NCBI RefSeq assembly: GCF_002286735.1
Contig: NZ_NRTA01000007.1
Coordinates: forward strand, 62,001-126,000
DNA length: 64,000 nucleotides
Reading direction: 5' to 3'
Origin: Leptolyngbya sp. BC1307
Lineage (GTDB): Bacteria > Cyanobacteriota > Cyanobacteriia > Phormidesmidales > Phormidesmidaceae
The position numbers and the translations under genes are program-made. The notes beneath the pieces are model-generated. The model was given only the letters and a program-made list of their open reading frames with translations. It had not been told where the DNA came from and searched no databases. Below, one piece after another: positions 1-64,000 of the stretch; the stretch's first letter is position 1, and each line of letters starts with the position of its first letter.

Positions 1-105
1 ATTGTTTTGCTGTCGTTATCAGCTAGTCGTGGCGTCATCTGATGGCTGGTTTTTCGAATAGAATGATGAGCGTTAGCAGAAATTGCAGAGCGGATGGGGT
101 AATTC

Positions 106-693
106 TTGCCAAAATATTCTCCTGAGCGGCCACAGATAGAGCCCTTGAGCAGACCTCAACTGCTAGCTGCAATGGCAGCAACCGCGCTGATCTTGCTGCT
201 AATTGCGCGCGTGTGGCTATTTTTTGAGCCGTTCCTTTTCCCGATCGCGCTGAATTGGCAGGATGCGAGCATTGGGGTTGGGTTGGGCTTAGGTATCTCG
301 GCGGTCAGTATGCTGGTTTATCGGCTGTGGCCTGCCTACCGTCAGAGCGCTGATTTCTATCTGTCGTTTGTCTTAGCGCCGCTATTGCCCACCGACTCTA
401 TCTGGGTAGGGCTCTTGCCGGGAATGAGTGAAGAGCTTTTGTTTCGCGGCGTTATGCTGCCTGCAATCGGACTAAATGCGACGGGGCTGGTGGTCTCTAG
501 TCTGTGTTTTGGCGTGCTGCATATGTCTAACCGGCAGCAATGGTCATATGCTATCTGGGCAACCCTGGTCGGTTTGATGTTGGGCGGCAGTGCGCTGGTG
601 ACGGGTAATCTGCTGGTGCCCATGGTGGCGCATATCGTGACTAATTTTATCTCTAGTTTTTTGTGGCAGATGTATCGGCGGCGGTCGATTTAG
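106..693 (+). CDS. CPBP family intramembrane glutamic protease
   Basis: Probable membrane-embedded protease of the CPBP (CAAX-processing/bacteriocin-processing) family, 195 aa. The family motifs are present in order: EExxxR (Glu109, Glu110, Arg114), FxxxH (Phe135, His139) and HxxxN (His176, Asn180). These are the residues expected to form the glutamic-protease active site inside the membrane. Hydrophobic segments near residues 20-40, 52-70, 86-103 and 125-175 fit the fold. The start used is TTG, and no better ATG lies nearby. It converges on the dusA operon. The C-terminal codons and stop lie inside a 13-bp tandem repeat. The substrate is unknown. Confidence 0.85.
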   Translation: MPKYSPERPQIEPLSRPQLLAAMAATALILLLIARVWLFFEPFLFPIALNWQDASIGVGLGLGISAVSMLVYRLWPAYRQSADFYLSFVLAPLLPTDSIWVGLLPGMSEELLFRGVMLPAIGLNATGLVVSSLCFGVLHMSNRQQWSYAIWATLVGLMLGGSALVTGNLLVPMVAHIVTNFISSFLWQMYRRRSI

Positions 694-736
694 TCAGTCG
701 ATTTAGCCAGTCGATTTAGCCAGTCGATTTAATCGG
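685..736. repeat. 13-bp tandem repeat, four copies, over a stop codon
   Basis: Four consecutive copies of tcgatttag(t/c)cag; the last is diverged (tcgatttaatcgg). The first copy contains the last sense codons and the TAG stop of the CPBP protease gene. Because 13 is not a multiple of 3, the TAG in successive copies falls in different frames. It is one of many short intergenic tandem repeats in this window. Confidence 0.9.
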
Positions 737-750
737 CAGCACCACTTTGC

Positions 751-1773
751 TTACAGCGCTACCGGACTAGCGTGATGATCAGCTGTTTGCTGACGTTGCA
801 AAACAACGGCGGCAGCTTCGGTCACTTGGTCGAGCGCTGCAGCAACGACCTCGGCCCCTGCTCCTGTCTGAGAGGCCCGCTCAGTAATGTAGCGCTTCCA
901 GATGCGGCTGCCGGGCCGACCGTGAAAGAGGTGCATCATATGGCGAGTGATGCTGTTGAGCTTGAGCCCCCGGCTGGTCCAGTGGTCGATGTAGGGCAGC
1001 ATGGCCTGCACAATCTGGTGGCGGGTCGGGGGTACGGTATCGTCGCCAAAAAATTCTCGGTCAGCATGAGCAAATAAGTAGGGATTGTCATAGGCGGCGC
1101 GACCCACCATCACAGCGTCTACGGAAGATAGCTGCGTTTTGACCTGCTCAAGGGTTTTAAAGCCACCATTGATTTCGATCTGTAGATGGGGAAAATCTTG
1201 CTTGAGGCGGTGAACATCGCTGTAGCGCAGTGGCGGTACGGTGCGGTTGTCTTTGGGGCTGAGCCCTTGCAGCCAGGCTTTGCGCGCGTGAACGCTAAAG
1301 CGCTGACACCCAGTTGCCGAGACCACGCTGACAAAATGGGCCATGTCTTCGTAGCGGTCAAGGTCGTCAATGCCGATGCGGTGCTTGACGCTGACGGGCA
1401 GTGGCGTAGCGGCCCTCATGGCGGCGATGCAGTCGGCGACGCGCTCGGGTTGGGCCATCAGGCAAGCGCCAAAGTTGCCGGTCTGGACGCGATCGCTTGG
1501 ACAGCCCACATTTAAGTTAATCTCGCTGTAGCCAAACTCTGAGGCGACCCGGGCGCAGTGAGCTAGCATCTGTGGGTCGTCACCACCGACCTGGAGCACC
1601 AGCGGGTTTTCATCAGCGGTGAAGCCCAACAGTTTCTCTGGGTCGCCGTGGCGGATGGCCATGCTGGTGACCATTTCTGTATAGAGCAGCGTGCGCCGCG
1701 TGATCTGCCGCATGAAATAGCGATAGTGGCGGTCGGTGCGATCCATCATGGGCGCGATACTCAGCGGCAGCAT
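751..1773 (-). CDS. dusA: tRNA-dihydrouridine(20/20a) synthase DusA
   Basis: FMN- and NADPH-dependent reduction of uridine to dihydrouridine at positions 20/20a in the tRNA D-loop. The 340-aa length is normal for DusA. It begins with the family signature APMMDRTDRHYRYF, has the FMN-site GCPS segment (residues 90-93), and has the catalytic Cys104 in FGACL. It continues with KHRIG, SVHARKAWLQGLSP (typical of DusA rather than DusB/C) and the phosphate-binding INGG and MVGRAAY segments. It starts 15 bp after the stop of the NFACT gene on the same strand, so the two are probably co-transcribed. Both act on tRNA or translation. Confidence 0.93.
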   Translation of the reverse strand: MLPLSIAPMMDRTDRHYRYFMRQITRRTLLYTEMVTSMAIRHGDPEKLLGFTADENPLVLQVGGDDPQMLAHCARVASEFGYSEINLNVGCPSDRVQTGNFGACLMAQPERVADCIAAMRAATPLPVSVKHRIGIDDLDRYEDMAHFVSVVSATGCQRFSVHARKAWLQGLSPKDNRTVPPLRYSDVHRLKQDFPHLQIEINGGFKTLEQVKTQLSSVDAVMVGRAAYDNPYLFAHADREFFGDDTVPPTRHQIVQAMLPYIDHWTSRGLKLNSITRHMMHLFHGRPGSRIWKRYITERASQTGAGAEVVAAALDQVTEAAAVVLQRQQTADHHASPVAL

Positions 1774-1788
1774 CGTTGTTTTCTCCTG

Positions 1789-3594
1789 CTAAAGGCGGTC
1801 GGACGAACTATTAGTTGAGCTATCTACAGCGTCTATGAAAGCGAGTGCCCGCTGCGGCTGGCCCCATAGCACTCGCTCATGCTTGTAAATCACCATACCG
1901 GGCAGGGCTCCTTTGGGCTTATATACATTTTTGGGCTCGGTGTAGACAACGGGTACTTGATCAGACTGCCGCGCCCGGCTGTAATAGGCTGCCAGACTAG
2001 CGGCCAACTGCAAGGTCTCGTCGCCTGGCACGGTGCCCGCATCGAGCCGCAGGAGTACATGGCTACCTGGAATCTCTTGGGCATGCAGCCAAAGGTCATA
2101 ATCGCTGGCCTGCTTAAAGGTGAGCTGTTCGTTTTGATGGTTGTTACGGCCAATCAGCAGCTCGAAGCCTTGGGGCGTGGTGTAGCGGCGAAATCCGGAT
2201 AGGTCTTGCTCCTGGCTACGGCCAGATTTGCCAGCGCGGTTGCCTGACTGATAGCCGGTGGCGTCTCGCAGGTAGGTCTGGGCGATCAGCTCGGTGCGAA
2301 CTTCTTCGAGCGATCGCAAATCAGCCTCCGTCCTATAGGCGGGCACCTGCAGTAGACTATCTTCGACCTGTTCTAGATAGTGAATTTCGGCTTTGACCGC
2401 TGTCAGTAGGGGCATAACGGCGGCGCGCGATCGCTTCAGCTTTTGGTGCCGCTTGTAGAGTCCCTGCGCATTCTGTACGGCGTTTTTTTCAGGATTGAGC
2501 GTGAGTTTTACCGGTTCACCGGTTTCAAAGTCTGCCAGCTCAATTTGCGTCATACCTGGCTGCCACTGATGCAGATGGGCCATGAGTAAGTCAGCCTGTT
2601 GGCGGTACTGCTCAGCTTGGTCAGACTGCTGCAAGCGCTGGGCGAAGGTATCGGCCTTACGACGCAGCTTAGCTAGCAGCGTTTTGAGCCGCTGACTGAG
2701 CTGGTGATGGAGGCGGCGAAACTCCTCCTGGTTAAACTGATGCTGGTAATACTCATCCAGCAGAGTTTGCACGCTAGCGGCTGGTTTCGCGATGCCAATA
2801 CCCAGAACGGTATAGCCTCCCGCCGTTTGATCTAGCCAACCTGGGGTGAAGCTTTCTGTTGCCAAGCAGTGCAGCCAACTGCGCCAGCTTTCAAACAGCC
2901 TGTGCCAGTCGGCATCGGTCAAATCGCTAGTGGTCACGTCAGCCGGTAGCTCGGCAGCTAGTATGAGCTGACTGGCCACGGATGAACTCACGCCGCTGTA
3001 GGCTTTGACCACCATTTTTTTCAGCTTGCCAGGAATCAACGCGATGCGATCGCGCCAATCTGCAATCCCTTCATCCAGTGCTGGCAGCTTTCCTCGAATA
3101 GCGGGCGGCGGCGCGTAAGGCTGTCCCGTTTGGATCGGGCGCACGCTTGACTGCTGCTCGCTTACCTGATGAGCCGCAGTGACAATTTGGCCAGCTGCGG
3201 TCGTCAAAATCACATTGCTGTATTTGCCCATGACTTCTACATAGAGATGCCAGAGTGCCGGTTCATCGGGGCGGCGGGCAAACTGTAAGTCAAGCACTCT
3301 CTCCCAGGGCGATAGGGGAACTATGCCGGTCAGGGCCAGGCCGCCGAGCTGATGCTTAAGCTGCTGGGAAAAGGTAAACGTGTCGGGTTGCTTGGGCGGG
3401 GGCGCAGCCATATGCATCCGCGCTGCCTGCGGGTGCCAGGAAACCGCTAGCCAGCCCCGCTCTTCAAGCGTGCGCAGGGCAATAAATAGGGTGTAGCGAT
3501 CGCGCTGGTAGACCTGTTCACAGCGGGCCGGTAGCCAGTGCGATCGCAAATCGGCACTCACTGCCATCAAAGTCGTAAAATCGACCGGTTGCAC
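1789..3594 (-). CDS. NFACT/Rqc2 family protein (RqcH-like ribosome quality control factor)
   Basis: 601-aa NFACT protein (FbpA/Rqc2/RqcH family). The N-terminal NFACT-N domain occupies about residues 1-270 and includes the basic WERVLDLQF stretch, where RqcH-type proteins keep an acidic-Arg pair. A long charged coiled coil follows at about 280-440. The C-terminal NFACT-R domain has the hallmark LWLHAQEIPGSHVLLR. Bacterial RqcH binds obstructed 50S subunits and recruits tRNA-Ala to add Ala tails. The older name, fibronectin-binding protein, is unlikely to describe a role in a cyanobacterium. It is the first gene of a likely operon with dusA. That it works as RqcH is inferred from domain order. 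Confidence 0.88.
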   Translation of the reverse strand: MQPVDFTTLMAVSADLRSHWLPARCEQVYQRDRYTLFIALRTLEERGWLAVSWHPQAARMHMAAPPPKQPDTFTFSQQLKHQLGGLALTGIVPLSPWERVLDLQFARRPDEPALWHLYVEVMGKYSNVILTTAAGQIVTAAHQVSEQQSSVRPIQTGQPYAPPPAIRGKLPALDEGIADWRDRIALIPGKLKKMVVKAYSGVSSSVASQLILAAELPADVTTSDLTDADWHRLFESWRSWLHCLATESFTPGWLDQTAGGYTVLGIGIAKPAASVQTLLDEYYQHQFNQEEFRRLHHQLSQRLKTLLAKLRRKADTFAQRLQQSDQAEQYRQQADLLMAHLHQWQPGMTQIELADFETGEPVKLTLNPEKNAVQNAQGLYKRHQKLKRSRAAVMPLLTAVKAEIHYLEQVEDSLLQVPAYRTEADLRSLEEVRTELIAQTYLRDATGYQSGNRAGKSGRSQEQDLSGFRRYTTPQGFELLIGRNNHQNEQLTFKQASDYDLWLHAQEIPGSHVLLRLDAGTVPGDETLQLAASLAAYYSRARQSDQVPVVYTEPKNVYKPKGALPGMVIYKHERVLWGQPQRALAFIDAVDSSTNSSSDRL

Positions 3595-4017
3595 AGAAAA
3601 CCTCTCGAAGCAAAACTATTTGGAACTCAAGCTAAAACAAGAAAAGTTAGGTTAGAGTAACTAACGGATAAAAATTAGAAATTCCTGCAGGAAATTATCT
3701 AGCTCAGGGTATGAATTATCACTTCTTTAGACTGAAAATGACATCTGTTTAAAACATCACACAACTGTTCTTTTTTCGCTAACATTAGAAAGCCTAACCA
3801 TTGACTTAGTTTGGTACGTTATATTCCTACCGCTAGTCAATTTTTAAAGGGCCAATTTGAATCACTCTGCTTTTGATTTGCTGTACTCGAAGCGTGCAAG
3901 TTTAAAAGATAGGGCTCAAAGAACACTGACAGATCTTTCCTTGCCAGTTTTTCCTTGAGAGAGACTGTTAAACAAGTCCTCTTAGACTTACCTTACTTTA
4001 ACTGTAGTTCAATAGAC
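3595..4017. other. Divergent intergenic region between NFACT gene and remA-like gene
   Basis: AT-rich 423 bp separating divergent genes, so it must hold both promoters. A perfect 12-bp palindrome (TTCCTGCAGGAA) sits at 3682-3693. A TTGACT at about 3802 is followed by TATATT at a spacing too short for a standard promoter, so I make no promoter call. I see no RNA gene or additional ORF. Confidence 0.5.
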
Positions 4018-4305
4018 ATGAAGCTTATTAATATCGGATTTGGAAACATCGTTTCTGCAAACCGAGTCGTTGCCATTGTGAGTCCTGAGTCTGCCCCGAT
4101 CAAGCGCATCATTTCGGAAGCGCGCGATCGCGGCCAGCTAGTTGATGCCACCTATGGTCGGCGGACTCGGGCCGTGATGATTACCGACTCAGGACATGTC
4201 GTGCTCTCGGCCATTCAGCCAGAAACGGTTGCCCATCGCTTTGTCGTTCAAAAAGATGGCGCAAGCAAAGACGTTGCCGTCAAAGATCCTATCAACGGCC
4301 ATTAA
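4018..4305 (+). CDS. remA: DUF370 / RemA-like regulatory protein
   Basis: 95-aa protein of the DUF370 (RemA/YlzA) family. The ATG at 4018 is chosen because the family always begins [10 protein letters not shown]; the frame stays open upstream to a TTG at 3955, which would add unrelated residues. The body has [14 protein letters not shown], the basic GRRTRAV segment and the [12 protein letters not shown] ending typical of the family. In Bacillus RemA is a DNA-binding activator of matrix genes; in cyanobacteria its role is not settled. In many genomes it sits next to guanylate kinase, but gmk is not adjacent here. The last ~15 residues are variable and polar. Confidence 0.87.
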
Positions 4306-4456
4306 ACGACGATTAGAGATATCAGGCAAAAGCCCAGCTAAAGTACTCGTCAAAAGATTTGATAGCCCGTTATGGAGATAGTCCATGACGGGCTCTTAAC
4401 GCTATGGTGAAAGCAGACGCGCCGTATGGCTCAGCCCCATCTAACCCAATCTCTGC

Positions 4457-4888
4457 ATGACAGCCTCCTCTCGCCCCGCTCAGCTCGACAAACTCGTCAA
4501 AAGATTTGCCCGCATCAGCGAGCCCAAGCGTCGCTACGAGCAGCTGCTGTGGTACGCCAAACGGCTCGATGCCTTTCCGGATGAAGATAAAACAGCTGAA
4601 AATAAAGTGCCGGGCTGCGTCTCTCAGGTTTACATCACCGCTAGCCTAGATGACGGCAAAGTCGCCTATAAGGGCGATTCTGATGCCCAAATTACCAAAG
4701 GTTTGCTGGCAATGCTGATCGAAGCTCTCAGCGGGCTCTCACCCGCAGAGATTCTTCAGCTTACGCCTGACTTTATCAAAGAGACTCAGCTAGACGTAAG
4801 CTTGACGCCGTCGCGGGCCAACGGATTTTACAACATCTTCAAAACGATGCAGAAGAAGGTGCTGCTGCTAGCCGGTGAGATGACCTAA
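4457..4888 (+). CDS. sufE: SufE family cysteine-desulfurase sulfur acceptor
   Basis: 143-aa SufE-like protein, which accepts persulfide sulfur from the cysteine desulfurase SufS and passes it to the Fe-S scaffold. The conserved active-site Cys lies in VPGCVSQVY (about residue 54). Other family features are KRYEQLLWYAKRL near the N-terminus and SRANGFYNIFKTMQKK near the C-terminus. It stands alone, 151 bp after remA and convergent with a PLP decarboxylase 20 bp away. The other suf genes are not in the window, as is usual for cyanobacterial sufE. Confidence 0.93.
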   Translation: MTASSRPAQLDKLVKRFARISEPKRRYEQLLWYAKRLDAFPDEDKTAENKVPGCVSQVYITASLDDGKVAYKGDSDAQITKGLLAMLIEALSGLSPAEILQLTPDFIKETQLDVSLTPSRANGFYNIFKTMQKKVLLLAGEMT

Positions 4889-4908
4889 GGAAGTAGCTCA
4901 GACCTCAT

Positions 4909-6369
4909 TCAGCCGGTATTGTCAGCAATGAACCGGTCAATCTTGGCAAACAGCTGCTCAATCGTCTCGCAACAGGTGTAAGGATTTAACAATACGGCTT
5001 TGAGCCAGCGCTGGCGGCGGTAAGTGGGCAGTGAGAGAAACACCGCAGTGCGGTCTGGAGGTGATAACAGGTAACGCTGTAGCTGGGCGTTAAGCGCATC
5101 CCAGTGGCTAGGGTCAATCTGGTCGGGGGCGAGCCGAAAGCACACAAGATTCATCTCTGGCTGGCTCGCGAGCTGAAGCTCAGGCCGCGCCTGCACAGCA
5201 CGGCCGAACTGCTCCGTCAGCTGATAGCTATGGCGAATAATATCAGCGTAGCCAGCAGCGCCCAAATGCTGAAGAGACAGCCACAGCTTCAAAATATCTG
5301 GGTGGCGGGTGCCTTGGATGGTGAGTTCGCCCAGATTAGGCCACTGGCTGTCGTCGCTCATGTAGGGAGCCGGAATGCGAAAAGAGCGCTTGAGTACCCC
5401 AAAGTCTTTGAACAGCAGCGTGGCACAGGTTTTGGTGATGTAGAGCCATTTTTGCGGGTTGAAGGTGACCGAATCGGCCTGGTCAATGCCAGTTAGCTGC
5501 GATCGCTGCTCGGGCGAAAAGATCACCGCGCCGCCATAGGCCGCATCGACATGAAACCAGAGGCGGTGGGCTTGGGCCAAGCGGGCCATGTCTTCAATCG
5601 GGTCGATATTACCTGTGACGGTTGTACCGGCGGTTGCTACTAGGGCAAAGGGCTGCTGCCCGGACTGCTGTGCCTGGGAAATTTTGTCTGACAGATCTTG
5701 CAAATCAATTTGAGAATTGGCGTTGGTGCGAACGGCGATCGCAGCCTCTGCCCCTAATCCCATTACCATTGCCGCCTTTTGCAAGGACGTATGAGCGGCC
5801 TCTGAGACAAAAAAGACCGGCTGTCGCTCGATGCCAACCACCCCGGTTTTGACCGCGTCAAACGCCAGATTGCGAGCTACCGTCAGCGCCTGCAAATTGG
5901 CCAGGCTGCCACCGCTGACCATCACCCCACCTGCTGCTGGGCCCAGGCCAAACCGGGCCGCGATTTGCTGCAGCACTAATACTTCTAGCCGCGAGAAGAC
6001 AGGCGACATCTCCACGCTGAGCATGTTGTTATTTAAGGCGGCAGCTAGCAGATCGCCAATCACCGACATCGTCGTCGGGATTGAGTCCATATGGCCGATA
6101 TAGCCAGGATGGGCCGCGTTCATTGCCTGGTGCAGATGCGATCGCATTTGCCCTAGCAGCACCTCTATCTCAACGGGCTGCTGCGGAATTTGCGCCCACT
6201 GCGCTAGCTGGTCTGTGGCGATCGGGTCGGGTAGGGGCGATCGCGCGATCGCCCCGGTCATTTCATCGACTAAGAGCGTCACCACCTGATGCAGCAGTGC
6301 CTCAACCTCAGCGCGATTGCCGCCAGTCGGATCGATAAAAGCGGTGTCCGGCAGGATACTCACAGGCAT
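4909..6369 (-). CDS. PLP-dependent group II decarboxylase (aspartate/diaminobutyrate decarboxylase-like)
   Basis: 486-aa fold-type I pyridoxal-phosphate decarboxylase of group II (glutamate/aromatic amino acid/diaminobutyrate decarboxylase superfamily). It shows the N-terminal PGYIGHMDS motif, the glycine-rich GGVMVSGGSLANLQ cofactor segment, TAGTTVTGNIDPI, the Asp-containing FHVDAAYGG, and the PLP lysine in FNPQKW. The substrate cannot be read from sequence; candidates are L-aspartate, 2,4-diaminobutyrate or an aromatic amino acid. Its start lies 56 bp after the stop of cysH on the same strand, so read-through from cysH is possible. There is no obvious pathway partner. Confidence 0.85.
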   Translation of the reverse strand: MPVSILPDTAFIDPTGGNRAEVEALLHQVVTLLVDEMTGAIARSPLPDPIATDQLAQWAQIPQQPVEIEVLLGQMRSHLHQAMNAAHPGYIGHMDSIPTTMSVIGDLLAAALNNNMLSVEMSPVFSRLEVLVLQQIAARFGLGPAAGGVMVSGGSLANLQALTVARNLAFDAVKTGVVGIERQPVFFVSEAAHTSLQKAAMVMGLGAEAAIAVRTNANSQIDLQDLSDKISQAQQSGQQPFALVATAGTTVTGNIDPIEDMARLAQAHRLWFHVDAAYGGAVIFSPEQRSQLTGIDQADSVTFNPQKWLYITKTCATLLFKDFGVLKRSFRIPAPYMSDDSQWPNLGELTIQGTRHPDILKLWLSLQHLGAAGYADIIRHSYQLTEQFGRAVQARPELQLASQPEMNLVCFRLAPDQIDPSHWDALNAQLQRYLLSPPDRTAVFLSLPTYRRQRWLKAVLLNPYTCCETIEQLFAKIDRFIADNTG

Positions 6370-6425
6370 GCCACGACTGGGAAGGCAGCTAAATTGCTAG
6401 CGATCATTTTCTTCACGGAGCGGCG

Positions 6426-7202
6426 CTACCAATGAATTCCACATTCGGTTTTTTCGGTGCCCCGCCAGCGGCCTGCCCGCTCTTCTTCTCCGGCGGCAGT
6501 GGGCGTCGTCAGAGGCTGATCGCCAATGCTGGTATAGCCCTGGTCGTAAAGCGGGTTGTAGAGCACGTCATGCTCAAAGGTATAGTCCCAAATTTGCTGA
6601 TTGCTCCAGTGTGCTAGCGGATTGATCTTTAGCCGCCCGGCGGCGTCCCATTCAAAAACAGGCAGATTCTGGCGGGTGTCAGACTGGTCGCGACGACGGC
6701 CCGTGATCCAGGCTTTGATCTGGAGTTCGTCTAGCGATCGCTGCAAAGGCTCTACCTTCGTAATGTCATAAAAACTATCAACATCGCGCTCCCAGAGCCG
6801 GTCACCATAGCGCCTGGCAAAGGCTTCACGACTGCTGATGCCCAGTGCCCGGTAGGTATGCAGATCTAAGTTGTAAATGGCTTGGGCCTGACGAGCGGTT
6901 TCTAACGTTTCGGGGAACAGGTGAAACGTATCTAGAAAAATTACCGGCACCGGCTGGGCCAACTCTTTGTAGAGCATGTGAGTGACGGCCAGCATACTAA
7001 ACGAGGTGGTCTGCGCTAATCCTTGAGGAATGTGGTGAACGCACCAGGCTAAAATTTCTTGAGGCGTGGCCTGCTCAAACTGCTGATTAAGCGCGTCTAG
7101 ATCGAACTGTGCCATCAGCGGGTCGCTGGAGCCATTGGTTTGTTTGCCCTCAACCTGTTTGGTCAAAGCCGTGACTGTTGGGGCTTCCATGCACTGGACC
7201 AT
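6426..7202 (-). CDS. cysH: Phosphoadenylyl-sulfate (PAPS) reductase
   Basis: Assimilatory sulfate reduction: PAPS to sulfite, using thioredoxin or glutaredoxin electrons. It contains the PP-loop region TTSFSMLAVTHML, PVIFLDTFHLFPET, the substrate-binding WITGRRRDQSDTRQNLP and the catalytic C-terminal KTECGIHW. The paired cysteines that bind [4Fe-4S] in APS reductases are absent, so this is the thioredoxin-dependent PAPS type. The start is uncertain: ATG at 7202 is used, 7190 or 7115 also fit, and the frame stays open to 7373. No start has a convincing ribosome site. The divergent neighbour is a glutaredoxin-like protein, a sensible redox partner though not proven. Confidence 0.9.
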   Translation of the reverse strand: MVQCMEAPTVTALTKQVEGKQTNGSSDPLMAQFDLDALNQQFEQATPQEILAWCVHHIPQGLAQTTSFSMLAVTHMLYKELAQPVPVIFLDTFHLFPETLETARQAQAIYNLDLHTYRALGISSREAFARRYGDRLWERDVDSFYDITKVEPLQRSLDELQIKAWITGRRRDQSDTRQNLPVFEWDAAGRLKINPLAHWSNQQIWDYTFEHDVLYNPLYDQGYTSIGDQPLTTPTAAGEEERAGRWRGTEKTECGIHW

Positions 7203-7469
7203 AGTAGTTGCCGGATAATAGGCCGGAGATACTGACTGAGAAGGGGTACGGGAAAGCGTTTGTGTCGGTGACGGATGGCTTGAAAAGACCATCGCTCTCA
7301 AGTACATTGACAATCCTACTCCATAAAGACCCCTATTCCGACCGGGATACCGGCCATTAAAAAGTCCAGGCAACCGAACTTTTTGATGAAAGCGTCATGA
7401 CGAGCTGATTTGCCGGGTCTTTTCGCCAAAATTCAGTTAACTATATATCTACCTAGAGCCACATATCTG

Positions 7470-7733
7470 ATGAAAACGCTCATTTTATACAGCAAGCCCG
7501 GTTGTCATTTGTGTGAAGGCTTGCAGGAGAAGCTGGAGACGCTGCCTATTCAGCTGGAAGTGCGCGATATCACTCAAAACCAACAGTGGTTCCAGAAGTA
7601 TCAGTACGAAGTACCGGTGCTCACTCAGCTAGTCGATGTGGCAGAACAGCCCCTACCGCGCCCATCGCCTCGCGCCTCTGCTGAGCAGGTGGCACGAATG
7701 ATACAGACACATATAGGCCCCTTTGAGGCATAA
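7470..7733 (+). CDS. Glutaredoxin family protein (DUF836-type)
   Basis: 87-aa small thioredoxin-fold protein. The start at ATG 7470 gives MKTLILYSKPGCHLCEGL, placing the CxxC redox motif (Cys-His-Leu-Cys) directly after the first beta strand as in glutaredoxin/NrdH-like proteins. The cis-Pro segment is YEVPVLT. The frame remains open upstream to a GTG- or TTG-type codon at 7410, but that extension is not family-like. It diverges from cysH and could supply electrons to it; that link is inferred from position only. Confidence 0.88.
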   Translation: MKTLILYSKPGCHLCEGLQEKLETLPIQLEVRDITQNQQWFQKYQYEVPVLTQLVDVAEQPLPRPSPRASAEQVARMIQTHIGPFEA

Positions 7734-7803
7734 TCTCAGCCAGCGCTGACGACAGTCGTCTGCGCGGATCTGTAGGCGTGTCTAAACTTGGCTGTCTGTG
7801 AGA

Positions 7804-7887
7804 TATCTAACTCTGGGCTATCTAACTCTGGGCTATCTAACTCTGGGCTATCTAACTCTGGGCTATCTAACTCTGGGCTATCTAACT
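7804..7887. repeat. 15-bp tandem repeat, five full copies plus a partial
   Basis: Five perfect copies of tatctaactctgggc and a partial sixth, followed by degenerate taactta runs up to the murE ribosome site. It lies between the glutaredoxin-like gene (stop at 7733) and murE (start at 7927), so it is probably in the murE leader. Perfect identity implies recent expansion. Confidence 0.95.
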
Positions 7888-7926
7888 TAACTTAAGCTGT
7901 CTAACTTATCAGCGAAGGGGAGAACC

Positions 7927-9441
7927 ATGCTGCTAAAAGAACTGTTTGCTCAATTAACGCAGGCGATAACGGTGCCTGAGACGCGGGTCAATCATCCTCA
8001 CTGGACTCAGGAAGTCACTGGTCTCTGCGCCAATTCTCAGGCGATCGCCCCAGGCAATCTTTTTATCGGCATGCCCGGTACGCGGGTAGATGGCGGTCAG
8101 TTTTGGCAGGGGGCTCTAGAGAAAGGGGCGATCGCGGCACTGATCACGCCCGAGGCGCTCCAAGCCAAACCCGAGACCAAGAGCGGCGACCTAGTCTTGA
8201 CTGCCACCCCCATTCCTCAAATCTGCGCTGAGCTAGCTGCAATCTTCTACGGTCAGCCAGCTCAGGCAATGACCATGGTCGGTGTGACTGGCACCAATGG
8301 AAAAACCACGACTACCCATTTGATTGAATATTTCCTCAACCAGGCTCAGCAGAAAACCGCTATTTTAGGTACGCTCTACACCCGCTGGCCCGGCTACGAA
8401 AAGACCGCCGTTCACACCACCCCTTTCCCTATCGATCTGCAAAGCGAGCTGGCTAGTGCCCATCAGGCCAACTGTCAAAACGCCGTGATGGAAATTAGCT
8501 CTCACGCGCTAGCTCAGCATCGGCCTTGGGGCATTCCGTTTGAAGTCAGTGTCTTTACCAACCTCACACAAGACCATCTGGACTATCACAAAGATCTCGA
8601 AGACTATTTCGCGGCTAAAGCGCTGCTGTTTAGCCCTGATTATCTGAAAGGGCGGGCGATTATTAATCAAACCGATCCCTACGGTCAAAAGCTGATTGGC
8701 CAATTAGACCGCGCTCAGGTATGGACCTACAGCACTACTGATTCGAGCGCGGATTTATATACAGAAGACCTTGCCTACGGGCCGACAGGTGTCAGCGGTA
8801 CGCTCTGTACGCCTGCCGGTAAGCAAGCCTTTGCCTCGCCATTGGTCGGTCAGTTTAACCTAGAAAACCTGCTGGCAGCTACTGGGTCAGCTTTGCACTT
8901 GGGCGTTTCTCTGGCACAAATTGTTGCCGCCCTCCCGCAGTTTACGGGTGTACCGGGCCGGATGGAGCGCGTTCAGGTAGAGGGCGCGCAGGATATCAGT
9001 GTGATTGTAGACTACGCCCACACACCAGACAGCCTGGAGAATGCGCTGAAGGCGGCGCGGCCTTTTATCACTGGGCGACTGATTTGTGTCTTTGGCTGTG
9101 GCGGCGATCGCGATCGCACCAAACGCCCGCAGATGGGTCGAATCGCCTATGCCCAATCCGACCGGGCCATTGTTACCTCCGACAACCCTCGCACTGAAGA
9201 CCCTGAGCGTATTTTAGAAGACGTGGTCGCCGGTATTGACGAACCGCTCGATGCGGACCAGGTGATCTGCGATCGCGCCGAGGCTATTCGCAGGGCTATT
9301 CTTCAGGCCCAGCCCGGCGATGGTATTGTGATTGCGGGCAAAGGCCACGAAGACTATCAGATCTTAGGCACCGAGAAGATTCATTTTGATGATCGTGAGC
9401 AGTCTAGAGCAGCGCTTAGCGAGCGGTTAGCCGCTGTGTAA
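7927..9441 (+). CDS. murE: UDP-N-acetylmuramoyl-L-alanyl-D-glutamate--2,6-diaminopimelate ligase MurE
   Basis: Cytoplasmic Mur ligase adding meso-diaminopimelate to UDP-MurNAc-L-Ala-D-Glu in peptidoglycan synthesis. The length is 504 aa, normal for MurE. The ATP-binding TGTNGKTTT is at residues 121-129. MEISSHAL and NLTQDHLDYH are typical central-domain motifs, and DNPR (419-422) is the motif that selects meso-DAP over lysine. GKGHEDYQ follows near the C-terminus. A good ribosome site (aaggggagaacc) precedes the ATG. The leader contains a 15-bp tandem repeat array. No other mur gene is adjacent. Confidence 0.97.
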   Translation: MLLKELFAQLTQAITVPETRVNHPHWTQEVTGLCANSQAIAPGNLFIGMPGTRVDGGQFWQGALEKGAIAALITPEALQAKPETKSGDLVLTATPIPQICAELAAIFYGQPAQAMTMVGVTGTNGKTTTTHLIEYFLNQAQQKTAILGTLYTRWPGYEKTAVHTTPFPIDLQSELASAHQANCQNAVMEISSHALAQHRPWGIPFEVSVFTNLTQDHLDYHKDLEDYFAAKALLFSPDYLKGRAIINQTDPYGQKLIGQLDRAQVWTYSTTDSSADLYTEDLAYGPTGVSGTLCTPAGKQAFASPLVGQFNLENLLAATGSALHLGVSLAQIVAALPQFTGVPGRMERVQVEGAQDISVIVDYAHTPDSLENALKAARPFITGRLICVFGCGGDRDRTKRPQMGRIAYAQSDRAIVTSDNPRTEDPERILEDVVAGIDEPLDADQVICDRAEAIRRAILQAQPGDGIVIAGKGHEDYQILGTEKIHFDDREQSRAALSERLAAV

Positions 9442-9667
9442 TGTCGCGCAATACCAGAAACTTGCTTACGATAAGGGAGAAAACGCCGAACTAATGATAT
9501 ATTTCAGCTAACTTCAGGGCACCCTGTAGGCATATTTAAGTAGATTAGCTCACCGACTTTCCAAAACTGGGAGGGCGGTAGCTCTCAATAATGTCTGAGC
9601 CACCTGCTACCGCTTTGCTGCTGGCTGGGCGTGCTGGTCTAGTCGGTTATTTAGTAAGTCGTACGCT

Positions 9668-11269
9668 ATGTCGTCTCTATCTCTACAGACTCATTGGGCC
9701 AGTTCTCAGCCTCAGCTGTCTGCTGTCTTGTGTGATCCGCGCGGGTTTAAAGCGGCCCTGCAGTCGCTAATCCAGTTTTTGATAGCCCATCAAATCCAGG
9801 CGACTCTGTGGCTCAAGCTGCCTAAAGAAGAGGCTTGGTGGACAGATGTCTGGCAGTACGGACAAAAGAGCGCGGGCTGTACTCTCTATACCCTGGGTGA
9901 GCAAATCGGTCGCCCGCCTGATGACCTAGCCGCCAACCTCTGCCCAATCCCAATCGAGCAAGATGCCGACCTCAAACGAGAATATCTGTGCCTGGCTGTT
10001 GCTGATAATTTTGTCGGGGCTCTCCTAGCCGCTCGAATCGTACCCAGATCCCCAGTGCCCGATAAGCGATCGCTCAAACTCTACTGCTCTACGTCTGGGC
10101 ATACCGTGGCAGCGCTTTCAACGGGGATTAAAGCCATTATTGAGCAGAGCCTGCCGACCTTTCGAGCTGTCGATAGCCCGTTGGACAGTGTGCCCGGTGC
10201 CCTACCGGTTAGCGGGATAGACAGACTAGAGCAGCCATTAGACCTAGCCTCCCCCTCGAACGCCGGGGAGCAGATGGCCGCTAGTCCAAACCATCAGCGC
10301 GCGATCGCTGGTCAAGCCGTTCTCAGTCAGTGGGATCGCTGTTTTCCGGCGGATCTTCTGAATCAGAGGGCGCTGCCGCTAACGGATGCTTTTTTAACCT
10401 GGCAGCTACAGTTTCAAGAAGAGATGCGATCGCAGCTAGTCGCCTATCGTCATTCAGCCAAGGCCGATCTCAATAGCGCCTCGCAGATGATGACTCCCGA
10501 CTTTCTCAGTCAGGCCAGCCAAGAACTGCAGTCGCCCCTGACCACTATCAAAACGGCGCTAACTCTGTTGGGATCACCAGCTTTGAAATCTGCTCAGCGG
10601 CAGCGCTACCTGGAGATGATTGCGGCTCAGTGCGATCGCCAAAAATCTCTGATTACTAGCGTTATCGGTTTGCTACAGATACAAGCGACCGCGACTTTGC
10701 CGCCCCAAACGCTGCAGCTGGCAACTATAATTCCTGGCATTGTCAGTACCTATCAGCCGATTGCCGAAGAACGGGGGATTGGGCTGGCTTGCACTGTGCC
10801 GTCTGATCTTACAAAGATATTAGCCGTCGAATCAGAACTCAAACAGGTCGTCATTCATCTGGTTAGAAACGGCATTCAAATGACCCCCCCAGGCGGCCAT
10901 GTTTGGGTGGCTGCCTCGCCTCATGACAGCAGTTTTGTCGCCCTGACGGTGCAAGATTCCGGGGCGGGCATTGCTAAAGCTGAAGCTGTCAGACTATTTG
11001 ACGCATTTTATAGGGGGCCTACCTACGGCGATAGCAGTCTTGGAGCCGGTCTCGGCCTGACGCTGGTGCAGCAGTTGGTCAGACGCATGGGCGGCAGTAT
11101 TGCGGTCGAAAGCACTCCGGACCGGGGCACGACGTTTAGAGTTTTGCTACCGGTTCTTCAGGCTACTGCTGCCAGTTGCGTCAACAGCAAGACCGAAGCC
11201 CAATCGCCGGCACTTAGCGCTGACCACCGCTCCGCTGCGCTCACCGGTGTCGAAACGCGACATCAATAG
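9668..11269 (+). CDS. Sensor-kinase-like protein with Gln in place of the phospho-acceptor His
   Basis: 533-aa protein. About 160 N-terminal residues form an unrecognised sensory region, only weakly like a DICT domain; a variable linker follows. The dimerisation helix is at about 278-340 and the ATPase domain at about 360-500. The ATPase boxes are present: N-box VRNGIQMTPPGG, G1 DSGAGIA, G2 GAGLGLTLVQQL. At the H-box the sequence reads SQASQELQSPL: codon CAA at 10520-10522 (Gln285) stands where the phosphorylated His should be. Autophosphorylation on the usual residue is therefore not expected. A single base change from CAC/CAT to CAA would explain it. It follows murE by 226 bp and converges on xseB with 7 bp between stops. 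Confidence 0.8.
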   Translation: MSSLSLQTHWASSQPQLSAVLCDPRGFKAALQSLIQFLIAHQIQATLWLKLPKEEAWWTDVWQYGQKSAGCTLYTLGEQIGRPPDDLAANLCPIPIEQDADLKREYLCLAVADNFVGALLAARIVPRSPVPDKRSLKLYCSTSGHTVAALSTGIKAIIEQSLPTFRAVDSPLDSVPGALPVSGIDRLEQPLDLASPSNAGEQMAASPNHQRAIAGQAVLSQWDRCFPADLLNQRALPLTDAFLTWQLQFQEEMRSQLVAYRHSAKADLNSASQMMTPDFLSQASQELQSPLTTIKTALTLLGSPALKSAQRQRYLEMIAAQCDRQKSLITSVIGLLQIQATATLPPQTLQLATIIPGIVSTYQPIAEERGIGLACTVPSDLTKILAVESELKQVVIHLVRNGIQMTPPGGHVWVAASPHDSSFVALTVQDSGAGIAKAEAVRLFDAFYRGPTYGDSSLGAGLGLTLVQQLVRRMGGSIAVESTPDRGTTFRVLLPVLQATAASCVNSKTEAQSPALSADHRSAALTGVETRHQ

Positions 11270-11276
11270 CAACTTT

Positions 11277-11513
11277 TTAGTCCGCTTCTTCGCTGACTAG
11301 GGTCTCTACGAGCAGTGAAGCCTGCTGCTGCTTTTGCTGTAGAAACTGATCGCACTGCTGCAGCGCGCCCACTGCTTCTGAAAATTGCTCAAATACTTCC
11401 GCTAGGGGCAGTTCGCCGGTCTCTATCTGAGTGGTGAGGGTTTCGATACGATGGAGCGTTGCTTCGTAGCTCCAGTCGTCAGGAAGGGCAGGTGTCTTTT
11501 TTGGGCGAGCCAT
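11277..11513 (-). CDS. xseB: Exodeoxyribonuclease VII small subunit
   Basis: 78-aa XseB, the small helical subunit that binds XseA in exonuclease VII. It shows the family pattern: WSYEATLHRIETLTTQIETGELPLAEVFEQF, here followed by a helix rich in Gln and Leu. It starts 15 bp after xseA stops on the same strand, the standard two-gene operon. The enzyme degrades single-stranded DNA in both directions to oligonucleotides, in mismatch repair and damage processing. Confidence 0.93.
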   Translation of the reverse strand: MARPKKTPALPDDWSYEATLHRIETLTTQIETGELPLAEVFEQFSEAVGALQQCDQFLQQKQQQASLLVETLVSEEAD

Positions 11514-11528
11514 GATTGGGTTGAGGAG

Positions 11529-12797
11529 TTAGGAAGTAGGAGAGTTGTCTGTGACAGTTGCTTTTACCGTGCCCTGGCTAAGCTGAATCTCTAGAGATGT
11601 ACCGGGCGGTAGCTGATCGGCGTGGGTGACGATTTGTTCTTCTGCTTTGACCAGCGCGTAGCCTCGTTTGAGTACGGCGGCTGGATCGAGGGCGGCTAAT
11701 TTTTCTTGCAGCAGCTGATGTTGATATTGAGCTTGCTGTAGCCGCTGGGTAAGCAGGGTAGTCAGTTGTTGCCGCTGCCAGCCGAGGTCACGCTGTCGCT
11801 GGACAACCTGACGATCTAGCTGGAGACGCTGTAACCGCGACTGTAGCGATCGCACCTGCTGCTGAGCTGTTTGCAGACGACTAGACAATAGTTGCCCCAG
11901 TCGCTGTAAATACTGCACCTGCTCACTATAGAGATCATCCAGGCTCGGGATCACTTGCTCGGCGGCAGCGGTGGGCGTATGAGCACAAACGTCGGCGACC
12001 AGGTCGGCAAGGGACTGGTCGCGCTCGTGACCAATCCCGGTGATTACTGGGATCGGTGATTGGGCGATCGCTAGCACCACCCGCTCATCGTCAAAACAGG
12101 CCAGATCTTCACTAGCCCCGCCCCCCCTCGCCAATAGCAGCACGTCGGCTCGGCCATCTTGGGCAACGCGGGCGATCGCCGCTGCAACGGAAGCGGGTGC
12201 CTGTAGCCCCTGTACGGTGGCCGGAGACAGTAAAATGCGCACGCCGGGGCTGCGCTGACTGAGCGTACGCTGAATATCTCCCCAAGCAGCCGCTTCGACG
12301 GAGGTGACGACCGCCAGCGTCTGCGGATAAGCCGGTAGCGGACGCTTGCGAGCGGCATCAAAAAGACCTTCGGCAGCCAGGCGCGATCGCAGCTGCCGGT
12401 AGCGCAATGCTTGCAGCCCTTCGCCTGCGGGTAACACCTGCCATACCGTGAGCTGATAAGATCCGCGCTTAGGATACAGCCGAATTTGCCCGAGCACAGT
12501 TACCTGCTCGCCTGCTGCCGGTAGCGTGGTTAGGCGGGGAAGCTGCGATCGCCACACCACGCAGTTCACCGCCGCAGAGCCATCGGGTTCTTGTAGGGTA
12601 AAAAAGCAGCCCTGGCGATGATTGTGGGTGCTAGACACCTCTCCAACCACCCAAATTTTTCGCAGCTGCGGATTCTCCTCTAACAGCAGCTTTAGGTAGT
12701 CTGTCAGCCCCGCTACGCCGACTGCCAGTTCGGCAGTTTGCTCAGACGCAATATTTATCATCAAAAAATACTTATCTGCCTTTCTAGTTTGAGCCAT
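11529..12797 (-). CDS. xseA: Exodeoxyribonuclease VII large subunit
   Basis: 422-aa catalytic subunit of exonuclease VII. The N-terminal OB-fold (LTDYLKLLLEENPQLRKIWVVGEVS) binds single-stranded DNA. The catalytic domain has VLLLARGGGASEDL, FDDERVVLAIAQSPIPVITGIGHERD and DLVADVCAHTPTAAAE. Next comes a long coiled coil (about 290-370) that carries XseB subunits, then a C-terminal strand with ILKRGYAL-like AVLKRGYALV. A second ATG at residue 13 (12761) gives a start closer to other family members; the first is kept because no ribosome site decides it. Confidence 0.93.
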   Translation of the reverse strand: MAQTRKADKYFLMINIASEQTAELAVGVAGLTDYLKLLLEENPQLRKIWVVGEVSSTHNHRQGCFFTLQEPDGSAAVNCVVWRSQLPRLTTLPAAGEQVTVLGQIRLYPKRGSYQLTVWQVLPAGEGLQALRYRQLRSRLAAEGLFDAARKRPLPAYPQTLAVVTSVEAAAWGDIQRTLSQRSPGVRILLSPATVQGLQAPASVAAAIARVAQDGRADVLLLARGGGASEDLACFDDERVVLAIAQSPIPVITGIGHERDQSLADLVADVCAHTPTAAAEQVIPSLDDLYSEQVQYLQRLGQLLSSRLQTAQQQVRSLQSRLQRLQLDRQVVQRQRDLGWQRQQLTTLLTQRLQQAQYQHQLLQEKLAALDPAAVLKRGYALVKAEEQIVTHADQLPPGTSLEIQLSQGTVKATVTDNSPTS

Positions 12798-13004
12798 CTG
12801 CGGCGCAATGATGGCGGCATTCTCAAATATTTTTGTGAGTTAAAACTTCTGTGAGTTATCTGTGGGTTAAAAGGGTAGCTACCGCTAGCTCGTCGGCGCT
12901 CTCTTAGCGAGAGCAGCGCTGCTCACCCGAATTTTCTAGACCGGTTCTCTGCGCCATTCTTCATTGAAGGGGGGAAGGGACGGTCGGCCAAAAGCTTATA
13001 TTTT

Positions 13005-13047
13005 GAGGGGTTCGGATAGTCAAATAATCGAAAACTATCCGAGCCCT
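13005..13047. repeat. Long inverted repeat (hairpin) downstream of DUF1815 gene
   Basis: Arms gaggg...tcggatagt and actatccga...ccctc can pair over about 14 bp around a 13-nt loop. It lies about 65 nt beyond the DUF1815 stop on the minus strand. Neither strand has a run of T after the stem, so it is not a textbook terminator; mRNA 3'-end stabilisation is another possibility. Confidence 0.6.
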
Positions 13048-13052
13048 CATGG

Positions 13053-13069
13053 CATCCGCCGGACGGATG
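13053..13069. repeat. Dispersed small hairpin CATCCG-N5-CGGATG (copy 1)
   Basis: A 17-bp hairpin that differs by one loop base from the sequence at 19174-19190. Both are in non-coding DNA of unrelated loci, which suggests a dispersed repeat. Confidence 0.55.
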
Positions 13070-13111
13070 ACTGATCCTTCGTGATTCTGTATGGCGAATC
13101 AGCAGCAAACC

Positions 13112-13456
13112 TTAACCGCCAGAGTAAGCCGCTACTTCCTGCTCAGCCGGACTCACCTGATACTTGATCAAGTTGGCCAATTCCTGAAGCTGATTGATCG
13201 CTTCAGCTCCCTCTAACTTCATGAGCTCACGGTCATCGCGCATCTCTGTCCAGGTGATCCCATAGTCGGAGACCAGAAACCGAATCAAATGGTCTCCGCC
13301 CAAGCTCACCATAAAGGAAGCGCTATTAAGCTCCTCCCCGCAGGTATAGCAAGAGGCCAAATATCCTCTTTTCTCTAATACAACCGCCAGCGCTTTCAGG
13401 TTCAGAACGAGATCTTGAACAAACTGACGGTGCTGATCGGCAAGTCTGACAAACAT
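13112..13456 (-). CDS. DUF1815 family protein
   Basis: 114-aa cyanobacteria-specific DUF1815 protein of unknown function. It begins MFVRLADQHRQFVQDLVLNL and contains CYTCGEELNSASF with two cysteines, then LIRFLVSDYGITWTEMRDDRELMKLEGAEAI-type sequence, as in the family. It has no signal peptide or membrane segment and is probably a small soluble protein. It stands alone with long non-coding flanks on both sides, so it has its own promoter in the AT-rich region upstream. Confidence 0.85.
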   Translation of the reverse strand: MFVRLADQHRQFVQDLVLNLKALAVVLEKRGYLASCYTCGEELNSASFMVSLGGDHLIRFLVSDYGITWTEMRDDRELMKLEGAEAINQLQELANLIKYQVSPAEQEVAAYSGG

Positions 13457-13988
13457 TGTCTTTTCCTCTACACCATTTATTGGCTCTATGTAATTTACTT
13501 AATTCTTTTTTAATAACCTTCGTACAAAAATACCCCAGACTCCATAACACTGTCCAGGTGTGTCATGTTTTCGTACCCACTACAGTACCCACATATTGTA
13601 ACTTTTTGCAACAATTTTGTTGTGCTAGGTGACGTAAAGATATCCAGAATTTTTAAAAAAATCAAATTCAAAGCTACCAATCCGCTCAAGATGAAACTGT
13701 AGCGAATTTATCTAGCTTGGTCAGTGCCTGAGATCCACAGTGATATGGAGTAAAAGCTCGGCACCTGTGTATATATCAATCCCACCATTCCCCTTGTTCT
13801 AGCGCAACCGAAAGAAAAATGACGGGGTCTTACCTCTCAGGAAAATAAATATGACAAAAGTTGACATAACTACTTAGATAAGTATGCCTAGAGAAATACA
13901 TTGTTAGGAATAGGGCAGTTCTGTAAGACACTACCGGTAGCGACAGCGGTTCAGTGAAAAGGCTAGAAGTTAATAGTCGCAGTTAGTC
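13457..13988. other. AT-rich intergenic region upstream of DUF1815 gene
   Basis: 532 bp, clearly more AT-rich than the genes around it. It includes a direct repeat agtacccac near 13571-13592 and runs of A and T around 13600-13680. The DUF1815 promoter must lie near 13460-13620 on the minus strand. I could not identify an RNA gene; a small RNA is possible but not supported. Confidence 0.4.
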
Positions 13989-14068
13989 AAAGCCCAGTGT
14001 CCAGGCAAAGCCCAGTGTCCAGGCAAAGCCCAGTGTCCAGGCAAAGCCCAGTGTCCAGGCAAAGCCCA
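13989..14068. repeat. 18-bp tandem repeat, four perfect copies plus a partial
   Basis: Four perfect copies of aaagcccagtgtccaggc and 8 bp of a fifth, ending directly against the stop codon of the DUF2839 gene (minus strand, stop at 14069-14071). There are no spacers between units, so this is not a CRISPR array. Confidence 0.95.
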
Positions 14069-14284
14069 CTAATTAGTCAGCGTCCACCAGCCAAACCCAG
14101 GACCGATAAAACGAATAGTGAGCCACGCAGCAATCATCAAAATAATGCCAGCCCAAGCACCCTTAGTTGACCAGGAAACAAACTTAGTAGCGGTCTCTTT
14201 ACTGATGGGTACGCCTGGAATGACTGGCTTAGGTTTGCCGTAGTTTTCACCCAATGCCTCTTGCCGACGTTTAGATTCTCCCAT
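14069..14284 (-). CDS. DUF2839 domain small membrane protein
   Basis: 71-aa cyanobacterial DUF2839 protein. The start at ATG 14284 gives the family N-terminus MGESKRRQEALGENYGKP. A single transmembrane segment lies at about residues 43-62 (WAGIILMIAAWLTIRFIGP), and the protein ends GFGWWTLTN. The frame stays open upstream to 14359 but without family resemblance. Its function is unknown. The stop codon abuts an 18-bp tandem repeat array. Confidence 0.85.
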   Translation of the reverse strand: MGESKRRQEALGENYGKPKPVIPGVPISKETATKFVSWSTKGAWAGIILMIAAWLTIRFIGPGFGWWTLTN

Positions 14285-14380
14285 GGGCGCTACCAAGCTA
14301 GTGATTTCTGATGACGAAAGCGTCAAGATTAAATGTGTGCTGGCGGCTAGTTTTCTCACTGAGCCCGCATCCTAATCCAT

Positions 14381-14414
14381 CATAGCGAGCGATTGAGCAT
14401 AGCGAGCGATTGAG
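14381..14414. repeat. 17-bp tandem duplication
   Basis: Two perfect copies of catagcgagcgattgag in the region between the DinG-like gene and the DUF2839 gene, both on the minus strand. Confidence 0.85.
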
Positions 14415-14509
14415 CATGAGAAAACTCTGGCAGTGCCCCGGCTAAATTAGCATTTGTTTAGAGAATATCTGTACAGGGAGATAGCGAGCATTTGTGCTGG
14501 CCGGTCGGG

Positions 14510-16135
14510 CTAGTCAGCTATTGACTCAGGCGAAGTGCTTTCAGCGATGAACCAAGTGAGATCGAGATAGCTACTGCGGGCTGCGGGGCTTAGGGCCGAC
14601 ATAATCTGAGCGCCATAGCTGCGATAGTTGACTCGGTTATCTAGCAGTGCGACTACCCCTTGGCGCGATCGCACAGGGGCCACGGCATGCTGTAGCTCAT
14701 TCAAAGCAGTAGGCAGCAAATACGCTTTGAACCAGTCCTGGCGGCGACGCTTGTAGGCGGCTACTCGGCCTGCCACTAGCGGATCTTCGAGTGATGGGAT
14801 GGGCAAAGTCGTGATAATCAGCAGATCTGGAATGACTGACTCTGCCTGGTGAGTCCGCCAATACTCCCAACCGGTGATCAAAATGCCCTGACTGTCTATC
14901 GGTACTTCTACCCGTACCCGTGAGCCATATTCAGCAGCCAAGATAGTAGCTAACTGCGCTTTGAGCGGCATATCTCCGACAATGATGACGGTCGGGCCAG
15001 CACCCAACCTGCTATCTGCTGTCTGAACGCTGCTGCCGCCGAGACTTTTAGCGCCAATCAGTGAGCAGATTTCTTGCCGTACGGCTCCCTGATAGTGGCT
15101 GGTATTAGGCATAGGTAGGCGATCTGGCAGATAAAGCTGTATCAAATCGCTGTGTCGGTCGGGGCCGAAGCGCAGACAGGTCATTTCGCCGAGGCCGAGG
15201 CGATCGCGATACCGCTCTGCTTTGGAGTCCGTATCTAAGGCTGCGCCAATCAACACGACTGGCTGCTGCGCCCAGACTGGCGCTAGGCTTTCTTGGAGAT
15301 CAATCGGGCCACAGTGCAGCGCTACACTGCCCAATTTACGGTTAACGCTACTCCAGGCTAACCGCTCCATCTGCGAAAACCGCTGCCAAAACTGCTGCCA
15401 CACAGGCGGCAGTCTACCGCGATCGCCGTATGCTTGAAGCAGCTCGTATAGCTCGTACAGCAGGGTCTTTTCCGGTTCTTCTATGAGATGACAGCCGTAG
15501 GGATTGGCCGGATGCTGAAAAATGGCATGGGTGATGCGGACGCGCATGTCTCGAATGAAGGTGCGCTGACTAGGATAGGCCAGCATTAGCCCTTCCCAGT
15601 GCTGCGGCAATAAGACGACGCTCAGCTGCTGGCGGGCCCACCGTTCTAAGTCGCTAGCCCCGTCTATGAGCGTGAAAACTCCAGCGGGAAACCGGCTGAG
15701 CGGGCCAGCTGAGTGGCTATCAGTAGAGGGGGAAGGGGTTAGCGAGGTCGTCAGGCGATCGCGCAGCCAGCCCTGAGCAGAGGTCACTAGCAGCCCCCGA
15801 AAATCTTCACCGGGCCAGCGATCGCCGGTCTGTACGGGCTTGACCACAGGTAGCCCTTGCTGCAAATTTGGAATATCTTGCTGAAGCACGCTCTTGAGTA
15901 TGTCTTCTGGCAAGGCGAGCACAGCGGGCTCTGGCCACAGCAGCGCCGGAATCAAATAGCTCAGTCGGTAGCTGCCCTGGTAAGCGGCCAGACTATCTGG
16001 CTGCATCAGCGCACTACGGCCTATTCGCATGGCTCTTGCGACCAGCCTGGCCATCGTCAGATGGTGAGGCCACTGGGTATGCCCTTGTTCTCTAAGATAA
16101 GCCCGAAGGCGCTGATGAACTTCTGCTTCGATCAC
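14510..16135 (-). CDS. DinG-like helicase homologue lacking Walker motifs (cyanobacterial type)
   Basis: 541-aa protein resembling the DinG/XPD-type superfamily 2 helicases. The N-terminus, MIEAEVHQRLRAYLREQG then HHLTMARLVARAM, and the late motifs LPIPSLEDPLVAGR and GVVALLDNRVNYRSYG match the DinG C-terminal pattern. The Walker A position (residues 54-64) reads SYRLSYLIPA with no GKS/GKT. The DEAH position reads LIDGASDLER. The usual QxxGRxxR motif is degraded to LQHAVAPVRSRQG. ATP hydrolysis is therefore doubtful. I recall similar proteins in other cyanobacteria annotated as ATP-dependent helicases. It is divergent from tyrA. Confidence 0.65.
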   Translation of the reverse strand: MIEAEVHQRLRAYLREQGHTQWPHHLTMARLVARAMRIGRSALMQPDSLAAYQGSYRLSYLIPALLWPEPAVLALPEDILKSVLQQDIPNLQQGLPVVKPVQTGDRWPGEDFRGLLVTSAQGWLRDRLTTSLTPSPSTDSHSAGPLSRFPAGVFTLIDGASDLERWARQQLSVVLLPQHWEGLMLAYPSQRTFIRDMRVRITHAIFQHPANPYGCHLIEEPEKTLLYELYELLQAYGDRGRLPPVWQQFWQRFSQMERLAWSSVNRKLGSVALHCGPIDLQESLAPVWAQQPVVLIGAALDTDSKAERYRDRLGLGEMTCLRFGPDRHSDLIQLYLPDRLPMPNTSHYQGAVRQEICSLIGAKSLGGSSVQTADSRLGAGPTVIIVGDMPLKAQLATILAAEYGSRVRVEVPIDSQGILITGWEYWRTHQAESVIPDLLIITTLPIPSLEDPLVAGRVAAYKRRRQDWFKAYLLPTALNELQHAVAPVRSRQGVVALLDNRVNYRSYGAQIMSALSPAARSSYLDLTWFIAESTSPESIAD

Positions 16136-16276
16136 TGGCGTAGGCGTAGGTTGGTCTGGGTGAAGTGTCCTTAATGATGGCTTTCATTGTGACACATCCA
16201 TCTCGCTGCTCCCGTAGGAAAGATCAGGGCCAATGTCAGGAATCAAACAAGAATAGCGGATAGTGAGAGACGGTTG

Positions 16277-17119
16277 ATGGATATTGGGATTGTTGGATTA
16301 GGGCTGATTGGCGGCTGCTTGGGGCTAGACTTTAAAGCGCTCGGGCACCGCGTCTATGGGGTTGCTCGTCGGTCAGAAACCTGCACTCAGGCACTCAGCC
16401 GTCAGATGGTAGATACGGCCAGCTCAGACTTTGCCGCGCTCAGACCCTGCGAGGTGGTATTTATCTGCACGCCGATCGCCACGCTGGTGCCGGTGGTGGC
16501 TGATCTAGCTCAGGTGCTTGCGCCGGGAACCATCGTCACCGATGTGGGCTCAGTCAAGGCCGCCGTCGTTGACAAGGCGACACGACACTGGCCTCAATTT
16601 GTCGGCGGCCATCCGATGAGTGGTAAAAGCGAAGCGGGTCTGGAGGCAGCCGAACCCGGTATTTTTCGCGATCGCCCCTATGTGATTACTCCGCTTCCCC
16701 AAACTGACCCCACCGCAATCAAAACAGTAGAGCAGCTAGCTCAGCAGCTGGGTTCCCAGCTTTACCGTTGTTCTCCAGCAGCCCACGATCGGGCGGTGGC
16801 CTGGATTTCTCACCTACCGGTCATGGTCAGCGCCAGCTTGATCAGCGCTGCTCTGCAAGAACCGGACCCAGCGGTGCTGACATTAGCACAGCAGCTCGCT
16901 AGCTCTGGGTTTCGAGATACCAGTCGAGTTGGCGGCGGCAATCCGGAGCTAGGGCTGATGATGGCGCAGTACAACCGGGATGCGGTGCTGCGATCGCTCA
17001 GACAATATCAGCAGGCGATCGCCACTACCCTTACCCAAATCGAAGCCCAAGACTGGCCCGCCCTATCTCAGCAGCTCCAGGCCGCTCACCAAGCCCGACC
17101 TCACTTCGTCCCCGACTGA
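16277..17119 (+). CDS. tyrA: Prephenate/arogenate dehydrogenase
   Basis: 280-aa tyrosine-biosynthesis dehydrogenase. The Rossmann signature GIVGLGLIGG is at the N-terminus (ATG at 16277; a TTG lies one codon earlier). It is followed by VFICTPI, VTDVGSVKAAVV, GGHPMSGKSEAGLEAA and the substrate-region HDRAVAWISHLPVM. There is no ACT or chorismate mutase domain, and the length is that of cyanobacterial TyrA. In cyanobacteria this family mostly uses L-arogenate with NADP; that preference is known of the family, not visible here. It converges with a sensor kinase. Confidence 0.92.
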   Translation: MDIGIVGLGLIGGCLGLDFKALGHRVYGVARRSETCTQALSRQMVDTASSDFAALRPCEVVFICTPIATLVPVVADLAQVLAPGTIVTDVGSVKAAVVDKATRHWPQFVGGHPMSGKSEAGLEAAEPGIFRDRPYVITPLPQTDPTAIKTVEQLAQQLGSQLYRCSPAAHDRAVAWISHLPVMVSASLISAALQEPDPAVLTLAQQLASSGFRDTSRVGGGNPELGLMMAQYNRDAVLRSLRQYQQAIATTLTQIEAQDWPALSQQLQAAHQARPHFVPD

Positions 17120-17159
17120 CACAAGCGCTGACACCCAGATGGACAGGCAGGTAAATGGA

Positions 17160-18986
17160 CTAGCCTGTCCCCAGTTCCATCACCGGCTCCTGGTACAGAA
17201 TCGCCGTAAACGTCACGGTCGAACCCAAGCCCTCGCCCATACTGATAAACTGCACCTTGCCGCCCATTGCCTCTACCAGCCGCTGTGAGATTGCCAGCCC
17301 TAACCCGGTTCCTTCATATTGGCGGGTGCGGGCACTGTCCACCTGGCTAAAGGTTTGAAACAGCCGGTCTTGCTTTTCTAAAGACACGCCAATCCCCGTA
17401 TCAGCCACGCTAAATTTCACCAGGCCAGGCCAGGCTTGGTGGTCAAATTCAACCAGCTTAGGCTTAATCTCAGCGCTGATGGTAATGCCGCCCTCATGCG
17501 TGAACTTATTGGCATTGCCGACCAAGTTCAGCAAAACTTGCTTGAGGCGCTGATAGTTGCCATAGAGCTTGACCTCATCCAGGGTCGCTGGCATCACCAC
17601 GGTAAATTCAAGACCGCTTCGCTCGATCAGAGGCCGCAAAGAATTTTCAACTTCAAAGAGCAGCTCCCTCAGGCTGATGGCGCTCATGGGCAAATCCATC
17701 TTGCCCGCTTCAATTTTGGCAATATCAAGAACGTCATTGATTAGGTTCAGCAGATGAATGGCTGAGTTGTGAGATTCTTGAATAAATTCAATTTTCTCCT
17801 CATCGCTATCAGCCATATCGTCGAGCACCAGCCGCAAAAAGCCGATCATGCCGTTCAGCGGCGTTCTCAGTTCGTGAGAGGTGTTGGCCAAAAAGGCGCT
17901 CTTCAGCCGCGAAGCCTCTTCTGCCTGGCGTCTGGCTTCTTCTAGCTCGTCGTGCTTGCGGATGAGCTGGTCGTTAGTCTGGTGCAGAGCCTGAGACTTT
18001 TTGCGCAGCTCCTGGGTGATGTTCTGACTTTCACTGAAGAGTTTGGCATGGGCGATCGCCGTCCCCACCTGGTCGGTCAGCTCCTGGATAAGCTCAATCT
18101 CAAACGGCTGCCAGGGCCGGTAGGGCGGCTGCTGCAGCACTAAAATGCTGTTAGGCCGATGCCGGTAGCAAGTCGCAACGGTGAGCACCGTATAGGGCCG
18201 GTCGTCTTCGCCGCGCTCAAAATCGGAGATCACCGGCTCCAAGCTTTGCAGCGTGTTGGAAAAGTCGGTTTTGAGCGCCAGATCAAACGTCTTCCCCAGG
18301 CAGGGATGAACATCTGCATGGTGATGCTCAGCCACCACGGTGACCGTCTGCATAGCCTCAGAGTAGTCGCAGACCAGACAGCGATCTAAGCTCAGCATAT
18401 TGCCCAACCCGCTCACCGTTTGCTGCCAGATCGTATTGAGATCGAGAGTCTTTCGAATATTAGAGGCTACGCCAGAGAGCAGCGCATAGTAGTAGCTATT
18501 GCCACTCGATCCGTTGCCATTTGACAGCCGCACTTCCGAGAGCTGTGCAATCTCCGGGACGATCCGGCGGCCTACCCCCACGACCGACTCCGTCGGCTCC
18601 TCGCTCTGAGCTAAAGCAGCTTCTGCTGAATTGGCAGGCAGCGGACTGAGCACAAACTCGAAGCTCACCGGCCGGTGACCGCAGCGCACTACACATTGAA
18701 AGGCTTCAGGCTTTTGATTTTCTAGCACCCGCTGCACTCGCTGCAGATAAGGGCCCACCGCGACCGGGCCAAACAGCGCCACCACTGGCTGACCGACGAG
18801 GTCTTCACAGCCTTTACAGTCGTCGGTCTGAGGCCAGTGCAACGACAAAATTTCGCCCTGAGCAGTATGGGCGACTACAAGCACGTCAGCAGGCTCAGGA
18901 GCCATCAATAGCGCACCTGGGTCAGTGCCTTCATGGGACACTGACGTCGGTTCGCTGGAGGAAAAAGGATGGGCAGAACGAGACAT
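17160..18986 (-). CDS. GAF-domain sensor histidine kinase
   Basis: 608-aa soluble sensor kinase. A PAS-like N-terminal region is at about 30-150. A GAF domain is at about 175-325 (RKTLDLNTIWQQTVSGL to TDQVGTAIAHAKLF) and is followed by a coiled coil. The HisKA helix has an intact phospho-acceptor His (NTSHELRTPLNGM). The ATPase domain has NLVGNANKFTHEGG, DTGIGV, FSQVDS and GTGLGLAISQ. There is no receiver or Hpt domain and no transmembrane segment. The chromophore-type Cys is not evident in the GAF, so phytochrome function is not claimed. No response regulator is adjacent. Confidence 0.88.
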   Translation of the reverse strand: MSRSAHPFSSSEPTSVSHEGTDPGALLMAPEPADVLVVAHTAQGEILSLHWPQTDDCKGCEDLVGQPVVALFGPVAVGPYLQRVQRVLENQKPEAFQCVVRCGHRPVSFEFVLSPLPANSAEAALAQSEEPTESVVGVGRRIVPEIAQLSEVRLSNGNGSSGNSYYYALLSGVASNIRKTLDLNTIWQQTVSGLGNMLSLDRCLVCDYSEAMQTVTVVAEHHHADVHPCLGKTFDLALKTDFSNTLQSLEPVISDFERGEDDRPYTVLTVATCYRHRPNSILVLQQPPYRPWQPFEIELIQELTDQVGTAIAHAKLFSESQNITQELRKKSQALHQTNDQLIRKHDELEEARRQAEEASRLKSAFLANTSHELRTPLNGMIGFLRLVLDDMADSDEEKIEFIQESHNSAIHLLNLINDVLDIAKIEAGKMDLPMSAISLRELLFEVENSLRPLIERSGLEFTVVMPATLDEVKLYGNYQRLKQVLLNLVGNANKFTHEGGITISAEIKPKLVEFDHQAWPGLVKFSVADTGIGVSLEKQDRLFQTFSQVDSARTRQYEGTGLGLAISQRLVEAMGGKVQFISMGEGLGSTVTFTAILYQEPVMELGTG

Positions 18987-19489
18987 CGCTCTAAAATTAA
19001 CGGCTTATACGCATAGCCAGGGCAGGCATCAGGCGGCAGCAGATGGGGAGCAGCGCAAGCTCTCAGACCAGAGTATGCTTCAGAGCTGCTAACCCTGAAA
19101 ACCTGAGCGAATGCTTAAAGGCTAGCCACATTTAAGCATTTTAAGTAGATGACTGGGTCAAAGCGCGATCTGCCATCCGCCTGACGGATGGCCCTACAGC
19201 ACTCGCATTAATCAGCTATGAGGCCGAGGAGCCGGGCTCTGGAAGGACATTTGCAGAAAAAGCAGTTACCTTCATATCTGAACGCTTTTCTAGCATCCTT
19301 TCATCAAGACTATCGCTTATTGGCTAAGATCGCGGGAAATAGGTAGTCCCTTTCCAGCGCTAATGGCCTGCTGTTCTTTTCTCCTCTCTTTTTACAGAAC
19401 CCACTTGCGCACTCAGATCCTCACCCTAGGATTTAGTATTAAGCTTAGGTTCTGCATTTCTTGTAGTCCATTGTTTCAGCGGCCTCTTC
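18987..19489. other. Intergenic region between sensor kinase and lepA
   Basis: 503 bp between divergent genes. The only clear structure is a perfect 8-bp-stem hairpin at 19172-19192. The lepA promoter is likely in the AT-rich last 130 bp, but I cannot place it. No ORF or RNA gene was recognised. Confidence 0.5.
19172..19192. repeat. Hairpin GCCATCCG-N5-CGGATGGC (dispersed repeat, copy 2)
   Basis: A perfect 8-bp stem with a 5-nt loop (CCTGA). The inner 17 bp match the hairpin at 13053-13069 except for one loop base. There is no T-run after it. Confidence 0.6.
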
Positions 19490-21304
19490 ATGACCGATGT
19501 ACCCGTTTCGCGCCTGCGTAATTTCTCTATCATTGCCCATATTGATCACGGTAAGTCAACGCTGGCTGACCGGCTTTTGCAGACGACGGGTACGGTGAGT
19601 GATCGCGACATGAAAGCCCAGTTCCTCGACTCTATGGATATTGAGCGGGAGCGCGGCATCACCATCAAGCTTCAGGCTGCTCGGATGAATTACACCGCTA
19701 AAGACGGCGAAGTGTATGTGCTGAATCTGATCGACACACCCGGCCATGTGGACTTCACTTACGAAGTATCCCGGTCGCTAGCGGCTTGCGAAGGGGCGCT
19801 ACTGGTAGTCGATGCCTCTCAGGGCGTCGAAGCCCAAACCCTGGCTAATGTCTACCTGGCCATCGACAATGACTTAGAAATCATTCCGGTACTGAACAAA
19901 GTAGACCTGCCGGGGGCTGAGCCCGAACGGGTCCGGCAGGAAATCGAAGAAGTCGTTGGTCTTGACTGCAGCGGTGCCATCTTAGCGTCAGCCAAAGAAG
20001 GTATCGGCATTAACGAGATTTTAGAGTCGATTGTCTACCTAGTGCCGCCCCCAGCTGATACGACCGCCAACCCGATGCGGGCGCTGATTTTCGATAGCTA
20101 TTACGACAGCTATCGAGGCGTAATTATCTATTTTCGGGTGACCGATGGGGTGGTTAATAAGCGCGATCGCATTCGCCTGATGGCCTCCGGCAAAGAGTAC
20201 GACATCGACGAACTTGGTGTACTCTCGCCCAATCAGGTACAGGTTGATGAACTGCACGCTGGCGAAGTCGGCTATATTGCCGCCTCGATCAAATCGGTCG
20301 AAGATGCCAGGGTCGGCGATACAATCACGCTGGTGAAAGCACCCGCCGTCGAACCGCTTGCAGGCTATGTCAAAGCCAAGCCGATGGTCTTTTGCGGCCT
20401 GTTCCCTACCGACTCCGACCAGTACGAAGACCTGCGCGAAGCCCTGGATAAACTCCGCCTCAACGATGCCGCTTTGCAGTATGAACCTGAGACTTCTAGT
20501 GCCATGGGCTTTGGCTTTCGCTGTGGCTTTCTGGGACTGCTCCATATGGAAATCGTGCAAGAGCGTCTAGAGCGAGAGTACGACTTGGACCTGATTACGA
20601 CTGCGCCCTCAGTGATCTACCGGGTGACCGATATCAAGGGTGACGTGATCGAAATCGATAACCCAAGCCTGCTACCAGACCCGCAGTACCGCGAAAAAAT
20701 TGAAGAGCCCTACGTCAAAGTTGACATCATTACCCCAGAAGAATTTGTTGGCACCCTGATGGAGCTGTGCCAGAGCCGCCGGGGCGATTTTCAAAATATG
20801 AAATATCTGACGCCGGGGCGCACCACGCTGATGTACGAAATTCCTTTGGCAGAAGTCGTCACCGACTTTTTTGACCAGATGAAGTCGCGCAGCCGGGGCT
20901 ATGCCAGCATGGAATATCAGCTTATGGGCTACCGGGCCAATCCCTTAGTCAAGCTCGATGTGATGATCAATGGGGATAAAGTTGACCCGCTAGCGGCGAT
21001 TGTCCACAGAGATAAAGCCTATTACGTGGGCCGCGCCCTCACCGAAAAACTCAAAGAGCTGATTCCCCGGCACCAGTTCAAAATTCCCGTTCAGGCTTCC
21101 ATTGGCAGCCGGATTATTGCTAGTGAAAGCATTCCGGCTCTGCGTAAGGACGTGCTAGCCAAGTGCTACGGCGGCGATATCTCCCGTAAGAAAAAGCTGC
21201 TCAAGAAGCAGGCAAAAGGCAAAAAGCGACTGAAGTCGATTGGCACAGTAGATGTGCCTCAAGAAGCTTTTATGGCTGTACTCAAGCTAACGCCTAGCAG
21301 TTAA
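19490..21304 (+). CDS. lepA: Elongation factor 4 (LepA)
   Basis: 604-aa translational GTPase that back-translocates or remodels stalled ribosomes. G1 is [15 protein letters not shown] (residues 16-30), switch II is DTPGHVDF, and G4 is NKVDLPGA. The LepA-specific C-terminal domain ends with [19 protein letters not shown], which inserts near the peptidyl-transferase centre. The length is normal for the family. The stop codon lies within a 16-bp tandem duplication, and a weak hairpin follows. Confidence 0.97.
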
Positions 21305-21330
21305 GTCAATAAGAAGTTAAGTCAATAGAA
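21299..21330. repeat. 16-bp tandem duplication over the lepA stop codon
   Basis: Two near-identical copies of agttaagtcaataaga. The first contains the lepA TAA stop (21302-21304) and the second repeats it 16 bp later in another frame. Confidence 0.85.
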
Positions 21331-21836
21331 CCCCTTCAGGCAGTTCATATGAGCTGCCTCTCTAGGCCGCAAATCAGGTGAGCTGACCCTTCTACTACAT
21401 AGAAGCACGGAGAAAGTCAGTGAATTCTTGATAAAGAATCGAACATTTTGGGTATTGATAAAAACGGTTGAAGTTTTGGTGAAACCGAGCGACTGGGTTA
21501 TTCGAATTAGAAAAACTTTGCTACATTTTTAGACAGTTTCGGGCGGTCGTGAGTGCTCGCTAGGGTTTGCCGCAGTCACTTTTTGGGCCATTTTTCCTCG
21601 ATGTACGTCTAACTTCTAGGTAAATTGCTCCAGGGTCGCTAGGTGCCCCACTAACGGATCATTCTGACGGGCGAAAGACGGCCTGCCGCAAAACTTAGGT
21701 GGAGTATTGCCAGCCGGAGCATTTATACCAGCTAAGGCAGCATCGGGCACAGGGTTGCCGATTGAGTTAAGGCGCTCGCTGAGGCTTTGGCCCCTGCTGC
21801 AAGTCCACTGTTAAATGTCCTATCAGACAATTCTCT
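21331..21836. other. Intergenic region upstream of the UDP-xylose synthase gene
   Basis: About 500 bp of non-coding DNA between lepA and the epimerase gene, both forward. An AT-rich block at about 21425-21535 could contain a promoter. The rest is GC-richer and unstructured to my eye. No ORF or recognisable riboswitch was found. Confidence 0.4.
21338..21359 (+). terminator. Weak hairpin after lepA
   Basis: The arms aggcagttcat and atgagctgcct pair nearly perfectly (one G-U), but with almost no loop and no U-tract afterwards. Possible terminator or mRNA end; low confidence. Confidence 0.35.
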
Positions 21837-22814
21837 ATGAAAATTTTAGTCACCGGGGGCGCTGGTTTTATCGGCTCCCATCTGATTGATCGGCTAATGG
21901 AAGCTAACCACGAGGTTATCTGTTTAGATAATTTTTATACCGGGCACAAGCGCAATATTTTGCGCTGGATGGATCACCCTTATTTCGAACTGATTCGTCA
22001 CGATATCACTGAGCCGATTCGCCTGGAGGTCGATCAGATTTATCATTTGGCCTGTCCTGCTTCGCCAGTGCACTATCAGTACAACCCGGTGAAAACAGTT
22101 AAGACCAACGTCCTGGGTACGCTGAATATGCTGGGTCTAGCCAAGCGGGTGAAAGCTCGGTTTTTCCTGGCGTCTACCTCAGAGGTTTACGGCGATCCAG
22201 AAGTTCATCCTCAGCCAGAAGAATATCGCGGCAGCGTTAACCCTATTGGCATTCGCAGTTGCTACGACGAAGGAAAGCGGATGGCTGAAACACTGGCCTT
22301 TGACTATCATCGGCAAAACGATGTAGACATTCGGGTAGTGCGAATTTTTAATACCTACGGCCCGCGCATGTTAGAAAACGATGGTCGGGTCGTCAGCAAT
22401 TTTATCGTTCAGGCCCTCAGTGGTCAGCCCTTGACTGTCTATGGTGATGGCTCTCAGACCCGCAGCTTTTGCTATGTCTCAGATTTAGTGGAGGGGTTCA
22501 TCCGCCTGATGAACAGCAACCAGACAGGGCCGATCAATATCGGCAACCCTGGGGAATACACCATTTTGCAGCTGGCTCAAACCATTCAGCAGATGGTTAA
22601 TCCCAACGTAGAGGTGCAGTATCGGCCTTTGCCTCAGGACGATCCTCGCCGCCGCCAGCCGGATATTACGAAAGCGGCGCAGCTCTTGGGCTGGCAGCCA
22701 ACGGTGGAGCTGCGCCCTGGGCTCGAAAGAACGATTGCTGACTTTCGCGATCGCATGACAGCTAACGGTACCGTGAGCCAAGACTTGAGCGGGACGACGG
22801 TAACCGCGTCTTAG
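21837..22814 (+). CDS. UDP-glucuronate decarboxylase (UDP-xylose synthase) family, NAD-dependent
   Basis: 325-aa extended SDR enzyme. The NAD motif GGAGFIGS is at residues 7-14, [11 protein letters not shown] follows, and the [14 protein letters not shown] segment is characteristic of UDP-xylose synthases. The catalytic YxxxK is Tyr143-Lys147 in SCYDEGKR. It is followed 67 bp later by ugd, which makes its expected substrate UDP-glucuronate. The pair would supply UDP-xylose for surface polysaccharide. dTDP-glucose dehydratase or another epimerase activity is less likely given these motifs and the neighbour. Confidence 0.88.
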
Positions 22815-22881
22815 CGACTGGCATCTGAGAGATACTTTGATTCGCTATTGAATTGTTCATCATTTAGAGAGCTTTACCATC

Positions 22882-24267
22882 ATGCGTGTTTGTGTCATTG
22901 GAACTGGTTACGTTGGCCTAGTAACTGGAGTGTGTCTATCTCATATTGGTCACCACGTTATCTGTGTTGACAACAACGAAGAAAAAGTGCAGCTGATGAA
23001 ATCGGGCCAGTCTCCGATTTATGAGCCGGGTTTGTCTGATTTGATGAAGTCTTCTATGGCTTCTGGCAATCTGGAATTTACGGCTGATCTGGGCGCAGGT
23101 GTCAGTCACGGCGATATTCTGTTTATTGCCGTAGGGACACCGGCGCTGCCGACTGGCGAAAGCGATACTCGCTATGTTGAGGCGGTAGCTCGCGGTATTG
23201 GTGAGCACCTGAACGGTGGCTATAAGGTGATTGTCAACAAGTCTACGGTGCCCATTGGCTCGGGCGACTGGGTGCGCATGATTGTTTTAGACGGCATTGC
23301 TGAGCGGCAAAAAGTGCCAGTAGCTGCAGGCGTCGGTGGGGGCAGCAAGCCAGAGGCAGCAGCGGCCTTTGATGTGGTCAGCAACCCTGAATTTTTGCGC
23401 GAAGGTTCGGCTGTACACGACACCTTTAACCCCGACCGGATCGTGCTGGGCAGCGGCAGCGAGCAGGCGATCGCCATGATGAAAGAACTCTACACCCCTA
23501 TCGTAGAGCGCAAGTTTGCTGAAGACGCTAGCCTACCGAATGTCCCGGTAGTCGTCACCGACCTCAGCTCAGCAGAGATGGTGAAGTATGCCTCTAACGC
23601 TTTTCTGGCAACCAAGATCAGCTTTATTAATGAGGTGGCGAATATTTGCGATCGCGTCGGCGCAGACGTGACCCAAGTCGCTCAGGGCATCGGTTTAGAC
23701 TCTCGTATTGGCAGTAAGTTTTTGCAGGCGGGCATCGGCTGGGGCGGATCTTGCTTTCCTAAAGACGTTTCGGCACTGGTACACACTGCTGATGACTACG
23801 GCTACGAAGCAGAGCTGCTAAAGTCTACGATTCGAGTAAATGATCGTCAGCGACTGCTCACCGTCGAAAAACTGCAGCAGGTGCTGAAAATTTTGAAGGG
23901 CAAGACCGTGGGCCTGCTGGGTCTGACCTTTAAGCCAGATACCGACGATATGCGCGATGCCCCTTCGCTAATCATGATCGAGAGCCTCAACCGGCTGGGC
24001 GCAAAGGTCAAAGCCTACGACCCGATTGTCTCTCAGAGCGGCATCCGCAATGGGCTCTCTGGCGTCATTGTAGAAACCGATCCTGAGCGGTTAGCCGATG
24101 GTTGCGACGCGTTAGTACTGGTCACCGACTGGGCTAACTTTAGAGAGCTTGACTACGTCAAAATGGCCAGCTTGATGAACGCCCCGGTGATGATTGACGG
24201 TCGCAACTTCCTCGATCAGGCCAAGCTAGAAAAAGCAGGCTTCCGCTACCTCGGCATTGGCCGCTAA
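22882..24267 (+). CDS. ugd: UDP-glucose 6-dehydrogenase
   Basis: 461-aa enzyme oxidising UDP-glucose to UDP-glucuronate with two NAD. The N-terminal GTGYVGLVTGVCLS binds NAD, and NPEFLREGSAV is the central family motif. The catalytic Cys is at about residue 291 in GWGGSCFPKD. The C-terminal LTFKPDTDDMRDAPS is also conserved. It shares an operon with the upstream decarboxylase gene and ends in a strong terminator. An insertion of about 10 residues relative to shorter family members (VAAGVGGGSKPEAA region) is a plausible surface loop. Confidence 0.95.
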   Translation: MRVCVIGTGYVGLVTGVCLSHIGHHVICVDNNEEKVQLMKSGQSPIYEPGLSDLMKSSMASGNLEFTADLGAGVSHGDILFIAVGTPALPTGESDTRYVEAVARGIGEHLNGGYKVIVNKSTVPIGSGDWVRMIVLDGIAERQKVPVAAGVGGGSKPEAAAAFDVVSNPEFLREGSAVHDTFNPDRIVLGSGSEQAIAMMKELYTPIVERKFAEDASLPNVPVVVTDLSSAEMVKYASNAFLATKISFINEVANICDRVGADVTQVAQGIGLDSRIGSKFLQAGIGWGGSCFPKDVSALVHTADDYGYEAELLKSTIRVNDRQRLLTVEKLQQVLKILKGKTVGLLGLTFKPDTDDMRDAPSLIMIESLNRLGAKVKAYDPIVSQSGIRNGLSGVIVETDPERLADGCDALVLVTDWANFRELDYVKMASLMNAPVMIDGRNFLDQAKLEKAGFRYLGIGR

Positions 24268-24310
24268 GCATCGGTTAGCCTAACTCGGCTCAATGACCTG
24301 CCTAATGGAA

Positions 24311-24348
24311 AGCCCCCAGCTTCTCTGTAATCTGAAGAGCTGGGGGCT
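24311..24348. terminator. Strong bidirectional terminator hairpin after ugd
   Basis: An 11-bp perfect stem, AGCCCCCAGCT/AGCTGGGGGCT, with a 16-nt loop lies between convergent ugd and the YbjN-like gene. T-rich sequence follows on the plus strand and TTT on the minus strand, so it can serve both genes. Confidence 0.8.
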
Positions 24349-24403
24349 TCGTCTATATCTTTTGAGATGAGTCTCTATAAAATCAGTTTTTATAAGACGA
24401 AAC

Positions 24404-24877
24404 CTACGATGACCAGCGCTCCAGCGCCCTCTGTCCGCCCCAGCGGGCGACGATTTCGTCATCATAGTCATCGGCGATGCGAATGACGGTCGCGACCGAA
24501 TGACTCAGCTCAATCTGGTCACAGGTAGATCCGACCAGGCTGTGTTCAAAGACGATGTCGTTTTCGCCATCCAGGGCAAAGCGGCCAAAGTGTATGCCGT
24601 TATTGGCACGCAGCAGATAGTAGCTCAGCTCCGGGGTGACGTTAATATCGGTCACGACAAAAGAGCGAGTGGTGATCAGGGCGTCATTATCGCCCCAGGG
24701 CACTACCCGCGTAGAAGCAACGGCAGAACCAATCGTAACGATAAACAGCGGCTCGTCTTCAAATACCACCGTCGCTTCGCCGAAGAGATCTTTAATCCAG
24801 GGCACAATTCTTTGGTAGCAGGCCCGCTGCGCGTTACTTTCAAATTCCATCAGCACCGAAAAATTATAATGAACCAC
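24404..24877 (-). CDS. YbjN-domain / T3SS-chaperone-like protein
   Basis: 157-aa soluble acidic protein with no signal peptide or membrane segment. The pattern resembles YbjN or CesT-like chaperone folds found widely in cyanobacteria: alternating beta strands such as ATVVFEDEPLFIVTIGS, ALITTRSFVVTDINVT, YYLLRANNGIHFGRFALDGENDIVFEHSLVG and a final helix. The middle segment NGIHFGRFALD, with DIVFEHSLVG, is the most family-like. Function is unknown; a peptide-binding chaperone role is a family-level guess. It converges on ugd. Confidence 0.65.
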   Translation of the reverse strand: MVHYNFSVLMEFESNAQRACYQRIVPWIKDLFGEATVVFEDEPLFIVTIGSAVASTRVVPWGDNDALITTRSFVVTDINVTPELSYYLLRANNGIHFGRFALDGENDIVFEHSLVGSTCDQIELSHSVATVIRIADDYDDEIVARWGGQRALERWSS

Positions 24878-24999
24878 TTTTATTCTCTCACTAATTAATG
24901 GTATCCCCTGGCTGTCGCTGCCACTATGCTTGAAGGATTAGCGCGAACTTGAAACATACCTTTAAAGATTTATCACGGTCTAGCAGCGTTTTTCTGCGT

Positions 25000-25015
25000 A
25001 GCTTTTGCAAAAGCT
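25000..25015. promoter_or_regulatory. 16-bp perfect palindrome AGCTTTTGCAAAAGCT
   Basis: A perfect palindrome in the 295-bp intergenic region between the divergent YbjN-like gene and the GTPase gene. Its symmetry and position suggest an operator for a dimeric regulator. I do not recognise the regulator. Confidence 0.4.
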
Positions 25016-25172
25016 TTGGTTTTGTTTGGCTTGAGCGCGGCTAAAGATTAGGCCCGGCGCGGTTTTTTCACTATCGCCACCCAATCCGCGGGTGGATGAC
25101 TATGCTTGTATGGGTGAGATCTTTTGCTCAGTCGTTGGGCTGATCAAACAGCCGCATTTTTTCTCAATTCTT

Positions 25173-26624
25173 ATGGGCGATCTATCTTCGCAGCCGTCAA
25201 ATACTGAAACGAGTTCACAGCGCTCTCAAGGGCTGGAAGAATTTGGCCAGATTACCAGTGACTTGCATTATCAGCAGGCGATCGCCGCCGTCACTACGCT
25301 AATCAACAAGCTAGATCTCTCCCCCCGCGAGCAGGCTAGTTTGGAAACTGAAATCCACCATCTCCACAGCGTGCTCCACAAGCTGGAAAATCAGGTGGTT
25401 CACATTGCCGTATTTGGCATGGTGGGCCGGGGCAAATCGTCTTTGCTTAATGCGCTGGTCGGTCAGCCTATTTTCCAGACGGGGCCGCTTCATGGCGTGA
25501 CTCAGCAGGCCGAAAGTGTGGCCTGGGCGGCTGAGGCAGATGATCTGGCGTCTGATGTGTATCGGGCGGTGCTCTCTAGCCAGCAGGCTTCACGAGTGGA
25601 GCTGATCGATACGCCGGGCATTGATGAAGTCGATGGGGAGGCGCGACAGGCGATCGCTCAAAAAATCGCTCATCAAGCCGACCTCATCCTCTTTGTGATT
25701 GCAGGCGATCTCACTCAGCTTGAATATACGGCGCTCAGCGAACTGCGACGAGCCGGGAAGCCGATTCTGCTGGTTTTGAATAAGGTCGATCAGTATCCTG
25801 CCTTTGACCGCGAGCAAATTTTGACGACGTTGCGGCAAGACCGCTTAGCCGACCTGCTGCCGTCTGGCAATCTGGTGGCTGCTGCTGCCGCCCCCCTGAT
25901 CACGCAAGCTGCCCGCGCTGCCGACGGCACCCTCACCACGCAAACCGAGCGCGGTACGCCCGATGTCAGCGCCCTGAAGCTAAAGATATTAGAGATCTTG
26001 CAGCGCGAGGGAAAAGCGTTGGTCGCGTTGAACACTCTGCTGTATGCCGATGAGATTAACCAGCAGGTAGTGGCTGAAAAGTTGGCGGTGCGCGATCGCG
26101 CTGCCGATGACACGATTTGGAAAACGGTGATTACCAAATCCATTGCCGTTGCGCTCAATCCGATCACCGTGATCGATCTGCTCAGCGGCGCGGCGATTGA
26201 CATTGCCTTGATTATGGCGCTGGCCCGGCTCTATGGCCTCCAGATGACCCAGCAGGGCGCGGCTCAGCTTTTGCAGAAAATTGCCCTGGCGATGGGTGGG
26301 CTGACCGCTAGCGAACTGGTGATTAGCTTTGGGCTGAGCGGGCTAAAGAGCGTTTTGGCAGCGGCGGCTCTACCGACTGGCGGGCTGACGGCGACGCCCT
26401 ATGTTTCGGTGGCACTGACCCAAGCGGCGGTTTCGGGGGTGTCTACCTATGCGATCGCCCAGGTCACCAAAACTTACCTGGCTAACGGCGCGACCTGGGG
26501 AACGGGCAGCCCTAAAGCCGTCGTCGCCGATATTCTCAGCGACTTGGACGAAGACTCGATCATGAGCCAAATTCGCAGCGAACTCACCGCCCGGCTCGAC
26601 CTTAAAGCCCACTGGCAGCGGTAG
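25173..26624 (+). CDS. Membrane-associated GTPase with DUF697-like C-terminus
   Basis: Era/Der-type GTPase of about 483 aa. The P-loop GMVGRGKSS is at about residues 82-90, switch II is DTPGID, and G4 is LVLNKVDQ. The C-terminal third is hydrophobic (KSIAVALNPITVIDLLSGAAIDIALIM and on) and resembles the DUF697 membrane domain that often follows such GTPases in cyanobacteria. The ATG at 25173 is preferred; a GTG at 25092 lies inside a small hairpin and would add 27 odd residues. The gene overlaps convergent miaA by 23 bp at its 3' end. The cellular role is unknown. Confidence 0.85.
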   Translation: MGDLSSQPSNTETSSQRSQGLEEFGQITSDLHYQQAIAAVTTLINKLDLSPREQASLETEIHHLHSVLHKLENQVVHIAVFGMVGRGKSSLLNALVGQPIFQTGPLHGVTQQAESVAWAAEADDLASDVYRAVLSSQQASRVELIDTPGIDEVDGEARQAIAQKIAHQADLILFVIAGDLTQLEYTALSELRRAGKPILLVLNKVDQYPAFDREQILTTLRQDRLADLLPSGNLVAAAAAPLITQAARAADGTLTTQTERGTPDVSALKLKILEILQREGKALVALNTLLYADEINQQVVAEKLAVRDRAADDTIWKTVITKSIAVALNPITVIDLLSGAAIDIALIMALARLYGLQMTQQGAAQLLQKIALAMGGLTASELVISFGLSGLKSVLAAAALPTGGLTATPYVSVALTQAAVSGVSTYAIAQVTKTYLANGATWGTGSPKAVVADILSDLDEDSIMSQIRSELTARLDLKAHWQR

Positions 26625-27564
26625 ATTGAACAAACTGATCGACGCGCTGCAACACCTGTTCTTTTAAGGCGGGGCCATCAGCAGCAAACCACTCAATGCG
26701 CGGATCTTTGCGAAACCAGGTGCGCTGACGTTTGGCAAATTGGCAGGTGTGCTGCACTATCTGCTCAATGGCCGCATCCAGTGAGATATCGCCGGCTAGA
26801 TGCTGCTGCAACTCTGCGTAGCCCAAGGTTTTTAGTAGGGGCAATGCCGATCCGTATTTTTCAATCAGCCAGGCAACTTCATCGACTAGCCCTGCTGCCA
26901 CCATCTGGCGAGTGCGGGTGACGATACGCGATCGCAATACATCCGGCTCGCAGCTCAGTCCGATGTATAAGACCGGATAGCTCGGTGGGTCTTCCCCCTG
27001 CTGGCTAGAGATCGTTTGCCCGGTGACGTAGTAAACTTCCAGCGCTCTCAGCGTTCGCACCGAGTCGTTTGGGTGAATGCGATCGCTCGCAACCGGATCT
27101 ACCTGATGTAAAAGGGCATGACAGTGGGACTGGCCGAGGTTGGTCAGCTGCGATCTCAGACCCAAATCAGGCGGTACTCGGGGTATTTTTAGTCCTTTGG
27201 CGATCGCGTCTACATACAGCCCTGTACCGCCGACTAAGAGGGGGAGGCGATCGCCCCGCTGATGCATTTGTGCTATTACCCCTTGAGCCTGCTGCTGATA
27301 GCCAGCGACCGTCAGCGTCTCCGTCGGGTCACAGACATCGACAAAATAGTGAGGCACCTGCTGGCGATCCTGCAGTGATGGCTTAGCTGTGCCAATGTCA
27401 AACTCCCGGTAAACCTGCCGGGAATCGGCGCTGAGAATAGCGGCGGGCCACTGATGTGCAAGGGCCATAGCCAGCCCAGACTTACCCACAGCCGTCGGCC
27501 CGACGACTATAATTAAAGATGGTACAAAGGAACTATTTAGCAAGCGGTCACAGCAATAATTCAC
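26602..27564 (-). CDS. miaA: tRNA dimethylallyltransferase MiaA
   Basis: 320-aa enzyme transferring dimethylallyl to the N6 of A37 in tRNAs reading UNN codons. It has the P-loop VVGPTAVGKSGLA, the signature SADSRQVYREFDIGTAKP, GGTGLYVDAI and the C-terminal QRTWFRKDPRIEWF. The first ATG is kept; it adds about 13 residues before the first strand, and the residue just before PSLIIVVG is coded by GTA, so it cannot start there. Its last 23 bp overlap the 3' end of the convergent GTPase gene. Confidence 0.95.
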   Translation of the reverse strand: MNYCCDRLLNSSFVPSLIIVVGPTAVGKSGLAMALAHQWPAAILSADSRQVYREFDIGTAKPSLQDRQQVPHYFVDVCDPTETLTVAGYQQQAQGVIAQMHQRGDRLPLLVGGTGLYVDAIAKGLKIPRVPPDLGLRSQLTNLGQSHCHALLHQVDPVASDRIHPNDSVRTLRALEVYYVTGQTISSQQGEDPPSYPVLYIGLSCEPDVLRSRIVTRTRQMVAAGLVDEVAWLIEKYGSALPLLKTLGYAELQQHLAGDISLDAAIEQIVQHTCQFAKRQRTWFRKDPRIEWFAADGPALKEQVLQRVDQFVQSTAASGL

Positions 27565-27693
27565 CTAATATATAAGAGAAGGTAGCCGAGGGTGGAGACG
27601 GGGGTGATTGCTACGGAGTCAAAAAGGCGACTATGAACCCATTTTAGGAAGCTCGCTGAAACCGCTCTAAAATCGCTTTCAACGCCTTTATGC

Positions 27694-27699
27694 TAGAAT
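27694..27699 (+). promoter_or_regulatory. Candidate extended -10 box for gyrB
   Basis: TAGAAT preceded by TGC (TGnTAGAAT) in the 291-bp gyrB leader, about 155 bp before the ATG. No clear -35 element is visible. Candidate only; the long leader has no other recognised element. Confidence 0.35.
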
Positions 27700-27855
27700 C
27701 CGTAGGCAAGATATCATTTAGTCGGCTCAGAACGGCCTTGTAGAGCTTTTCTCAATCAGCCCAAAAGCGACCCGAGCAGCAGGCTCAAAAAGTAAACCTC
27801 AGCCAGACGACAGGCTAAAGAAGAGCGGTCACCACTGACCTCAGGAGAAGATTGT

Positions 27856-29793
27856 ATGGCAAATAGCTACGGCGCTCAGCAGATTCAGGTTTTAGAAGGG
27901 CTCGAACCTGTTCGCAAGCGGCCAGGAATGTACATCGGCAGCACAGGGCCTAGAGGGCTGCATCATCTGGTGTACGAAGTTGTTGACAATGCCGTCGATG
28001 AAGCCTTGGCGGGCCACTGTAAGCACATCACCGCCTCGCTGAACGCAGACGGTTCGGTCACTGTCATTGATGACGGGCGCGGCATTCCCACCGATATTCA
28101 CCCGTCTACCGGCAAGTCAGCGTTAGAAACGGTACTGACGGTGCTGCACGCAGGCGGTAAGTTTGGCGGCGATAGCGGCTACAAGGTGTCGGGCGGCCTG
28201 CACGGTGTCGGCGTCTCGGTAGTCAATGCCCTCTCTGAGTGGGTAGAGGTCACCGTCTGGCGCGAGGGCAATATCCATACGCAGCGGTTTGAACAAGGCA
28301 ACCCCATTGGCAGCCTCAAGACCGAGAAGGGCAACAGCCGCACGGGTACCCAAGTCGTCTTCAAACCCGACGCTACCATTTTTACTCACACCGTCGAGTT
28401 TGATTACGATACGCTCGCTAGCCGCCTGCGGGAGCTAGCCTACCTGAATGCGGGCGTAGATATCACTTTTACTGATTTCCGCCTGGAGCTGATCAAGGCC
28501 AAGCAGCCCCGAGTCTCTAGCTACTGCTACGAAGGTGGCATTAAAGAATACGTTGAATACATCAACAGTGGCAAAGAGCCGCTGCACCCCGACGTTATCT
28601 ACGTTAATTCTGATAAAAACGGCGTGCAGGTTGAGGCGGCTTTGCAGTGGTGTAGCGATGCCTTTTCCGATAATCTCCTGGGCTTTGCCAACAATATTCG
28701 CACGGTTGATGGTGGCACTCACTTAGAAGGGCTTAAGGCCGTGCTCACCCGCACGCTGAACGTATTTGCCCGCAAGCGTAAGAAGCGTAAAGACACCGAG
28801 TCAAATATGGCCGGGGAGAATATTCGCGAGGGCCTGACGGCAGTGGTGTCGGTGAAGGTGCCCGACCCAGAATTTGAGGGCCAGACCAAGACCAAACTGG
28901 GCAATACCGAAGTGCGGGGTATCGTTGACTCTCTAGTCGGCGAAGCGCTCTCTGAGTATTTGGACTTTAACCCCAGCGTAGCCGATGCCATTTTAGAAAA
29001 GGCCATTCAGGCGTTTAATGCGGCAGAAGCGGCAAAGAAAGCGCGTGATCTGGTGCGCCGTAAGTCGGTATTAGAGTCTTCTACTCTGCCGGGCAAGCTA
29101 GCTGACTGCAGCTCGCGCGATCCGAGTGAATCGGAGATCTTCATCGTTGAGGGCGACTCTGCTGGCGGTAGTGCGAAGCAGGGGCGCGATCGCCGCTTTC
29201 AAGCCATCTTGCCGCTGCGAGGCAAAATTCTCAACATTGAGAAAACCGACGACTCCAAAATCTACAAAAACAACGAAGTGCAGTCGCTGATCACGGCGCT
29301 GGGCCTCGGCATCAAGGGCGAAGAGTTTGACCCGGCCAATCTGCGCTATCACCGCATTTGTCTAATGACCGATGCCGATGTAGATGGCTCGCACATCCGT
29401 ACGCTGCTGCTGACCTTTTTCTATCGCTATCAGCGCGATCTCGTTGACCAGGGCTATATCTACATCGCCTGCCCACCGCTGTACAAGCTAGAGCGAGGCC
29501 GTAACCACACCTACTGCTACAGCGAGCGCGAGCTGCAAGACGGGATTGCGGCCATGCCTGCCAACGCCAAGTACAACATACAGCGCTTTAAGGGCTTAGG
29601 CGAGATGATGCCGCAGCAGCTGTGGGATACGACGATGAACCCGGATTCGCGCACGCTGAAGCGGATAGAGATTGAAGATGCGGCAGAAGCTGATCGGATC
29701 TTTACGGTGCTGATGGGCGATCGCGTTGCCCCCCGTCGTGAATTCATCGAAACCTACGGCCCCCGGCTCAATATGGCCGATCTGGACATCTAA
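27856..29793 (+). CDS. gyrB: DNA gyrase subunit B
   Basis: 645-aa ATPase subunit of DNA gyrase. The GHKL ATPase motifs are [19 protein letters not shown] and [16 protein letters not shown]. The TOPRIM domain has [15 protein letters not shown] (from about residue 431) and [13 protein letters not shown] (about 504). The C-terminal end has FKGLGEMMP. There is no intein or large insertion; the length matches the short GyrB class. A good ribosome site (caggagaaga) precedes the ATG, and a strong terminator follows. Confidence 0.98.
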
Positions 29794-29840
29794 GCAGCCT
29801 TTCTCAGCCATCGGCGCTCTCAGATATCCAAATTTCACCG

Positions 29841-29888
29841 ACTCCTCTTACTGACTCAGCCTTTTACTGACTCAGTGAGAGGAGTTTT
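29841..29888 (+). terminator. Terminator after gyrB
   Basis: A 19-bp stem with one mismatch (arms beginning ACTCCTCTTACTGAC and ending GAGAGGAGT) and a 7-nt loop, followed by TTTT. It is a clear rho-independent terminator about 48 nt after the gyrB stop. Confidence 0.88.
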
Positions 29889-30106
29889 GCTGTCATCAGT
29901 GCTAGCCCAACATAAAAAAATGTTGCGACATCTTTCTCTCGGTAGAGCTAGCCCTCTAAGCTTTAAATCAGACGACATCACTCGGCGCTTGCTCTCCAGC
30001 TCTGTGCCCATACTGTAGGCCCGCTGTAGCAGCGTTTTGAGAGAGAGAGGCCACTTGAGCAGTGGACAAATTCTAGTTTTTCCTAAGTTAGAGATATTTT
30101 AAGAAC
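29889..30106. other. ho1 upstream region
   Basis: 218 bp between the gyrB terminator and ho1 (313 bp from the gyrB stop). It holds a small hairpin (CAACAT-A6-ATGTTG, 29908-29925). AT-rich sequence lies directly before ho1. The ho1 promoter must be here; I cannot fix its elements. Confidence 0.4.
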
Positions 30107-30823
30107 ATGAGCAATAATTTAGCGACCCAGCTCCGTGAGGGCACTAAAAAAGCCCACACTATGGCCGAAAACGTCGGATTTGTTCGATGCTTTTTGCGTG
30201 GTGTGGTCGAGAAGAAGTCCTACCGCAAGCTAGTGGGTAACTTTTACTTTATCTACTGTGCTATGGAAGAGGAGCTAGAGAAGCACAAGAACCATCCCAT
30301 CGTCAGCAAGGTGTACTTTCCTGAGCTGAACCGCAAAGCTAGTCTAGAAGAGGATCTGGGCTTTTACTACGGCAGCGGCTGGCGCGAACAGATCGCCTTG
30401 TCAAAGGGCGGACGCAAGTATGTAGACCGCATCCGCGAAATTTCAGCGACTCAGCCAGAGCTGCTAGTGGGGCACTCCTACACTCGCTATCTGGGCGATC
30501 TCTCCGGTGGCCAAATTCTTAAGACGATTTCTCAAAGAGCGATGAACCTATCGGGTAGCGATGGCGTTGCCTTTTATGAGTTTCCGACCATCGAAGATGA
30601 GAAAGCCTTTAAAGATCAGTACCGGGCTTCTCTCAGCGAGGCCCCTGTGGACGATGCTACCGCAGACGCTATTGTCGAAGAGGCTAACGACGCCTTCGGT
30701 CTGAATATGGAGCTGTTCCAGGAGCTAGAAGGCAATCTGGTGAAGGCAATCGGCGTCATGCTGTTTAATAGCCTCACGGGCGGTCGTCGTCGGGGTAGCA
30801 CTGAGCTGGCTACCGAGGGCTAG
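30107..30823 (+). CDS. ho1: Haem oxygenase (biliverdin-producing)
   Basis: 238-aa ferredoxin-dependent haem oxygenase opening haem to biliverdin IX-alpha, Fe and CO, the first step towards phycocyanobilin. The proximal haem ligand is His17 (KKAHTMAEN) and the distal glycine-rich helix is RYLGDLSGGQILK. The FYFIYCAMEEELEKH segment is typical of cyanobacterial HO1. The length is normal. It is single-gene, with an upstream gap of 313 bp and a strong terminator downstream. No bilin reductase gene is in the window. Confidence 0.97.
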   Translation: MSNNLATQLREGTKKAHTMAENVGFVRCFLRGVVEKKSYRKLVGNFYFIYCAMEEELEKHKNHPIVSKVYFPELNRKASLEEDLGFYYGSGWREQIALSKGGRKYVDRIREISATQPELLVGHSYTRYLGDLSGGQILKTISQRAMNLSGSDGVAFYEFPTIEDEKAFKDQYRASLSEAPVDDATADAIVEEANDAFGLNMELFQELEGNLVKAIGVMLFNSLTGGRRRGSTELATEG

Positions 30824-30876
30824 TCTCTGCCCTGCACAATTATCTATTCCTGAGTGTCTCCGATTATCTATGTATT

Positions 30877-30909
30877 GAGGTTGCCTATAGTGGGTGACCT
30901 CTTTTTTTA
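30877..30909 (+). terminator. Terminator after ho1
   Basis: The stem gaggttgcc/gggtgacctc (9 bp with G-U pairs) with a short loop is followed directly by seven T. It lies about 55 nt beyond the ho1 stop. Confidence 0.85.
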
Positions 30910-31012
30910 TCAGCCTGTAGAACCAGTCTCTTAAGACGGGTCTATCGACTGATTGAAAGCCTAGTGCGACAGGCCCTAAGATGACGACTGCACTAAAACG
31001 TAAGGTGAAAGC

Positions 31013-31555
31013 ATGGTGAAGATTGTAGGCATTGGCGGTAGCCTGAGAACGGACTCCTACAGCATGCAGGCGCTGCATATTGCCGCTGAGCGGGCAAAAG
31101 ATTTGGGAGCAGCGGTTGAAGTTTTAGACTTGAAGGAAATGAACCTGCCTTTTTGCGATGGCGGCAGTGACTACCCGGACTATCCGGATGTAGAAGTCTT
31201 ACAAACGGCAGTCAAAGCAGCGGACGCGCTGCTTTTATCGACTCCTGAGTACCACGGCAGCGTTAGCGGCGTGATTAAAAATGCGCTGGATCTGATGAGC
31301 TTTGAGCAGCTCAGCGGTAAAGTCACTGGCTTTATCAGCGTGCTCGGGGGGCAGCCTAACAGCAATGCGCTCAACGATATGAGAGTGATTATGCGGTGGG
31401 TTCACGCCTGGTCGATTCCTGAGCAGATCGCCATTGGCCAAGCCTGGAATGCTTTTGATAGTGAAGGGCAGCTAAAAGACGAAAAGCTCTCGCAGCGGTT
31501 CGACGAGTTTGCTAAAAGCCTGGTAGAGAATACAAAGAAGCTAAAGGATCTGTAG
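31013..31555 (+). CDS. NAD(P)H-dependent FMN reductase
   Basis: 180-aa flavodoxin-like reductase. The FMN phosphate loop is GIGGSLRTDSYSM near the N-terminus. TPEYHGSVSGVIKNALD is the signature of the NADPH-dependent FMN reductase/ChrR/azoreductase group, and GGQPNSNALNDMR follows. The substrate (quinone, chromate, flavin or azo dye) cannot be told from sequence. It is forward, 189 bp after ho1 and beyond a strong terminator, so transcribed separately. It converges with the potassium transporter gene. Confidence 0.9.
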   Translation: MVKIVGIGGSLRTDSYSMQALHIAAERAKDLGAAVEVLDLKEMNLPFCDGGSDYPDYPDVEVLQTAVKAADALLLSTPEYHGSVSGVIKNALDLMSFEQLSGKVTGFISVLGGQPNSNALNDMRVIMRWVHAWSIPEQIAIGQAWNAFDSEGQLKDEKLSQRFDEFAKSLVENTKKLKDL

Positions 31556-31585
31556 CGTCATTGGGCTAGGCGGCTGTCTGACACG

Positions 31586-32920
31586 TTAGCCGGTGAGCAG
31601 GTCTTCTTCTGGATAGTGAATGGCGCTGGGGCTGGGGTCACCTAAAATGGCGGCCATCAGCAGCAGAATGCCCACCCGGCCAATGTACATCGTGACGATG
31701 AGAAATAGCTGACCGAGCGTAGACAAGTCGGCGGTAATACCCGTTGAAAGGCCGACTGTCGCAAAGGCTGACACTGACTCAAACAGAAGGTTGATGAAAG
31801 ATACGGTGGGATCGGTAACGGAGATACAGGTCGTAATGATCACAACGCTCATGACCGAAGCCACGACAACCGACAGCGCTTTTAGAACTCGCAGCATCGG
31901 GATCTGACGCTGATAGCAGTTGACTTCTTCCTTGCCTCTGAGAGCCGTGCGGGTGCAGACGAGCAGAATGCGTAAGGTGGTGGTTTTGATGCCGCCGCCA
32001 GTACTGCCCGGGCTGGCCCCGACGAACATTAGAGCGATCGCCATAAATAAAGAACTCGCTTCCATCTTGCCAATATCAATCGAATTAAACCCGGCGGTGC
32101 GGGTAATCACCGACTGAAAACCCGCTAGCAGAATCTGAGTCCCAAAGCTTTCGCCTGCTAGCGTATCGGGATTGTCAAACTCGATGAGTAAAAAGGCGAC
32201 CGTGCCCAGCAGCAGCAAGAATAGCGTCGTACTGGTGACAATTTTGAAATGCAGCGAAAAGACAGTGCGATCTTGACGCAGACGCAGGCGATCGCGTACC
32301 CACATAAACGCCTCCATAATCACCTGGTAGCCAATCCCCCCGACAATCACCAGCACCGAAATCACCGCTATTGGCCAGGCATCTTCGGCATACTGCACCA
32401 GACTGTCAGAAAATAGGCTAAATCCAGCATTGTTGAAAGCGCTAACGCTGTGAAAAATAGCGAGCCACAGCGCTTGCCCGAAGCTAAACTGCTTAGTAAA
32501 AGTCAGCAGCAGACAAAATGCCCCTGTCAGCTCAAAAATCAGCGTCATCGAAATAATAGAAATCAAAAGGACTTTTACATTCGATAGCTCAGAGGTTTCC
32601 ATCGCCTGCTGAATTGCCAGCCGATCTTTAAGTCCCAACCGGCGACCGATCAGCAGCAGCAGCAATGTGGTCGCTGTCATATAGCCCAATCCCCCGAGCT
32701 GAATCAGCAGCAGCACAATACCCTGACCAAACGGCGAAAAATAGGTGCCCGTATCCACCACAATCAGCCCGGTCACACAGACTGCTGAAGTCGCCGTAAA
32801 TAGAGCAACTAGCGGCTGATTCCATTCACCGGTGGCAGTCGCTAGTGGCAGCATCAACAGCAGCGTACCAATCACAATTAAAGTCAAAAAGCCAATGCAA
32901 ATTGTTCTAGGAACCGTCAT
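31586..32920 (-). CDS. ktrB: KtrB/TrkH-type potassium uptake membrane subunit
   Basis: 444-aa polytopic K+ translocating subunit. It shows four M1-P-M2 repeats, with selectivity-filter-like loops around TATSAVCVTGL, SVSAFNNAGFSLF, VITRTAGFNSID and SVSAFATVGLSTG. The conserved pore glycines lie in those loops. The shortness of the N-terminus and the overall size fit KtrB more than TrkH. KtrB normally works with the cytoplasmic nucleotide-binding ring KtrA, which is not in the window. It is divergent from the tocopherol methyltransferase gene. Confidence 0.9.
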   Translation of the reverse strand: MTVPRTICIGFLTLIVIGTLLLMLPLATATGEWNQPLVALFTATSAVCVTGLIVVDTGTYFSPFGQGIVLLLIQLGGLGYMTATTLLLLLIGRRLGLKDRLAIQQAMETSELSNVKVLLISIISMTLIFELTGAFCLLLTFTKQFSFGQALWLAIFHSVSAFNNAGFSLFSDSLVQYAEDAWPIAVISVLVIVGGIGYQVIMEAFMWVRDRLRLRQDRTVFSLHFKIVTSTTLFLLLLGTVAFLLIEFDNPDTLAGESFGTQILLAGFQSVITRTAGFNSIDIGKMEASSLFMAIALMFVGASPGSTGGGIKTTTLRILLVCTRTALRGKEEVNCYQRQIPMLRVLKALSVVVASVMSVVIITTCISVTDPTVSFINLLFESVSAFATVGLSTGITADLSTLGQLFLIVTMYIGRVGILLLMAAILGDPSPSAIHYPEEDLLTG

Positions 32921-33105
32921 GATGAGTAGCTGTAGAGGCGATCAGTAACGAAAGGACTGCATCAGGCTCGGAAGATGATGCCGAAGACGACAGAGGATAT
33001 GCCGACGTGGGTCTGCATGTTCCATCATGACGGGTAATGCCGCATACTCTACCCTAATTAAGCAACCTACTCCATAGCGCCAAACGCAGGGCAGATAAAG
33101 GCACC

Positions 33106-33990
33106 ATGACGATACCGCTAACCCAGAGAATTCAGAAATTTTACGACACCTCTTCGCCACTGTGGGAGCGCACCTGGGGTGAGCATATGCACCACGGCTA
33201 CTACGGCGCTAACGGTCAGCATAAAAAAGACCGCCGTCAGGCCCAGATTGATCTAATCGAAGAACTGCTGAAGTGGGCTAACGTCCAGTCGGCACAAACC
33301 ATTCTCGATGTCGGCTGCGGCATTGGTGGCAGCACGCTCTATTTAGCCCAAAAGTTTACCGCTCAAGCTATAGGGATCACCTTGAGCCCGGTACAGGCCC
33401 AGCGAGCCAGCCAACGAGCCCCCGAACAGGGGATGGCGCTACAGCCTTGGGAACATCTCAACGAAGCAGCGGCTCCAGCCGTGAGTTTTCAGGTGGCCGA
33501 TGCACTGGCGACGCCTTTCCCGGACAGCGCCTTCGACTTTATCTGGTCGATGGAGAGCGGTGAGCATATGCCAGACAAGCAAGCCTTTTTGCAAGAGTGC
33601 TACCGGCAGCTCAAGCCAGGCGGCACGTTCTTGATGGCGACCTGGTGCCACCGGCCTACCCATACGCTAGCGGGCGCACTTACCCGCAGCGAGCAGCAGC
33701 ACCTTGACTGGCTTTACAGCCTCTATCATTTGCCCTATGTAATTTCGCTGCCGACCTATGGCGAATTAGCCACAGACATTGGGTTTACAGACCTGAAGAT
33801 GGCAGACTGGTCGCCGCAGGTAGAATTTTTCTGGCAAGATGTGGTGCGCTCGGCGCTTAGCCCCAAGGTGCTGGCAGGTATTTTACAAGCCGGTTCAGAA
33901 ACCATTCGGGGGACGGCGGCGATCGCCCTGATGACCACCGGATTCAGCCGAGGACTCATCCGCTACGGGCTGCTATGCGGCACTAAATGA
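33106..33990 (+). CDS. Gamma-tocopherol methyltransferase-type SAM methyltransferase
   Basis: 294-aa class I SAM methyltransferase very like cyanobacterial gamma-tocopherol methyltransferases. It has GEHMHHGYYG near residue 25, then DRRQAQIDLIEELL. SAM motif I is LDVGCGIGGSTLYLA, and GITLSPVQAQRA, WSMESGEHMPDK and FLMATWCHRP follow. The family makes alpha-tocopherol, a thylakoid antioxidant. Unlike some relatives it lacks an N-terminal membrane anchor. Other quinone methyltransferases are possible but fit less well. It is followed by a 14-bp tandem duplication. Confidence 0.85.
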   Translation: MTIPLTQRIQKFYDTSSPLWERTWGEHMHHGYYGANGQHKKDRRQAQIDLIEELLKWANVQSAQTILDVGCGIGGSTLYLAQKFTAQAIGITLSPVQAQRASQRAPEQGMALQPWEHLNEAAAPAVSFQVADALATPFPDSAFDFIWSMESGEHMPDKQAFLQECYRQLKPGGTFLMATWCHRPTHTLAGALTRSEQQHLDWLYSLYHLPYVISLPTYGELATDIGFTDLKMADWSPQVEFFWQDVVRSALSPKVLAGILQAGSETIRGTAAIALMTTGFSRGLIRYGLLCGTK

Positions 33991-34000
33991 GAGCGATCGC

Positions 34001-34028
34001 AATCTCTGAACGCAATTCTCTGAACGCA
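34001..34028. repeat. 14-bp tandem duplication after the tocopherol methyltransferase gene
   Basis: Two copies of a(a/t)tctctgaacgca with one mismatch, starting 11 nt after the methyltransferase stop codon. Confidence 0.8.
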
Positions 34029-34040
34029 ACATCCGACCAA

Positions 34041-34082
34041 ACTACAAAAAGCTCCCGACTGAGCACAGGCCAGCCGAGAGCT
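34041..34082 (-). terminator. Terminator of the SLH/DUF3747 gene
   Basis: Read on the minus strand, a 12-bp stem (AGCTCTCGGCTG/CAGTCGGGAGCT, using two G-U pairs) with a 9-nt loop is followed by TTTTTG. Pairing is fully compatible only on the minus strand, so it serves the SLH gene rather than the convergent methyltransferase gene. Confidence 0.8.
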
Positions 34083-34099
34083 TTGTTGCAAGAGGATTT

Positions 34100-34125
34100 A
34101 TTGAACTTTTAGATTGAACTTTTAG
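34100..34125. repeat. 13-bp tandem duplication after the SLH gene
   Basis: Two perfect copies of attgaacttttag, 28 nt beyond the stop of the SLH/DUF3747 gene and just before its terminator. Confidence 0.9.
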
Positions 34126-34153
34126 TCCGGGAACATCAGCTATCCTGGCTGAT

Positions 34154-35440
34154 CTACCGGTCAGCCGTTTGGGAGCAGTCGAGCAGACGTACCATTGCTG
34201 CTGCCGCGTAGTTACGCTGAGCCGAGGTATTAGGCGCAAAGCTGCTGCCGGTCTCATTCAGCGGTGTGGATACACCACAGTAGCTAGACATACTAGAGAT
34301 AACCGACTGTGCCCAGTGGCCCTGAATATCGCTGAAAGTGCGCCCAGGTTGGTTCGCAGTTAGCTGGGTGCCGCCGCTCTTATACTCAGCCGCTCGGCGC
34401 ATGACCGCCAATAGCTCAGCTCTAGTGACCGGCTGGGTAGGGCGGAAGGTGCCATTCTGGTAGCCGCTAATCAACCCTAAGGTTTTAGCCTGCTGAATTT
34501 TAGCTGCGCTCCAGCGATTGGCAGGCACATCAGGATAAGGATTGGCAGAGACTGCGGTTTGAGCCGGAACGTCTAGCCCTTCAACGACGATAGAAACTAG
34601 CTGTTCACGAGTGAGAGAAGCTCTCGGGCGGAAGGTATTATCTTCAGGAAAACCGGAGATGAAGCCTAGCTGCACTGCCCGGTTAATGGCCTCCGCGTAG
34701 ATATCGCCCCGGACATCAGAAAAGCTGACTGACGGTGCCGGTGACCCTCCGCCGGGAGGCGTCGGATTGGGGTTGGGGTTGGCAGGCGGTGTGACTACGG
34801 CACCGCCAGACTCTACTACGAGCTGAGCGAGCGTCTTGTCATTAGCCAGATAGGTGCGCCCGGTAACGCTGTTGTTAAAGGTTTGTCGGGCTAGCCGCCA
34901 GCCGGGTCTCAAAAAGATCTTCGTAAACCCGTTGGCCGCAATCCCATCGGTTTGACCGATGATAATCGGCTGCGCGTTTTGACCAGCGGAGCGACGGGGC
35001 TTGCCGTAGAGCACCAGAACGCCGTTCTCTACTTCGACGACCGGGTCGTAGGCGATGTCTGCACCGGCTGTCCGAACGATGTAGCCGTTGGTGTCGGTCG
35101 CTTTGCCACAAATACCGGTGAAATCAAAGTTGAGCAGCAGCACATTCACCTGAGTCGGGTTTGTGCCAGTTGTGCTGTAGCAAAGCGGATCGGGGCGCTT
35201 TTGCTCGATGATCATCAGACCGTAGCGCTGTGTGCCGCCGAGCCGACTGGTTGGCTGAGCCACCAGAATAAAGGGTGTCTGGTCGGTTTCTTGCATGCCA
35301 AACTGAGCAGTCTGGTCGGCCTGAACTTCTATGGGCGTTCCCCCTGCGGGAGTCTGTGCGAATGCGGTGGGTAGGTTGCTAGCGGTGATGGCGATCGCCG
35401 CTGTCGCCAGCGCCGCAATCGTTAAACGGAGTGATTTCAT
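34154..35440 (-). CDS. DUF3747 and SLH-domain surface protein
   Basis: 428-aa exported protein. The ATG at 35440 gives a clear signal peptide (MKSLRLTIAALATAAIAITAS, cleavage near TAFA-QT). A DUF3747 domain follows (about residues 35-225), with two Cys likely disulphide-bonded (LCYSTTG, GICGKATD). A Pro-rich linker leads to three SLH repeats (about 245-425), with FSDV/YPDV/FSDI starts and TFRP/TREQ motifs. SLH domains attach proteins to peptidoglycan-linked polymer, so it is a periplasmic or outer-envelope protein. The third SLH repeat is degenerate. It is divergent from a pentapeptide protein gene. Confidence 0.88.
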   Translation of the reverse strand: MKSLRLTIAALATAAIAITASNLPTAFAQTPAGGTPIEVQADQTAQFGMQETDQTPFILVAQPTSRLGGTQRYGLMIIEQKRPDPLCYSTTGTNPTQVNVLLLNFDFTGICGKATDTNGYIVRTAGADIAYDPVVEVENGVLVLYGKPRRSAGQNAQPIIIGQTDGIAANGFTKIFLRPGWRLARQTFNNSVTGRTYLANDKTLAQLVVESGGAVVTPPANPNPNPTPPGGGSPAPSVSFSDVRGDIYAEAINRAVQLGFISGFPEDNTFRPRASLTREQLVSIVVEGLDVPAQTAVSANPYPDVPANRWSAAKIQQAKTLGLISGYQNGTFRPTQPVTRAELLAVMRRAAEYKSGGTQLTANQPGRTFSDIQGHWAQSVISSMSSYCGVSTPLNETGSSFAPNTSAQRNYAAAAMVRLLDCSQTADR

Positions 35441-35789
35441 CTTCTGAATGTCCTTATAAGTAGATTTCGCGGTGATTTGCGTCAGCGTGGGCATGTACCT
35501 GATGCAGAGAAAATTTTTCAAGTTGATAGCGTGTAGATTTTGCCAGCAGTGTGAACTTTCCTTCTCTGACTAACTCACAGAATACCTGTGAAACAGGTTG
35601 AATTAGCCTAAAACTAAGCGTTTGTTACGTCCGTAAAACGTCTGTGTGAGCAGCGTTTCAGAAGACTTAATAGTTTCTCCATAAAGAATGGGAAAACTAA
35701 GTAGTTTGTCAGTAGTTTTCTTGAGCCTCTTGCCACTCTCCTCAGGTGTCTGACACCATAGGAGAAAGTCTTGGAGCTCGCCCCACGTC
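35441..35789. other. Divergent promoter region, SLH gene and pentapeptide gene
   Basis: 349 bp between divergent genes, so it must carry both promoters. A 62-codon open frame on the minus strand (35603-35791) has no protein-like character. No RNA gene or clear operator was seen. Confidence 0.45.
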
Positions 35790-36401
35790 ATGTATACAGA
35801 GATAGTTGATTTAATTCGTAAGTGCGGTCACAAAAGGGTCGCTTTCGCAGTCGGCACACTTCTCTGTGGGCCCGTGGCTATTAGCCCTGCCATGACTCAG
35901 AGCGCTCTAGCTGCCGAGGAAGCAGCTATTCTAAGACTGATCGAAACCAACGAGTGTGCGGGCTGTGACCTGCACGAAGCTGACCTGCGGCGACTCGATC
36001 TCTCCGGGGCCGACCTGACCGGCGCTGACCTGGAAGGAGCCAACTTTTACTATGCCAATCTGGATGGTGCCCAGCTCACCGATGCCAATCTGATTGATGT
36101 TAATTTGGGCTATGCCAGCGCTCGGGGCACGCTGTTTAATGGCTCTGACTTGCGCTATGCCATCTTCCACCGCACCGACCTCACGGGCGCGGTGCTGATC
36201 GACACTGACCTGCGTGAATCTTACATAGACAAGGCTAATTTTACGGGCGCACTTTTAAACGGCGCTGATATGAGCGACACGCTGTTTTTAAATGCTGATT
36301 TTTCTCGGGCTAGCCTGTGTGGGGCGCTAACCTGGGCCGGGACTGAATATCGCCGGGGTTGTGATGTCGCGGTTCCCGAAGACATTGACGACAAATATTA
36401 G
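35790..36401 (+). CDS. Exported pentapeptide-repeat protein
   Basis: 203-aa protein. A basic N-terminus and hydrophobic stretch (about residues 18-40, ending ALAAEE) look like a signal peptide, so it is probably periplasmic or lumenal. About 20 A(D/N)LXX pentapeptides form a right-handed beta-helix from residue 60 to 180 (LSGADLTGADLEGANF). A CAGCDL motif precedes the repeat, and two Cys lie in the C-terminal cap, so disulphides are possible. The function of cyanobacterial lumenal pentapeptide proteins is mostly unknown. Its stop codon starts a 16-bp tandem duplication. Confidence 0.88.
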   Translation: MYTEIVDLIRKCGHKRVAFAVGTLLCGPVAISPAMTQSALAAEEAAILRLIETNECAGCDLHEADLRRLDLSGADLTGADLEGANFYYANLDGAQLTDANLIDVNLGYASARGTLFNGSDLRYAIFHRTDLTGAVLIDTDLRESYIDKANFTGALLNGADMSDTLFLNADFSRASLCGALTWAGTEYRRGCDVAVPEDIDDKY

Positions 36402-36430
36402 GAATAGCAGGTAGTAGGAATAACAGGGCG
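36399..36430. repeat. 16-bp imperfect tandem duplication starting at a stop codon
   Basis: Two copies of taggaata(g/a)caggNNg. The first begins with the TAG stop of the pentapeptide protein gene, and the second places another TAG 16 bp later. Confidence 0.7.
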
Positions 36431-36434
36431 ATCG

Positions 36435-36782
36435 CTATTTGGTATGCCACCAGCGCTGTTTTTCAGCTGACAGCTTGACCGTGTAAAGCGTCATCACTAT
36501 CGGCGTGCTGCGATAGCTCTGACCGACTATTTCAACGCAGTACGAAGGATGTGTGCGGGTAGCCAAATCGGCGATTAGCCTACGACCGATCCGCCGCCAG
36601 CTAGGTTCTTTGCTGCGCCATTGCAAACGGCAGCAGGGCCAGGGCAGCTGCTCCCGGTCGTATAGACGGCAGCAGGGGCCCACGACACGATAAGTCAGGT
36701 GTGCGCCAGGGCTTTCAAAAATATGGTCGGTCGGCCAGGGATGGCTCAAATAGCGGGCTAAGGTAGGAGAACCGGCGTTCAT
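36435..36782 (-). CDS. Small Cys-rich protein with duplicated PCCRL motif, function unknown
   Basis: 115-aa basic protein I cannot assign to a family. A PCCRL pentapeptide occurs twice (GPCCRLYD and WPCCRLQW, 14 residues apart), giving two CC pairs that could bind metal or an iron-sulfur cluster. A conserved-looking centre reads WRRIGRRLIADLATR. There is no signal peptide or membrane segment. The coding evidence is moderate: an intact frame across a 350-bp gap between genes, with a protein-like middle section. It converges with the pentapeptide gene and diverges from the DUF2470 gene. Confidence 0.55.
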   Translation of the reverse strand: MNAGSPTLARYLSHPWPTDHIFESPGAHLTYRVVGPCCRLYDREQLPWPCCRLQWRSKEPSWRRIGRRLIADLATRTHPSYCVEIVGQSYRSTPIVMTLYTVKLSAEKQRWWHTK

Positions 36783-36852
36783 GGATGACTTAATTATCTA
36801 TGATGTGAAAAGCCAAGGGTGGCTGCTGGAATTGTAGTGTTAAAGGGGAGCT

Positions 36853-37158
36853 ATGTCAGAAGGGAAGTCGGAGCAGATTACCAGTCAGGTGAGTGATCGC
36901 ATCTGCAAACACATGAACAAAGACCACGCCGAGGCCGTACTCACCTACGCTCAGCGCTATGGCCATCAACCATCGGCTACAACGGCCACCCTCACTGCTA
37001 TAGATAATCAGGGTATGGATCTCAAAGCAGGCGTTAACGGCGAATCGCTCCCTCTGCGCATTGCTTTTGACCATGAGCTAACGGACGCTGCCGACGCTCA
37101 CCATACGCTGGTGGCCATGCTCAGAGCGCTGCCCGCCCCAGCCGATGCGAACGCCTAA
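36853..37158 (+). CDS. DUF2470 domain protein
   Basis: 101-aa DUF2470 protein. The ICKHMNKDHAEAVLTYAQRYG segment is the family hallmark, with HMNxDH. ATLTAIDNQGMDLKAGVNG and LRIAFDHELTDAADAHHTLVAML follow. The domain is found alone and at the C-terminus of haem-binding, pyridoxamine-phosphate-oxidase-like proteins, so haem or tetrapyrrole binding is possible. A purine-rich ribosome site (aaaggggag) precedes the ATG. It is probably followed in the same transcript by the ferredoxin-like gene 51 bp away. Confidence 0.87.
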   Translation: MSEGKSEQITSQVSDRICKHMNKDHAEAVLTYAQRYGHQPSATTATLTAIDNQGMDLKAGVNGESLPLRIAFDHELTDAADAHHTLVAMLRALPAPADANA

Positions 37159-37165
37159 CGCCCCG

Positions 37166-37189
37166 CATCGCTACAAACATCGCTACAAA
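37166..37189. repeat. 12-bp tandem duplication between DUF2470 and ferredoxin-like genes
   Basis: Two perfect copies of catcgctacaaa, 7 nt after the DUF2470 stop codon. Confidence 0.85.
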
Positions 37190-37209
37190 TTGTGTAGAAG
37201 ACTGTGTAA

Positions 37210-37455
37210 ATGGTGACTGTAAAAATTCGTTTTTTGCCGGACGATGTCACTACGACAGCCACGGTTGGGGAACCCTTGTTAGCAGTTGCCGCCCGCGCTG
37301 GGGTATACATCTCTACAGGCTGTCTGATGGGGTCGTGCCATGCTTGCGAAGTCAGCATGACCGGCGAAGAGGAGCCTGTTTTGGCCTGTTTGAAGGCAAT
37401 CCCTCCCGACTTAGACGCTATAAAGGTTGAGCTGCTAGATGACCCCACTTGGTAG
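37210..37455 (+). CDS. Small [2Fe-2S] ferredoxin-like protein
   Basis: 81-aa plant-type [2Fe-2S] protein, a little shorter than photosynthetic ferredoxin. The cluster ligands appear as CLMGSCHAC (C-x5-C-x2-C) and a fourth Cys about 20 residues later in VLACLKAIP. It lacks the acidic C-terminal segment of PetF, so it is an alternative electron carrier. Partners are unknown. The ATG is preceded by a weak ribosome site. It lies between DUF2470 and DUF760 genes, all forward. Confidence 0.88.
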   Translation: MVTVKIRFLPDDVTTTATVGEPLLAVAARAGVYISTGCLMGSCHACEVSMTGEEEPVLACLKAIPPDLDAIKVELLDDPTW

Positions 37456-37640
37456 CATCCAGGTGGACTCTACCACTGACTTTTCTAGCTCTTTCTACCG
37501 TGCAGCGCTGACAGGCTGGTTCGGTTGTCATTCGGTTTCAACCCATAGGCGAACATAAACCGAATTGTTACATTACTAATAAGCAAACCAAGAGCGTAGC
37601 TAAAGAATCGCGTTCTACCCGTTCAAAGAAGGTATCTCGC

Positions 37641-37982
37641 ATGGATGATGTAACCGGAAGAATTCCAGAATTTGCAGAGTCTAAATCTGCTAAAGAAAAT
37701 GCTTTACTTCGGTATGTAAAGACGATGGAGCCGGAGACTATCACTCAGCTGTCGCGCCCGGCCTCTTCTGAGGTGATGCAGGTGATGGAGCACAACGTAA
37801 TTGGCCTTTTAGGTGGCCTGCCCTCTCAGCATTTTGACGTAACGGTCACGACCAACCGCGAAAACTTAGGAAGACTGTTAGCCTCAGCCATGATGAGCGG
37901 CTACTTTTTGCGTGGCGCTGAGCAGCGACTGGCATTTGAAGAGCAGTTTAGTACCTCCTTAGAGGATGGGGCTCAGTCGTAG
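37641..37982 (+). CDS. DUF760 family protein
   Basis: 113-aa DUF760 protein, conserved in cyanobacteria and plastids. The core reads NALLRYVKTMEPETITQLSRP, VMEHNVIGLLGGLP and NLGRLLASAMMSGYFLRGAEQRL. It is soluble with no targeting signal. Plant homologues are reported to be chloroplast proteins; the biochemical role is unclear. A ribosome site (aagaagg) lies before the ATG. Its last 17 bp overlap the frame assigned to mutY. Confidence 0.87.
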   Translation: MDDVTGRIPEFAESKSAKENALLRYVKTMEPETITQLSRPASSEVMQVMEHNVIGLLGGLPSQHFDVTVTTNRENLGRLLASAMMSGYFLRGAEQRLAFEEQFSTSLEDGAQS

Positions 37983-39177
37983 ATCGCTTATGGTGCGATC
38001 GCAACCCTTCTCTTCACAGCTAGACGCCTCACCACAGTTGGGTAAGTCACTGGCTTCAAGCTCGGCAGGCACCCGTCTGTCGAGCTTTGTGCTATCTGAA
38101 CAGGTCGTCTGTGAGCTGAGGCGATCGCTGCTCTCCTGGTACGCGAGCCAGGGCCGAGACCTGCCCTGGCGACAGATCCGCGATCCGTATGCCATCTGGA
38201 TTTCGGAAGTGATGCTGCAGCAGACTCAGGTGAAGACGGTGATTCCTTACTACGAGCGCTGGCTAGCTAGATTTCCTACCGTAAAGGAGTTGGCGGCGGC
38301 GGATCAGCAAACGGTGCTGAAGCTTTGGGAGGGGCTGGGCTACTATGCTAGGGCCAGAAATTTGCACCAGGCAGCTCAGCAAGTCGTAGCGGCTCATGGG
38401 GGAAATTTCCCTCGGGATTTGGCAGGAGCGATCGCGCTTAAGGGCATCGGTCGCACCACCGCAGGCGGCATCCTCAGCGCTGCCTTTAACCAGCCTGTAG
38501 CGATTCTAGATGGCAACGTCAAACGAGTTTTGGCCCGGCTGACGGCCTTACCTGCCCCGCCCAATAAAGCTTTAAACCACCTTTGGGCAGTTTCAGAACA
38601 AGTTTTAGATCTGCAGCAGCCTAGAGACTTCAACCAGGCCATCATGGATCTGGGCGCGACGCTCTGTACTCGCCATAACCCAGCCTGCCTGCTGTGCCCC
38701 TGGCAACCTCACTGCGCAGCGTACAATCAAAATGCCGTGTCGGACTTTCCTATGACTGAATCTCGCCCCCCTGTCCCTCACAAGCGGATTGGCGTCGCCG
38801 TCATCACTGATAATCAGGGCAATATCTTAATTGACCGACGCAAGCAAGAGGGTCTGTTGGGCGGACTGTGGGAATTTCCGGGCGGCAAAATTGAACCTGA
38901 CGAAACGGTAGAAGAGTGCGTCAAGCGAGAGATCAAAGAGGAGCTAGATATTGAAATTGAGGTGGGCGATCGCCTGGTCACCATTGAGCACGCCTACACC
39001 CACTTCAAGGTGACGCTCAATGTATTTAACTGTAAGCACCTCAGCGGCGACCCCCAACCCCTCGAAAGCGACGAAGTAAAATGGGTCACCCTTGAAGAAA
39101 TTGACCAGTACCCATTTCCCAAGGCCAACAGTCAAATTATTGAAGCGATAAAAGAACAGGCCAAAAAGCTGAAGTAA
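37966..39177 (+). CDS. mutY: A/G-specific adenine glycosylase MutY
   Basis: 403-aa base-excision enzyme removing A opposite 8-oxoG. The HhH-GPD glycosylase domain has LPWRQIRDPYAIWISEVMLQQTQV and GLGYYARARNL. The [4Fe-4S] loop is C-x6-C-x2-C-x5-C (CTRHNPACLLCPWQPHC). The C-terminal MutT-like domain keeps a Nudix-like GGLWEFPGGKIEPDETVEECVKREI pattern, split here for reading as GGKIEPDE and REIKEEL, close to a functional Nudix box (GX5EX7REUXEEXGU), which is more complete than in most MutY. Starts at 37966 (17-bp overlap with DUF760) or 37990 are both possible. It converges on trpE. Confidence 0.93.
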   Translation: MGLSRRSLMVRSQPFSSQLDASPQLGKSLASSSAGTRLSSFVLSEQVVCELRRSLLSWYASQGRDLPWRQIRDPYAIWISEVMLQQTQVKTVIPYYERWLARFPTVKELAAADQQTVLKLWEGLGYYARARNLHQAAQQVVAAHGGNFPRDLAGAIALKGIGRTTAGGILSAAFNQPVAILDGNVKRVLARLTALPAPPNKALNHLWAVSEQVLDLQQPRDFNQAIMDLGATLCTRHNPACLLCPWQPHCAAYNQNAVSDFPMTESRPPVPHKRIGVAVITDNQGNILIDRRKQEGLLGGLWEFPGGKIEPDETVEECVKREIKEELDIEIEVGDRLVTIEHAYTHFKVTLNVFNCKHLSGDPQPLESDEVKWVTLEEIDQYPFPKANSQIIEAIKEQAKKLK

Positions 39178-39198
39178 CGCAACGCTATAGGGACGAAC

Positions 39199-40728
39199 TT
39201 ACCCTTTCAGGCAACGCACCGCTTCTAACATGCCTTTAGCTTTGTTGAGCGTTTCTTGATACTCACTTTCCGGTACGGAATCTGCGACTAAGCCAGCACC
39301 CGCCTGCACGCTGATGGTTTGATTACCATTCTCAGCAGATTGCACCACCATTGTGCGAATGGTGATGGCGCTATTGAGCTGTCCTTCAAAGTCGTAGTAG
39401 CCGTAGACGCCGGAGTAAGGGCCACGGCGATCGCGCTCCAGCTCATTAATAATTTGCATCGCACGAATTTTGGGCGCGCCGCTAACGGTACCCGCTGGAA
39501 AGCTGGCTTTCAGCAAATCCCAGGCGGTTTTGTCGGGTGCCAGATCGCCCACGACGTTGCTGACAATGTGCATCACGTGCGAGTAATTTTCAATCACCAT
39601 CAGCTCATTGACGACCACACTACCGTTGACGCAGACGCGGCCTAAGTCGTTGCGACCTAAGTCCACTAGCATGACGTGCTCCGCAACTTCTTTGGGGTCA
39701 GCTAGCAGGTCGGCGGCATACTGAGCGTCTTCGGTGGAGTTTTTGCCCCGGGGGCGGGTGCCCGCGATGGGCCGCAGCGTTGCTTCCATGGGCGTATCTG
39801 GCCCAGTTTGGGTGGCTTTGACCATCACTTCGGGGCTAGAGCCGATGAGCTGCCAGCCATTGAAGTTGAAGTAGCACATATAGGGCGAGGGATTGACCAG
39901 ACGCAGAGAACGATAGAGATCGAACGGTGCGCCGCTGTAGCTCGCCTGCAACCGCTGGGAGGCGACTACCTGAAAAATGTCGCCCGCTCGAATGTATGCT
40001 TTGGCTTTCTCTACGCATTCGCAAAATTCTTCGCGGGTGCGGTTGCTGGCATAGGATAGCGGCGGCGCGGTGCTGGCTTCAGGGGAGCTCCAGGGCAGCA
40101 GCGTGTCGGTGGAGAGCGGAAGGCGCAGTTTGTGAACTAAGTTGGTGACGCGATCGCACGCCGCATCATAAGCTGCTCGCAGGTCTATTGCTGGGTCACG
40201 CAGGTCAGCGTAGGCGATCGCCCAGACCTTCCGCTTCACCTGATCGAAGATCAGCAGATTGTCCATCTGCATCCATAATCCATCAGGCAAATCATCTGGA
40301 CGGCGCTCATAGGTGGTTACCGTCGGCTCGATCCAGTTGATCAGCTCATAGCCCCAAAAGCCAAACAGGCCGCCAATTCCAGGCGGTAGCTGTGGCAGTC
40401 GAACCGGCTTTAAAGGAGCCAAACAATCTTGCAGAATATCGAACGGATTACCCGTTAGCACCTGCTGGGTGGCATCGCGAAAAGTTTGCGTGGTGCTTGC
40501 TCCTTTAGACTCCAGCACCCACAGCGGATCGCATCCTAAAAAGCTGTAGCGCCCTAGCGTTTCGCCACTCTCCACTGACTCCAACAAAAAGCTGTAGGGC
40601 TGTCCGGCACAGACTTTATACCAGGCCGATACCGGAGTATCCAGGTCAGCGACCCACTCCTGGTACACCGGCACAAAGTTTCCCTGCTTGGCAAGATCGC
40701 AAAAGGTTTTAAAGTCCGGAAAAATCAT
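39199..40728 (-). CDS. trpE: Anthranilate synthase component I
   Basis: 509-aa enzyme converting chorismate to anthranilate with glutamine-derived ammonia from TrpG. It has the tryptophan feedback element LLES (SFLLESVESGE). The chorismate-binding domain has GSSPEVMVK, RPIAGTRPRG, LVDLGRNDLGRV, FPAGTVSGAPKIRAM and PYSGVYGYYDF. The length is normal, and there is no fused TrpG domain. It is downstream of psaD on the same strand but separated by a terminator, so independent transcription is likely. Isochorismate or aminodeoxychorismate synthase is excluded by the LLES element and best-match motifs. Confidence 0.94.
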   Translation of the reverse strand: MIFPDFKTFCDLAKQGNFVPVYQEWVADLDTPVSAWYKVCAGQPYSFLLESVESGETLGRYSFLGCDPLWVLESKGASTTQTFRDATQQVLTGNPFDILQDCLAPLKPVRLPQLPPGIGGLFGFWGYELINWIEPTVTTYERRPDDLPDGLWMQMDNLLIFDQVKRKVWAIAYADLRDPAIDLRAAYDAACDRVTNLVHKLRLPLSTDTLLPWSSPEASTAPPLSYASNRTREEFCECVEKAKAYIRAGDIFQVVASQRLQASYSGAPFDLYRSLRLVNPSPYMCYFNFNGWQLIGSSPEVMVKATQTGPDTPMEATLRPIAGTRPRGKNSTEDAQYAADLLADPKEVAEHVMLVDLGRNDLGRVCVNGSVVVNELMVIENYSHVMHIVSNVVGDLAPDKTAWDLLKASFPAGTVSGAPKIRAMQIINELERDRRGPYSGVYGYYDFEGQLNSAITIRTMVVQSAENGNQTISVQAGAGLVADSVPESEYQETLNKAKGMLEAVRCLKG

Positions 40729-40773
40729 ATCTGCTGGCGAGCACGCAAGGGGTGTGATATCAAGACAAATGCA

Positions 40774-40800
40774 AAAGGGCAGCCACTAGAGCTACCCTTT
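40774..40800 (-). terminator. Terminator after psaD
   Basis: Read on the minus strand, a 10-bp stem (AAAGGGTAGC/GCTGCCCTTT, one G-U) with a 7-nt loop ends in TTTT. It lies about 43 nt past the psaD stop and separates psaD from trpE. Confidence 0.85.
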
Positions 40801-40804
40801 CGCT

Positions 40805-40834
40805 GTCGAATTTAACCGTCGAATTTAACCGTCG
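40805..40834. repeat. 13-bp tandem duplication after psaD
   Basis: Two perfect copies of gtcgaatttaacc and 4 bp of a third, 8 nt beyond the psaD stop on the minus strand and directly before its terminator. Confidence 0.9.
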
Positions 40835-40842
40835 GGGGCTAG

Positions 40843-41310
40843 TTAGCCCAGAGGGTAGGTGTCAACATCGGCCTTTTTCTTGTCTGTACCAAAGGTAGTT
40901 TCGCCGCTGAATTTGATAGCCGCTGGGTTGGGGTTCTCGCCGATGCGACGCTCTTTTTTACCGCTATAACCCCGGCCTTCGTTGACCTTCTCAGGGAAGA
41001 CGCCGTCTGCAGGATGCAGATAGATAGTCTCACCGCTGGGTAGGACACGATAGATTTTATAGTCGGTAATCTTAGGCTTGAACTTGCTTCTCAGCTGAGC
41101 CCCCAGGGCCAGGCACTGCTCTTTACGAGACAAGTACAGTAGGTTCTCGCCTTCATTCATGATGGCAGCCCCACCTGTCGGCATTTCAAAGACCTGCTCT
41201 TTAGGAGCTGTCCAAGTAATTGCATATTTTTCTTCAACTTCAGCCTTGGTTAGGAGACCGCCGGTGCTGCCTCCGAATTTGGGCATTGAACCAGTCAAAC
41301 TTTCTGCCAT
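40843..41310 (-). CDS. psaD: Photosystem I subunit II (PsaD), with C-terminal extension
   Basis: 155-aa stromal subunit of photosystem I, which forms the ferredoxin docking site with PsaC and PsaE. The ATG at 41310 gives the family N-terminus. The core sequence [39 protein letters not shown] and [17 protein letters not shown] is nearly invariant in PsaD. After KFSG the protein carries about 19 residues ([19 protein letters not shown]) where typical cyanobacterial PsaD has about 6. It has its own promoter candidate and terminator and lies 117 bp downstream of a DICT sensor kinase gene on the same strand. Confidence 0.97.
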
Positions 41311-41342
41311 GAATGAATCTCTCTCAAGCTTAGCTGTTTGGA

Positions 41343-41371
41343 ATCGTATCATCGCTAAGCGGACACTTTAA
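41343..41371 (-). promoter_or_regulatory. Candidate psaD promoter
   Basis: On the minus strand, TTAAAG and TACGAT are spaced by 17 bp, about 35 nt before the psaD ATG. The -35 sequence is inside a 9-bp element, GTTAAAGTG, that recurs exactly 60 bp upstream (41424-41432). The boxes match consensus only partly. Confidence 0.4.
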
Positions 41372-41427
41372 CAATTTTGAGAGGAAGCGTAATAGTTCTT
41401 TATCCTGGTTGCGGATTGATCGTCACT

Positions 41428-43503
41428 TTAACGAGTGCGATGTCTAGCCTTTTTCGCTGAAAGCCGGTCGGCAGCCGTTTCGGGTGTAACAGCCTGGGCA
41501 GTCTTTTTGCTGGCTGATTGGCCTCGATTAAGGTGCTGCCCTTTTTCCGGACGAATGGGTTCCCCGACTGCTGGCAGGGTGAAATGGATTTGAGTGCCCT
41601 GGTCTTTACCCGCAGAGGTCGCCCAAATTTTGCCGCCTAGCCCCTCAACAACTTGTTGGCAGATAGCCAGCCCCAGCCCAGTCCCCCCAACCGACCGACG
41701 CAGAGCACCTTCTTCTTGATAGAATCGCTCGAATACGGTCTTCAGGCGGTCGGCCTCAATCCCGCGTCCGGTGTCGGTGACGGTGACCTCGACAGCGGGG
41801 CCCGCGACTTGAGCGCTGATGGTAATTTGGCCGTTGGCTTCGGTAAATTTGCAGGCGTTGTCGAGCAGCTTAGAGAGCACTTCTACAATCCATTCTCCAT
41901 CGGCTCGCACGAAGGGCAGTGCCTCTGGCAGGTCAGTCTCAATGCGCACAGACGGAGCTGACATAGATGAATTTTGCCAGCGTAGGCTGCTGAGCGCTAA
42001 ATCGACGCATTCTTGAAGGGAGAGCGATTCCAGGTTCCATTCCACCCGGCGACTCTCTAGCCGGGAGAGGGTAAGAAAGTCCTGTACGAGCTTGCGCATG
42101 CGCTCGGCGTCCGTGAGGGCGGTATCTAGCATGATCTGCCGCATGTCGGGCGACATGTCGGGTTCGGTCAGCAGGCTCTCTAAACACACTCGAATGGTGG
42201 AGAGCGGCGTACGCAGCTCGTGTCCGGTAATCGCAATTAGATTGCTGCGGGTGCGCTCTAAATCGGCGAGCTGCTGGTTGAGATCTTCCAGGTTGGCGTA
42301 GGCTTCGGCTTGAATGAGGGCAACGCTGAGCTGGTTGGCGATCGCCTCGGTCAGCATAATTTCGTCGTCGTCCCAGTGGTGACAACTGCTGCTGTCGAGG
42401 TGCAGCTCGACCATCCCTAGCAGACGATTTTTATGGACTAGCGGCACCAGCAGACAGCCTTGCACCTGCCAACGCTGCAGCCGGGGGAGGGCGGCGCTCA
42501 GATCAATACCTTCAGCAATTTCTCCTGAAATGTCGTCAATGGCCAGCGTGCTGTGATGTGCTTTGACCCACTGATAGAGCGGATTGTTCTTGAGCGGCCA
42601 GGTCGCGCCCGCTAGCGAATTTAGATGGGTCTGACGATACTCGTGTTGAATAGTGGCATCTAGATCATCTGGGGCGCAGCGATAGATAATACAGCGACCG
42701 ACAGCGAGCACACTGCCCAATTCGTTGGCTGCGATCATAAAGATCTCTGAGGGATTGAGCGATCGCCGGATGGCAGCTGTAATCGAATTGATCAGGCGGG
42801 CTCTTTTCTCTTGCAGGGCGATCGCTCGGTAAGCTTTTAGCTGCTTGTACTGACCGGCCTGCAGATAAGTAATTAGCCGCTGCGCAAACGGATCGGCACC
42901 GACTTCTAATGCATCGCCTAGCACTTTAGGAATAAAGCGTGTCCGGGCCCGCTTAATTTTTTTTTTCAAATCTGGCCGGTACTTTTGAATGCGGTCCAGC
43001 AACAGACTTGCCGCTCGCAAACTAACCTGCCGGTCTAGTGTCCAGATGCCCTCAAACCGCCGGGTTTGATCTAAGTGAGGCTCGGGCCCACCGACCGTTC
43101 GCGTGGGTTTAGATACCACTGGCTGATGCTCACGGCAGATCAAAGCAGCACTGTAAGAGTCCCCAACCACCACCAGATGCCATTCTTCCGTCAGGGCATC
43201 GGCTTCGTCAAAATCTATTTTTTCGTAGTCGTCAACCGCATCGCAAAACTGAGTCTCTACCGCTGAGAGCACGTACACCTGGTCGCTCAGCTTGCCGATG
43301 CGAGCATAGCGATGCGCCTCTTGCCGGTAAAACCTTTCTTGCTGGAAGCTAGCAATGATCAAAGGCTGCCGCTCTGACCCAGCCAATACCTGATCTTCCA
43401 TGGCATGGGAGAGCGCTGTCAGCGATGTTTTGAAATACATTTGAGACCGCAGGGTTGGCAGCGCCTCAAACATTTCTTCCACAATGGAAGCCGGATTACC
43501 CAT
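41428..43503 (-). CDS. DICT- and GAF-domain sensor histidine kinase
   Basis: 691-aa soluble sensor kinase. The N-terminal DICT domain occupies about 1-150 (LSHAMEDQVL, PLIIASFQQERFYRQEAHRY, EWHLVVVGDSYSAALICREH). A linker helix follows, then a GAF domain at about 235-400. The HisKA has an intact His (ITGHELRTPLSTIR). The ATPase domain has LLDNACKFTEANG, DTGRGIEADR and GTGLGLAICQQVV. The tail of about 45 residues is basic (KKTAQ, KKARHRTR). DICT domains are found with light- and redox-related modules in cyanobacteria. It lies upstream of psaD, though no response regulator is adjacent. Confidence 0.88.
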   Translation of the reverse strand: MGNPASIVEEMFEALPTLRSQMYFKTSLTALSHAMEDQVLAGSERQPLIIASFQQERFYRQEAHRYARIGKLSDQVYVLSAVETQFCDAVDDYEKIDFDEADALTEEWHLVVVGDSYSAALICREHQPVVSKPTRTVGGPEPHLDQTRRFEGIWTLDRQVSLRAASLLLDRIQKYRPDLKKKIKRARTRFIPKVLGDALEVGADPFAQRLITYLQAGQYKQLKAYRAIALQEKRARLINSITAAIRRSLNPSEIFMIAANELGSVLAVGRCIIYRCAPDDLDATIQHEYRQTHLNSLAGATWPLKNNPLYQWVKAHHSTLAIDDISGEIAEGIDLSAALPRLQRWQVQGCLLVPLVHKNRLLGMVELHLDSSSCHHWDDDEIMLTEAIANQLSVALIQAEAYANLEDLNQQLADLERTRSNLIAITGHELRTPLSTIRVCLESLLTEPDMSPDMRQIMLDTALTDAERMRKLVQDFLTLSRLESRRVEWNLESLSLQECVDLALSSLRWQNSSMSAPSVRIETDLPEALPFVRADGEWIVEVLSKLLDNACKFTEANGQITISAQVAGPAVEVTVTDTGRGIEADRLKTVFERFYQEEGALRRSVGGTGLGLAICQQVVEGLGGKIWATSAGKDQGTQIHFTLPAVGEPIRPEKGQHLNRGQSASKKTAQAVTPETAADRLSAKKARHRTR

Positions 43504-43641
43504 GCGAAGTTTGCTGTCCTGGTTCTGGGCGGACTTGTCAGAAAAGTCGATCTCTCGCTGTGACCAGCCAGCTTTCTATAGTGTCTTAATTAAGTACCGT
43601 TAGAATAGCAGGCGATTTAGGCAGGAATGCGGAGAAGTTAA

Positions 43642-43669
43642 TTAAAAGCAATGAGTTAAAAGCAGTGAG
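43642..43669. repeat. 14-bp tandem duplication upstream of the DICT kinase gene
   Basis: Two copies of ttaaaagca(a/g)tgag in the region between the DICT kinase gene start and the amt terminator. It is part of the short-repeat pattern seen throughout the window. Confidence 0.8.
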
Positions 43670-43703
43670 CCTAATCAAAATCAGCTGCTCAGCGGCCAGC
43701 AGC

Positions 43704-43749
43704 AAAAAAGCGGTATCGGAGCTAGCAAGAGCTTCCGGTACCGCTTTTA
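43704..43749 (-). terminator. Terminator after amt
   Basis: On the minus strand, a long stem (AAAAGCGGTACCGGAAGCT pairing with AGCTCCGATACCGCTTTT, a few mismatches) with a 6-nt loop runs into a T-run. It lies about 50 nt after the amt stop and about 200 bp before the kinase gene. Confidence 0.88.
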
Positions 43750-43797
43750 TTTAATCAGGTCTTTTATCTTCTAAAGCAAGTCTCCATCGTAAGCCGC

Positions 43798-45279
43798 TTA
43801 GATAATGCCGCCCATGTCGCTGGTGTCCTTAAGGAACCCGCTGTAGGCTTCCATGCCGTGCTCGCCGATGTCCAAGCCCTTGAGCTCTTCTTCGGAGGAA
43901 ACCCGCAGGCTGATTAGAGACTTGATGACCACCCACAGCACAGAGGTCAAAATCACGGTAAACAGACCAATGGCCACAATGCCGATGATCTGAGCGATCA
44001 GCTGAGTGATGCCGCCGCCGTAAAACAGACCGGCTGTCTGGTCAAACAGACCAACCGCTAGGGTGCCCCAGATGCCGCATACCAGGTGAACCGAGGTGGC
44101 ACCGACCGGGTCGTCAATCTTGATGCTGTCGAAGAAGCCGACTGAGAATACGACGATGACGCCAGCGATCGCGCCGACAATAATCGCGCCCCAGTAGCCA
44201 ATACTGCCACATCCAGCCGTGATGCCAACCAAACCAGCCAGGATGCCGTTGATTATCATCGATAGGTCAGGCTTACCGCTTAGACCCCAGGCTGTGAAAG
44301 TTGCGGCAATGCCGCCAGCCGCCGCCGCCAGGTTAGTCACCAAAGCAATTTGAGGAACGTTCAAACTAGCTGCTAGCTCAGAACCAGGATTAAATCCAAA
44401 CCAGCCAATCCACAAGATCAAGCAACCTAGCGTTGCAATACTCATGTTGTGACCCGGAATGGCATTGATGCCGCCGTTCTGGTACTTGCCAATCCGAGGG
44501 CCGAGGAAAATAGCACCCATCAGGGCTGCCCAGCCGCCAACAGAGTGAACCACAGTTGAACCGGCAAAGTCGCTGAAGGCAACACCCTCGCCCAAAAAGC
44601 TCATGTCAGACAGCCAGCCGCCACCCCAAACCCAGTGAGCCGTGATCGGGTAGGAAATAGCCGTCAGCAGTACGCTAAAGACGATAAAACTAGTGAACTT
44701 AACTCGCTCAGCAACCGCACCAGATACGATCGTTGCAGCAGTTCCTGCAAACGCTGCCTGGAATAGGAAGAATACCGGCGTCGTCAGCGTGCCATAGACC
44801 GGTTCAGCAGGATCCGTACCTGCCAGGAAGAAGCCTGAGAGGCCAAAAAACGGGGTACCTTCACCAAAGGCCAAAGCAAACCCGAGCGCCCAGAAGGAGA
44901 CGGTTGCCAGAGCGAATACAATCAGGTTTTTCGCCAGAATGTTGACGGCATTTTTTTGACGGCAGAAGCCCGTCTCCAACATGCCAAAGCCAGCATTCAT
45001 GAAAATTACCAGGATTGCGGCAATCACAATCCAGATGTTGTCCAAAATGATCTGAACGTCGCTAGCGACGACTTCATCTTGGGCGTGGGCGGCAAATCCC
45101 CAGGTGGCTACGATCACGAAGGCCAGGGGAATGCACGCGAGCCAGCCCCAGGCGTATGAACGACCAAACGCACGGCTAAGGGTGCGCTGGGCCATTTCTG
45201 TAAAGGGGGGAACATTAGCAGACCAAGGCGATGAGCCGTGCCTGGCCTGCGCTCTCTTTCTCAACATAAAATTAGACAT
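43798..45279 (-). CDS. amt: Ammonium transporter
   Basis: 493-aa Amt/AmtB-family ammonium channel with eleven predicted membrane helices. An N-terminal hydrophobic segment ending AAHAQDEV looks like a cleaved signal, as in other bacterial Amt. Hallmarks are [49 protein letters not shown]-like [34 protein letters not shown] and the cytosolic tail [14 protein letters not shown]. The first ATG is used; an internal ATG at residue 29 is possible. Nitrogen control by NtcA is likely; a candidate site lies upstream. Confidence 0.96.
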
Positions 45280-45643
45280 TTTGATCGGGCGTTCCTAACG
45301 CGATTTAGACAGTAATCCATGGCCTTATGGAGTCGCCTCTTGATAGATCAGCCACTAGGGAGATGGATAAAAGCGACAGAAGATAGAAGCTTAAAACTTC
45401 AAGGCTTTGAGATATGGCCAGTTAAGAAAAGCAAAAGAAATAAGTCTCTAGCCTTGCTCCTTCGAGTGCTTTACCGCTGGTGCTCAAATTAATTGCCATT
45501 TAGGAAATGGATTTCTTGGCACCGTTTTAGATCCCTGTGAGCAGTCAAAGATTGGCGCTCACCCGTCATTCACCTGTCAAACTGATGGACTTCATTCCAT
45601 CAATTCTGAGCAAGTCGTTCTGTATTCTTTGATACTTTTCGAG

Positions 45644-45657
45644 TAGGAGTGGGTACA
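45644..45657. promoter_or_regulatory. Candidate NtcA box upstream of amt
   Basis: The palindromic pattern GTA-N8-TAC is matched exactly (GTAGGAGTGGGTAC), about 365 bp before the amt ATG. NtcA activates amt genes in cyanobacteria under nitrogen limitation. The site is distant, and no strong -10 box sits at the standard spacing, so this is a candidate only. Confidence 0.35.
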
Positions 45658-45866
45658 CTTGACGTTCTTTTTCAAGCCAGTTATCGAAAAAGTATGCAAT
45701 TGTCTCTGTTTTGTCCGGTTGCAGTCGGCTTCGTATCGTGGCTGCAACATTGAGTTTTCTTAATTTGAGCCGGTTTTTATGTCATCTGAATAATAGGAAT
45801 AAAGTTCGCTATTATCGTTGGCCGCTATGATTGTTCGCGGCAGGTTTTGCTGCCGTTGTCTCCATC

Positions 45867-45908
45867 CGTGTAGCTACAAACGTCTAGCTATAAACGTGTA
45901 GCTACAAA
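45867..45908. repeat. 14-bp repeat, three copies, after purE
   Basis: Three tandem copies of cgt(g/c)tagcta(c/t)aaa, with the outer two identical, starting 18 nt beyond the purE stop on the minus strand. Confidence 0.85.
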
Positions 45909-45926
45909 GAGGCAGTAGAGACCAGC

Positions 45927-46472
45927 TCAGGTATTGATCATGTGCTTGAGATATTGGCGGGCTCCGAGAGCGGTGAGCTGGCTTTGCTTATCGCTAACCA
46001 GGGTTTTGAGCTGCTGGCGATAGGTGAGCACTTTATCTAAGAGGTCGCTATCGTAGGCGGCCAGCATTTGCACGGCTAGCAGTCCCGCGTTTTTAGCATT
46101 GCCGATGGCGACGGTGGCAACTGGAATGCCGCTGGGCATTTGTACAATAGAGTAAAGCGAATCTACGCCAGAGAGGGTGCTGGTTTTAACAGGGACACCA
46201 ATCACTGGCAGGGGGGTAATGGCTGCGACCATGCCGGGCAAGTGAGCGGCCCCCCCAGCACCTGCAATAATGACTTTAAGTCCGCGAGTGTGAGCCGTTT
46301 CGGCGTAGGTGACCATCCGCTGTGGCGTGCGGTGGGCCGAGACAATAGCGACTTCATGGGGAATGCCAAATTCTTCGCAGATGGCGATCGCCCCCATCAT
46401 CGTCGGCAGGTCTGAGTCGCTACCCATAATGATCCCAACCTCAACCGCTGTGTCTGCCTGTGGAGTTGCCAT
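45927..46472 (-). CDS. purE: N5-carboxyaminoimidazole ribonucleotide mutase PurE
   Basis: 181-aa purine biosynthesis enzyme interconverting N5-CAIR and CAIR. It has the family signature [39 protein letters not shown], and [22 protein letters not shown]. This is the class I mutase type, which needs PurK elsewhere in the genome. Its start is only 25 bp from the divergent nagA start, so the two promoters must overlap with each other or with the coding ends. Confidence 0.96.
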
Positions 46473-46497
46473 AACCTCAGTTCACTTTTAAGAATTC

Positions 46498-47667
46498 ATG
46501 TCTGATAGTACTGTCATTCTCAACGCTCGCCTGCCCCAACAGCCGGGTCTGTATCAGATTGTGATGGTCGGCAACTTAGTGCAGTCGATTCAGCCGATGG
46601 CAGCGGCTCAGCATAGGACGGCTCAGACACTGGATGTAGCGGGCGACTGGATTTCTCCAGGCGTGGTAGATCTGCAAATTAACGGGGCGCTAGGGCTGGC
46701 TTTCCCCGATATGAGAGCGGCGCACTACGAAAAGCTGCAGTCTATTTGCAAATTGCTCTGGCAGCAGGGTGTGGATGGGTTTTGCCCGACTTTGGTGACC
46801 ACTTCTCTAGAGAATTTTCACGGTAGTTTGGCGGCGATCGCTCGATTCAAACAGCAATCGTCAGATTCAGGCAGCGCCAAGATTCTGGGCGTTCATTTAG
46901 AAGGCCCGTTTCTCAACCCGGCCAAGCGAGGGGCTCACCCTATAGAATATTTGCAGCCGCCCTCATTAGAGGCGGTCAAGGCGCTGATCGGCGAGTTTGC
47001 AGAGAGCGTCAAGATAATCACGCTTGCCCCTGAGCTAGCGGCAGATGAGGGTGTGGTTGAGTGGCTGGGCGATCACCAGATCACCGTCAGCCTGGGACAT
47101 TCTCGCGCGACTGCCGAGCAAGCCAACCGCGCTTTTGCTCAGGGCGCGACAATGGTCACCCATGCTTTTAACGCAATGCCGGGCCTACATCACCGAGAAC
47201 CGGGTTTACTAGGGGCAGCCCTTACCGATCCTCGGGTATTTTGTGGCTTCATTGCCGATGGTGAGCATATCTGCCCGACTATGCTTGACTGGCTGGTGCG
47301 CTCAGGCCGGGGCAGCTTGGATGCGCCGATGGGCGGTCTGTTTTTAGTCAGCGATGCGCTCTCTCCTCTGGGTCTGCCCGATGGCACTTATTCCTGGGAC
47401 ACTCGCCAGATTGCGGTGGTTAGCGGCACGGCGCGTTTGGCCGATGGCACACTAGCCGGGACGACGCTGCCGCTGATAGAGGGGGCTAAGAACTTAGTGA
47501 AGTGGGGGATTTGTAGTGTGGATGAGGCGATCGCGCTAGTCGCCCAAGTCCCTCGCCAAGCCCTCAGGATGCCCGCTCTTTCCCCTGGAAGTCCAGCCCA
47601 ACTATTGCGCTGGCATCACGATCAGACAACCCAGCAGCTTATCTGGCAGCGGCTGAATTTGGCCTGA
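46498..47667 (+). CDS. nagA: N-acetylglucosamine-6-phosphate deacetylase
   Basis: 389-aa amidohydrolase removing acetate from GlcNAc-6-phosphate in amino-sugar recycling. Motifs are VDLQINGALG, metal ligand region HLEGPFLNPAKRGAHP, SLGHSRATAEQA, THAFNAMPGLHHREPG, and the catalytic Asp in LVSDALSPLG. The length is normal. It is divergent from purE with 25 bp between start codons. No other nag gene is next to it. Confidence 0.93.
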   Translation: MSDSTVILNARLPQQPGLYQIVMVGNLVQSIQPMAAAQHRTAQTLDVAGDWISPGVVDLQINGALGLAFPDMRAAHYEKLQSICKLLWQQGVDGFCPTLVTTSLENFHGSLAAIARFKQQSSDSGSAKILGVHLEGPFLNPAKRGAHPIEYLQPPSLEAVKALIGEFAESVKIITLAPELAADEGVVEWLGDHQITVSLGHSRATAEQANRAFAQGATMVTHAFNAMPGLHHREPGLLGAALTDPRVFCGFIADGEHICPTMLDWLVRSGRGSLDAPMGGLFLVSDALSPLGLPDGTYSWDTRQIAVVSGTARLADGTLAGTTLPLIEGAKNLVKWGICSVDEAIALVAQVPRQALRMPALSPGSPAQLLRWHHDQTTQQLIWQRLNLA

Positions 47668-47710
47668 AGAAAACTAAGATGGCATTATCTTATGACCCGG
47701 CAAAGCAATT

Positions 47711-48028
47711 GTGAAAAAGTCATCCCTGTATGAAACTGATTTCTACGCTTGGACTCAAGAACAGGCTGAGCTAATTGCTTTAGGACGGTGGAGTAACAGC
47801 TGGCGCGGCACTATTCGCGAGCAGCGAAAGCAAATCAACCTTTTGCTCAAAGACAGCCCTAGTCTTAAGCCCTATTTGCAGGAAGCTTTGCCAGACGCCT
47901 ATGAGTTAGGCACGGCTCTCGCCATGAAAGAAACGCAGCTAGCAGAAGAGACCTTCTCAGAAAACTGTCCCTATTTACTAGCAGACATCTTAGAAACGAA
48001 CTTTTTCCCGACTGCTAGACCTGAGTAG
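47711..48028 (+). CDS. Shortened DUF29 family protein
   Basis: 105-aa protein matching both ends of the cyanobacterial DUF29 family. The N-terminus is LYETDFYAWTQEQAELI. The C-terminal part is SWRGTIREQRKQINLLLKD, SLKPYLQEALPDAYELG and FSENCPYLLADIL. Full members are about 140-150 aa, with a helical middle (IEEIESLGRSERREL type) between these parts. Here AELIALGRWSN runs straight into SWRGTI, so about 40 residues are missing in frame. It may still fold or may be decaying. DUF29 function is unknown, and the genes are often multicopy. Confidence 0.8.
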   Translation: MKKSSLYETDFYAWTQEQAELIALGRWSNSWRGTIREQRKQINLLLKDSPSLKPYLQEALPDAYELGTALAMKETQLAEETFSENCPYLLADILETNFFPTARPE

Positions 48029-48116
48029 TCGTTAATATGCTTCATAGCCTGCGCCGAAACGTACTAGAATCTTTACCACATGGGCTTTCACACCAGTATC
48101 TATAGATTTCTCGGCT

Positions 48117-48824
48117 ATGACCAACTCGACCCTCGACGACAAGACGATAGTTCGTGACTATTTCAACGCGACGGGGTTTGATCGTTGGCAGCGCATCTAC
48201 GGTGATGGTGAAGTCAACAAGGTGCAGGCCAACATTCGCACGGGCCACCAAAAGACGATTGATAATGTGCTGGAATGGTTTGCTGAAGAGGGCGACCTCT
48301 CTGCCATGACCGTCTGTGACGCAGGCTGCGGCGTCGGCAGTTTGAGCATTCCCCTGGCGAAGATGGGGGCGCAGGTCTTTGCCAGCGACATCTCAGAAAA
48401 AATGGTTGATGAGGCCAAAAGGCGAGCTGGGGACGAATTAGGGGATCTGAGCACAGAAAAAATGCCTCAGTTTCAGGCGCTAGATCTAGAGAAAATTGAG
48501 GGCAGCTATCATACGGTCGTCTGCTTGGATGTGCTGATTCACTACCCGCAGGACAAAGCGGATGACATGATTAAGCATCTCAGTTCGCTGGCGACTGACC
48601 GAGTGATTTTGAGCTTTGCGCCAAAGACCTGCTTTTATGCCACGCTCAAGAAGGTGGGTGACTTTTTCCCTGGCCCTAGCAAAGCGACCCGCGCCTATTT
48701 ACATAGAGAGTCGGATGTTGTGAAGGCGTTAGAAGCAAATGGCTGGACGATTGAGCGGCGATCGCTGAACAAAGCTCCCTTTTACTTTTCTCGCCTGTTA
48801 GAAGCTACTCGTACTCAGGGTTAA
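48117..48824 (+). CDS. chlM: Magnesium-protoporphyrin IX methyltransferase
   Basis: 235-aa SAM-dependent enzyme methylating the C13 propionate of Mg-protoporphyrin IX in chlorophyll synthesis. The N-terminus VRDYFNATGFDRWQRIYGDG and VNKVQANIRTGHQKTIDNVL are characteristic of ChlM/BchM. SAM motif I is DAGCGVGSLSIPLAKMG, followed by DVLIHYPQDKADDM and LSFAPKTCFYATLKKVGDFFPGP. It is the first of a forward run of genes (a two-helix protein 12 bp later, then DUF423). Confidence 0.95.
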   Translation: MTNSTLDDKTIVRDYFNATGFDRWQRIYGDGEVNKVQANIRTGHQKTIDNVLEWFAEEGDLSAMTVCDAGCGVGSLSIPLAKMGAQVFASDISEKMVDEAKRRAGDELGDLSTEKMPQFQALDLEKIEGSYHTVVCLDVLIHYPQDKADDMIKHLSSLATDRVILSFAPKTCFYATLKKVGDFFPGPSKATRAYLHRESDVVKALEANGWTIERRSLNKAPFYFSRLLEATRTQG

Positions 48825-48836
48825 CCCGCCAAGCAC

Positions 48837-49286
48837 ATGATGACTGCTGCAAAATATACGGCTGGCGTTGGGCTCTCTACCTTTGGTCTGTTGCTAGGTT
48901 TCCTTTGCGTGGGGAGAGCGGTAGAGACCGCTTTGGCCCCAGATGCCACTCGTCTCAACAAGCGAGAAACGATGACAGTGGGGTTATCGGTGGGCATTCC
49001 GGTTACCTTAGGGGCGCTGTGGCTGTTTATAGATTTAGAGCGGGGATCGCAGGAGCGGCTCCGTCAGCGCCAGCTAGCCCATTCTCAGCGGCTACAGTCG
49101 CTTTTTTACAAGGTGCTCAAAGCCAACAGCGGCAGAATTAACCCGATTCAGTTCGCTATGCTCGGTGAAATTTCTCTGATTGAAGCTCAGATCTGTCTAG
49201 ACGCCTGGGCTGGCCCGCTAAATGCCACTTCTCAAGTCGATGAGACGGGTGTGGTGATGTACTGCTTCGATCTCTCGGAAACTTAG
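48837..49286 (+). CDS. Two-helix membrane protein of unknown function
   Basis: 149-aa protein with two N-terminal membrane helices (about residues 8-27 and 45-64). A soluble domain follows whose helical pattern (SLFYKVLKANSGRINPIQFAMLGEISLIEAQICLDAW) suggests a small winged-helix or helical bundle. I do not recognise the family, but the architecture occurs in cyanobacterial genomes. It starts 12 bp after chlM, so it is probably co-transcribed, and ends 11 bp before the DUF423 gene. A link with pigment synthesis is only positional. Confidence 0.7.
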   Translation: MMTAAKYTAGVGLSTFGLLLGFLCVGRAVETALAPDATRLNKRETMTVGLSVGIPVTLGALWLFIDLERGSQERLRQRQLAHSQRLQSLFYKVLKANSGRINPIQFAMLGEISLIEAQICLDAWAGPLNATSQVDETGVVMYCFDLSET

Positions 49287-49297
49287 CCTGGTGACTT

Positions 49298-49672
49298 ATG
49301 GCTCGCTTGTTTTTTGCTGTTGCTGCGTTTTTGGGAGCCCTCTCGGTGGCAGGCGGCGCTTTTGGAGCCCACGCACTAAAAGGTCAGCTCACAGAAAATG
49401 CCCTAAACAGCTTTGAAACCGGCATTCGCTATCAGATGTATCATGCGCTGGCGCTGCTGGTGGTCGCGCTACTGCTCAAACAAAATCCTGAGGTGACTGT
49501 GCTGGTGATCGCAGGCGGGTGCTTCATTGCCGGCATCGTCCTCTTCTCAGGCAGTCTGTACGGCTTGAGCCTGGCGGGAATCAAAGCCTTTGGCCCAGTC
49601 ACGCCATTAGGCGGCGTCGCTTTTATTGCCGGTTGGGTTTGCCTGATGCTAGCGAGCGCCAAAGCTTTCTAA
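49298..49672 (+). CDS. DUF423 family membrane protein
   Basis: 124-aa small membrane protein of the DUF423 (YgdD/TMEM256-like) family. Four hydrophobic segments are present, with the hallmark GAFGAHALKG near residue 25 and ETGIRYQMYHALALL in the second part. FSGSLYGLSLAGIKAFGPVTPLGG is also typical. Function is unknown. It starts 11 bp after the preceding gene. Its stop codon is inside a 13-bp tandem duplication. Confidence 0.92.
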   Translation: MARLFFAVAAFLGALSVAGGAFGAHALKGQLTENALNSFETGIRYQMYHALALLVVALLLKQNPEVTVLVIAGGCFIAGIVLFSGSLYGLSLAGIKAFGPVTPLGGVAFIAGWVCLMLASAKAF

Positions 49673-49688
49673 GTAAGCTTTCTAAGTA
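49663..49688. repeat. 13-bp tandem duplication over the DUF423 stop codon
   Basis: Two perfect copies of agctttctaagta. The first includes the last codons and the TAA stop of the DUF423 gene. Confidence 0.92.
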
Positions 49689-49750
49689 TGGACCTCACAC
49701 GTTATTCGCTGCGTAGGGCAAAATAAGAAGGCTTTTGCTCCTGAAAAACT

Positions 49751-50548
49751 ATGTGTCGAATTTTGGGCTACTTAGGCGCGAGAATCTCGCTCGACCAGCT
49801 CATCTTTAAGCCAGATCACTCCATGCTCGTTCAGAGCTATCAGCCGCGCGAGCTGAAATCTGCCATTCTCAACGGTGATGGCTTTGGCCTGGGCTGGTAT
49901 GGCGACGACCCAGCTACAATGCCGCCATTTCTCTATCGCAATACGCTGCCGCTGTGGAACGATCAAAACTTGCCTGACCTGTGCCGCTACGCGCAAACAA
50001 GCAGCCTGGTTGTCAATTTGCGCAGCGCTAGCGCCAGGATGCCTGTCGATATGAGCAACTGTCAGCCGTTCTCTCACCGGCAGATTTTGTTTTCTCATAA
50101 CGGTTTAATCGAAAACTTTCGGCAGACGCTTTATCGCCCCATTCGTGAAATGCTGTGTGATGTGGCATACAACAGCATCTATGGCTTGACCGATTCAGAA
50201 CATATTTTTGCTTTGCTAGTTCACTACCTGGAGACGCAGCCTGGCATCGACTTAGCGGAGGCACTTTTGCAAACTATTCAGCAAATCGCGCAGATGGCTA
50301 ACATAGCCGGTGTACATGTCTCTGCCAATATTGTTTTAAGTACAGGGCGGCGGCTGGTGGCGCTACGTTTTGACAACCAGCAAAAAGCGCCCTCTTTTTA
50401 TCTACTCAAAGATTCGCTGCGCTTCCCCAATTCTGTCATTCTTGCCTCCGAACCGCTGTTTGAAGACGATTGGCAGCCGTATCCTCAGTCTGCACTCATG
50501 AGTATCGGAGCAAATTTGGATATTCAAACCTACGCGACCGTCGCGTGA
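49751..50548 (+). CDS. egtC: Ergothioneine biosynthesis glutamine amidohydrolase EgtC
   Basis: 265-aa class II glutamine-amidotransferase fold enzyme that removes the gamma-glutamyl group from the sulfoxide intermediate of ergothioneine synthesis. The nucleophile Cys2 follows the initiator Met (MCRILGYLG). DGFGLGWYGDD, NLRSASARMPV (the family's R-S-A segment) and the FSHNGLIENF signature are present. It is first in an egtC-egtB-egtD operon, with 22-bp spacing to egtB. EgtC implies the mycobacterial-style route through gamma-glutamyl-cysteine; egtA and egtE are not in the window. Confidence 0.92.
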   Translation: MCRILGYLGARISLDQLIFKPDHSMLVQSYQPRELKSAILNGDGFGLGWYGDDPATMPPFLYRNTLPLWNDQNLPDLCRYAQTSSLVVNLRSASARMPVDMSNCQPFSHRQILFSHNGLIENFRQTLYRPIREMLCDVAYNSIYGLTDSEHIFALLVHYLETQPGIDLAEALLQTIQQIAQMANIAGVHVSANIVLSTGRRLVALRFDNQQKAPSFYLLKDSLRFPNSVILASEPLFEDDWQPYPQSALMSIGANLDIQTYATVA

Positions 50549-50570
50549 AGTCGCTTTTAACGCTTTCATA

Positions 50571-51821
50571 ATGTCTCTTCAATGTACTGGCTCTCGATCT
50601 TCACCGGCAGTCTCTCTTCGCGCTTATTTTCAACAGGCCCTAGCTGATTGTCGTCAGTTGACCCTGAACTTGGTTGCTGACGTTCAGCCTGAACTTCTCA
50701 AGCGACAGGCCCATGCGGACTTCAGCCCGGTTAGTTGGCATCTGGGACATATTGCCTATACCGAATCGCTCTGGACGGCGGAGCATTTGGCAGATCGCGC
50801 TGGTCATGCGAACTATCTACGGCTGTTTGCGGCGGATGGATTGCCGAAAGCGGAGCGGGAGAACCTACCGGATTTGTTGGAGATTTTGGCTTATTTGGGG
50901 GAAGTGCGATCGCAAACTCTCAAAGCTCTATCTACCACCGATCTGCTAGCCTACGCCTCGCTCTGGCACTGGCTGCTCCAGCACGAGAGCCAGCATGCCG
51001 AGACCATGGCCATGGTGCTGGCGCTACATCGACTTGAAGAAGCGAGTATTCTTGGGCGATCGCCTCAGTCGCCACCTCCGGACAGCGATATGGTCTACGT
51101 CAGCGGTGGTGAGTCAGTTCAGGGCAGCAATCTACCAGCGGCAATTGATAACGAACGCCCGGCTCACTCAGTATCGCTAGCTGGGTACTGGATTGATCGC
51201 ACCCCTGTGACTTGCGAACAATACCGCCAGTTTATTGAAGCAGGTGGCTATCAGCAGGCTCAATGGTGGACGCCTGAAGGCTGGCAGTGGCAGCAGGCCG
51301 CCCAGGTTAAAGCGCCGCTCTATTGGACAAATGCCAGTACTTTTGACCAGCATCCAGTCTGTGGTGTGAGCTGGTACGAGGCCGAGGCCTATGCTCGATT
51401 TGTCGGTAAACGGCTGCCCACCGAAGCAGAGTGGGCTAAAGCTGCTGGGTGGGATGCGCTCATTGGCCAGTCTCGCCTCTACCCTTGGGGCGATTCGCTC
51501 CGGGACGAATGTAATTATGGTCAGCAAACCGGCGCGACCACCCAGGTTGGTCAGTTTGTTCACACCAGTCCCTATGGCTGCAAAGACATGCTAGGCAACG
51601 TTTGGGAATGGACCGACACCTGGTTTGCTGGCTACCCCGGTTTCAGACCGTTTCCCTATGCGGGCTATTCTCAGGTGTATTTTGATCAGGCGCATCGGGT
51701 GCTGCGCGGCGGCAGTTGGGCGACCCCGCGTTGGGCTTTGCGCAACAGCTTTCGCAACTGGTATCATCCGCATCGGCGAGAAGCGTTTGCGGGCTTTCGC
51801 TGTGCGGCCAAAGAACGATAG
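50571..51821 (+). CDS. egtB: Ergothioneine biosynthesis sulfoxide synthase EgtB
   Basis: 416-aa non-haem iron enzyme joining hercynine to (gamma-glutamyl)cysteine with O2. The N-terminal DinB-like domain has SWHLGHIAYTESLW and LLQHESQHAETM, containing the three Fe-binding His (the family HX3HXE-type site). The C-terminal FGE-sulfatase/C-type lectin domain has YWIDRTPVTCEQYRQFI, VCGVSWYEAEAYARF, GKRLPTEAEWAKAA and RVLRGGSW. It sits between egtC and egtD with short 22-bp gaps. Confidence 0.95.
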   Translation: MSLQCTGSRSSPAVSLRAYFQQALADCRQLTLNLVADVQPELLKRQAHADFSPVSWHLGHIAYTESLWTAEHLADRAGHANYLRLFAADGLPKAERENLPDLLEILAYLGEVRSQTLKALSTTDLLAYASLWHWLLQHESQHAETMAMVLALHRLEEASILGRSPQSPPPDSDMVYVSGGESVQGSNLPAAIDNERPAHSVSLAGYWIDRTPVTCEQYRQFIEAGGYQQAQWWTPEGWQWQQAAQVKAPLYWTNASTFDQHPVCGVSWYEAEAYARFVGKRLPTEAEWAKAAGWDALIGQSRLYPWGDSLRDECNYGQQTGATTQVGQFVHTSPYGCKDMLGNVWEWTDTWFAGYPGFRPFPYAGYSQVYFDQAHRVLRGGSWATPRWALRNSFRNWYHPHRREAFAGFRCAAKER

Positions 51822-51843
51822 TGCTAAAAGTTAGGAGAACGTT

Positions 51844-52860
51844 TTGACAGGTATTCTCAAGGTCGATAGTCAGCGGCTTACAGTTCACGATTTAAGCGAT
51901 ATTGAGAATAGATCGGATGCTGTAGACGGGCAGGACGTGATTGAGGGGCTCTCGTCTCAGCCTAAGTTTCTGCCACCCAAGTACTTTTACGACCAGCGGG
52001 GGTCGCAGCTATTCGACCAGATCTGCGAATTGCCAGAGTATTACCCAACGCGGACCGAGACGGCAATTTTGAAAGAATTTGGGGGAGCGATCGCCCAAAC
52101 CACCGGCCCCTGTGAAATCGTCGAACTCGGCAGCGGTAGCGCCACCAAAACCCGATTTTTACTTAATGCCTATCAGTCGGCAGGCCATCCGCTACGCTAT
52201 CTACCGATTGACGTGAGCGAGACAGCATTGGTTGAGAGTTCCAAGCAGCTGCTTCTAGAGTATTCAGCTCTGACCATACACGGCCTGATCAGCACTTATG
52301 AACCCGCCCTGGCAAAGCTGCCCGCTGCGCAGCTACCTGCCCGGATGATCTGCTTCATCGGCAGCACTATCGGCAATCTTCAGCCGCATGAATACAGTGC
52401 ATTTCTTGATCGGATGGCGCGATCGCTCAGGCCCAAAGACTATTTTCTACTGGGAATAGACCTGCAAAAAGAAGTCTCTGTTTTAGAAGCTGCCTACAAC
52501 GACAGTCGGGGCATCACCGCCGCCTTTAATCTCAACATGCTGCGTCATCTCAACTATCGTTTTGACGGTGATTTTGACGTTGACTGCTTTGCCCATGTCG
52601 CCTGCTACAACCAGGAGAGCCATCAGATAGAGATGCACCTGGAGAGCCTGAAAGCGCAGACCGTCCAGCTAAAAGCGTTGGGACTCACCGTCCGTTTTGC
52701 CTCGGGTGAGCGGCTGCTCAGCGAAATCTCCCGAAAGTTTGACTTGGAGAAAACAGCGCAGACATTAGCAGCCCGTCATCTACCGGTGGTCACAACCTTT
52801 ACTGATCAAAACCGCTGGTTCGGGCTTTTGCTCTGTCAGCGATCGCCTGACCGTTGCTAG
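51844..52860 (+). CDS. egtD: L-histidine N(alpha)-methyltransferase EgtD
   Basis: 338-aa SAM enzyme trimethylating histidine to hercynine, the committed step of ergothioneine synthesis. Motifs are PKYFYDQRGSQLFDQICELPEYYPTR (only part quoted: YFYDQRGSQLF), EIVELGSGSATKTR, CFIGSTIGNLQP and DLQKEVSVLEAAYND. The start is a TTG with a strong ribosome site (aggagaacg) just upstream; no ATG in frame fits. It is last in the egtCBD operon. The next locus is a toxin-antitoxin pair. Confidence 0.95.
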   Translation: MTGILKVDSQRLTVHDLSDIENRSDAVDGQDVIEGLSSQPKFLPPKYFYDQRGSQLFDQICELPEYYPTRTETAILKEFGGAIAQTTGPCEIVELGSGSATKTRFLLNAYQSAGHPLRYLPIDVSETALVESSKQLLLEYSALTIHGLISTYEPALAKLPAAQLPARMICFIGSTIGNLQPHEYSAFLDRMARSLRPKDYFLLGIDLQKEVSVLEAAYNDSRGITAAFNLNMLRHLNYRFDGDFDVDCFAHVACYNQESHQIEMHLESLKAQTVQLKALGLTVRFASGERLLSEISRKFDLEKTAQTLAARHLPVVTTFTDQNRWFGLLLCQRSPDRC

Positions 52861-52920
52861 AAATAATCGGGCAATCCCACAAATGGCAGTCTGCTAATGT
52901 TGGGCTGTGTATTTTCTCTG

Positions 52921-53040
52921 ATGAGATTTTATAAGGAAGGCAAGCATCAGCGATATCATGAGCAAGTCAGAAATAGGTTAGTTCAAGAGGGCCTAATGGC
53001 AGTTAAGAAGGCGCTAGAGGATATTACCGATCCCCTATGA
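52921..53040 (+). pseudogene. 39-codon remnant ending in TGA, in frame with the MNT gene
   Basis: An ATG frame of 39 codons (MRFYKEGKHQRYHEQVRNR and on) ends at TGA 53038-53040. Reading on in the same frame continues without stops through an apparent 22-codon lead into the MNT nucleotidyltransferase gene. The piece looks like real protein (basic, helical) but I cannot name its family. It could be the relic of a longer gene broken by the TGA, a small gene of its own, or chance. Confidence 0.3.
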
Positions 53041-53112
53041 GTAGAAGTGCTGGACTATCTTCGCTATCCGAAGTTTAGACAAGCAGAGAACGCTGCCGAA
53101 GGACGAAAAGGG

Positions 53113-53460
53113 ATGGTGACGCAGGAAACGAAGACAGGATTTCATCAATGCAAGACGGCGATCGCCCTACCTGAAGCTGCGATTATTGAATTTTGCGAGC
53201 GCTGGAAAATCAAAGAATTCTACCTATTCGGCTCAGTGCTGCGGGACGATTTTCACGCTAGTAGCGATGTCGATATCATGGTGCAGTTTGCTCCCGATAC
53301 TCGTTGGGGATTTGAAATTGTGGACATGAAAGAGGCCTTAGAGACAATATTCGAGCGCAAAGTAGATTTTTTGACGAAAGCCTCCATAGAAGAAAGCCGC
53401 AACTGGATTCGGCGAAAAGAAATTTTAGGGACAGCAAAACTGATCTATGCTGCGGGATGA
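53113..53460 (+). CDS. mntA: MNT-type nucleotidyltransferase antitoxin
   Basis: 115-aa minimal nucleotidyltransferase. The core has LFGSVLRDDF and SSDVDIMVQF, giving the GS-x10-DxD catalytic pattern. The C-terminal segment VDFLTKASIEESRNWIRRKEI is also family-like. In HEPN/MNT (type VII) systems MntA silences HepT by adding AMP to its active-site Tyr. ATG 53113 is chosen for its ribosome site (gaaggacgaaaaggg); a GTG at 53047 is an alternative. The 3' end overlaps the HEPN gene by 14 bp, the normal arrangement. Confidence 0.9.
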   Translation: MVTQETKTGFHQCKTAIALPEAAIIEFCERWKIKEFYLFGSVLRDDFHASSDVDIMVQFAPDTRWGFEIVDMKEALETIFERKVDFLTKASIEESRNWIRRKEILGTAKLIYAAG

Positions 53461-53791
53461 TGCTTCACTATTAGACGTTCAAATAGCGGGGGAAAAGGTT
53501 TTGTCTTTTGCAGACGGACTTGACCTAAAGGAACTAGAAGCAGATGAAATGAGAATGTCTGCAATTATTTACCAAATTATTATCATTGGCGAAGCCACAA
53601 GCCGGCTCTCAGATGAGATTAAAGATGAGCATCCAGAAGTCCCTTGGCTCAAAATGCTGGGCATGCGCAATATCTTGGCCCATCAGTACGACCGGGTAAA
53701 CTTTAAGACCCTTTGGAATGTCATCCATCAAAGCATTCCTGAAATGCTAGAAAAGATTGAGCCGCTATTGCCTCAAAAGGAGTCGGGATGA
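53447..53791 (+). CDS. hepT: HEPN-domain ribonuclease toxin (HepT)
   Basis: 114-aa HEPN (DUF86) protein. The RNase motif R-x4-H-x-Y is exact in RNILAHQY (about residue 83-90), with the nucleotide-cleaving Arg and His and the Tyr that MntA can AMPylate. The upstream helix IIYQIIIIGEATSRLSDEIK is typical of HepT. The 14-bp overlap with mntA gives translational coupling. This is the only plausible accessory module in the window, placed between egtD and the PSI factor gene. Confidence 0.92.
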   Translation: MLRDDASLLDVQIAGEKVLSFADGLDLKELEADEMRMSAIIYQIIIIGEATSRLSDEIKDEHPEVPWLKMLGMRNILAHQYDRVNFKTLWNVIHQSIPEMLEKIEPLLPQKESG

Positions 53792-53999
53792 CCAGATTGG
53801 CGTCTTCGATTGACGTTACTGAATCTGGGTTGGTCCATGTAGCATTGGTTACTTTGCTGAGGTCCATCACACCGGCTGAAAGCCTTATGTTACAACGGAC
53901 AAAGTGAATAGCGGTTTCCGAATGTACCCGAGAACCGCTATAAACAGCCTTACAGTAGCCGCCGGATGAGGCCCATACGGAGCTAAAGTCAGAAAGCTT
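53792..53999. other. Region after hepT with inverted repeat
   Basis: 208 bp between convergent hepT and the PSI accumulation factor gene. It contains a 9-bp inverted repeat (ATAGCGGTT/AACCGCTAT, 53908-53941) with a 16-nt loop and no T-run. No attachment-site-like direct repeat or gene was recognised. Confidence 0.45.
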
Positions 54000-54557
54000 T
54001 TACTCCGGCACCAGCTCAGTATTGACTTCATTAAACGAACGGCGGCGCAGCGCTACCGATTCTTCCCGAGGCAGCAGGTCAAACAGCACTCGCAGCTGGT
54101 CATCAATCGCTTCGTAAGCGACCTGCCCGACTTCATTGAGCACTACCTCCCCTTCAGCATCGAATATAACTGTCTGGGGCACTGCCCCTTTAAAGTAGTA
54201 ACCCGCCTCGTTCTTGGCATAGCTATCTTTCACCGGAATTGAGTCTGCTGCTACCGGCACAAAAACAGCCGCCCGACCATAGGGCGCTTGTAGCTGAGAC
54301 ACCACAGAAGCAAACCGCTTGCTATCGCGGCTGTCATCCACGTAGAAAAATAACAATGTCGGCTTGTCTTGCTTAAGCGACTGAGCCAAATTAAACCGGG
54401 GCGGCACAATCGAGCCGTTGCCCGCATACAGCGCAAAAATATTGCCATCGTAATTGTCATCGTCTAGCCCTGCCCAAGCAGGCGGGGCCCACAGCCCTAC
54501 AGCCGTCAACAATACTGCCAGCATCAGAGCTAGCCTACGAAAAAGTTGAACCCGCAT
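54000..54557 (-). CDS. Thylakoid photosystem I accumulation factor (thioredoxin-like, Cys-free)
   Basis: 185-aa exported protein like Synechocystis Slr1796, which is required for normal PSI accumulation. The signal peptide spans about residues 8-29 (LALMLAVLLTAVGLWAP, ending AWA). The mature part has a thioredoxin-like order: KPTLLFFYVDDSRDSKRF at the position of the CxxC strand, cis-Pro GAVPQTVIFDAEG, then a final strand-helix. There is no Cys in the whole protein, so it cannot do thiol chemistry. Its gene follows a lipoprotein gene with a 23-bp gap on the same strand. Confidence 0.85.
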   Translation of the reverse strand: MRVQLFRRLALMLAVLLTAVGLWAPPAWAGLDDDNYDGNIFALYAGNGSIVPPRFNLAQSLKQDKPTLLFFYVDDSRDSKRFASVVSQLQAPYGRAAVFVPVAADSIPVKDSYAKNEAGYYFKGAVPQTVIFDAEGEVVLNEVGQVAYEAIDDQLRVLFDLLPREESVALRRRSFNEVNTELVPE

Positions 54558-54580
54558 GAACTTTCACTTCCTTAATTTGA

Positions 54581-55174
54581 CTACGATTCCGTTTTGCGAA
54601 AGCTCAGAGCGATCGCCTTGAGCGTTTCTTCATTTTCCTCGTAGCCGTTTTCTGTCGTCCAGCCTACGACTTGATAATAATTATCGGCCCCTTTGATGGT
54701 GGTATGTAAATACACAACCGGCACGCCACCTACCCGGCCTCGAATCTCATACTGAACAGCTGGCATCCCATCAATAGATGAGGTTCCCAGTCGGTTTTCT
54801 CCCTCGTAGTCGTCTAGCTCTGAGCGAATTAGCCGTCGATACTGAGTCGCATTATCTTCCAAATCAAACTGACTTAGCACCGCTGCGCGCTCAGAGAGGA
54901 CACTCGCATATAAATCTCTCGAAGGGTAGACTGCGTAAATGTCGGCGGTTTTGCGCAGCCCCTCTCTGGCAACTCTCCAGCCGTCGGGCACGGTGATCTG
55001 AGCGCCCGTTGCAGTGTTCTCTAAATCTGTCGGGCCGGTGGCAATTTGCTCCTCGCTGGGCGTCTCTTGGGCGTCTCTGCCTCCAAAAAACATGCAACCG
55101 CTGAGCCCGGTCGCTAGCAGCAAAAAGAGCATCAGACCTTTGGTGAGGTTACTGGCAAGTCGATTTGGGCGCAT
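54581..55174 (-). CDS. Lipoprotein with PsbP/DcrB-like domain
   Basis: 197-aa lipoprotein. The N-terminal signal (LMLFLLLATGLSGC) ends in a lipobox with Cys27. The mature domain starts with ITVPDGWRVAREG and contains DLYASVLSERA, MPAVQYEIRGRVGGVPVVYLHTTI and YYQVVGWT. This is the pattern of PsbP-like/DcrB-like domains used by several thylakoid lumen proteins. It is the first gene of a two-gene unit with the PSI accumulation factor, which supports a thylakoid role. Family assignment is moderate. It diverges from ychF. Confidence 0.7.
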   Translation of the reverse strand: MRPNRLASNLTKGLMLFLLLATGLSGCMFFGGRDAQETPSEEQIATGPTDLENTATGAQITVPDGWRVAREGLRKTADIYAVYPSRDLYASVLSERAAVLSQFDLEDNATQYRRLIRSELDDYEGENRLGTSSIDGMPAVQYEIRGRVGGVPVVYLHTTIKGADNYYQVVGWTTENGYEENEETLKAIALSFRKTES

Positions 55175-55225
55175 CGTTTTGACGAGTACCTGACAAATTT
55201 AGCCAAAGTGTAGCAGGTGATGGGG

Positions 55226-55242
55226 TAGGGAAATATTCCCTA
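55226..55242. promoter_or_regulatory. Inverted repeat upstream of ychF
   Basis: A perfect 17-bp inverted repeat, TAGGGAA-ATA-TTCCCTA, lies in the 117-bp region between the divergent lipoprotein gene and ychF. It is about 50 nt before the ychF ATG, next to AT-rich promoter-like sequence (tattccctttatgct). Possible operator. Confidence 0.4.
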
Positions 55243-55291
55243 TTCCCTTTATGCTGGGTGAAGTAATAGAAACCAGGCTGATTTTACTCCT

Positions 55292-56383
55292 ATGCTCAGA
55301 GCCGGAATTGTGGGGCTGCCCAACGTTGGAAAATCTACGTTATTTAATGCAGTCGTGGCCAATGCGAAGGCTCAGGCTGCAAATTTTCCCTTTTGCACCA
55401 TTGAGCCGAATGTTGGCATAGTGGCGGTGCCAGATGCTCGGCTTCAGGCGTTAGCGACCATTTCTAGCTCTAAAGAGATCCTGCCAGCACGGGTGGAGTT
55501 TGTCGATATTGCTGGGCTGGTGCAAGGGGCTAGTCAGGGCGAGGGGCTGGGCAATCAGTTTTTGGCTAATATTCGCGAAGTCGATGCGATTATTCACGTT
55601 GTGCGCTGTTTTGAAAACGATGACATCATCCACGTTTCGGGCTCTATTGGGCCGCTGCGCGATATCGAAGTCATCAATCTAGAGCTAGCGCTCTCCGACC
55701 TGTCTCAACTCGATAAGCGCATAGAGCGGATCCGTAAACAGGCGCGTAACAGTAAAGAGGCCCAGGCCGAATTAGAAGTGCTAGAAAAGCTGCAGCCTGT
55801 GCTAGATGAAGGCAGAGCTGCCCGCCAGGTGACTTTAGAAGAAGACGAAGAGCTGCTGATTAAGCCGCTAGGTCTGCTCACTCGCAAGCCGGTGATTTAC
55901 GCAGCTAACGTCTCAGAAGATGACTTGGCTGATGGTAACCATTGGGTAGACGCAGTCCGCACTCATGCCGAAGGTGAAGCTGCTCAGGTCGTAGTAGTGT
56001 CCGCGCAGGTAGAGGCAGAGCTATTGGAGATTCCAGCAGCGGAGCGGGCCGACTTTTTAGAGGCGCTGGGCGTCAGTGAGGGAGGATTACAGTCTCTCAT
56101 TCGCGCTACTTATGATCTTTTGGGGCTGCGGACTTACTTTACGACTGGCCCTGAAGAGACCCGTGCTTGGACGATTAAATCGGGCATGCTCGCGCCTCAG
56201 GCAGCTGGCGTTATTCATACCGATTTTGAGCGGGGCTTTATCCGCGCTGAGACGGTCGGCTACGAAGACCTGGTGACGTCGGGTTCGATGGCGGCAGCGA
56301 AGGAAAAAGGTCTGGTACGCAGCGAAGGTAAGGAATATACCGTTAAAGAAGGCGATGTGATGCTTTTCCGGTTTAACGTATAG
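55292..56383 (+). CDS. ychF: Redox-regulated ATPase YchF
   Basis: 363-aa Obg-related P-loop protein that prefers ATP. Motifs are GIVGLPNVGKSTLFNAV (P-loop at residues 6-18), FVDIAGLVQGASQGEGLGNQFLANI (Gly-rich switch; quoted only to show DIAGLV) and, in place of the GTPase NKxD, YAANVSEDDL. The C-terminal TGS-like domain ends VKEGDVMLFRFNV as in all YchF. It binds ribosomes and acts in stress and translation control. It is single-gene, with an inverted repeat in the promoter region. Confidence 0.96.
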   Translation: MLRAGIVGLPNVGKSTLFNAVVANAKAQAANFPFCTIEPNVGIVAVPDARLQALATISSSKEILPARVEFVDIAGLVQGASQGEGLGNQFLANIREVDAIIHVVRCFENDDIIHVSGSIGPLRDIEVINLELALSDLSQLDKRIERIRKQARNSKEAQAELEVLEKLQPVLDEGRAARQVTLEEDEELLIKPLGLLTRKPVIYAANVSEDDLADGNHWVDAVRTHAEGEAAQVVVVSAQVEAELLEIPAAERADFLEALGVSEGGLQSLIRATYDLLGLRTYFTTGPEETRAWTIKSGMLAPQAAGVIHTDFERGFIRAETVGYEDLVTSGSMAAAKEKGLVRSEGKEYTVKEGDVMLFRFNV

Positions 56384-56520
56384 CGGCTGCGAAGGGTATT
56401 CTACGCTGCTGTGCTGCTGCGTATTCGTACGGAACCTTGAGTTATGGACTAGGCAGGAAGAGCAGATCCGATTAAAATCTGTCCAGTCAGCACTGCCGTC
56501 TCTTATTTCTGAGTTCTCCT

Positions 56521-57354
56521 GTGGTTAAGTGGTTTATCAAAATTCCCAGCTGGGCGGCTCTTTCCCTCATGATGAATGGGCTGTTGTTTGGCAGTTTGCT
56601 ATCGGTTTGGCAGGAGCAAACGGCTCCCGCTGAGCGGTTGGTAAGTGAGCCACTGGTCAATGCTTCGGTGACGGATGCGGCTATTACCGACATGGTGATG
56701 GAGTTGCCTCGTCCTGCTGGCGGGCGCAAGCTCAGCTATCAGCAGTGGATAGATGTCTTAGCGCAAGAAGCTCGGTCTATGGTCGCTAAGCGTCCTGAGC
56801 ATCTAACGGTGTTGCTGGGTGATTCTTTAAGCCTGTGGTTTCCCGGTGAGCTAATGCCGGGCCGTCGGGTCTGGATCAACCAGAGCATTTCGGGCGAAAA
56901 AACTCAGGGAGTGCTAGACCGTCTGGATTTGCTAAAAGACAATGATGTCGAAGCCATTTTCGTCATGATCGGTATTAACGATCTGATCTGGGGCAAGACG
57001 GATGAGGAGATTGTGGCGAACTATCAGAAGATCGTGCTGCGGCTGAAAGAAGATCACCCTAAAGCGCAAATTGTGGTGCAGTCAATTTTGCCGCACGGCG
57101 GTGAAAATTCTACTTGGGAAAGTCGAGATAAGCTGCTGGCGCTGCAGGGCGATCGCATTGTCGCTCTCAACGACACGCTGAAGACAATCGCGGCTGAAAA
57201 CAACGCCTACTATCTGGATCTCTACCCAATTTTTGTCACGGGCGACGGCAATCTCAGAGACGATCTCACGACCGATGGCCTGCACCTTAATCGTCAGGGC
57301 TACCTGGTCTGGCGTAGTGCGATCGCACTCTATGCTCAGCTAGAACTCCAGTAA
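56521..57354 (+). CDS. SGNH/GDSL-type hydrolase, membrane-anchored
   Basis: 277-aa predicted esterase. An N-terminal hydrophobic helix (about residues 10-28) anchors or exports it. The SGNH blocks are in order: block I LLGDSLSLW (Ser), block II ISGEKTQG (Gly), block III GINDLIWG (Asn), block V DGLHLN (Asp and His). The start is GTG. The substrate is unknown; members act on lipids, acylated polysaccharide or peptidoglycan. It lies between ychF and ispH, all forward, and is followed by a 17-bp tandem duplication. Confidence 0.88.
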   Translation: MVKWFIKIPSWAALSLMMNGLLFGSLLSVWQEQTAPAERLVSEPLVNASVTDAAITDMVMELPRPAGGRKLSYQQWIDVLAQEARSMVAKRPEHLTVLLGDSLSLWFPGELMPGRRVWINQSISGEKTQGVLDRLDLLKDNDVEAIFVMIGINDLIWGKTDEEIVANYQKIVLRLKEDHPKAQIVVQSILPHGGENSTWESRDKLLALQGDRIVALNDTLKTIAAENNAYYLDLYPIFVTGDGNLRDDLTTDGLHLNRQGYLVWRSAIALYAQLELQ

Positions 57355-57366
57355 CCGCCCCCACTG

Positions 57367-57400
57367 ACCGCCGACCATCTAAAACCGCCGACCATCTAAA
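57367..57400. repeat. 17-bp tandem duplication after the SGNH hydrolase gene
   Basis: Two perfect copies of accgccgaccatctaaa, 12 nt past the SGNH stop codon and 37 nt before ispH. Confidence 0.9.
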
Positions 57401-57437
57401 GTAGACTAGCTATGTAGTAATTGTCATCGCTAGCTCT

Positions 57438-58658
57438 ATGGATACCAAAGCCTTCAAGCGCGCCCTCAATCACTCGGAAAACTATTATCGCAATCAGGGC
57501 TTTGGCCAAAAAGAAGACGTGGCCGGGGAGATGCGATCGCAGTACGAAAGCAGCCTCATCCAAACCCTTAGAGCCAGCCACAATCAGATGGTACAGGGCG
57601 ATGTCACCATTCACCTGGCCGAATCCTTTGGCTTTTGCTGGGGCGTAGAGCGAGCAGTCGCAATGGCTTACGAGGCGAGGCAGCACTTTCCCAACCAGCG
57701 CATCTGGATCACCAACGAAATTATTCACAACCCGGAAGTTAACCAGCAGCTCAAAGCCATGTCGGTGCAATTTATTGAACTGACTGACGGTGTTAAAGAC
57801 TTTTCTGGCGTAGCGTCAGGCGACGTGGTGATTTTGCCTGCCTTTGGCGCTAGCGTGCAAGAAATGAAGTATCTTCACGATCTTGGCTGCACCATTGTGG
57901 ACACGACCTGCCCGTGGGTATCCAAAGTATGGAACACCGTAGAAAAGCACAAGAAAAAAGAATTCACCTCAATTATCCACGGCAAATACAAGCATGAAGA
58001 AACCGTTGCGACCAGCTCTTTTGCCGGGACGTACCTGGTCGTGCTTAGCCTGGCAGAAGCTGAGTATGTCAGTGACTACATCCTGAACGGGGGCAGCCGC
58101 GATGAATTCCTCGCCAAATTTGCCAACGCCCACTCCGCCGGGTTTGACCCTGACACCGACCTGGATGCGATCGGCATCGCTAACCAAACCACCATGCTCA
58201 AAGGCGAGACCGAGCAAATCGGCAAACTCTTTGAGCGCACCATGCTGAAAAAGTACGGCCCGCTCGAACTCAACGACCACTTTCACAGCTTCAACACCAT
58301 CTGCGATGCCACCCAGGAGCGACAAGACGCCATGTTCAGCTTGGTCGATGCTGATATTGATCTGATGGTCGTGATTGGTGGCTTCAACTCATCCAATACC
58401 ACTCACCTCCAGGAAATTGCCGTAGAGCGCGATATCCCTTCATTCCACGTCGACAGCGCTGTTCGTATCGGGCCGGGCAACCGCATTGAGCACATGCCGC
58501 TTAACAGCGATGAACTCACGGTGGATACAGACTGGCTGCCCGCTGGCAAAATCTCAGTCGGTATTACTTCAGGAGCCTCTACACCAGACAAAGCCGTCCA
58601 AGAGGTGATCGAAAGAATCTTTGCGATTAAAGCTGCCGTGCCAGCAGCAGTCAGCTAA
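57438..58658 (+). CDS. ispH: 4-hydroxy-3-methylbut-2-enyl diphosphate reductase
   Basis: 406-aa last enzyme of the MEP isoprenoid pathway, converting HMBPP to IPP and DMAPP with a [4Fe-4S] cluster. The cluster Cys are Cys67 ([11 protein letters not shown]), Cys158 ([11 protein letters not shown]) and Cys289 ([11 protein letters not shown]). [20 protein letters not shown] and [13 protein letters not shown] complete the active site. It belongs to the long cyanobacterial/plant class, with about 55 extra N-terminal residues and internal insertions relative to the E. coli enzyme. Confidence 0.97.
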
Positions 58659-58684
58659 GCAGTTTTGGGCTGGGCTGATAGCGA

Positions 58685-58771
58685 TCAGTAAGGGCTCACT
58701 GGGGCTGCAAACAGCAAAACCCAACAGCAGGCCAGCCCTAGCGCTATTCCTACCGACATCAGACTCATCAT
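58685..58771 (-). CDS. Possible 28-aa single-helix membrane protein downstream of the LCP gene
   Basis: A short frame from ATG 58771 to TGA encodes 28 residues: two Met, then a hydrophobic stretch SVGIALGLACCWVLLFAAP and a short polar end. That is the layout of a one-helix membrane protein. It starts 19 nt after the LCP gene stop on the same strand, so it could be co-transcribed. No family was recognised, the ribosome site is weak, and the frame may be chance. Confidence 0.3.
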   Translation of the reverse strand: MMSLMSVGIALGLACCWVLLFAAPVSPY

Positions 58772-58790
58772 CTTTACAGCTTCTCTAGAT

Positions 58791-60323
58791 TTATTGAGGG
58801 CTGTCATCGGGCAACTGCTCCCGGTCGGGGTCTGTTTGCATCAGCCAATCTTCCCCCACGCGAATGGTAATGTCAGAATCGAGATCGCCGGTAGAGTCAG
58901 AGACAACCTGTCCTACATCAAGCGTACTCTGAATAGCCCGGGCACTGCCAAGGTCACCTCGCTGAGCAACGATCGCCGTTTGACGATCTACATCCGACCA
59001 GTCACGCATGACATACACATTATAAAAGCCCTGGTCTCGCAGGTATTCAGCCATTGAGTAGCTGGCCTGCTGGTCATCGGTGGCGTTTTGTACCGCGATG
59101 CGGAGTCCGCTCAGGTCTCTATCTGAGGGGGATTCGTAGTAGTTGATGCCGCTGCTGCTGGCATCGGCAACCAGTTCGGATGGCTGCGTGTCAAAGTAAG
59201 TGCGCATCAGACCGCTGCTGGCCGTCTGGTCAGCTATCCAGTAGCTAGCCGTATACTCCTCTGGAGAACTAAACCGCCCGGGCAGCATCACCATGTGTAG
59301 ATTTTGACTATCCAAGTCGAGGCTAAATCCAGCGAGAGCCAGCATTTCTTCTGGCGATAGGTTCGTGTCAATATGACGCTGAAGCATGCGAACGATCTGC
59401 GGTAGCTTAGTAATCACGGTGGGATTGGTCAGCCGCTGGCGCAAAGCCTTGATCAAGATCTGCTGTCGCTGCACCCGGCCAATATCACCGTAGGAATCCT
59501 GACGAAAGCGGGCAAACTGCTCTGCTTCGGCGCCATTGAGCGTTTGCTGGCCCTGCTCAAGATCGATCAGCAGCCCCTGGGTTTTGTCCTCGTAGTACAT
59601 CGGTTGGGGCACCAGCACTTCAACGCCGCCCACCAAATCGACAATTTCTCTGAAAGCGCCCGTACTAACTCGCACGTAGCGGTCAATTTTGACATCTTCA
59701 AAATTGTGCATAACGGTCTGTGCCGCTAGCTCAGCGCCCCCTTCAAAGTTGGCCTGGTTGATTTTCTCAGTGCCGTAGCCAGGAATTTCTACGCGGGTAT
59801 CGCGGGGAATCGACAGCACGTTGACCGTTTTTTTCTCAGGATTGACGCGAACTAATAGCATCGTATCGGTGCGACCTACCAGGTCGTCAGGTTTAGCGCC
59901 GTCGACATCGTGGGCTTCATCGAGCCCCATGACCAGAATATTGACCGGACGAGAGACCTGATAGCGAAAGCCCGAGCGCCACAGATCGGCTAAGGGCGGT
60001 GTAACTGTTTCGCCTCTGACCTGGCGCGGCAGCGGAAAGGTAAGGACAGCGATCGCTCCTAATCCAGCTGCGGCCAGCGCCGTAGAGCCAAACACTGCCG
60101 CCCAAAGTGCGCCCTGTAAAATCTTACGCAAATGAAATCGCCGTGCGGCGGGCTTACTACCTTGGACACTGGCTTGGAGAACACTGGGGGCAACGGGCGG
60201 CGGGGCAGTAGCAGGGTCTAGATCCGGTTTGAGATCTTGATTAGCTAAGTCAGCATCTGTTGAAAGGGCCGATGGTGCTTCAGCGGGAGGAGTGGCCTCT
60301 TGATCGTGGGGCTGAATAGTCAT
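58791..60323 (-). CDS. LytR-CpsA-Psr (LCP) family cell-envelope ligase
   Basis: 510-aa envelope protein. It has a cytosolic Pro/Ala-rich N-terminus (about 1-75), one membrane helix (about 78-100), and an extracytoplasmic LCP domain. LCP motifs are GRTDTMLLVRV, SIPRDTRVEIPGYG, INQANFEGG and FRQDSYGDIGRVQRQQ; the conserved Arg and Asp residues coordinate the lipid phosphate. A LytR_C domain is at about 385-490 (LRIAVQNATDD, YLRDQGFYNVYV). LCP enzymes attach glycopolymers to peptidoglycan. The upstream neighbour manC fits a polysaccharide role. Confidence 0.93.
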   Translation of the reverse strand: MTIQPHDQEATPPAEAPSALSTDADLANQDLKPDLDPATAPPPVAPSVLQASVQGSKPAARRFHLRKILQGALWAAVFGSTALAAAGLGAIAVLTFPLPRQVRGETVTPPLADLWRSGFRYQVSRPVNILVMGLDEAHDVDGAKPDDLVGRTDTMLLVRVNPEKKTVNVLSIPRDTRVEIPGYGTEKINQANFEGGAELAAQTVMHNFEDVKIDRYVRVSTGAFREIVDLVGGVEVLVPQPMYYEDKTQGLLIDLEQGQQTLNGAEAEQFARFRQDSYGDIGRVQRQQILIKALRQRLTNPTVITKLPQIVRMLQRHIDTNLSPEEMLALAGFSLDLDSQNLHMVMLPGRFSSPEEYTASYWIADQTASSGLMRTYFDTQPSELVADASSSGINYYESPSDRDLSGLRIAVQNATDDQQASYSMAEYLRDQGFYNVYVMRDWSDVDRQTAIVAQRGDLGSARAIQSTLDVGQVVSDSTGDLDSDITIRVGEDWLMQTDPDREQLPDDSPQ

Positions 60324-60857
60324 GCGGGGCCACAGGCCGGGTAAAGGTTGACAATCTTGGGTGTGGCTGCTTCGGGCTGGGAGCTTAGCACTAACACCAT
60401 CTCAAGTTATGAACTTAGCAAAGGTTGACTGCCCAATTGGCTATCTATAAGACAGATGTGCGCTTAAATTTGCCTATTCTCGATAAATAATCTTTATCAA
60501 AGGCGGTGAGTTTTGCAACTTTTGGTGAACGCTCTAATCCGGAAAAGTATGGGCCCGGCTAAATTCGGATAATCGAGTACTCAACTCAACCTTCACAACT
60601 CAACCTGCTGGCCGCTGGGAAACTAACCCCCTCAGCTCGACTAAGCGATCATGATTGAGCGATCATGGGCCCGATTCACCTCACTTGCAGGAATCTATCT
60701 CTCAAACAACAGCAAAACAATAAATCCGGAAAACTAAAAAAAGTTTGCAAGATTCATAAAGGTGTATTTTGTTAATCAATTGTTAAGGCATTATAGCTTG
60801 TGACCTACGCCTCAGCGGGTAGGATAAACCGGAATCTTTGATAGGGCAGTGTACGGT
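60324..60857. other. Divergent promoter region between LCP gene and manC
   Basis: 534 bp, AT-rich in two blocks. On the plus strand, TTGACT and TATAAG at about 60432-60458 are spaced by 15 bp, a marginal promoter. Short repeats also occur (agcgatcatg twice near 60645-60670; caactcaacct twice near 60585-60610). The last 80 bp before manC contain TTGTTA and TATAGC at about 60780-60800. No RNA gene was recognised. Confidence 0.4.
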
Positions 60858-61928
60858 ATGCCGCGTTTTATCCCGATAATTTTGGCTGGTGGTAAAGGTG
60901 AGCGCTTTTGGCCAGTGAGCCGGCTGCAGCGCCCTAAGCAGTTTCTGTGCTTGGATGGGGGCGATCGCTCTCTCCTACAGGCCACAGCTGACCGACTGCT
61001 GCCCCTAGCCGACTGGGATTCGCTGTTTGTGATTACGGCGGCGCATTTAGCGGAGGGCGTTCGTCAGCAGCTGCCAGATATTCCTGATGCCAATATTCTG
61101 GTCGAACCGCAGGGGCGAGATACGGCTCCGGCAGTGGCCTGGGCAACGCTAGAAATTGCCAAGCGCTACGGCGATGAGGCGATCTGTGGCTTTTTCCCAG
61201 CCGACCACTACATCACTGACCAAGCCCGCTACTGCGATACGCTGCGAGCGGCGGCGGATTTGGCGGTGAGTCAGGGGGCGATCGCCACGCTTGGCATCAA
61301 CCCCACGTTCCCGTCTACCGGCTATGGCTACATTGAGCAAGGCCCAACTGCTGGCAGCTTTAGCGCAGGCTGCGTTACCGACCTGAGCGCTTATAAAGTC
61401 AGCCGCTTTACCGAAAAGCCTGACAAAGCCACCGCTGAAGACTTTCTGCGCAGCGGCAACTATAGCTGGAATAGCGGCATCTTTATCTTTCCTGCCGCCG
61501 TCATGATCGGTGAGCTAAAAGACCATGCGCCCGCCATGACCAGCGCTTTGATGGAAAAAGGCGCAGACGCCTACGCGACGTTAGAAAAGCTCAGCATTGA
61601 CTACGCCGTGATGGAAAAAACCGACCGTGCCTACGTCATGCCCGCTGACTTCGGCTGGGACGACTTAGGCGATTGGAACGCGATCGAGCGACTGATGAAA
61701 GGCGATGCTGACAACGTGGAGCTGTGTCAGCACATGGGCATAGAAACTACAGGCAGTATTCTCTACAGCGCTGATCCGGACGAGGTGATTGTCACTATCG
61801 GCCTAGAAGATGTCGTGGTCGTGCGCGATGGCAATGCTACCTTGATTGTCAAAAAAGACCGTACTCAAGAAATCAAGCAGGCTGTAAAGTCGCTAGGGGC
61901 AGAAGAAAAGTTCAAGCATTTGCTGTAG
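60858..61928 (+). CDS. manC: Mannose-1-phosphate guanylyltransferase
   Basis: 356-aa nucleotidyltransferase making GDP-mannose from mannose-1-phosphate and GTP. The signature is IILAGGKGERFWPVSR, followed by RPKQFLCL, EPQGRDTAPAVAWA, FFPADHYI, STGYGYIEQG, FTEKPDKATAEDFL and NSGIFIF, and ending near WDDLGDWNAI. There is no phosphomannose isomerase domain, so it is the single-function class. ATG 60858 is preferred over GTG 60849. GDP-mannose feeds surface polysaccharide and GDP-fucose synthesis; the LCP gene is divergent from it. Confidence 0.93.
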   Translation: MPRFIPIILAGGKGERFWPVSRLQRPKQFLCLDGGDRSLLQATADRLLPLADWDSLFVITAAHLAEGVRQQLPDIPDANILVEPQGRDTAPAVAWATLEIAKRYGDEAICGFFPADHYITDQARYCDTLRAAADLAVSQGAIATLGINPTFPSTGYGYIEQGPTAGSFSAGCVTDLSAYKVSRFTEKPDKATAEDFLRSGNYSWNSGIFIFPAAVMIGELKDHAPAMTSALMEKGADAYATLEKLSIDYAVMEKTDRAYVMPADFGWDDLGDWNAIERLMKGDADNVELCQHMGIETTGSILYSADPDEVIVTIGLEDVVVVRDGNATLIVKKDRTQEIKQAVKSLGAEEKFKHLL

Positions 61929-62022
61929 ATCATCGTCAATGCTGGTTGCTACGCAGTTATCTGGGCGAAAACGTTACGCTAATAGAAGCACTTCTGCTTT
62001 ATATCAGGCTTCTTTTTAGCAT

Positions 62023-63867
62023 TTGGTTACCTCTAGACTGACGGGCCTTGTCCAAAAGGCTACCCGCTCCCTGGCGATTTTCAAAAATATGCCCCGGTTA
62101 ATTCGACTGGTGTGGTCGGTCACGCCGGGGGCGCTGCTGCTCAGTATTGGGCTGACGCTGACCAGTTCGCTGATACCGGCGACGCAGATCTATATCAGTA
62201 AGCTGATTGTAGATCGGGTGGTGGAATTGGTGAACGAGGGGGCGGCGATCGCCCTTATGATCCAATCTCTGCTGCCCTTAGTGGCCGCTGGCTTTGGCTT
62301 TTTGCTCTTGCAGGCGATTTTGCAGCAGCTCGATGGCTATATCACGCAGGTGATGAGCGATCGCTTTTTGCTCTTTGCCAATACTCAGCTTTTACAGCAG
62401 GCCACCCGTTTAGACCTGGCCCACTACGAATCACCCGAGTTCCACGACATTCTAGAGCGTGCTCAGCAGAGCGGCAGTAACTACCCAATGCGGGTGCTGC
62501 GGCTACTGCTCAATTTGCTGGGTCAGGTCACCCGTCTGGCAGGTCTATTGGCGCTGCTGCTACGGTTTAATCCACTGGTGTTTGTTTTGCTGCTGCTGAG
62601 CGCCCTGCCGACCTTTTGGGTGGGCGTGCGGTTTTCTTCGCGGCGCTTTTGGATGACCCGCCGCCAGACGCCTAGCCGCAGATTAGCTGATTACTTCGGC
62701 AAAATCTTGACCGAGCCTGCCTACGTCAAAGAAGTTCGCCTATTTAACCTGGGCGGCTACTTAGTTGGCCAATACCACACCATTCGCGCTGAGTTTAATC
62801 AGGAATCGCAAGTGTTAGCCAGGCGGCAAGGGCTCGCGCAAGTCACGTTAGAAATCATCTCAGCGGTCGGCTTCTATGGTGCTTACGCGCTGGTGCTGTG
62901 GGAAACTATTCGCGGCCTGGTCACCATTGGTGATTTGACGCTATACGCAGGTACTTTCCAGCAGGCGCAGACGGCGACCGCAGGTATCTTGACGACCATC
63001 GCCACGCTCTATGAGTTCAATCTATACGTTTCTCAATATTTTGAATTTTTAGACCTTTCCCCTCAGGTCATCAGTCCTCGCCGATCCAAACCTTTCCCCG
63101 TTCCTATTCGTCAGGGATTAGTCTTGCAAGACGTTTACTTCACCTATCCGGGCAGCGACACACCGACGCTAAAAAATATCAACCTAACCGTTGGCCCGCA
63201 AGAGTGCATTGCCTTAGTTGGGCTGAATGGCTCTGGTAAAACCACGCTGCTCAAGTTGCTCACTCGCCTGTACGACATCGACCGGGGGCTGATTGCGATT
63301 GATGATGTGTCGCTGAGCGCGTTTGAGCTAGGGGATCTGCGGCGTAACATCGGCGTGCTCTTTCAAGATTTTGCCCGCTACGCGCTCACGGCTAAAGACA
63401 ATATTGGCTTCGGTAATTTGCCCAGCCGCGCGGATGACGCCCAGGTTGAGCAGGCGGCGATCGCTGCTGGGGCTACTGATGTCATCACCGGACTAGTCGG
63501 CGGCTACGATACCGTGTTGGGCAAAATGTTCACGGGCGGCGTCGATCTCTCCGGCGGGCAGTGGCAAAAGATTGGCCTGGCCCGGGCCTTTATGTCGGCA
63601 GCGCAGGTGCTGATTTTAGATGAGCCGACGGCGGCAGTAGATGCGATCGCTGAGCATGACCTGTTTGAGCGCTTCCGGCAGCTCACTCAGGGCAAAATGA
63701 CCTTCCTCGTCAGCCATCGCTTTTCGACCGTGCGCATGGCTGACCGCATCGTCGTGTTAGAAAATGGCGAAATCGTCGAAACCGGCACCCACGAGCAGCT
63801 AATGGCCCACCCAGGCCGCTACGAAGAGATGTTTCGCCTGCAGGCTGAAAGCTATACGACCGCCTGA
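62023..63867 (+). CDS. ABC transporter, fused permease and ATPase (exporter half-transporter)
   Basis: 614-aa type IV ABC exporter subunit. The membrane domain (about 30-320) has six hydrophobic segments. The ATPase domain (about 355-605) has Walker A GLNGSGKTT, Q-loop LFQDF, signature LSGGQWQK, Walker B VLILDEPTAAVDA and H-loop LVSHRFSTVR. It would work as a dimer. The substrate is unknown; similar cyanobacterial proteins are annotated as lipid or peptide exporters. The start is uncertain (TTG at 62023, or ATG at 62089). A run of Arg in the membrane domain (RRFWMTRRQTPSRR) is presumably cytosolic. Confidence 0.92.
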   Translation: MVTSRLTGLVQKATRSLAIFKNMPRLIRLVWSVTPGALLLSIGLTLTSSLIPATQIYISKLIVDRVVELVNEGAAIALMIQSLLPLVAAGFGFLLLQAILQQLDGYITQVMSDRFLLFANTQLLQQATRLDLAHYESPEFHDILERAQQSGSNYPMRVLRLLLNLLGQVTRLAGLLALLLRFNPLVFVLLLLSALPTFWVGVRFSSRRFWMTRRQTPSRRLADYFGKILTEPAYVKEVRLFNLGGYLVGQYHTIRAEFNQESQVLARRQGLAQVTLEIISAVGFYGAYALVLWETIRGLVTIGDLTLYAGTFQQAQTATAGILTTIATLYEFNLYVSQYFEFLDLSPQVISPRRSKPFPVPIRQGLVLQDVYFTYPGSDTPTLKNINLTVGPQECIALVGLNGSGKTTLLKLLTRLYDIDRGLIAIDDVSLSAFELGDLRRNIGVLFQDFARYALTAKDNIGFGNLPSRADDAQVEQAAIAAGATDVITGLVGGYDTVLGKMFTGGVDLSGGQWQKIGLARAFMSAAQVLILDEPTAAVDAIAEHDLFERFRQLTQGKMTFLVSHRFSTVRMADRIVVLENGEIVETGTHEQLMAHPGRYEEMFRLQAESYTTA

Positions 63868-64000
63868 GCCATAGCCGGTCTCAAAACCTAGCCGTGACTC
63901 TGAAAAGTCTATACCTGCCGGTCAATTTGACACTTTTATTGTGCCTAAGTGGGGCGGTTTATAGCTAGGATTGGAAAGGCAACTTTATTACTGTACATTG

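Follow-up and report, generated by a model that had tools for sequence, protein, structure and literature searches.

The gene at 14510-16135 of the 64,000-nucleotide stretch of Leptolyngbya sp. BC1307 analysed here (the window) encodes an old pseudohelicase and is not a gene in decay. Its protein, predicted to adopt the DinG/XPD fold, is present in 345 of 388 genomes drawn from the class and yet lacks the parts that make a helicase; the literature searched gave no function for it. By the features compared, it fits the short-type DinG, or sDinG, named in 2025 (Cheng, PMC11981726). The kind is therefore already in print, and what is added here is a class-wide census, the constraint on the gene, its origin and the partial retention of its DNA elements. 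The explanation that we prefer, to which we give an even chance, is that of a pseudohelicase of XPD/DinG fold and sDinG type that would derive from a YoaA/DinG-like Fe-S helicase and act as a static DNA-binding subunit or adaptor.

The gene, its profile matches and its predicted fold

The open frame of 541 codons (16135..14510, GTG start) lies on the minus strand, a point absent from the first-pass annotation. Pfam Helicase_C_2 matches residues 438-517 of the protein with 26.6 bits (cut-off 25.3), and the best NCBIfam match, the YoaA model, extends over residues 250-523 with 68 bits, far below its cut-off of 680. Library models would call this gene a helicase, though the helicase-making parts are absent. 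In its own genome, the sole match of the protein at E up to 1 is its own gene, and the YoaA model finds this gene plus one stray match of 17.8 bits. Promoter and terminator scans of 13900-16500 returned 0 sites, compared with 1.3 and 1.7 in shuffled sequences. Coordinates of the gene, its elements and its neighbours are given in Table 1.

Table 1. Features of the sDinG-type gene and its neighbours (positions in the window; residues of the 541-aa protein).
Feature	Position	Strand	Basis
sDinG-type pseudohelicase, 541 aa, GTG start at 16135	14510..16135	-	frame, profiles, predicted fold
Degenerate P-loop region, residues 41-66, canonical GTGTGKS replaced	15938..16015	-	alignments, model
Walker B strand with degenerate DEAH, residues 155-165 (TLIDGASDLER)	15641..15673	-	alignments
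Shortened arch-like region and lead into motor domain 2, residues 176-292, borders approximate	15260..15610	-	alignments, model
P motif equivalent, residues 445-450 (PIPSLE); E. coli DinG 614-619	14786..14803	-	alignment
DWF, residues 467-469; F469 aligned with E. coli DinG F638	14729..14737	-	alignment
Degenerate motif VI, residues 481-495 (LQHAVAPVRSRQGVV)	14651..14695	-	alignments
Conserved segment after motif VI, residues 498-509, invariant D499, R501, R505, G508	14609..14644	-	alignments
DUF2839 gene, next gene downstream of sDinG	14069..14359	-	Pfam
DUF1815 gene, neighbour	13112..13456	-	Pfam
Exonuclease VII large subunit gene (xseA), neighbour	11529..12797	-	Pfam
Prephenate dehydrogenase gene, divergent neighbour	16274..17119	+	Pfam

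A sequence search of solved structures with the window protein gave no match at E up to 1, so the fold assignment comes from the model only. AlphaFold2, supplied with 67 sequences (the window protein and 66 of the 80 named loci), returned a model with pLDDT 90.1 and pTM 0.87. When this model was used in Foldseek, the first 17 solved matches were DinG and CasDinG, followed by XPD; the best match was E. coli DinG (6fws, 1.0e-17), and TM-scores for the first four chains were 0.59-0.70 by query length. Comparison of the model with S. aureus DinG in VIA-align gave a Z of 30.3 over 487 residues at 3.7 A. Two RecA-like motor domains in the DinG arrangement are present in the predicted model, and its P-loop region comprises a strand (residues 42-45), an extra helix (48-53) and a further helix (57-66). 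The proposal of the first-pass annotation that the protein is a derivative of the helicase is thus supported by the predicted DinG/XPD fold, and the contrary case that it named, a structure without a helicase fold, is not what the model gives. In the arch region, alignment alone indicates that a 38-column stretch of a canonical paralogue is absent from the window protein, which is compatible with a compact arch.

According to the available part of the review, sDinG consists of MD1, arch and MD2 only, has no Fe-S or pseudo-Fe-S domain, lacks the ATP residues and has a compact arch; in the Nostoc protein the ATP site appears to be occupied by an added helix, inserted between strand 1 and helix 3 (PMC11981726). 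With these proteins the window protein has in common the MD1/arch/MD2-only layout, the absence of Fe-S and of ATP residues and, in the predicted model, the extra helix. The spread differs: that part of the review reports sDinG from Nostocales, Chroococcidiopsidales and Pleurocapsales, each through one representative strain, whereas our census of the class includes Gloeobacter-like genomes and genomes of 1.6-1.7 Mb. Functional studies of sDinG are not cited in the same part of the review, which is the only work among the literature matches listed to treat the protein; no later work on sDinG was found among them. DinG is not named in the main text of a Synechococcus elongatus UV screen or of an essentiality paper, and its count in the available portion of a cyanobacterial repair survey is 0.

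Motifs lost and elements retained

The reported lack of Walker A, DEAH and motif VI arginines in the window protein is confirmed by alignments and motif counts, and it extends to the homologues, where the state of the ATP pocket had been proposed as a check. Motifs were counted in 168 distinct frames of homologues, of which two are fragments that do not cover the P-loop: G.GK[ST] in the P-loop stretch, DE.H (DEAH box) and motif VI GR.[IVL]R were each found in 0 of 168. As a positive control we used 14 canonical proteins of the same phylum, 13 of them distinct, which carried G.GK[ST] in 14/14, DE.H in 14/14 and GR.[IVL]R in 13/14 cases, the lone exception (L223) being a truncated frame; E. coli YoaA and E. 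coli DinG were positive for all three. Traces of the motifs are rare in the homologues: an isolated GK[ST] within the P-loop stretch, a Q..GR and a D.AH occur once each, and a looser G....GK[ST] is seen elsewhere in the protein in three of the 168. Intact Walker motifs, which the first-pass annotation had named as a finding that would refute its reading, were seen only in separate canonical proteins outside the degenerate clade.

An intact YoaA-type protein encoded in a Gloeobacter-like genome (L051) served as reference. In the alignment to it, neither the window protein nor three of its kin have the P-loop GTGTGKS, the DEAH catalytic glutamate or the motif VI arginines, and the four-cysteine Fe-S stretch has no counterpart in them. 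Between residues 95 and 158 there is no cysteine in 142 of the 168 homologues, one in 25 and two in a single homologue. The missing Fe-S insertion is a feature that the earlier description did not mention.

Comparison with known relatives places these losses in context. YoaA, the E. coli Fe-S helicase that pairs with HolC, has Walker A, DEAH, Fe-S cysteines and motif VI arginines, whereas the window protein is without all four; the available part of the YoaA literature states that Walker A and Fe-S residues are needed in vivo. DinG of E. coli and S. aureus shares with the window protein the overall predicted fold and the positions of the P motif and F638, but has the ATP site, the Fe-S domain and the R117/R211 contacts that the window protein lacks. 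CasDinG of type IV CRISPR shares the DinG fold without Fe-S cysteines and, unlike the window protein, keeps the ATPase residues, as stated in the part of the review available (PMC11981726). The PADLOC model PDLC01439 (typeIV_DinG) scores 106.9 bits with the window protein and 588 bits with E. coli YoaA; the model recognises DinG/YoaA proteins in general, and we rejected a type IV CRISPR reading for that reason. Four window neighbours were typed with Pfam (xseA, DUF1815, DUF2839 and prephenate dehydrogenase), and no cas genes were recognised among the window neighbours inspected. As a side observation, PDLC01439 could mislabel sDinG as CRISPR type IV.

The late DinG motifs, quoted earlier as preserved, are both present in the window protein, LPIPSLEDPLVAGR at residues 444-457 and LLDNRVNYRSYG at residues 497-508. 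Thirteen residues are invariant in 168/168 rows (P343, L391, A400, G404, P445, W468, F469, P475, D499, R501, R505, G508 and P517), and twelve of them lie within 391-517, that is, in motor domain 2. In E. coli DinG, the available part of the source describes residues 614-619 as the P motif and F638 as stacking on deoxyribose. Within the P motif, the position of E. coli F615 is F in 6 of 32 degenerate rows and otherwise I (16), L (9) or V (1). The Fe-S/HD1 contact R117 of E. coli DinG corresponds to a gap in 32/32 degenerate rows, and R211 to a gap in 29/32, the rest being acidic. The DNA-touching motor-domain-2 elements of E. coli DinG survive in part, which would favour ATP-independent DNA binding. 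The positions of F469, W468 and P445 are also the rule in canonical relatives (12/12 rows with letters), so that their conservation may reflect the fold no less than DNA binding, and folding may be its only cause.

Spread, constraint and origin

A homologue was found in 38/38 genomes (the window's own and 37 relatives). In the phylum draw of 386 genomes there were 196 matches, comprising 183 of the 186 class members and 13 genomes outside the class; the three class members without the gene belong to one genus. The class draw left 43 misses among its 388 genomes, and of the 20 listed 18 belong to a single family (f36), the other two being genomes that are 61% and 87% complete. Both draws, and likewise the scan of the phylum draw with the YoaA model, scored no more than three candidates in each genome, so that an individual miss may be a false one; the re-check of the phylum-draw misses scored all candidates. 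Both draws contain genomes of 1.6-1.7 Mb that keep the gene. The suggestion of the first-pass annotation that the protein is possibly kept across cyanobacteria is well borne out by these counts (38/38, 183/186 and 345/388). Loci titled Komarekiella, Richelia and Roholtiella (L118, L129 and L133), which we take to be members of Nostocales, carry full-length homologues at 49-50%.

In family f36 (G224, G312, G375, G465 and others), which includes Pseudanabaena sp. PCC 7367, sDinG is missing and hence dispensable; a 20-kb segment of G465 is identical to a plasmid of Pseudanabaena sp. PCC 7367. The three f36 genomes of the phylum draw had no match to the YoaA model either. This family provides a natural knockout and thus a natural comparison, and where sDinG is present in transformable cyanobacteria a knockout would be a direct test. 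A mobile or phage origin was considered and dropped, since none of ten pattern matches in viral contigs was confirmed and plasmids gave no match at E 0.01; the window protein had no match in PHROGs.

The gene is under purifying selection and strongly constrained. Median dN/dS over 34 non-overlapping close pairs was 0.100 for residues 1-240 and 0.069 for residues 241-531, and it stayed below 0.35 in every one of these pairs. The earlier argument that an intact 541-codon frame speaks against simple decay is strengthened by this low dN/dS and by the homologues, as the same motif losses in 168 distinct frames are not chance decay in one genome.

In a quick maximum-likelihood tree of 47 rows, all 32 degenerate rows form one clade (SH-aLRT 100), within which a Gloeobacter-like row branches first and a Thermostichus-like row next, an order that fits vertical descent. 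The tree comes from a quick search and includes 15 rows with odd letter make-up. We chose E. coli DinG as its root, and for this reason it is no test of whether YoaA is nearer than DinG. The stem of the clade amounts to 2.2 changes per column, and its place among canonical YoaA/DinG proteins is unsure. As all degenerate copies, the Gloeobacter-like ones included, make up one clade, we infer that the ATP engine and the Fe-S domain had already been lost when the last common ancestor of living oxygenic cyanobacteria arose, and that the protein has been maintained by selection ever since.

In the phylum draw, 13 genomes from outside the class have canonical YoaA-type proteins (272-580 bits), 11 of them at full length, and no class member in this draw scores better than 2e-22 with the YoaA model. 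DEAD_2 (PF06733) reached only 25 of the 386 genomes at 19-30 bits and was too insensitive, so NF053712 was used instead. All nine genomes of the Gloeobacter-like order carry the degenerate gene, while canonical YoaA-type proteins of at least 450 bits were found in seven of the nine and a fragment in one more. Intact-looking YoaA-type helicases (L051 818-2995 and L246-L250, motifs checked in L051 only) are encoded in such genomes in addition to the dead sDinG. The sDinG copies of this order (6/9) and of G026 still match the P-loop portion of the YoaA profile weakly (22-31 bits), which suggests that erosion was gradual.

Possible role and gene neighbourhood

In the preferred explanation, the ancestor would have been a YoaA/DinG-like Fe-S helicase that lost ATP binding and hydrolysis together with its Fe-S domain. 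Motor domain 2, with the P motif and the deoxyribose-stacking phenylalanine, would hold single-stranded or junction DNA with no translocation, and the eroded domain 1 and the short arch may offer protein-binding surfaces. DNA binding through motor domain 2 is our best guess; we rate it about as likely as a protein scaffold and other roles taken together. A more specific version, which we offer tentatively and consider rather doubtful in its full form, is that sDinG is a core subunit of cyanobacterial DNA transactions. It would be an XPD-type clamp that no longer translocates, holds single-stranded DNA with motor domain 2 at stalled forks or recombination intermediates and recruits cyanobacterium-specific partners. 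In the ancestor of oxygenic phototrophs such a clamp would have taken the place of the Fe-S enzyme, of which an active copy would survive in the Gloeobacter line.

By analogy, the protein could serve in a replication or repair complex much as the dead helicase-like domains of RecC and AddB do. These domains are superfamily 1 folds inside helicase-nuclease complexes and take part in Chi recognition. Like sDinG they have helicase-like folds, and in the part of the literature available theirs are described as serving DNA recognition and not as motors. We know of no helicase-nuclease complex of the RecC/AddB kind for sDinG. Alongside RecC and AddB, sDinG would be a case of a dead helicase fold from superfamily 2.

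Several other readings have to be weighed against a static DNA-binding subunit. The fold could be kept purely as a docking platform within a complex and not itself touch DNA, a reading to which we assign a sizeable minority of the probability. It is consistent with the loss of the Fe-S/HD1 DNA contacts and with the AlphaFold3 model in the available part of the review, which accommodated DNA only partly and scored poorly (PMC11981726), and the E. coli relative YoaA is described in the accessible part of its source as binding HolC through its C terminus. The concentration of invariant residues in motor domain 2, P445 and W468-F469 among them, argues against it, and a HolC-like arrangement offers no known partner: HolC (PF04364) was found in none of 25 genomes, among them that of the window, with E. 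coli and Caulobacter controls positive, and the YoaA-HolC analogy was rejected for this reason. In four genomes (G058, G063, G050 and G080) a canonical YoaA-type helicase is present with no HolC match; the E. coli pairing of YoaA with HolC may not be general. A protein that binds or hydrolyses nucleotides in an atypical pocket might be read from the Walker B aspartate kept in 146/168 homologues, a glutamate at the next column in 10/168 and an arginine at column 57, beside the P-loop, in 134/168, but the uniform loss of the P-loop and motif VI signatures and the extra helix predicted at residues 48-53, as in the Nostoc protein (PMC11981726), make this reading quite improbable. We find it hardly credible that the gene is decaying into a pseudogene or is a remnant about to be lost, although its catalytic motifs are lost, one family lacks it and 15 among the phylum-draw matches listed carry one stop flag. 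Those 15 keep open frames of 484-668 aa, so the flag is most likely a natural end, and both the low dN/dS medians and the retention in genomes of 1.6-1.7 Mb speak against decay.

The remaining alternative, a regulator of another helicase or nuclease such as a dimer partner or a fork-occupying decoy, bears on the gene neighbourhood, for which 101 regions were compared (80 named loci, 20 deep loci and the window), many of them cut by contig ends and the named loci leaning to near relatives. DUF2839 lies downstream on the same strand in 67/101 regions, prephenate dehydrogenase is divergent upstream in 50/101 and DUF1815 follows on the same strand in 38/101; among the 20 deep loci alone, DUF2839 is found in 5, prephenate dehydrogenase in 7 and recA in 3. 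A regulatory role would agree with the kinship to repair helicases and with recA convergent downstream in 12 regions and xseA following in 10, the window being one of the latter. These links are a minority in a sample that leans to near relatives, none of the genes looked at was seen to track the presence of sDinG, and we consider such a role unlikely. The neighbourhood points to no clear pathway. DUF2839 was rejected as an obligate partner, as the three g80 genomes that lack sDinG still have it and as elsewhere, for example in G034, the two genes are far apart. Near the window locus there are also two kinase-like frames and a frame presumed by eye to be LepA-like, the kinase-like assignment likewise being presumptive. 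In three regions (L224, L232 and L233) of family f2, whose genomes are small, the gene order is prephenate dehydrogenase, sDinG, DUF2839 and recA, with recA 285-523 bases from the end of sDinG.
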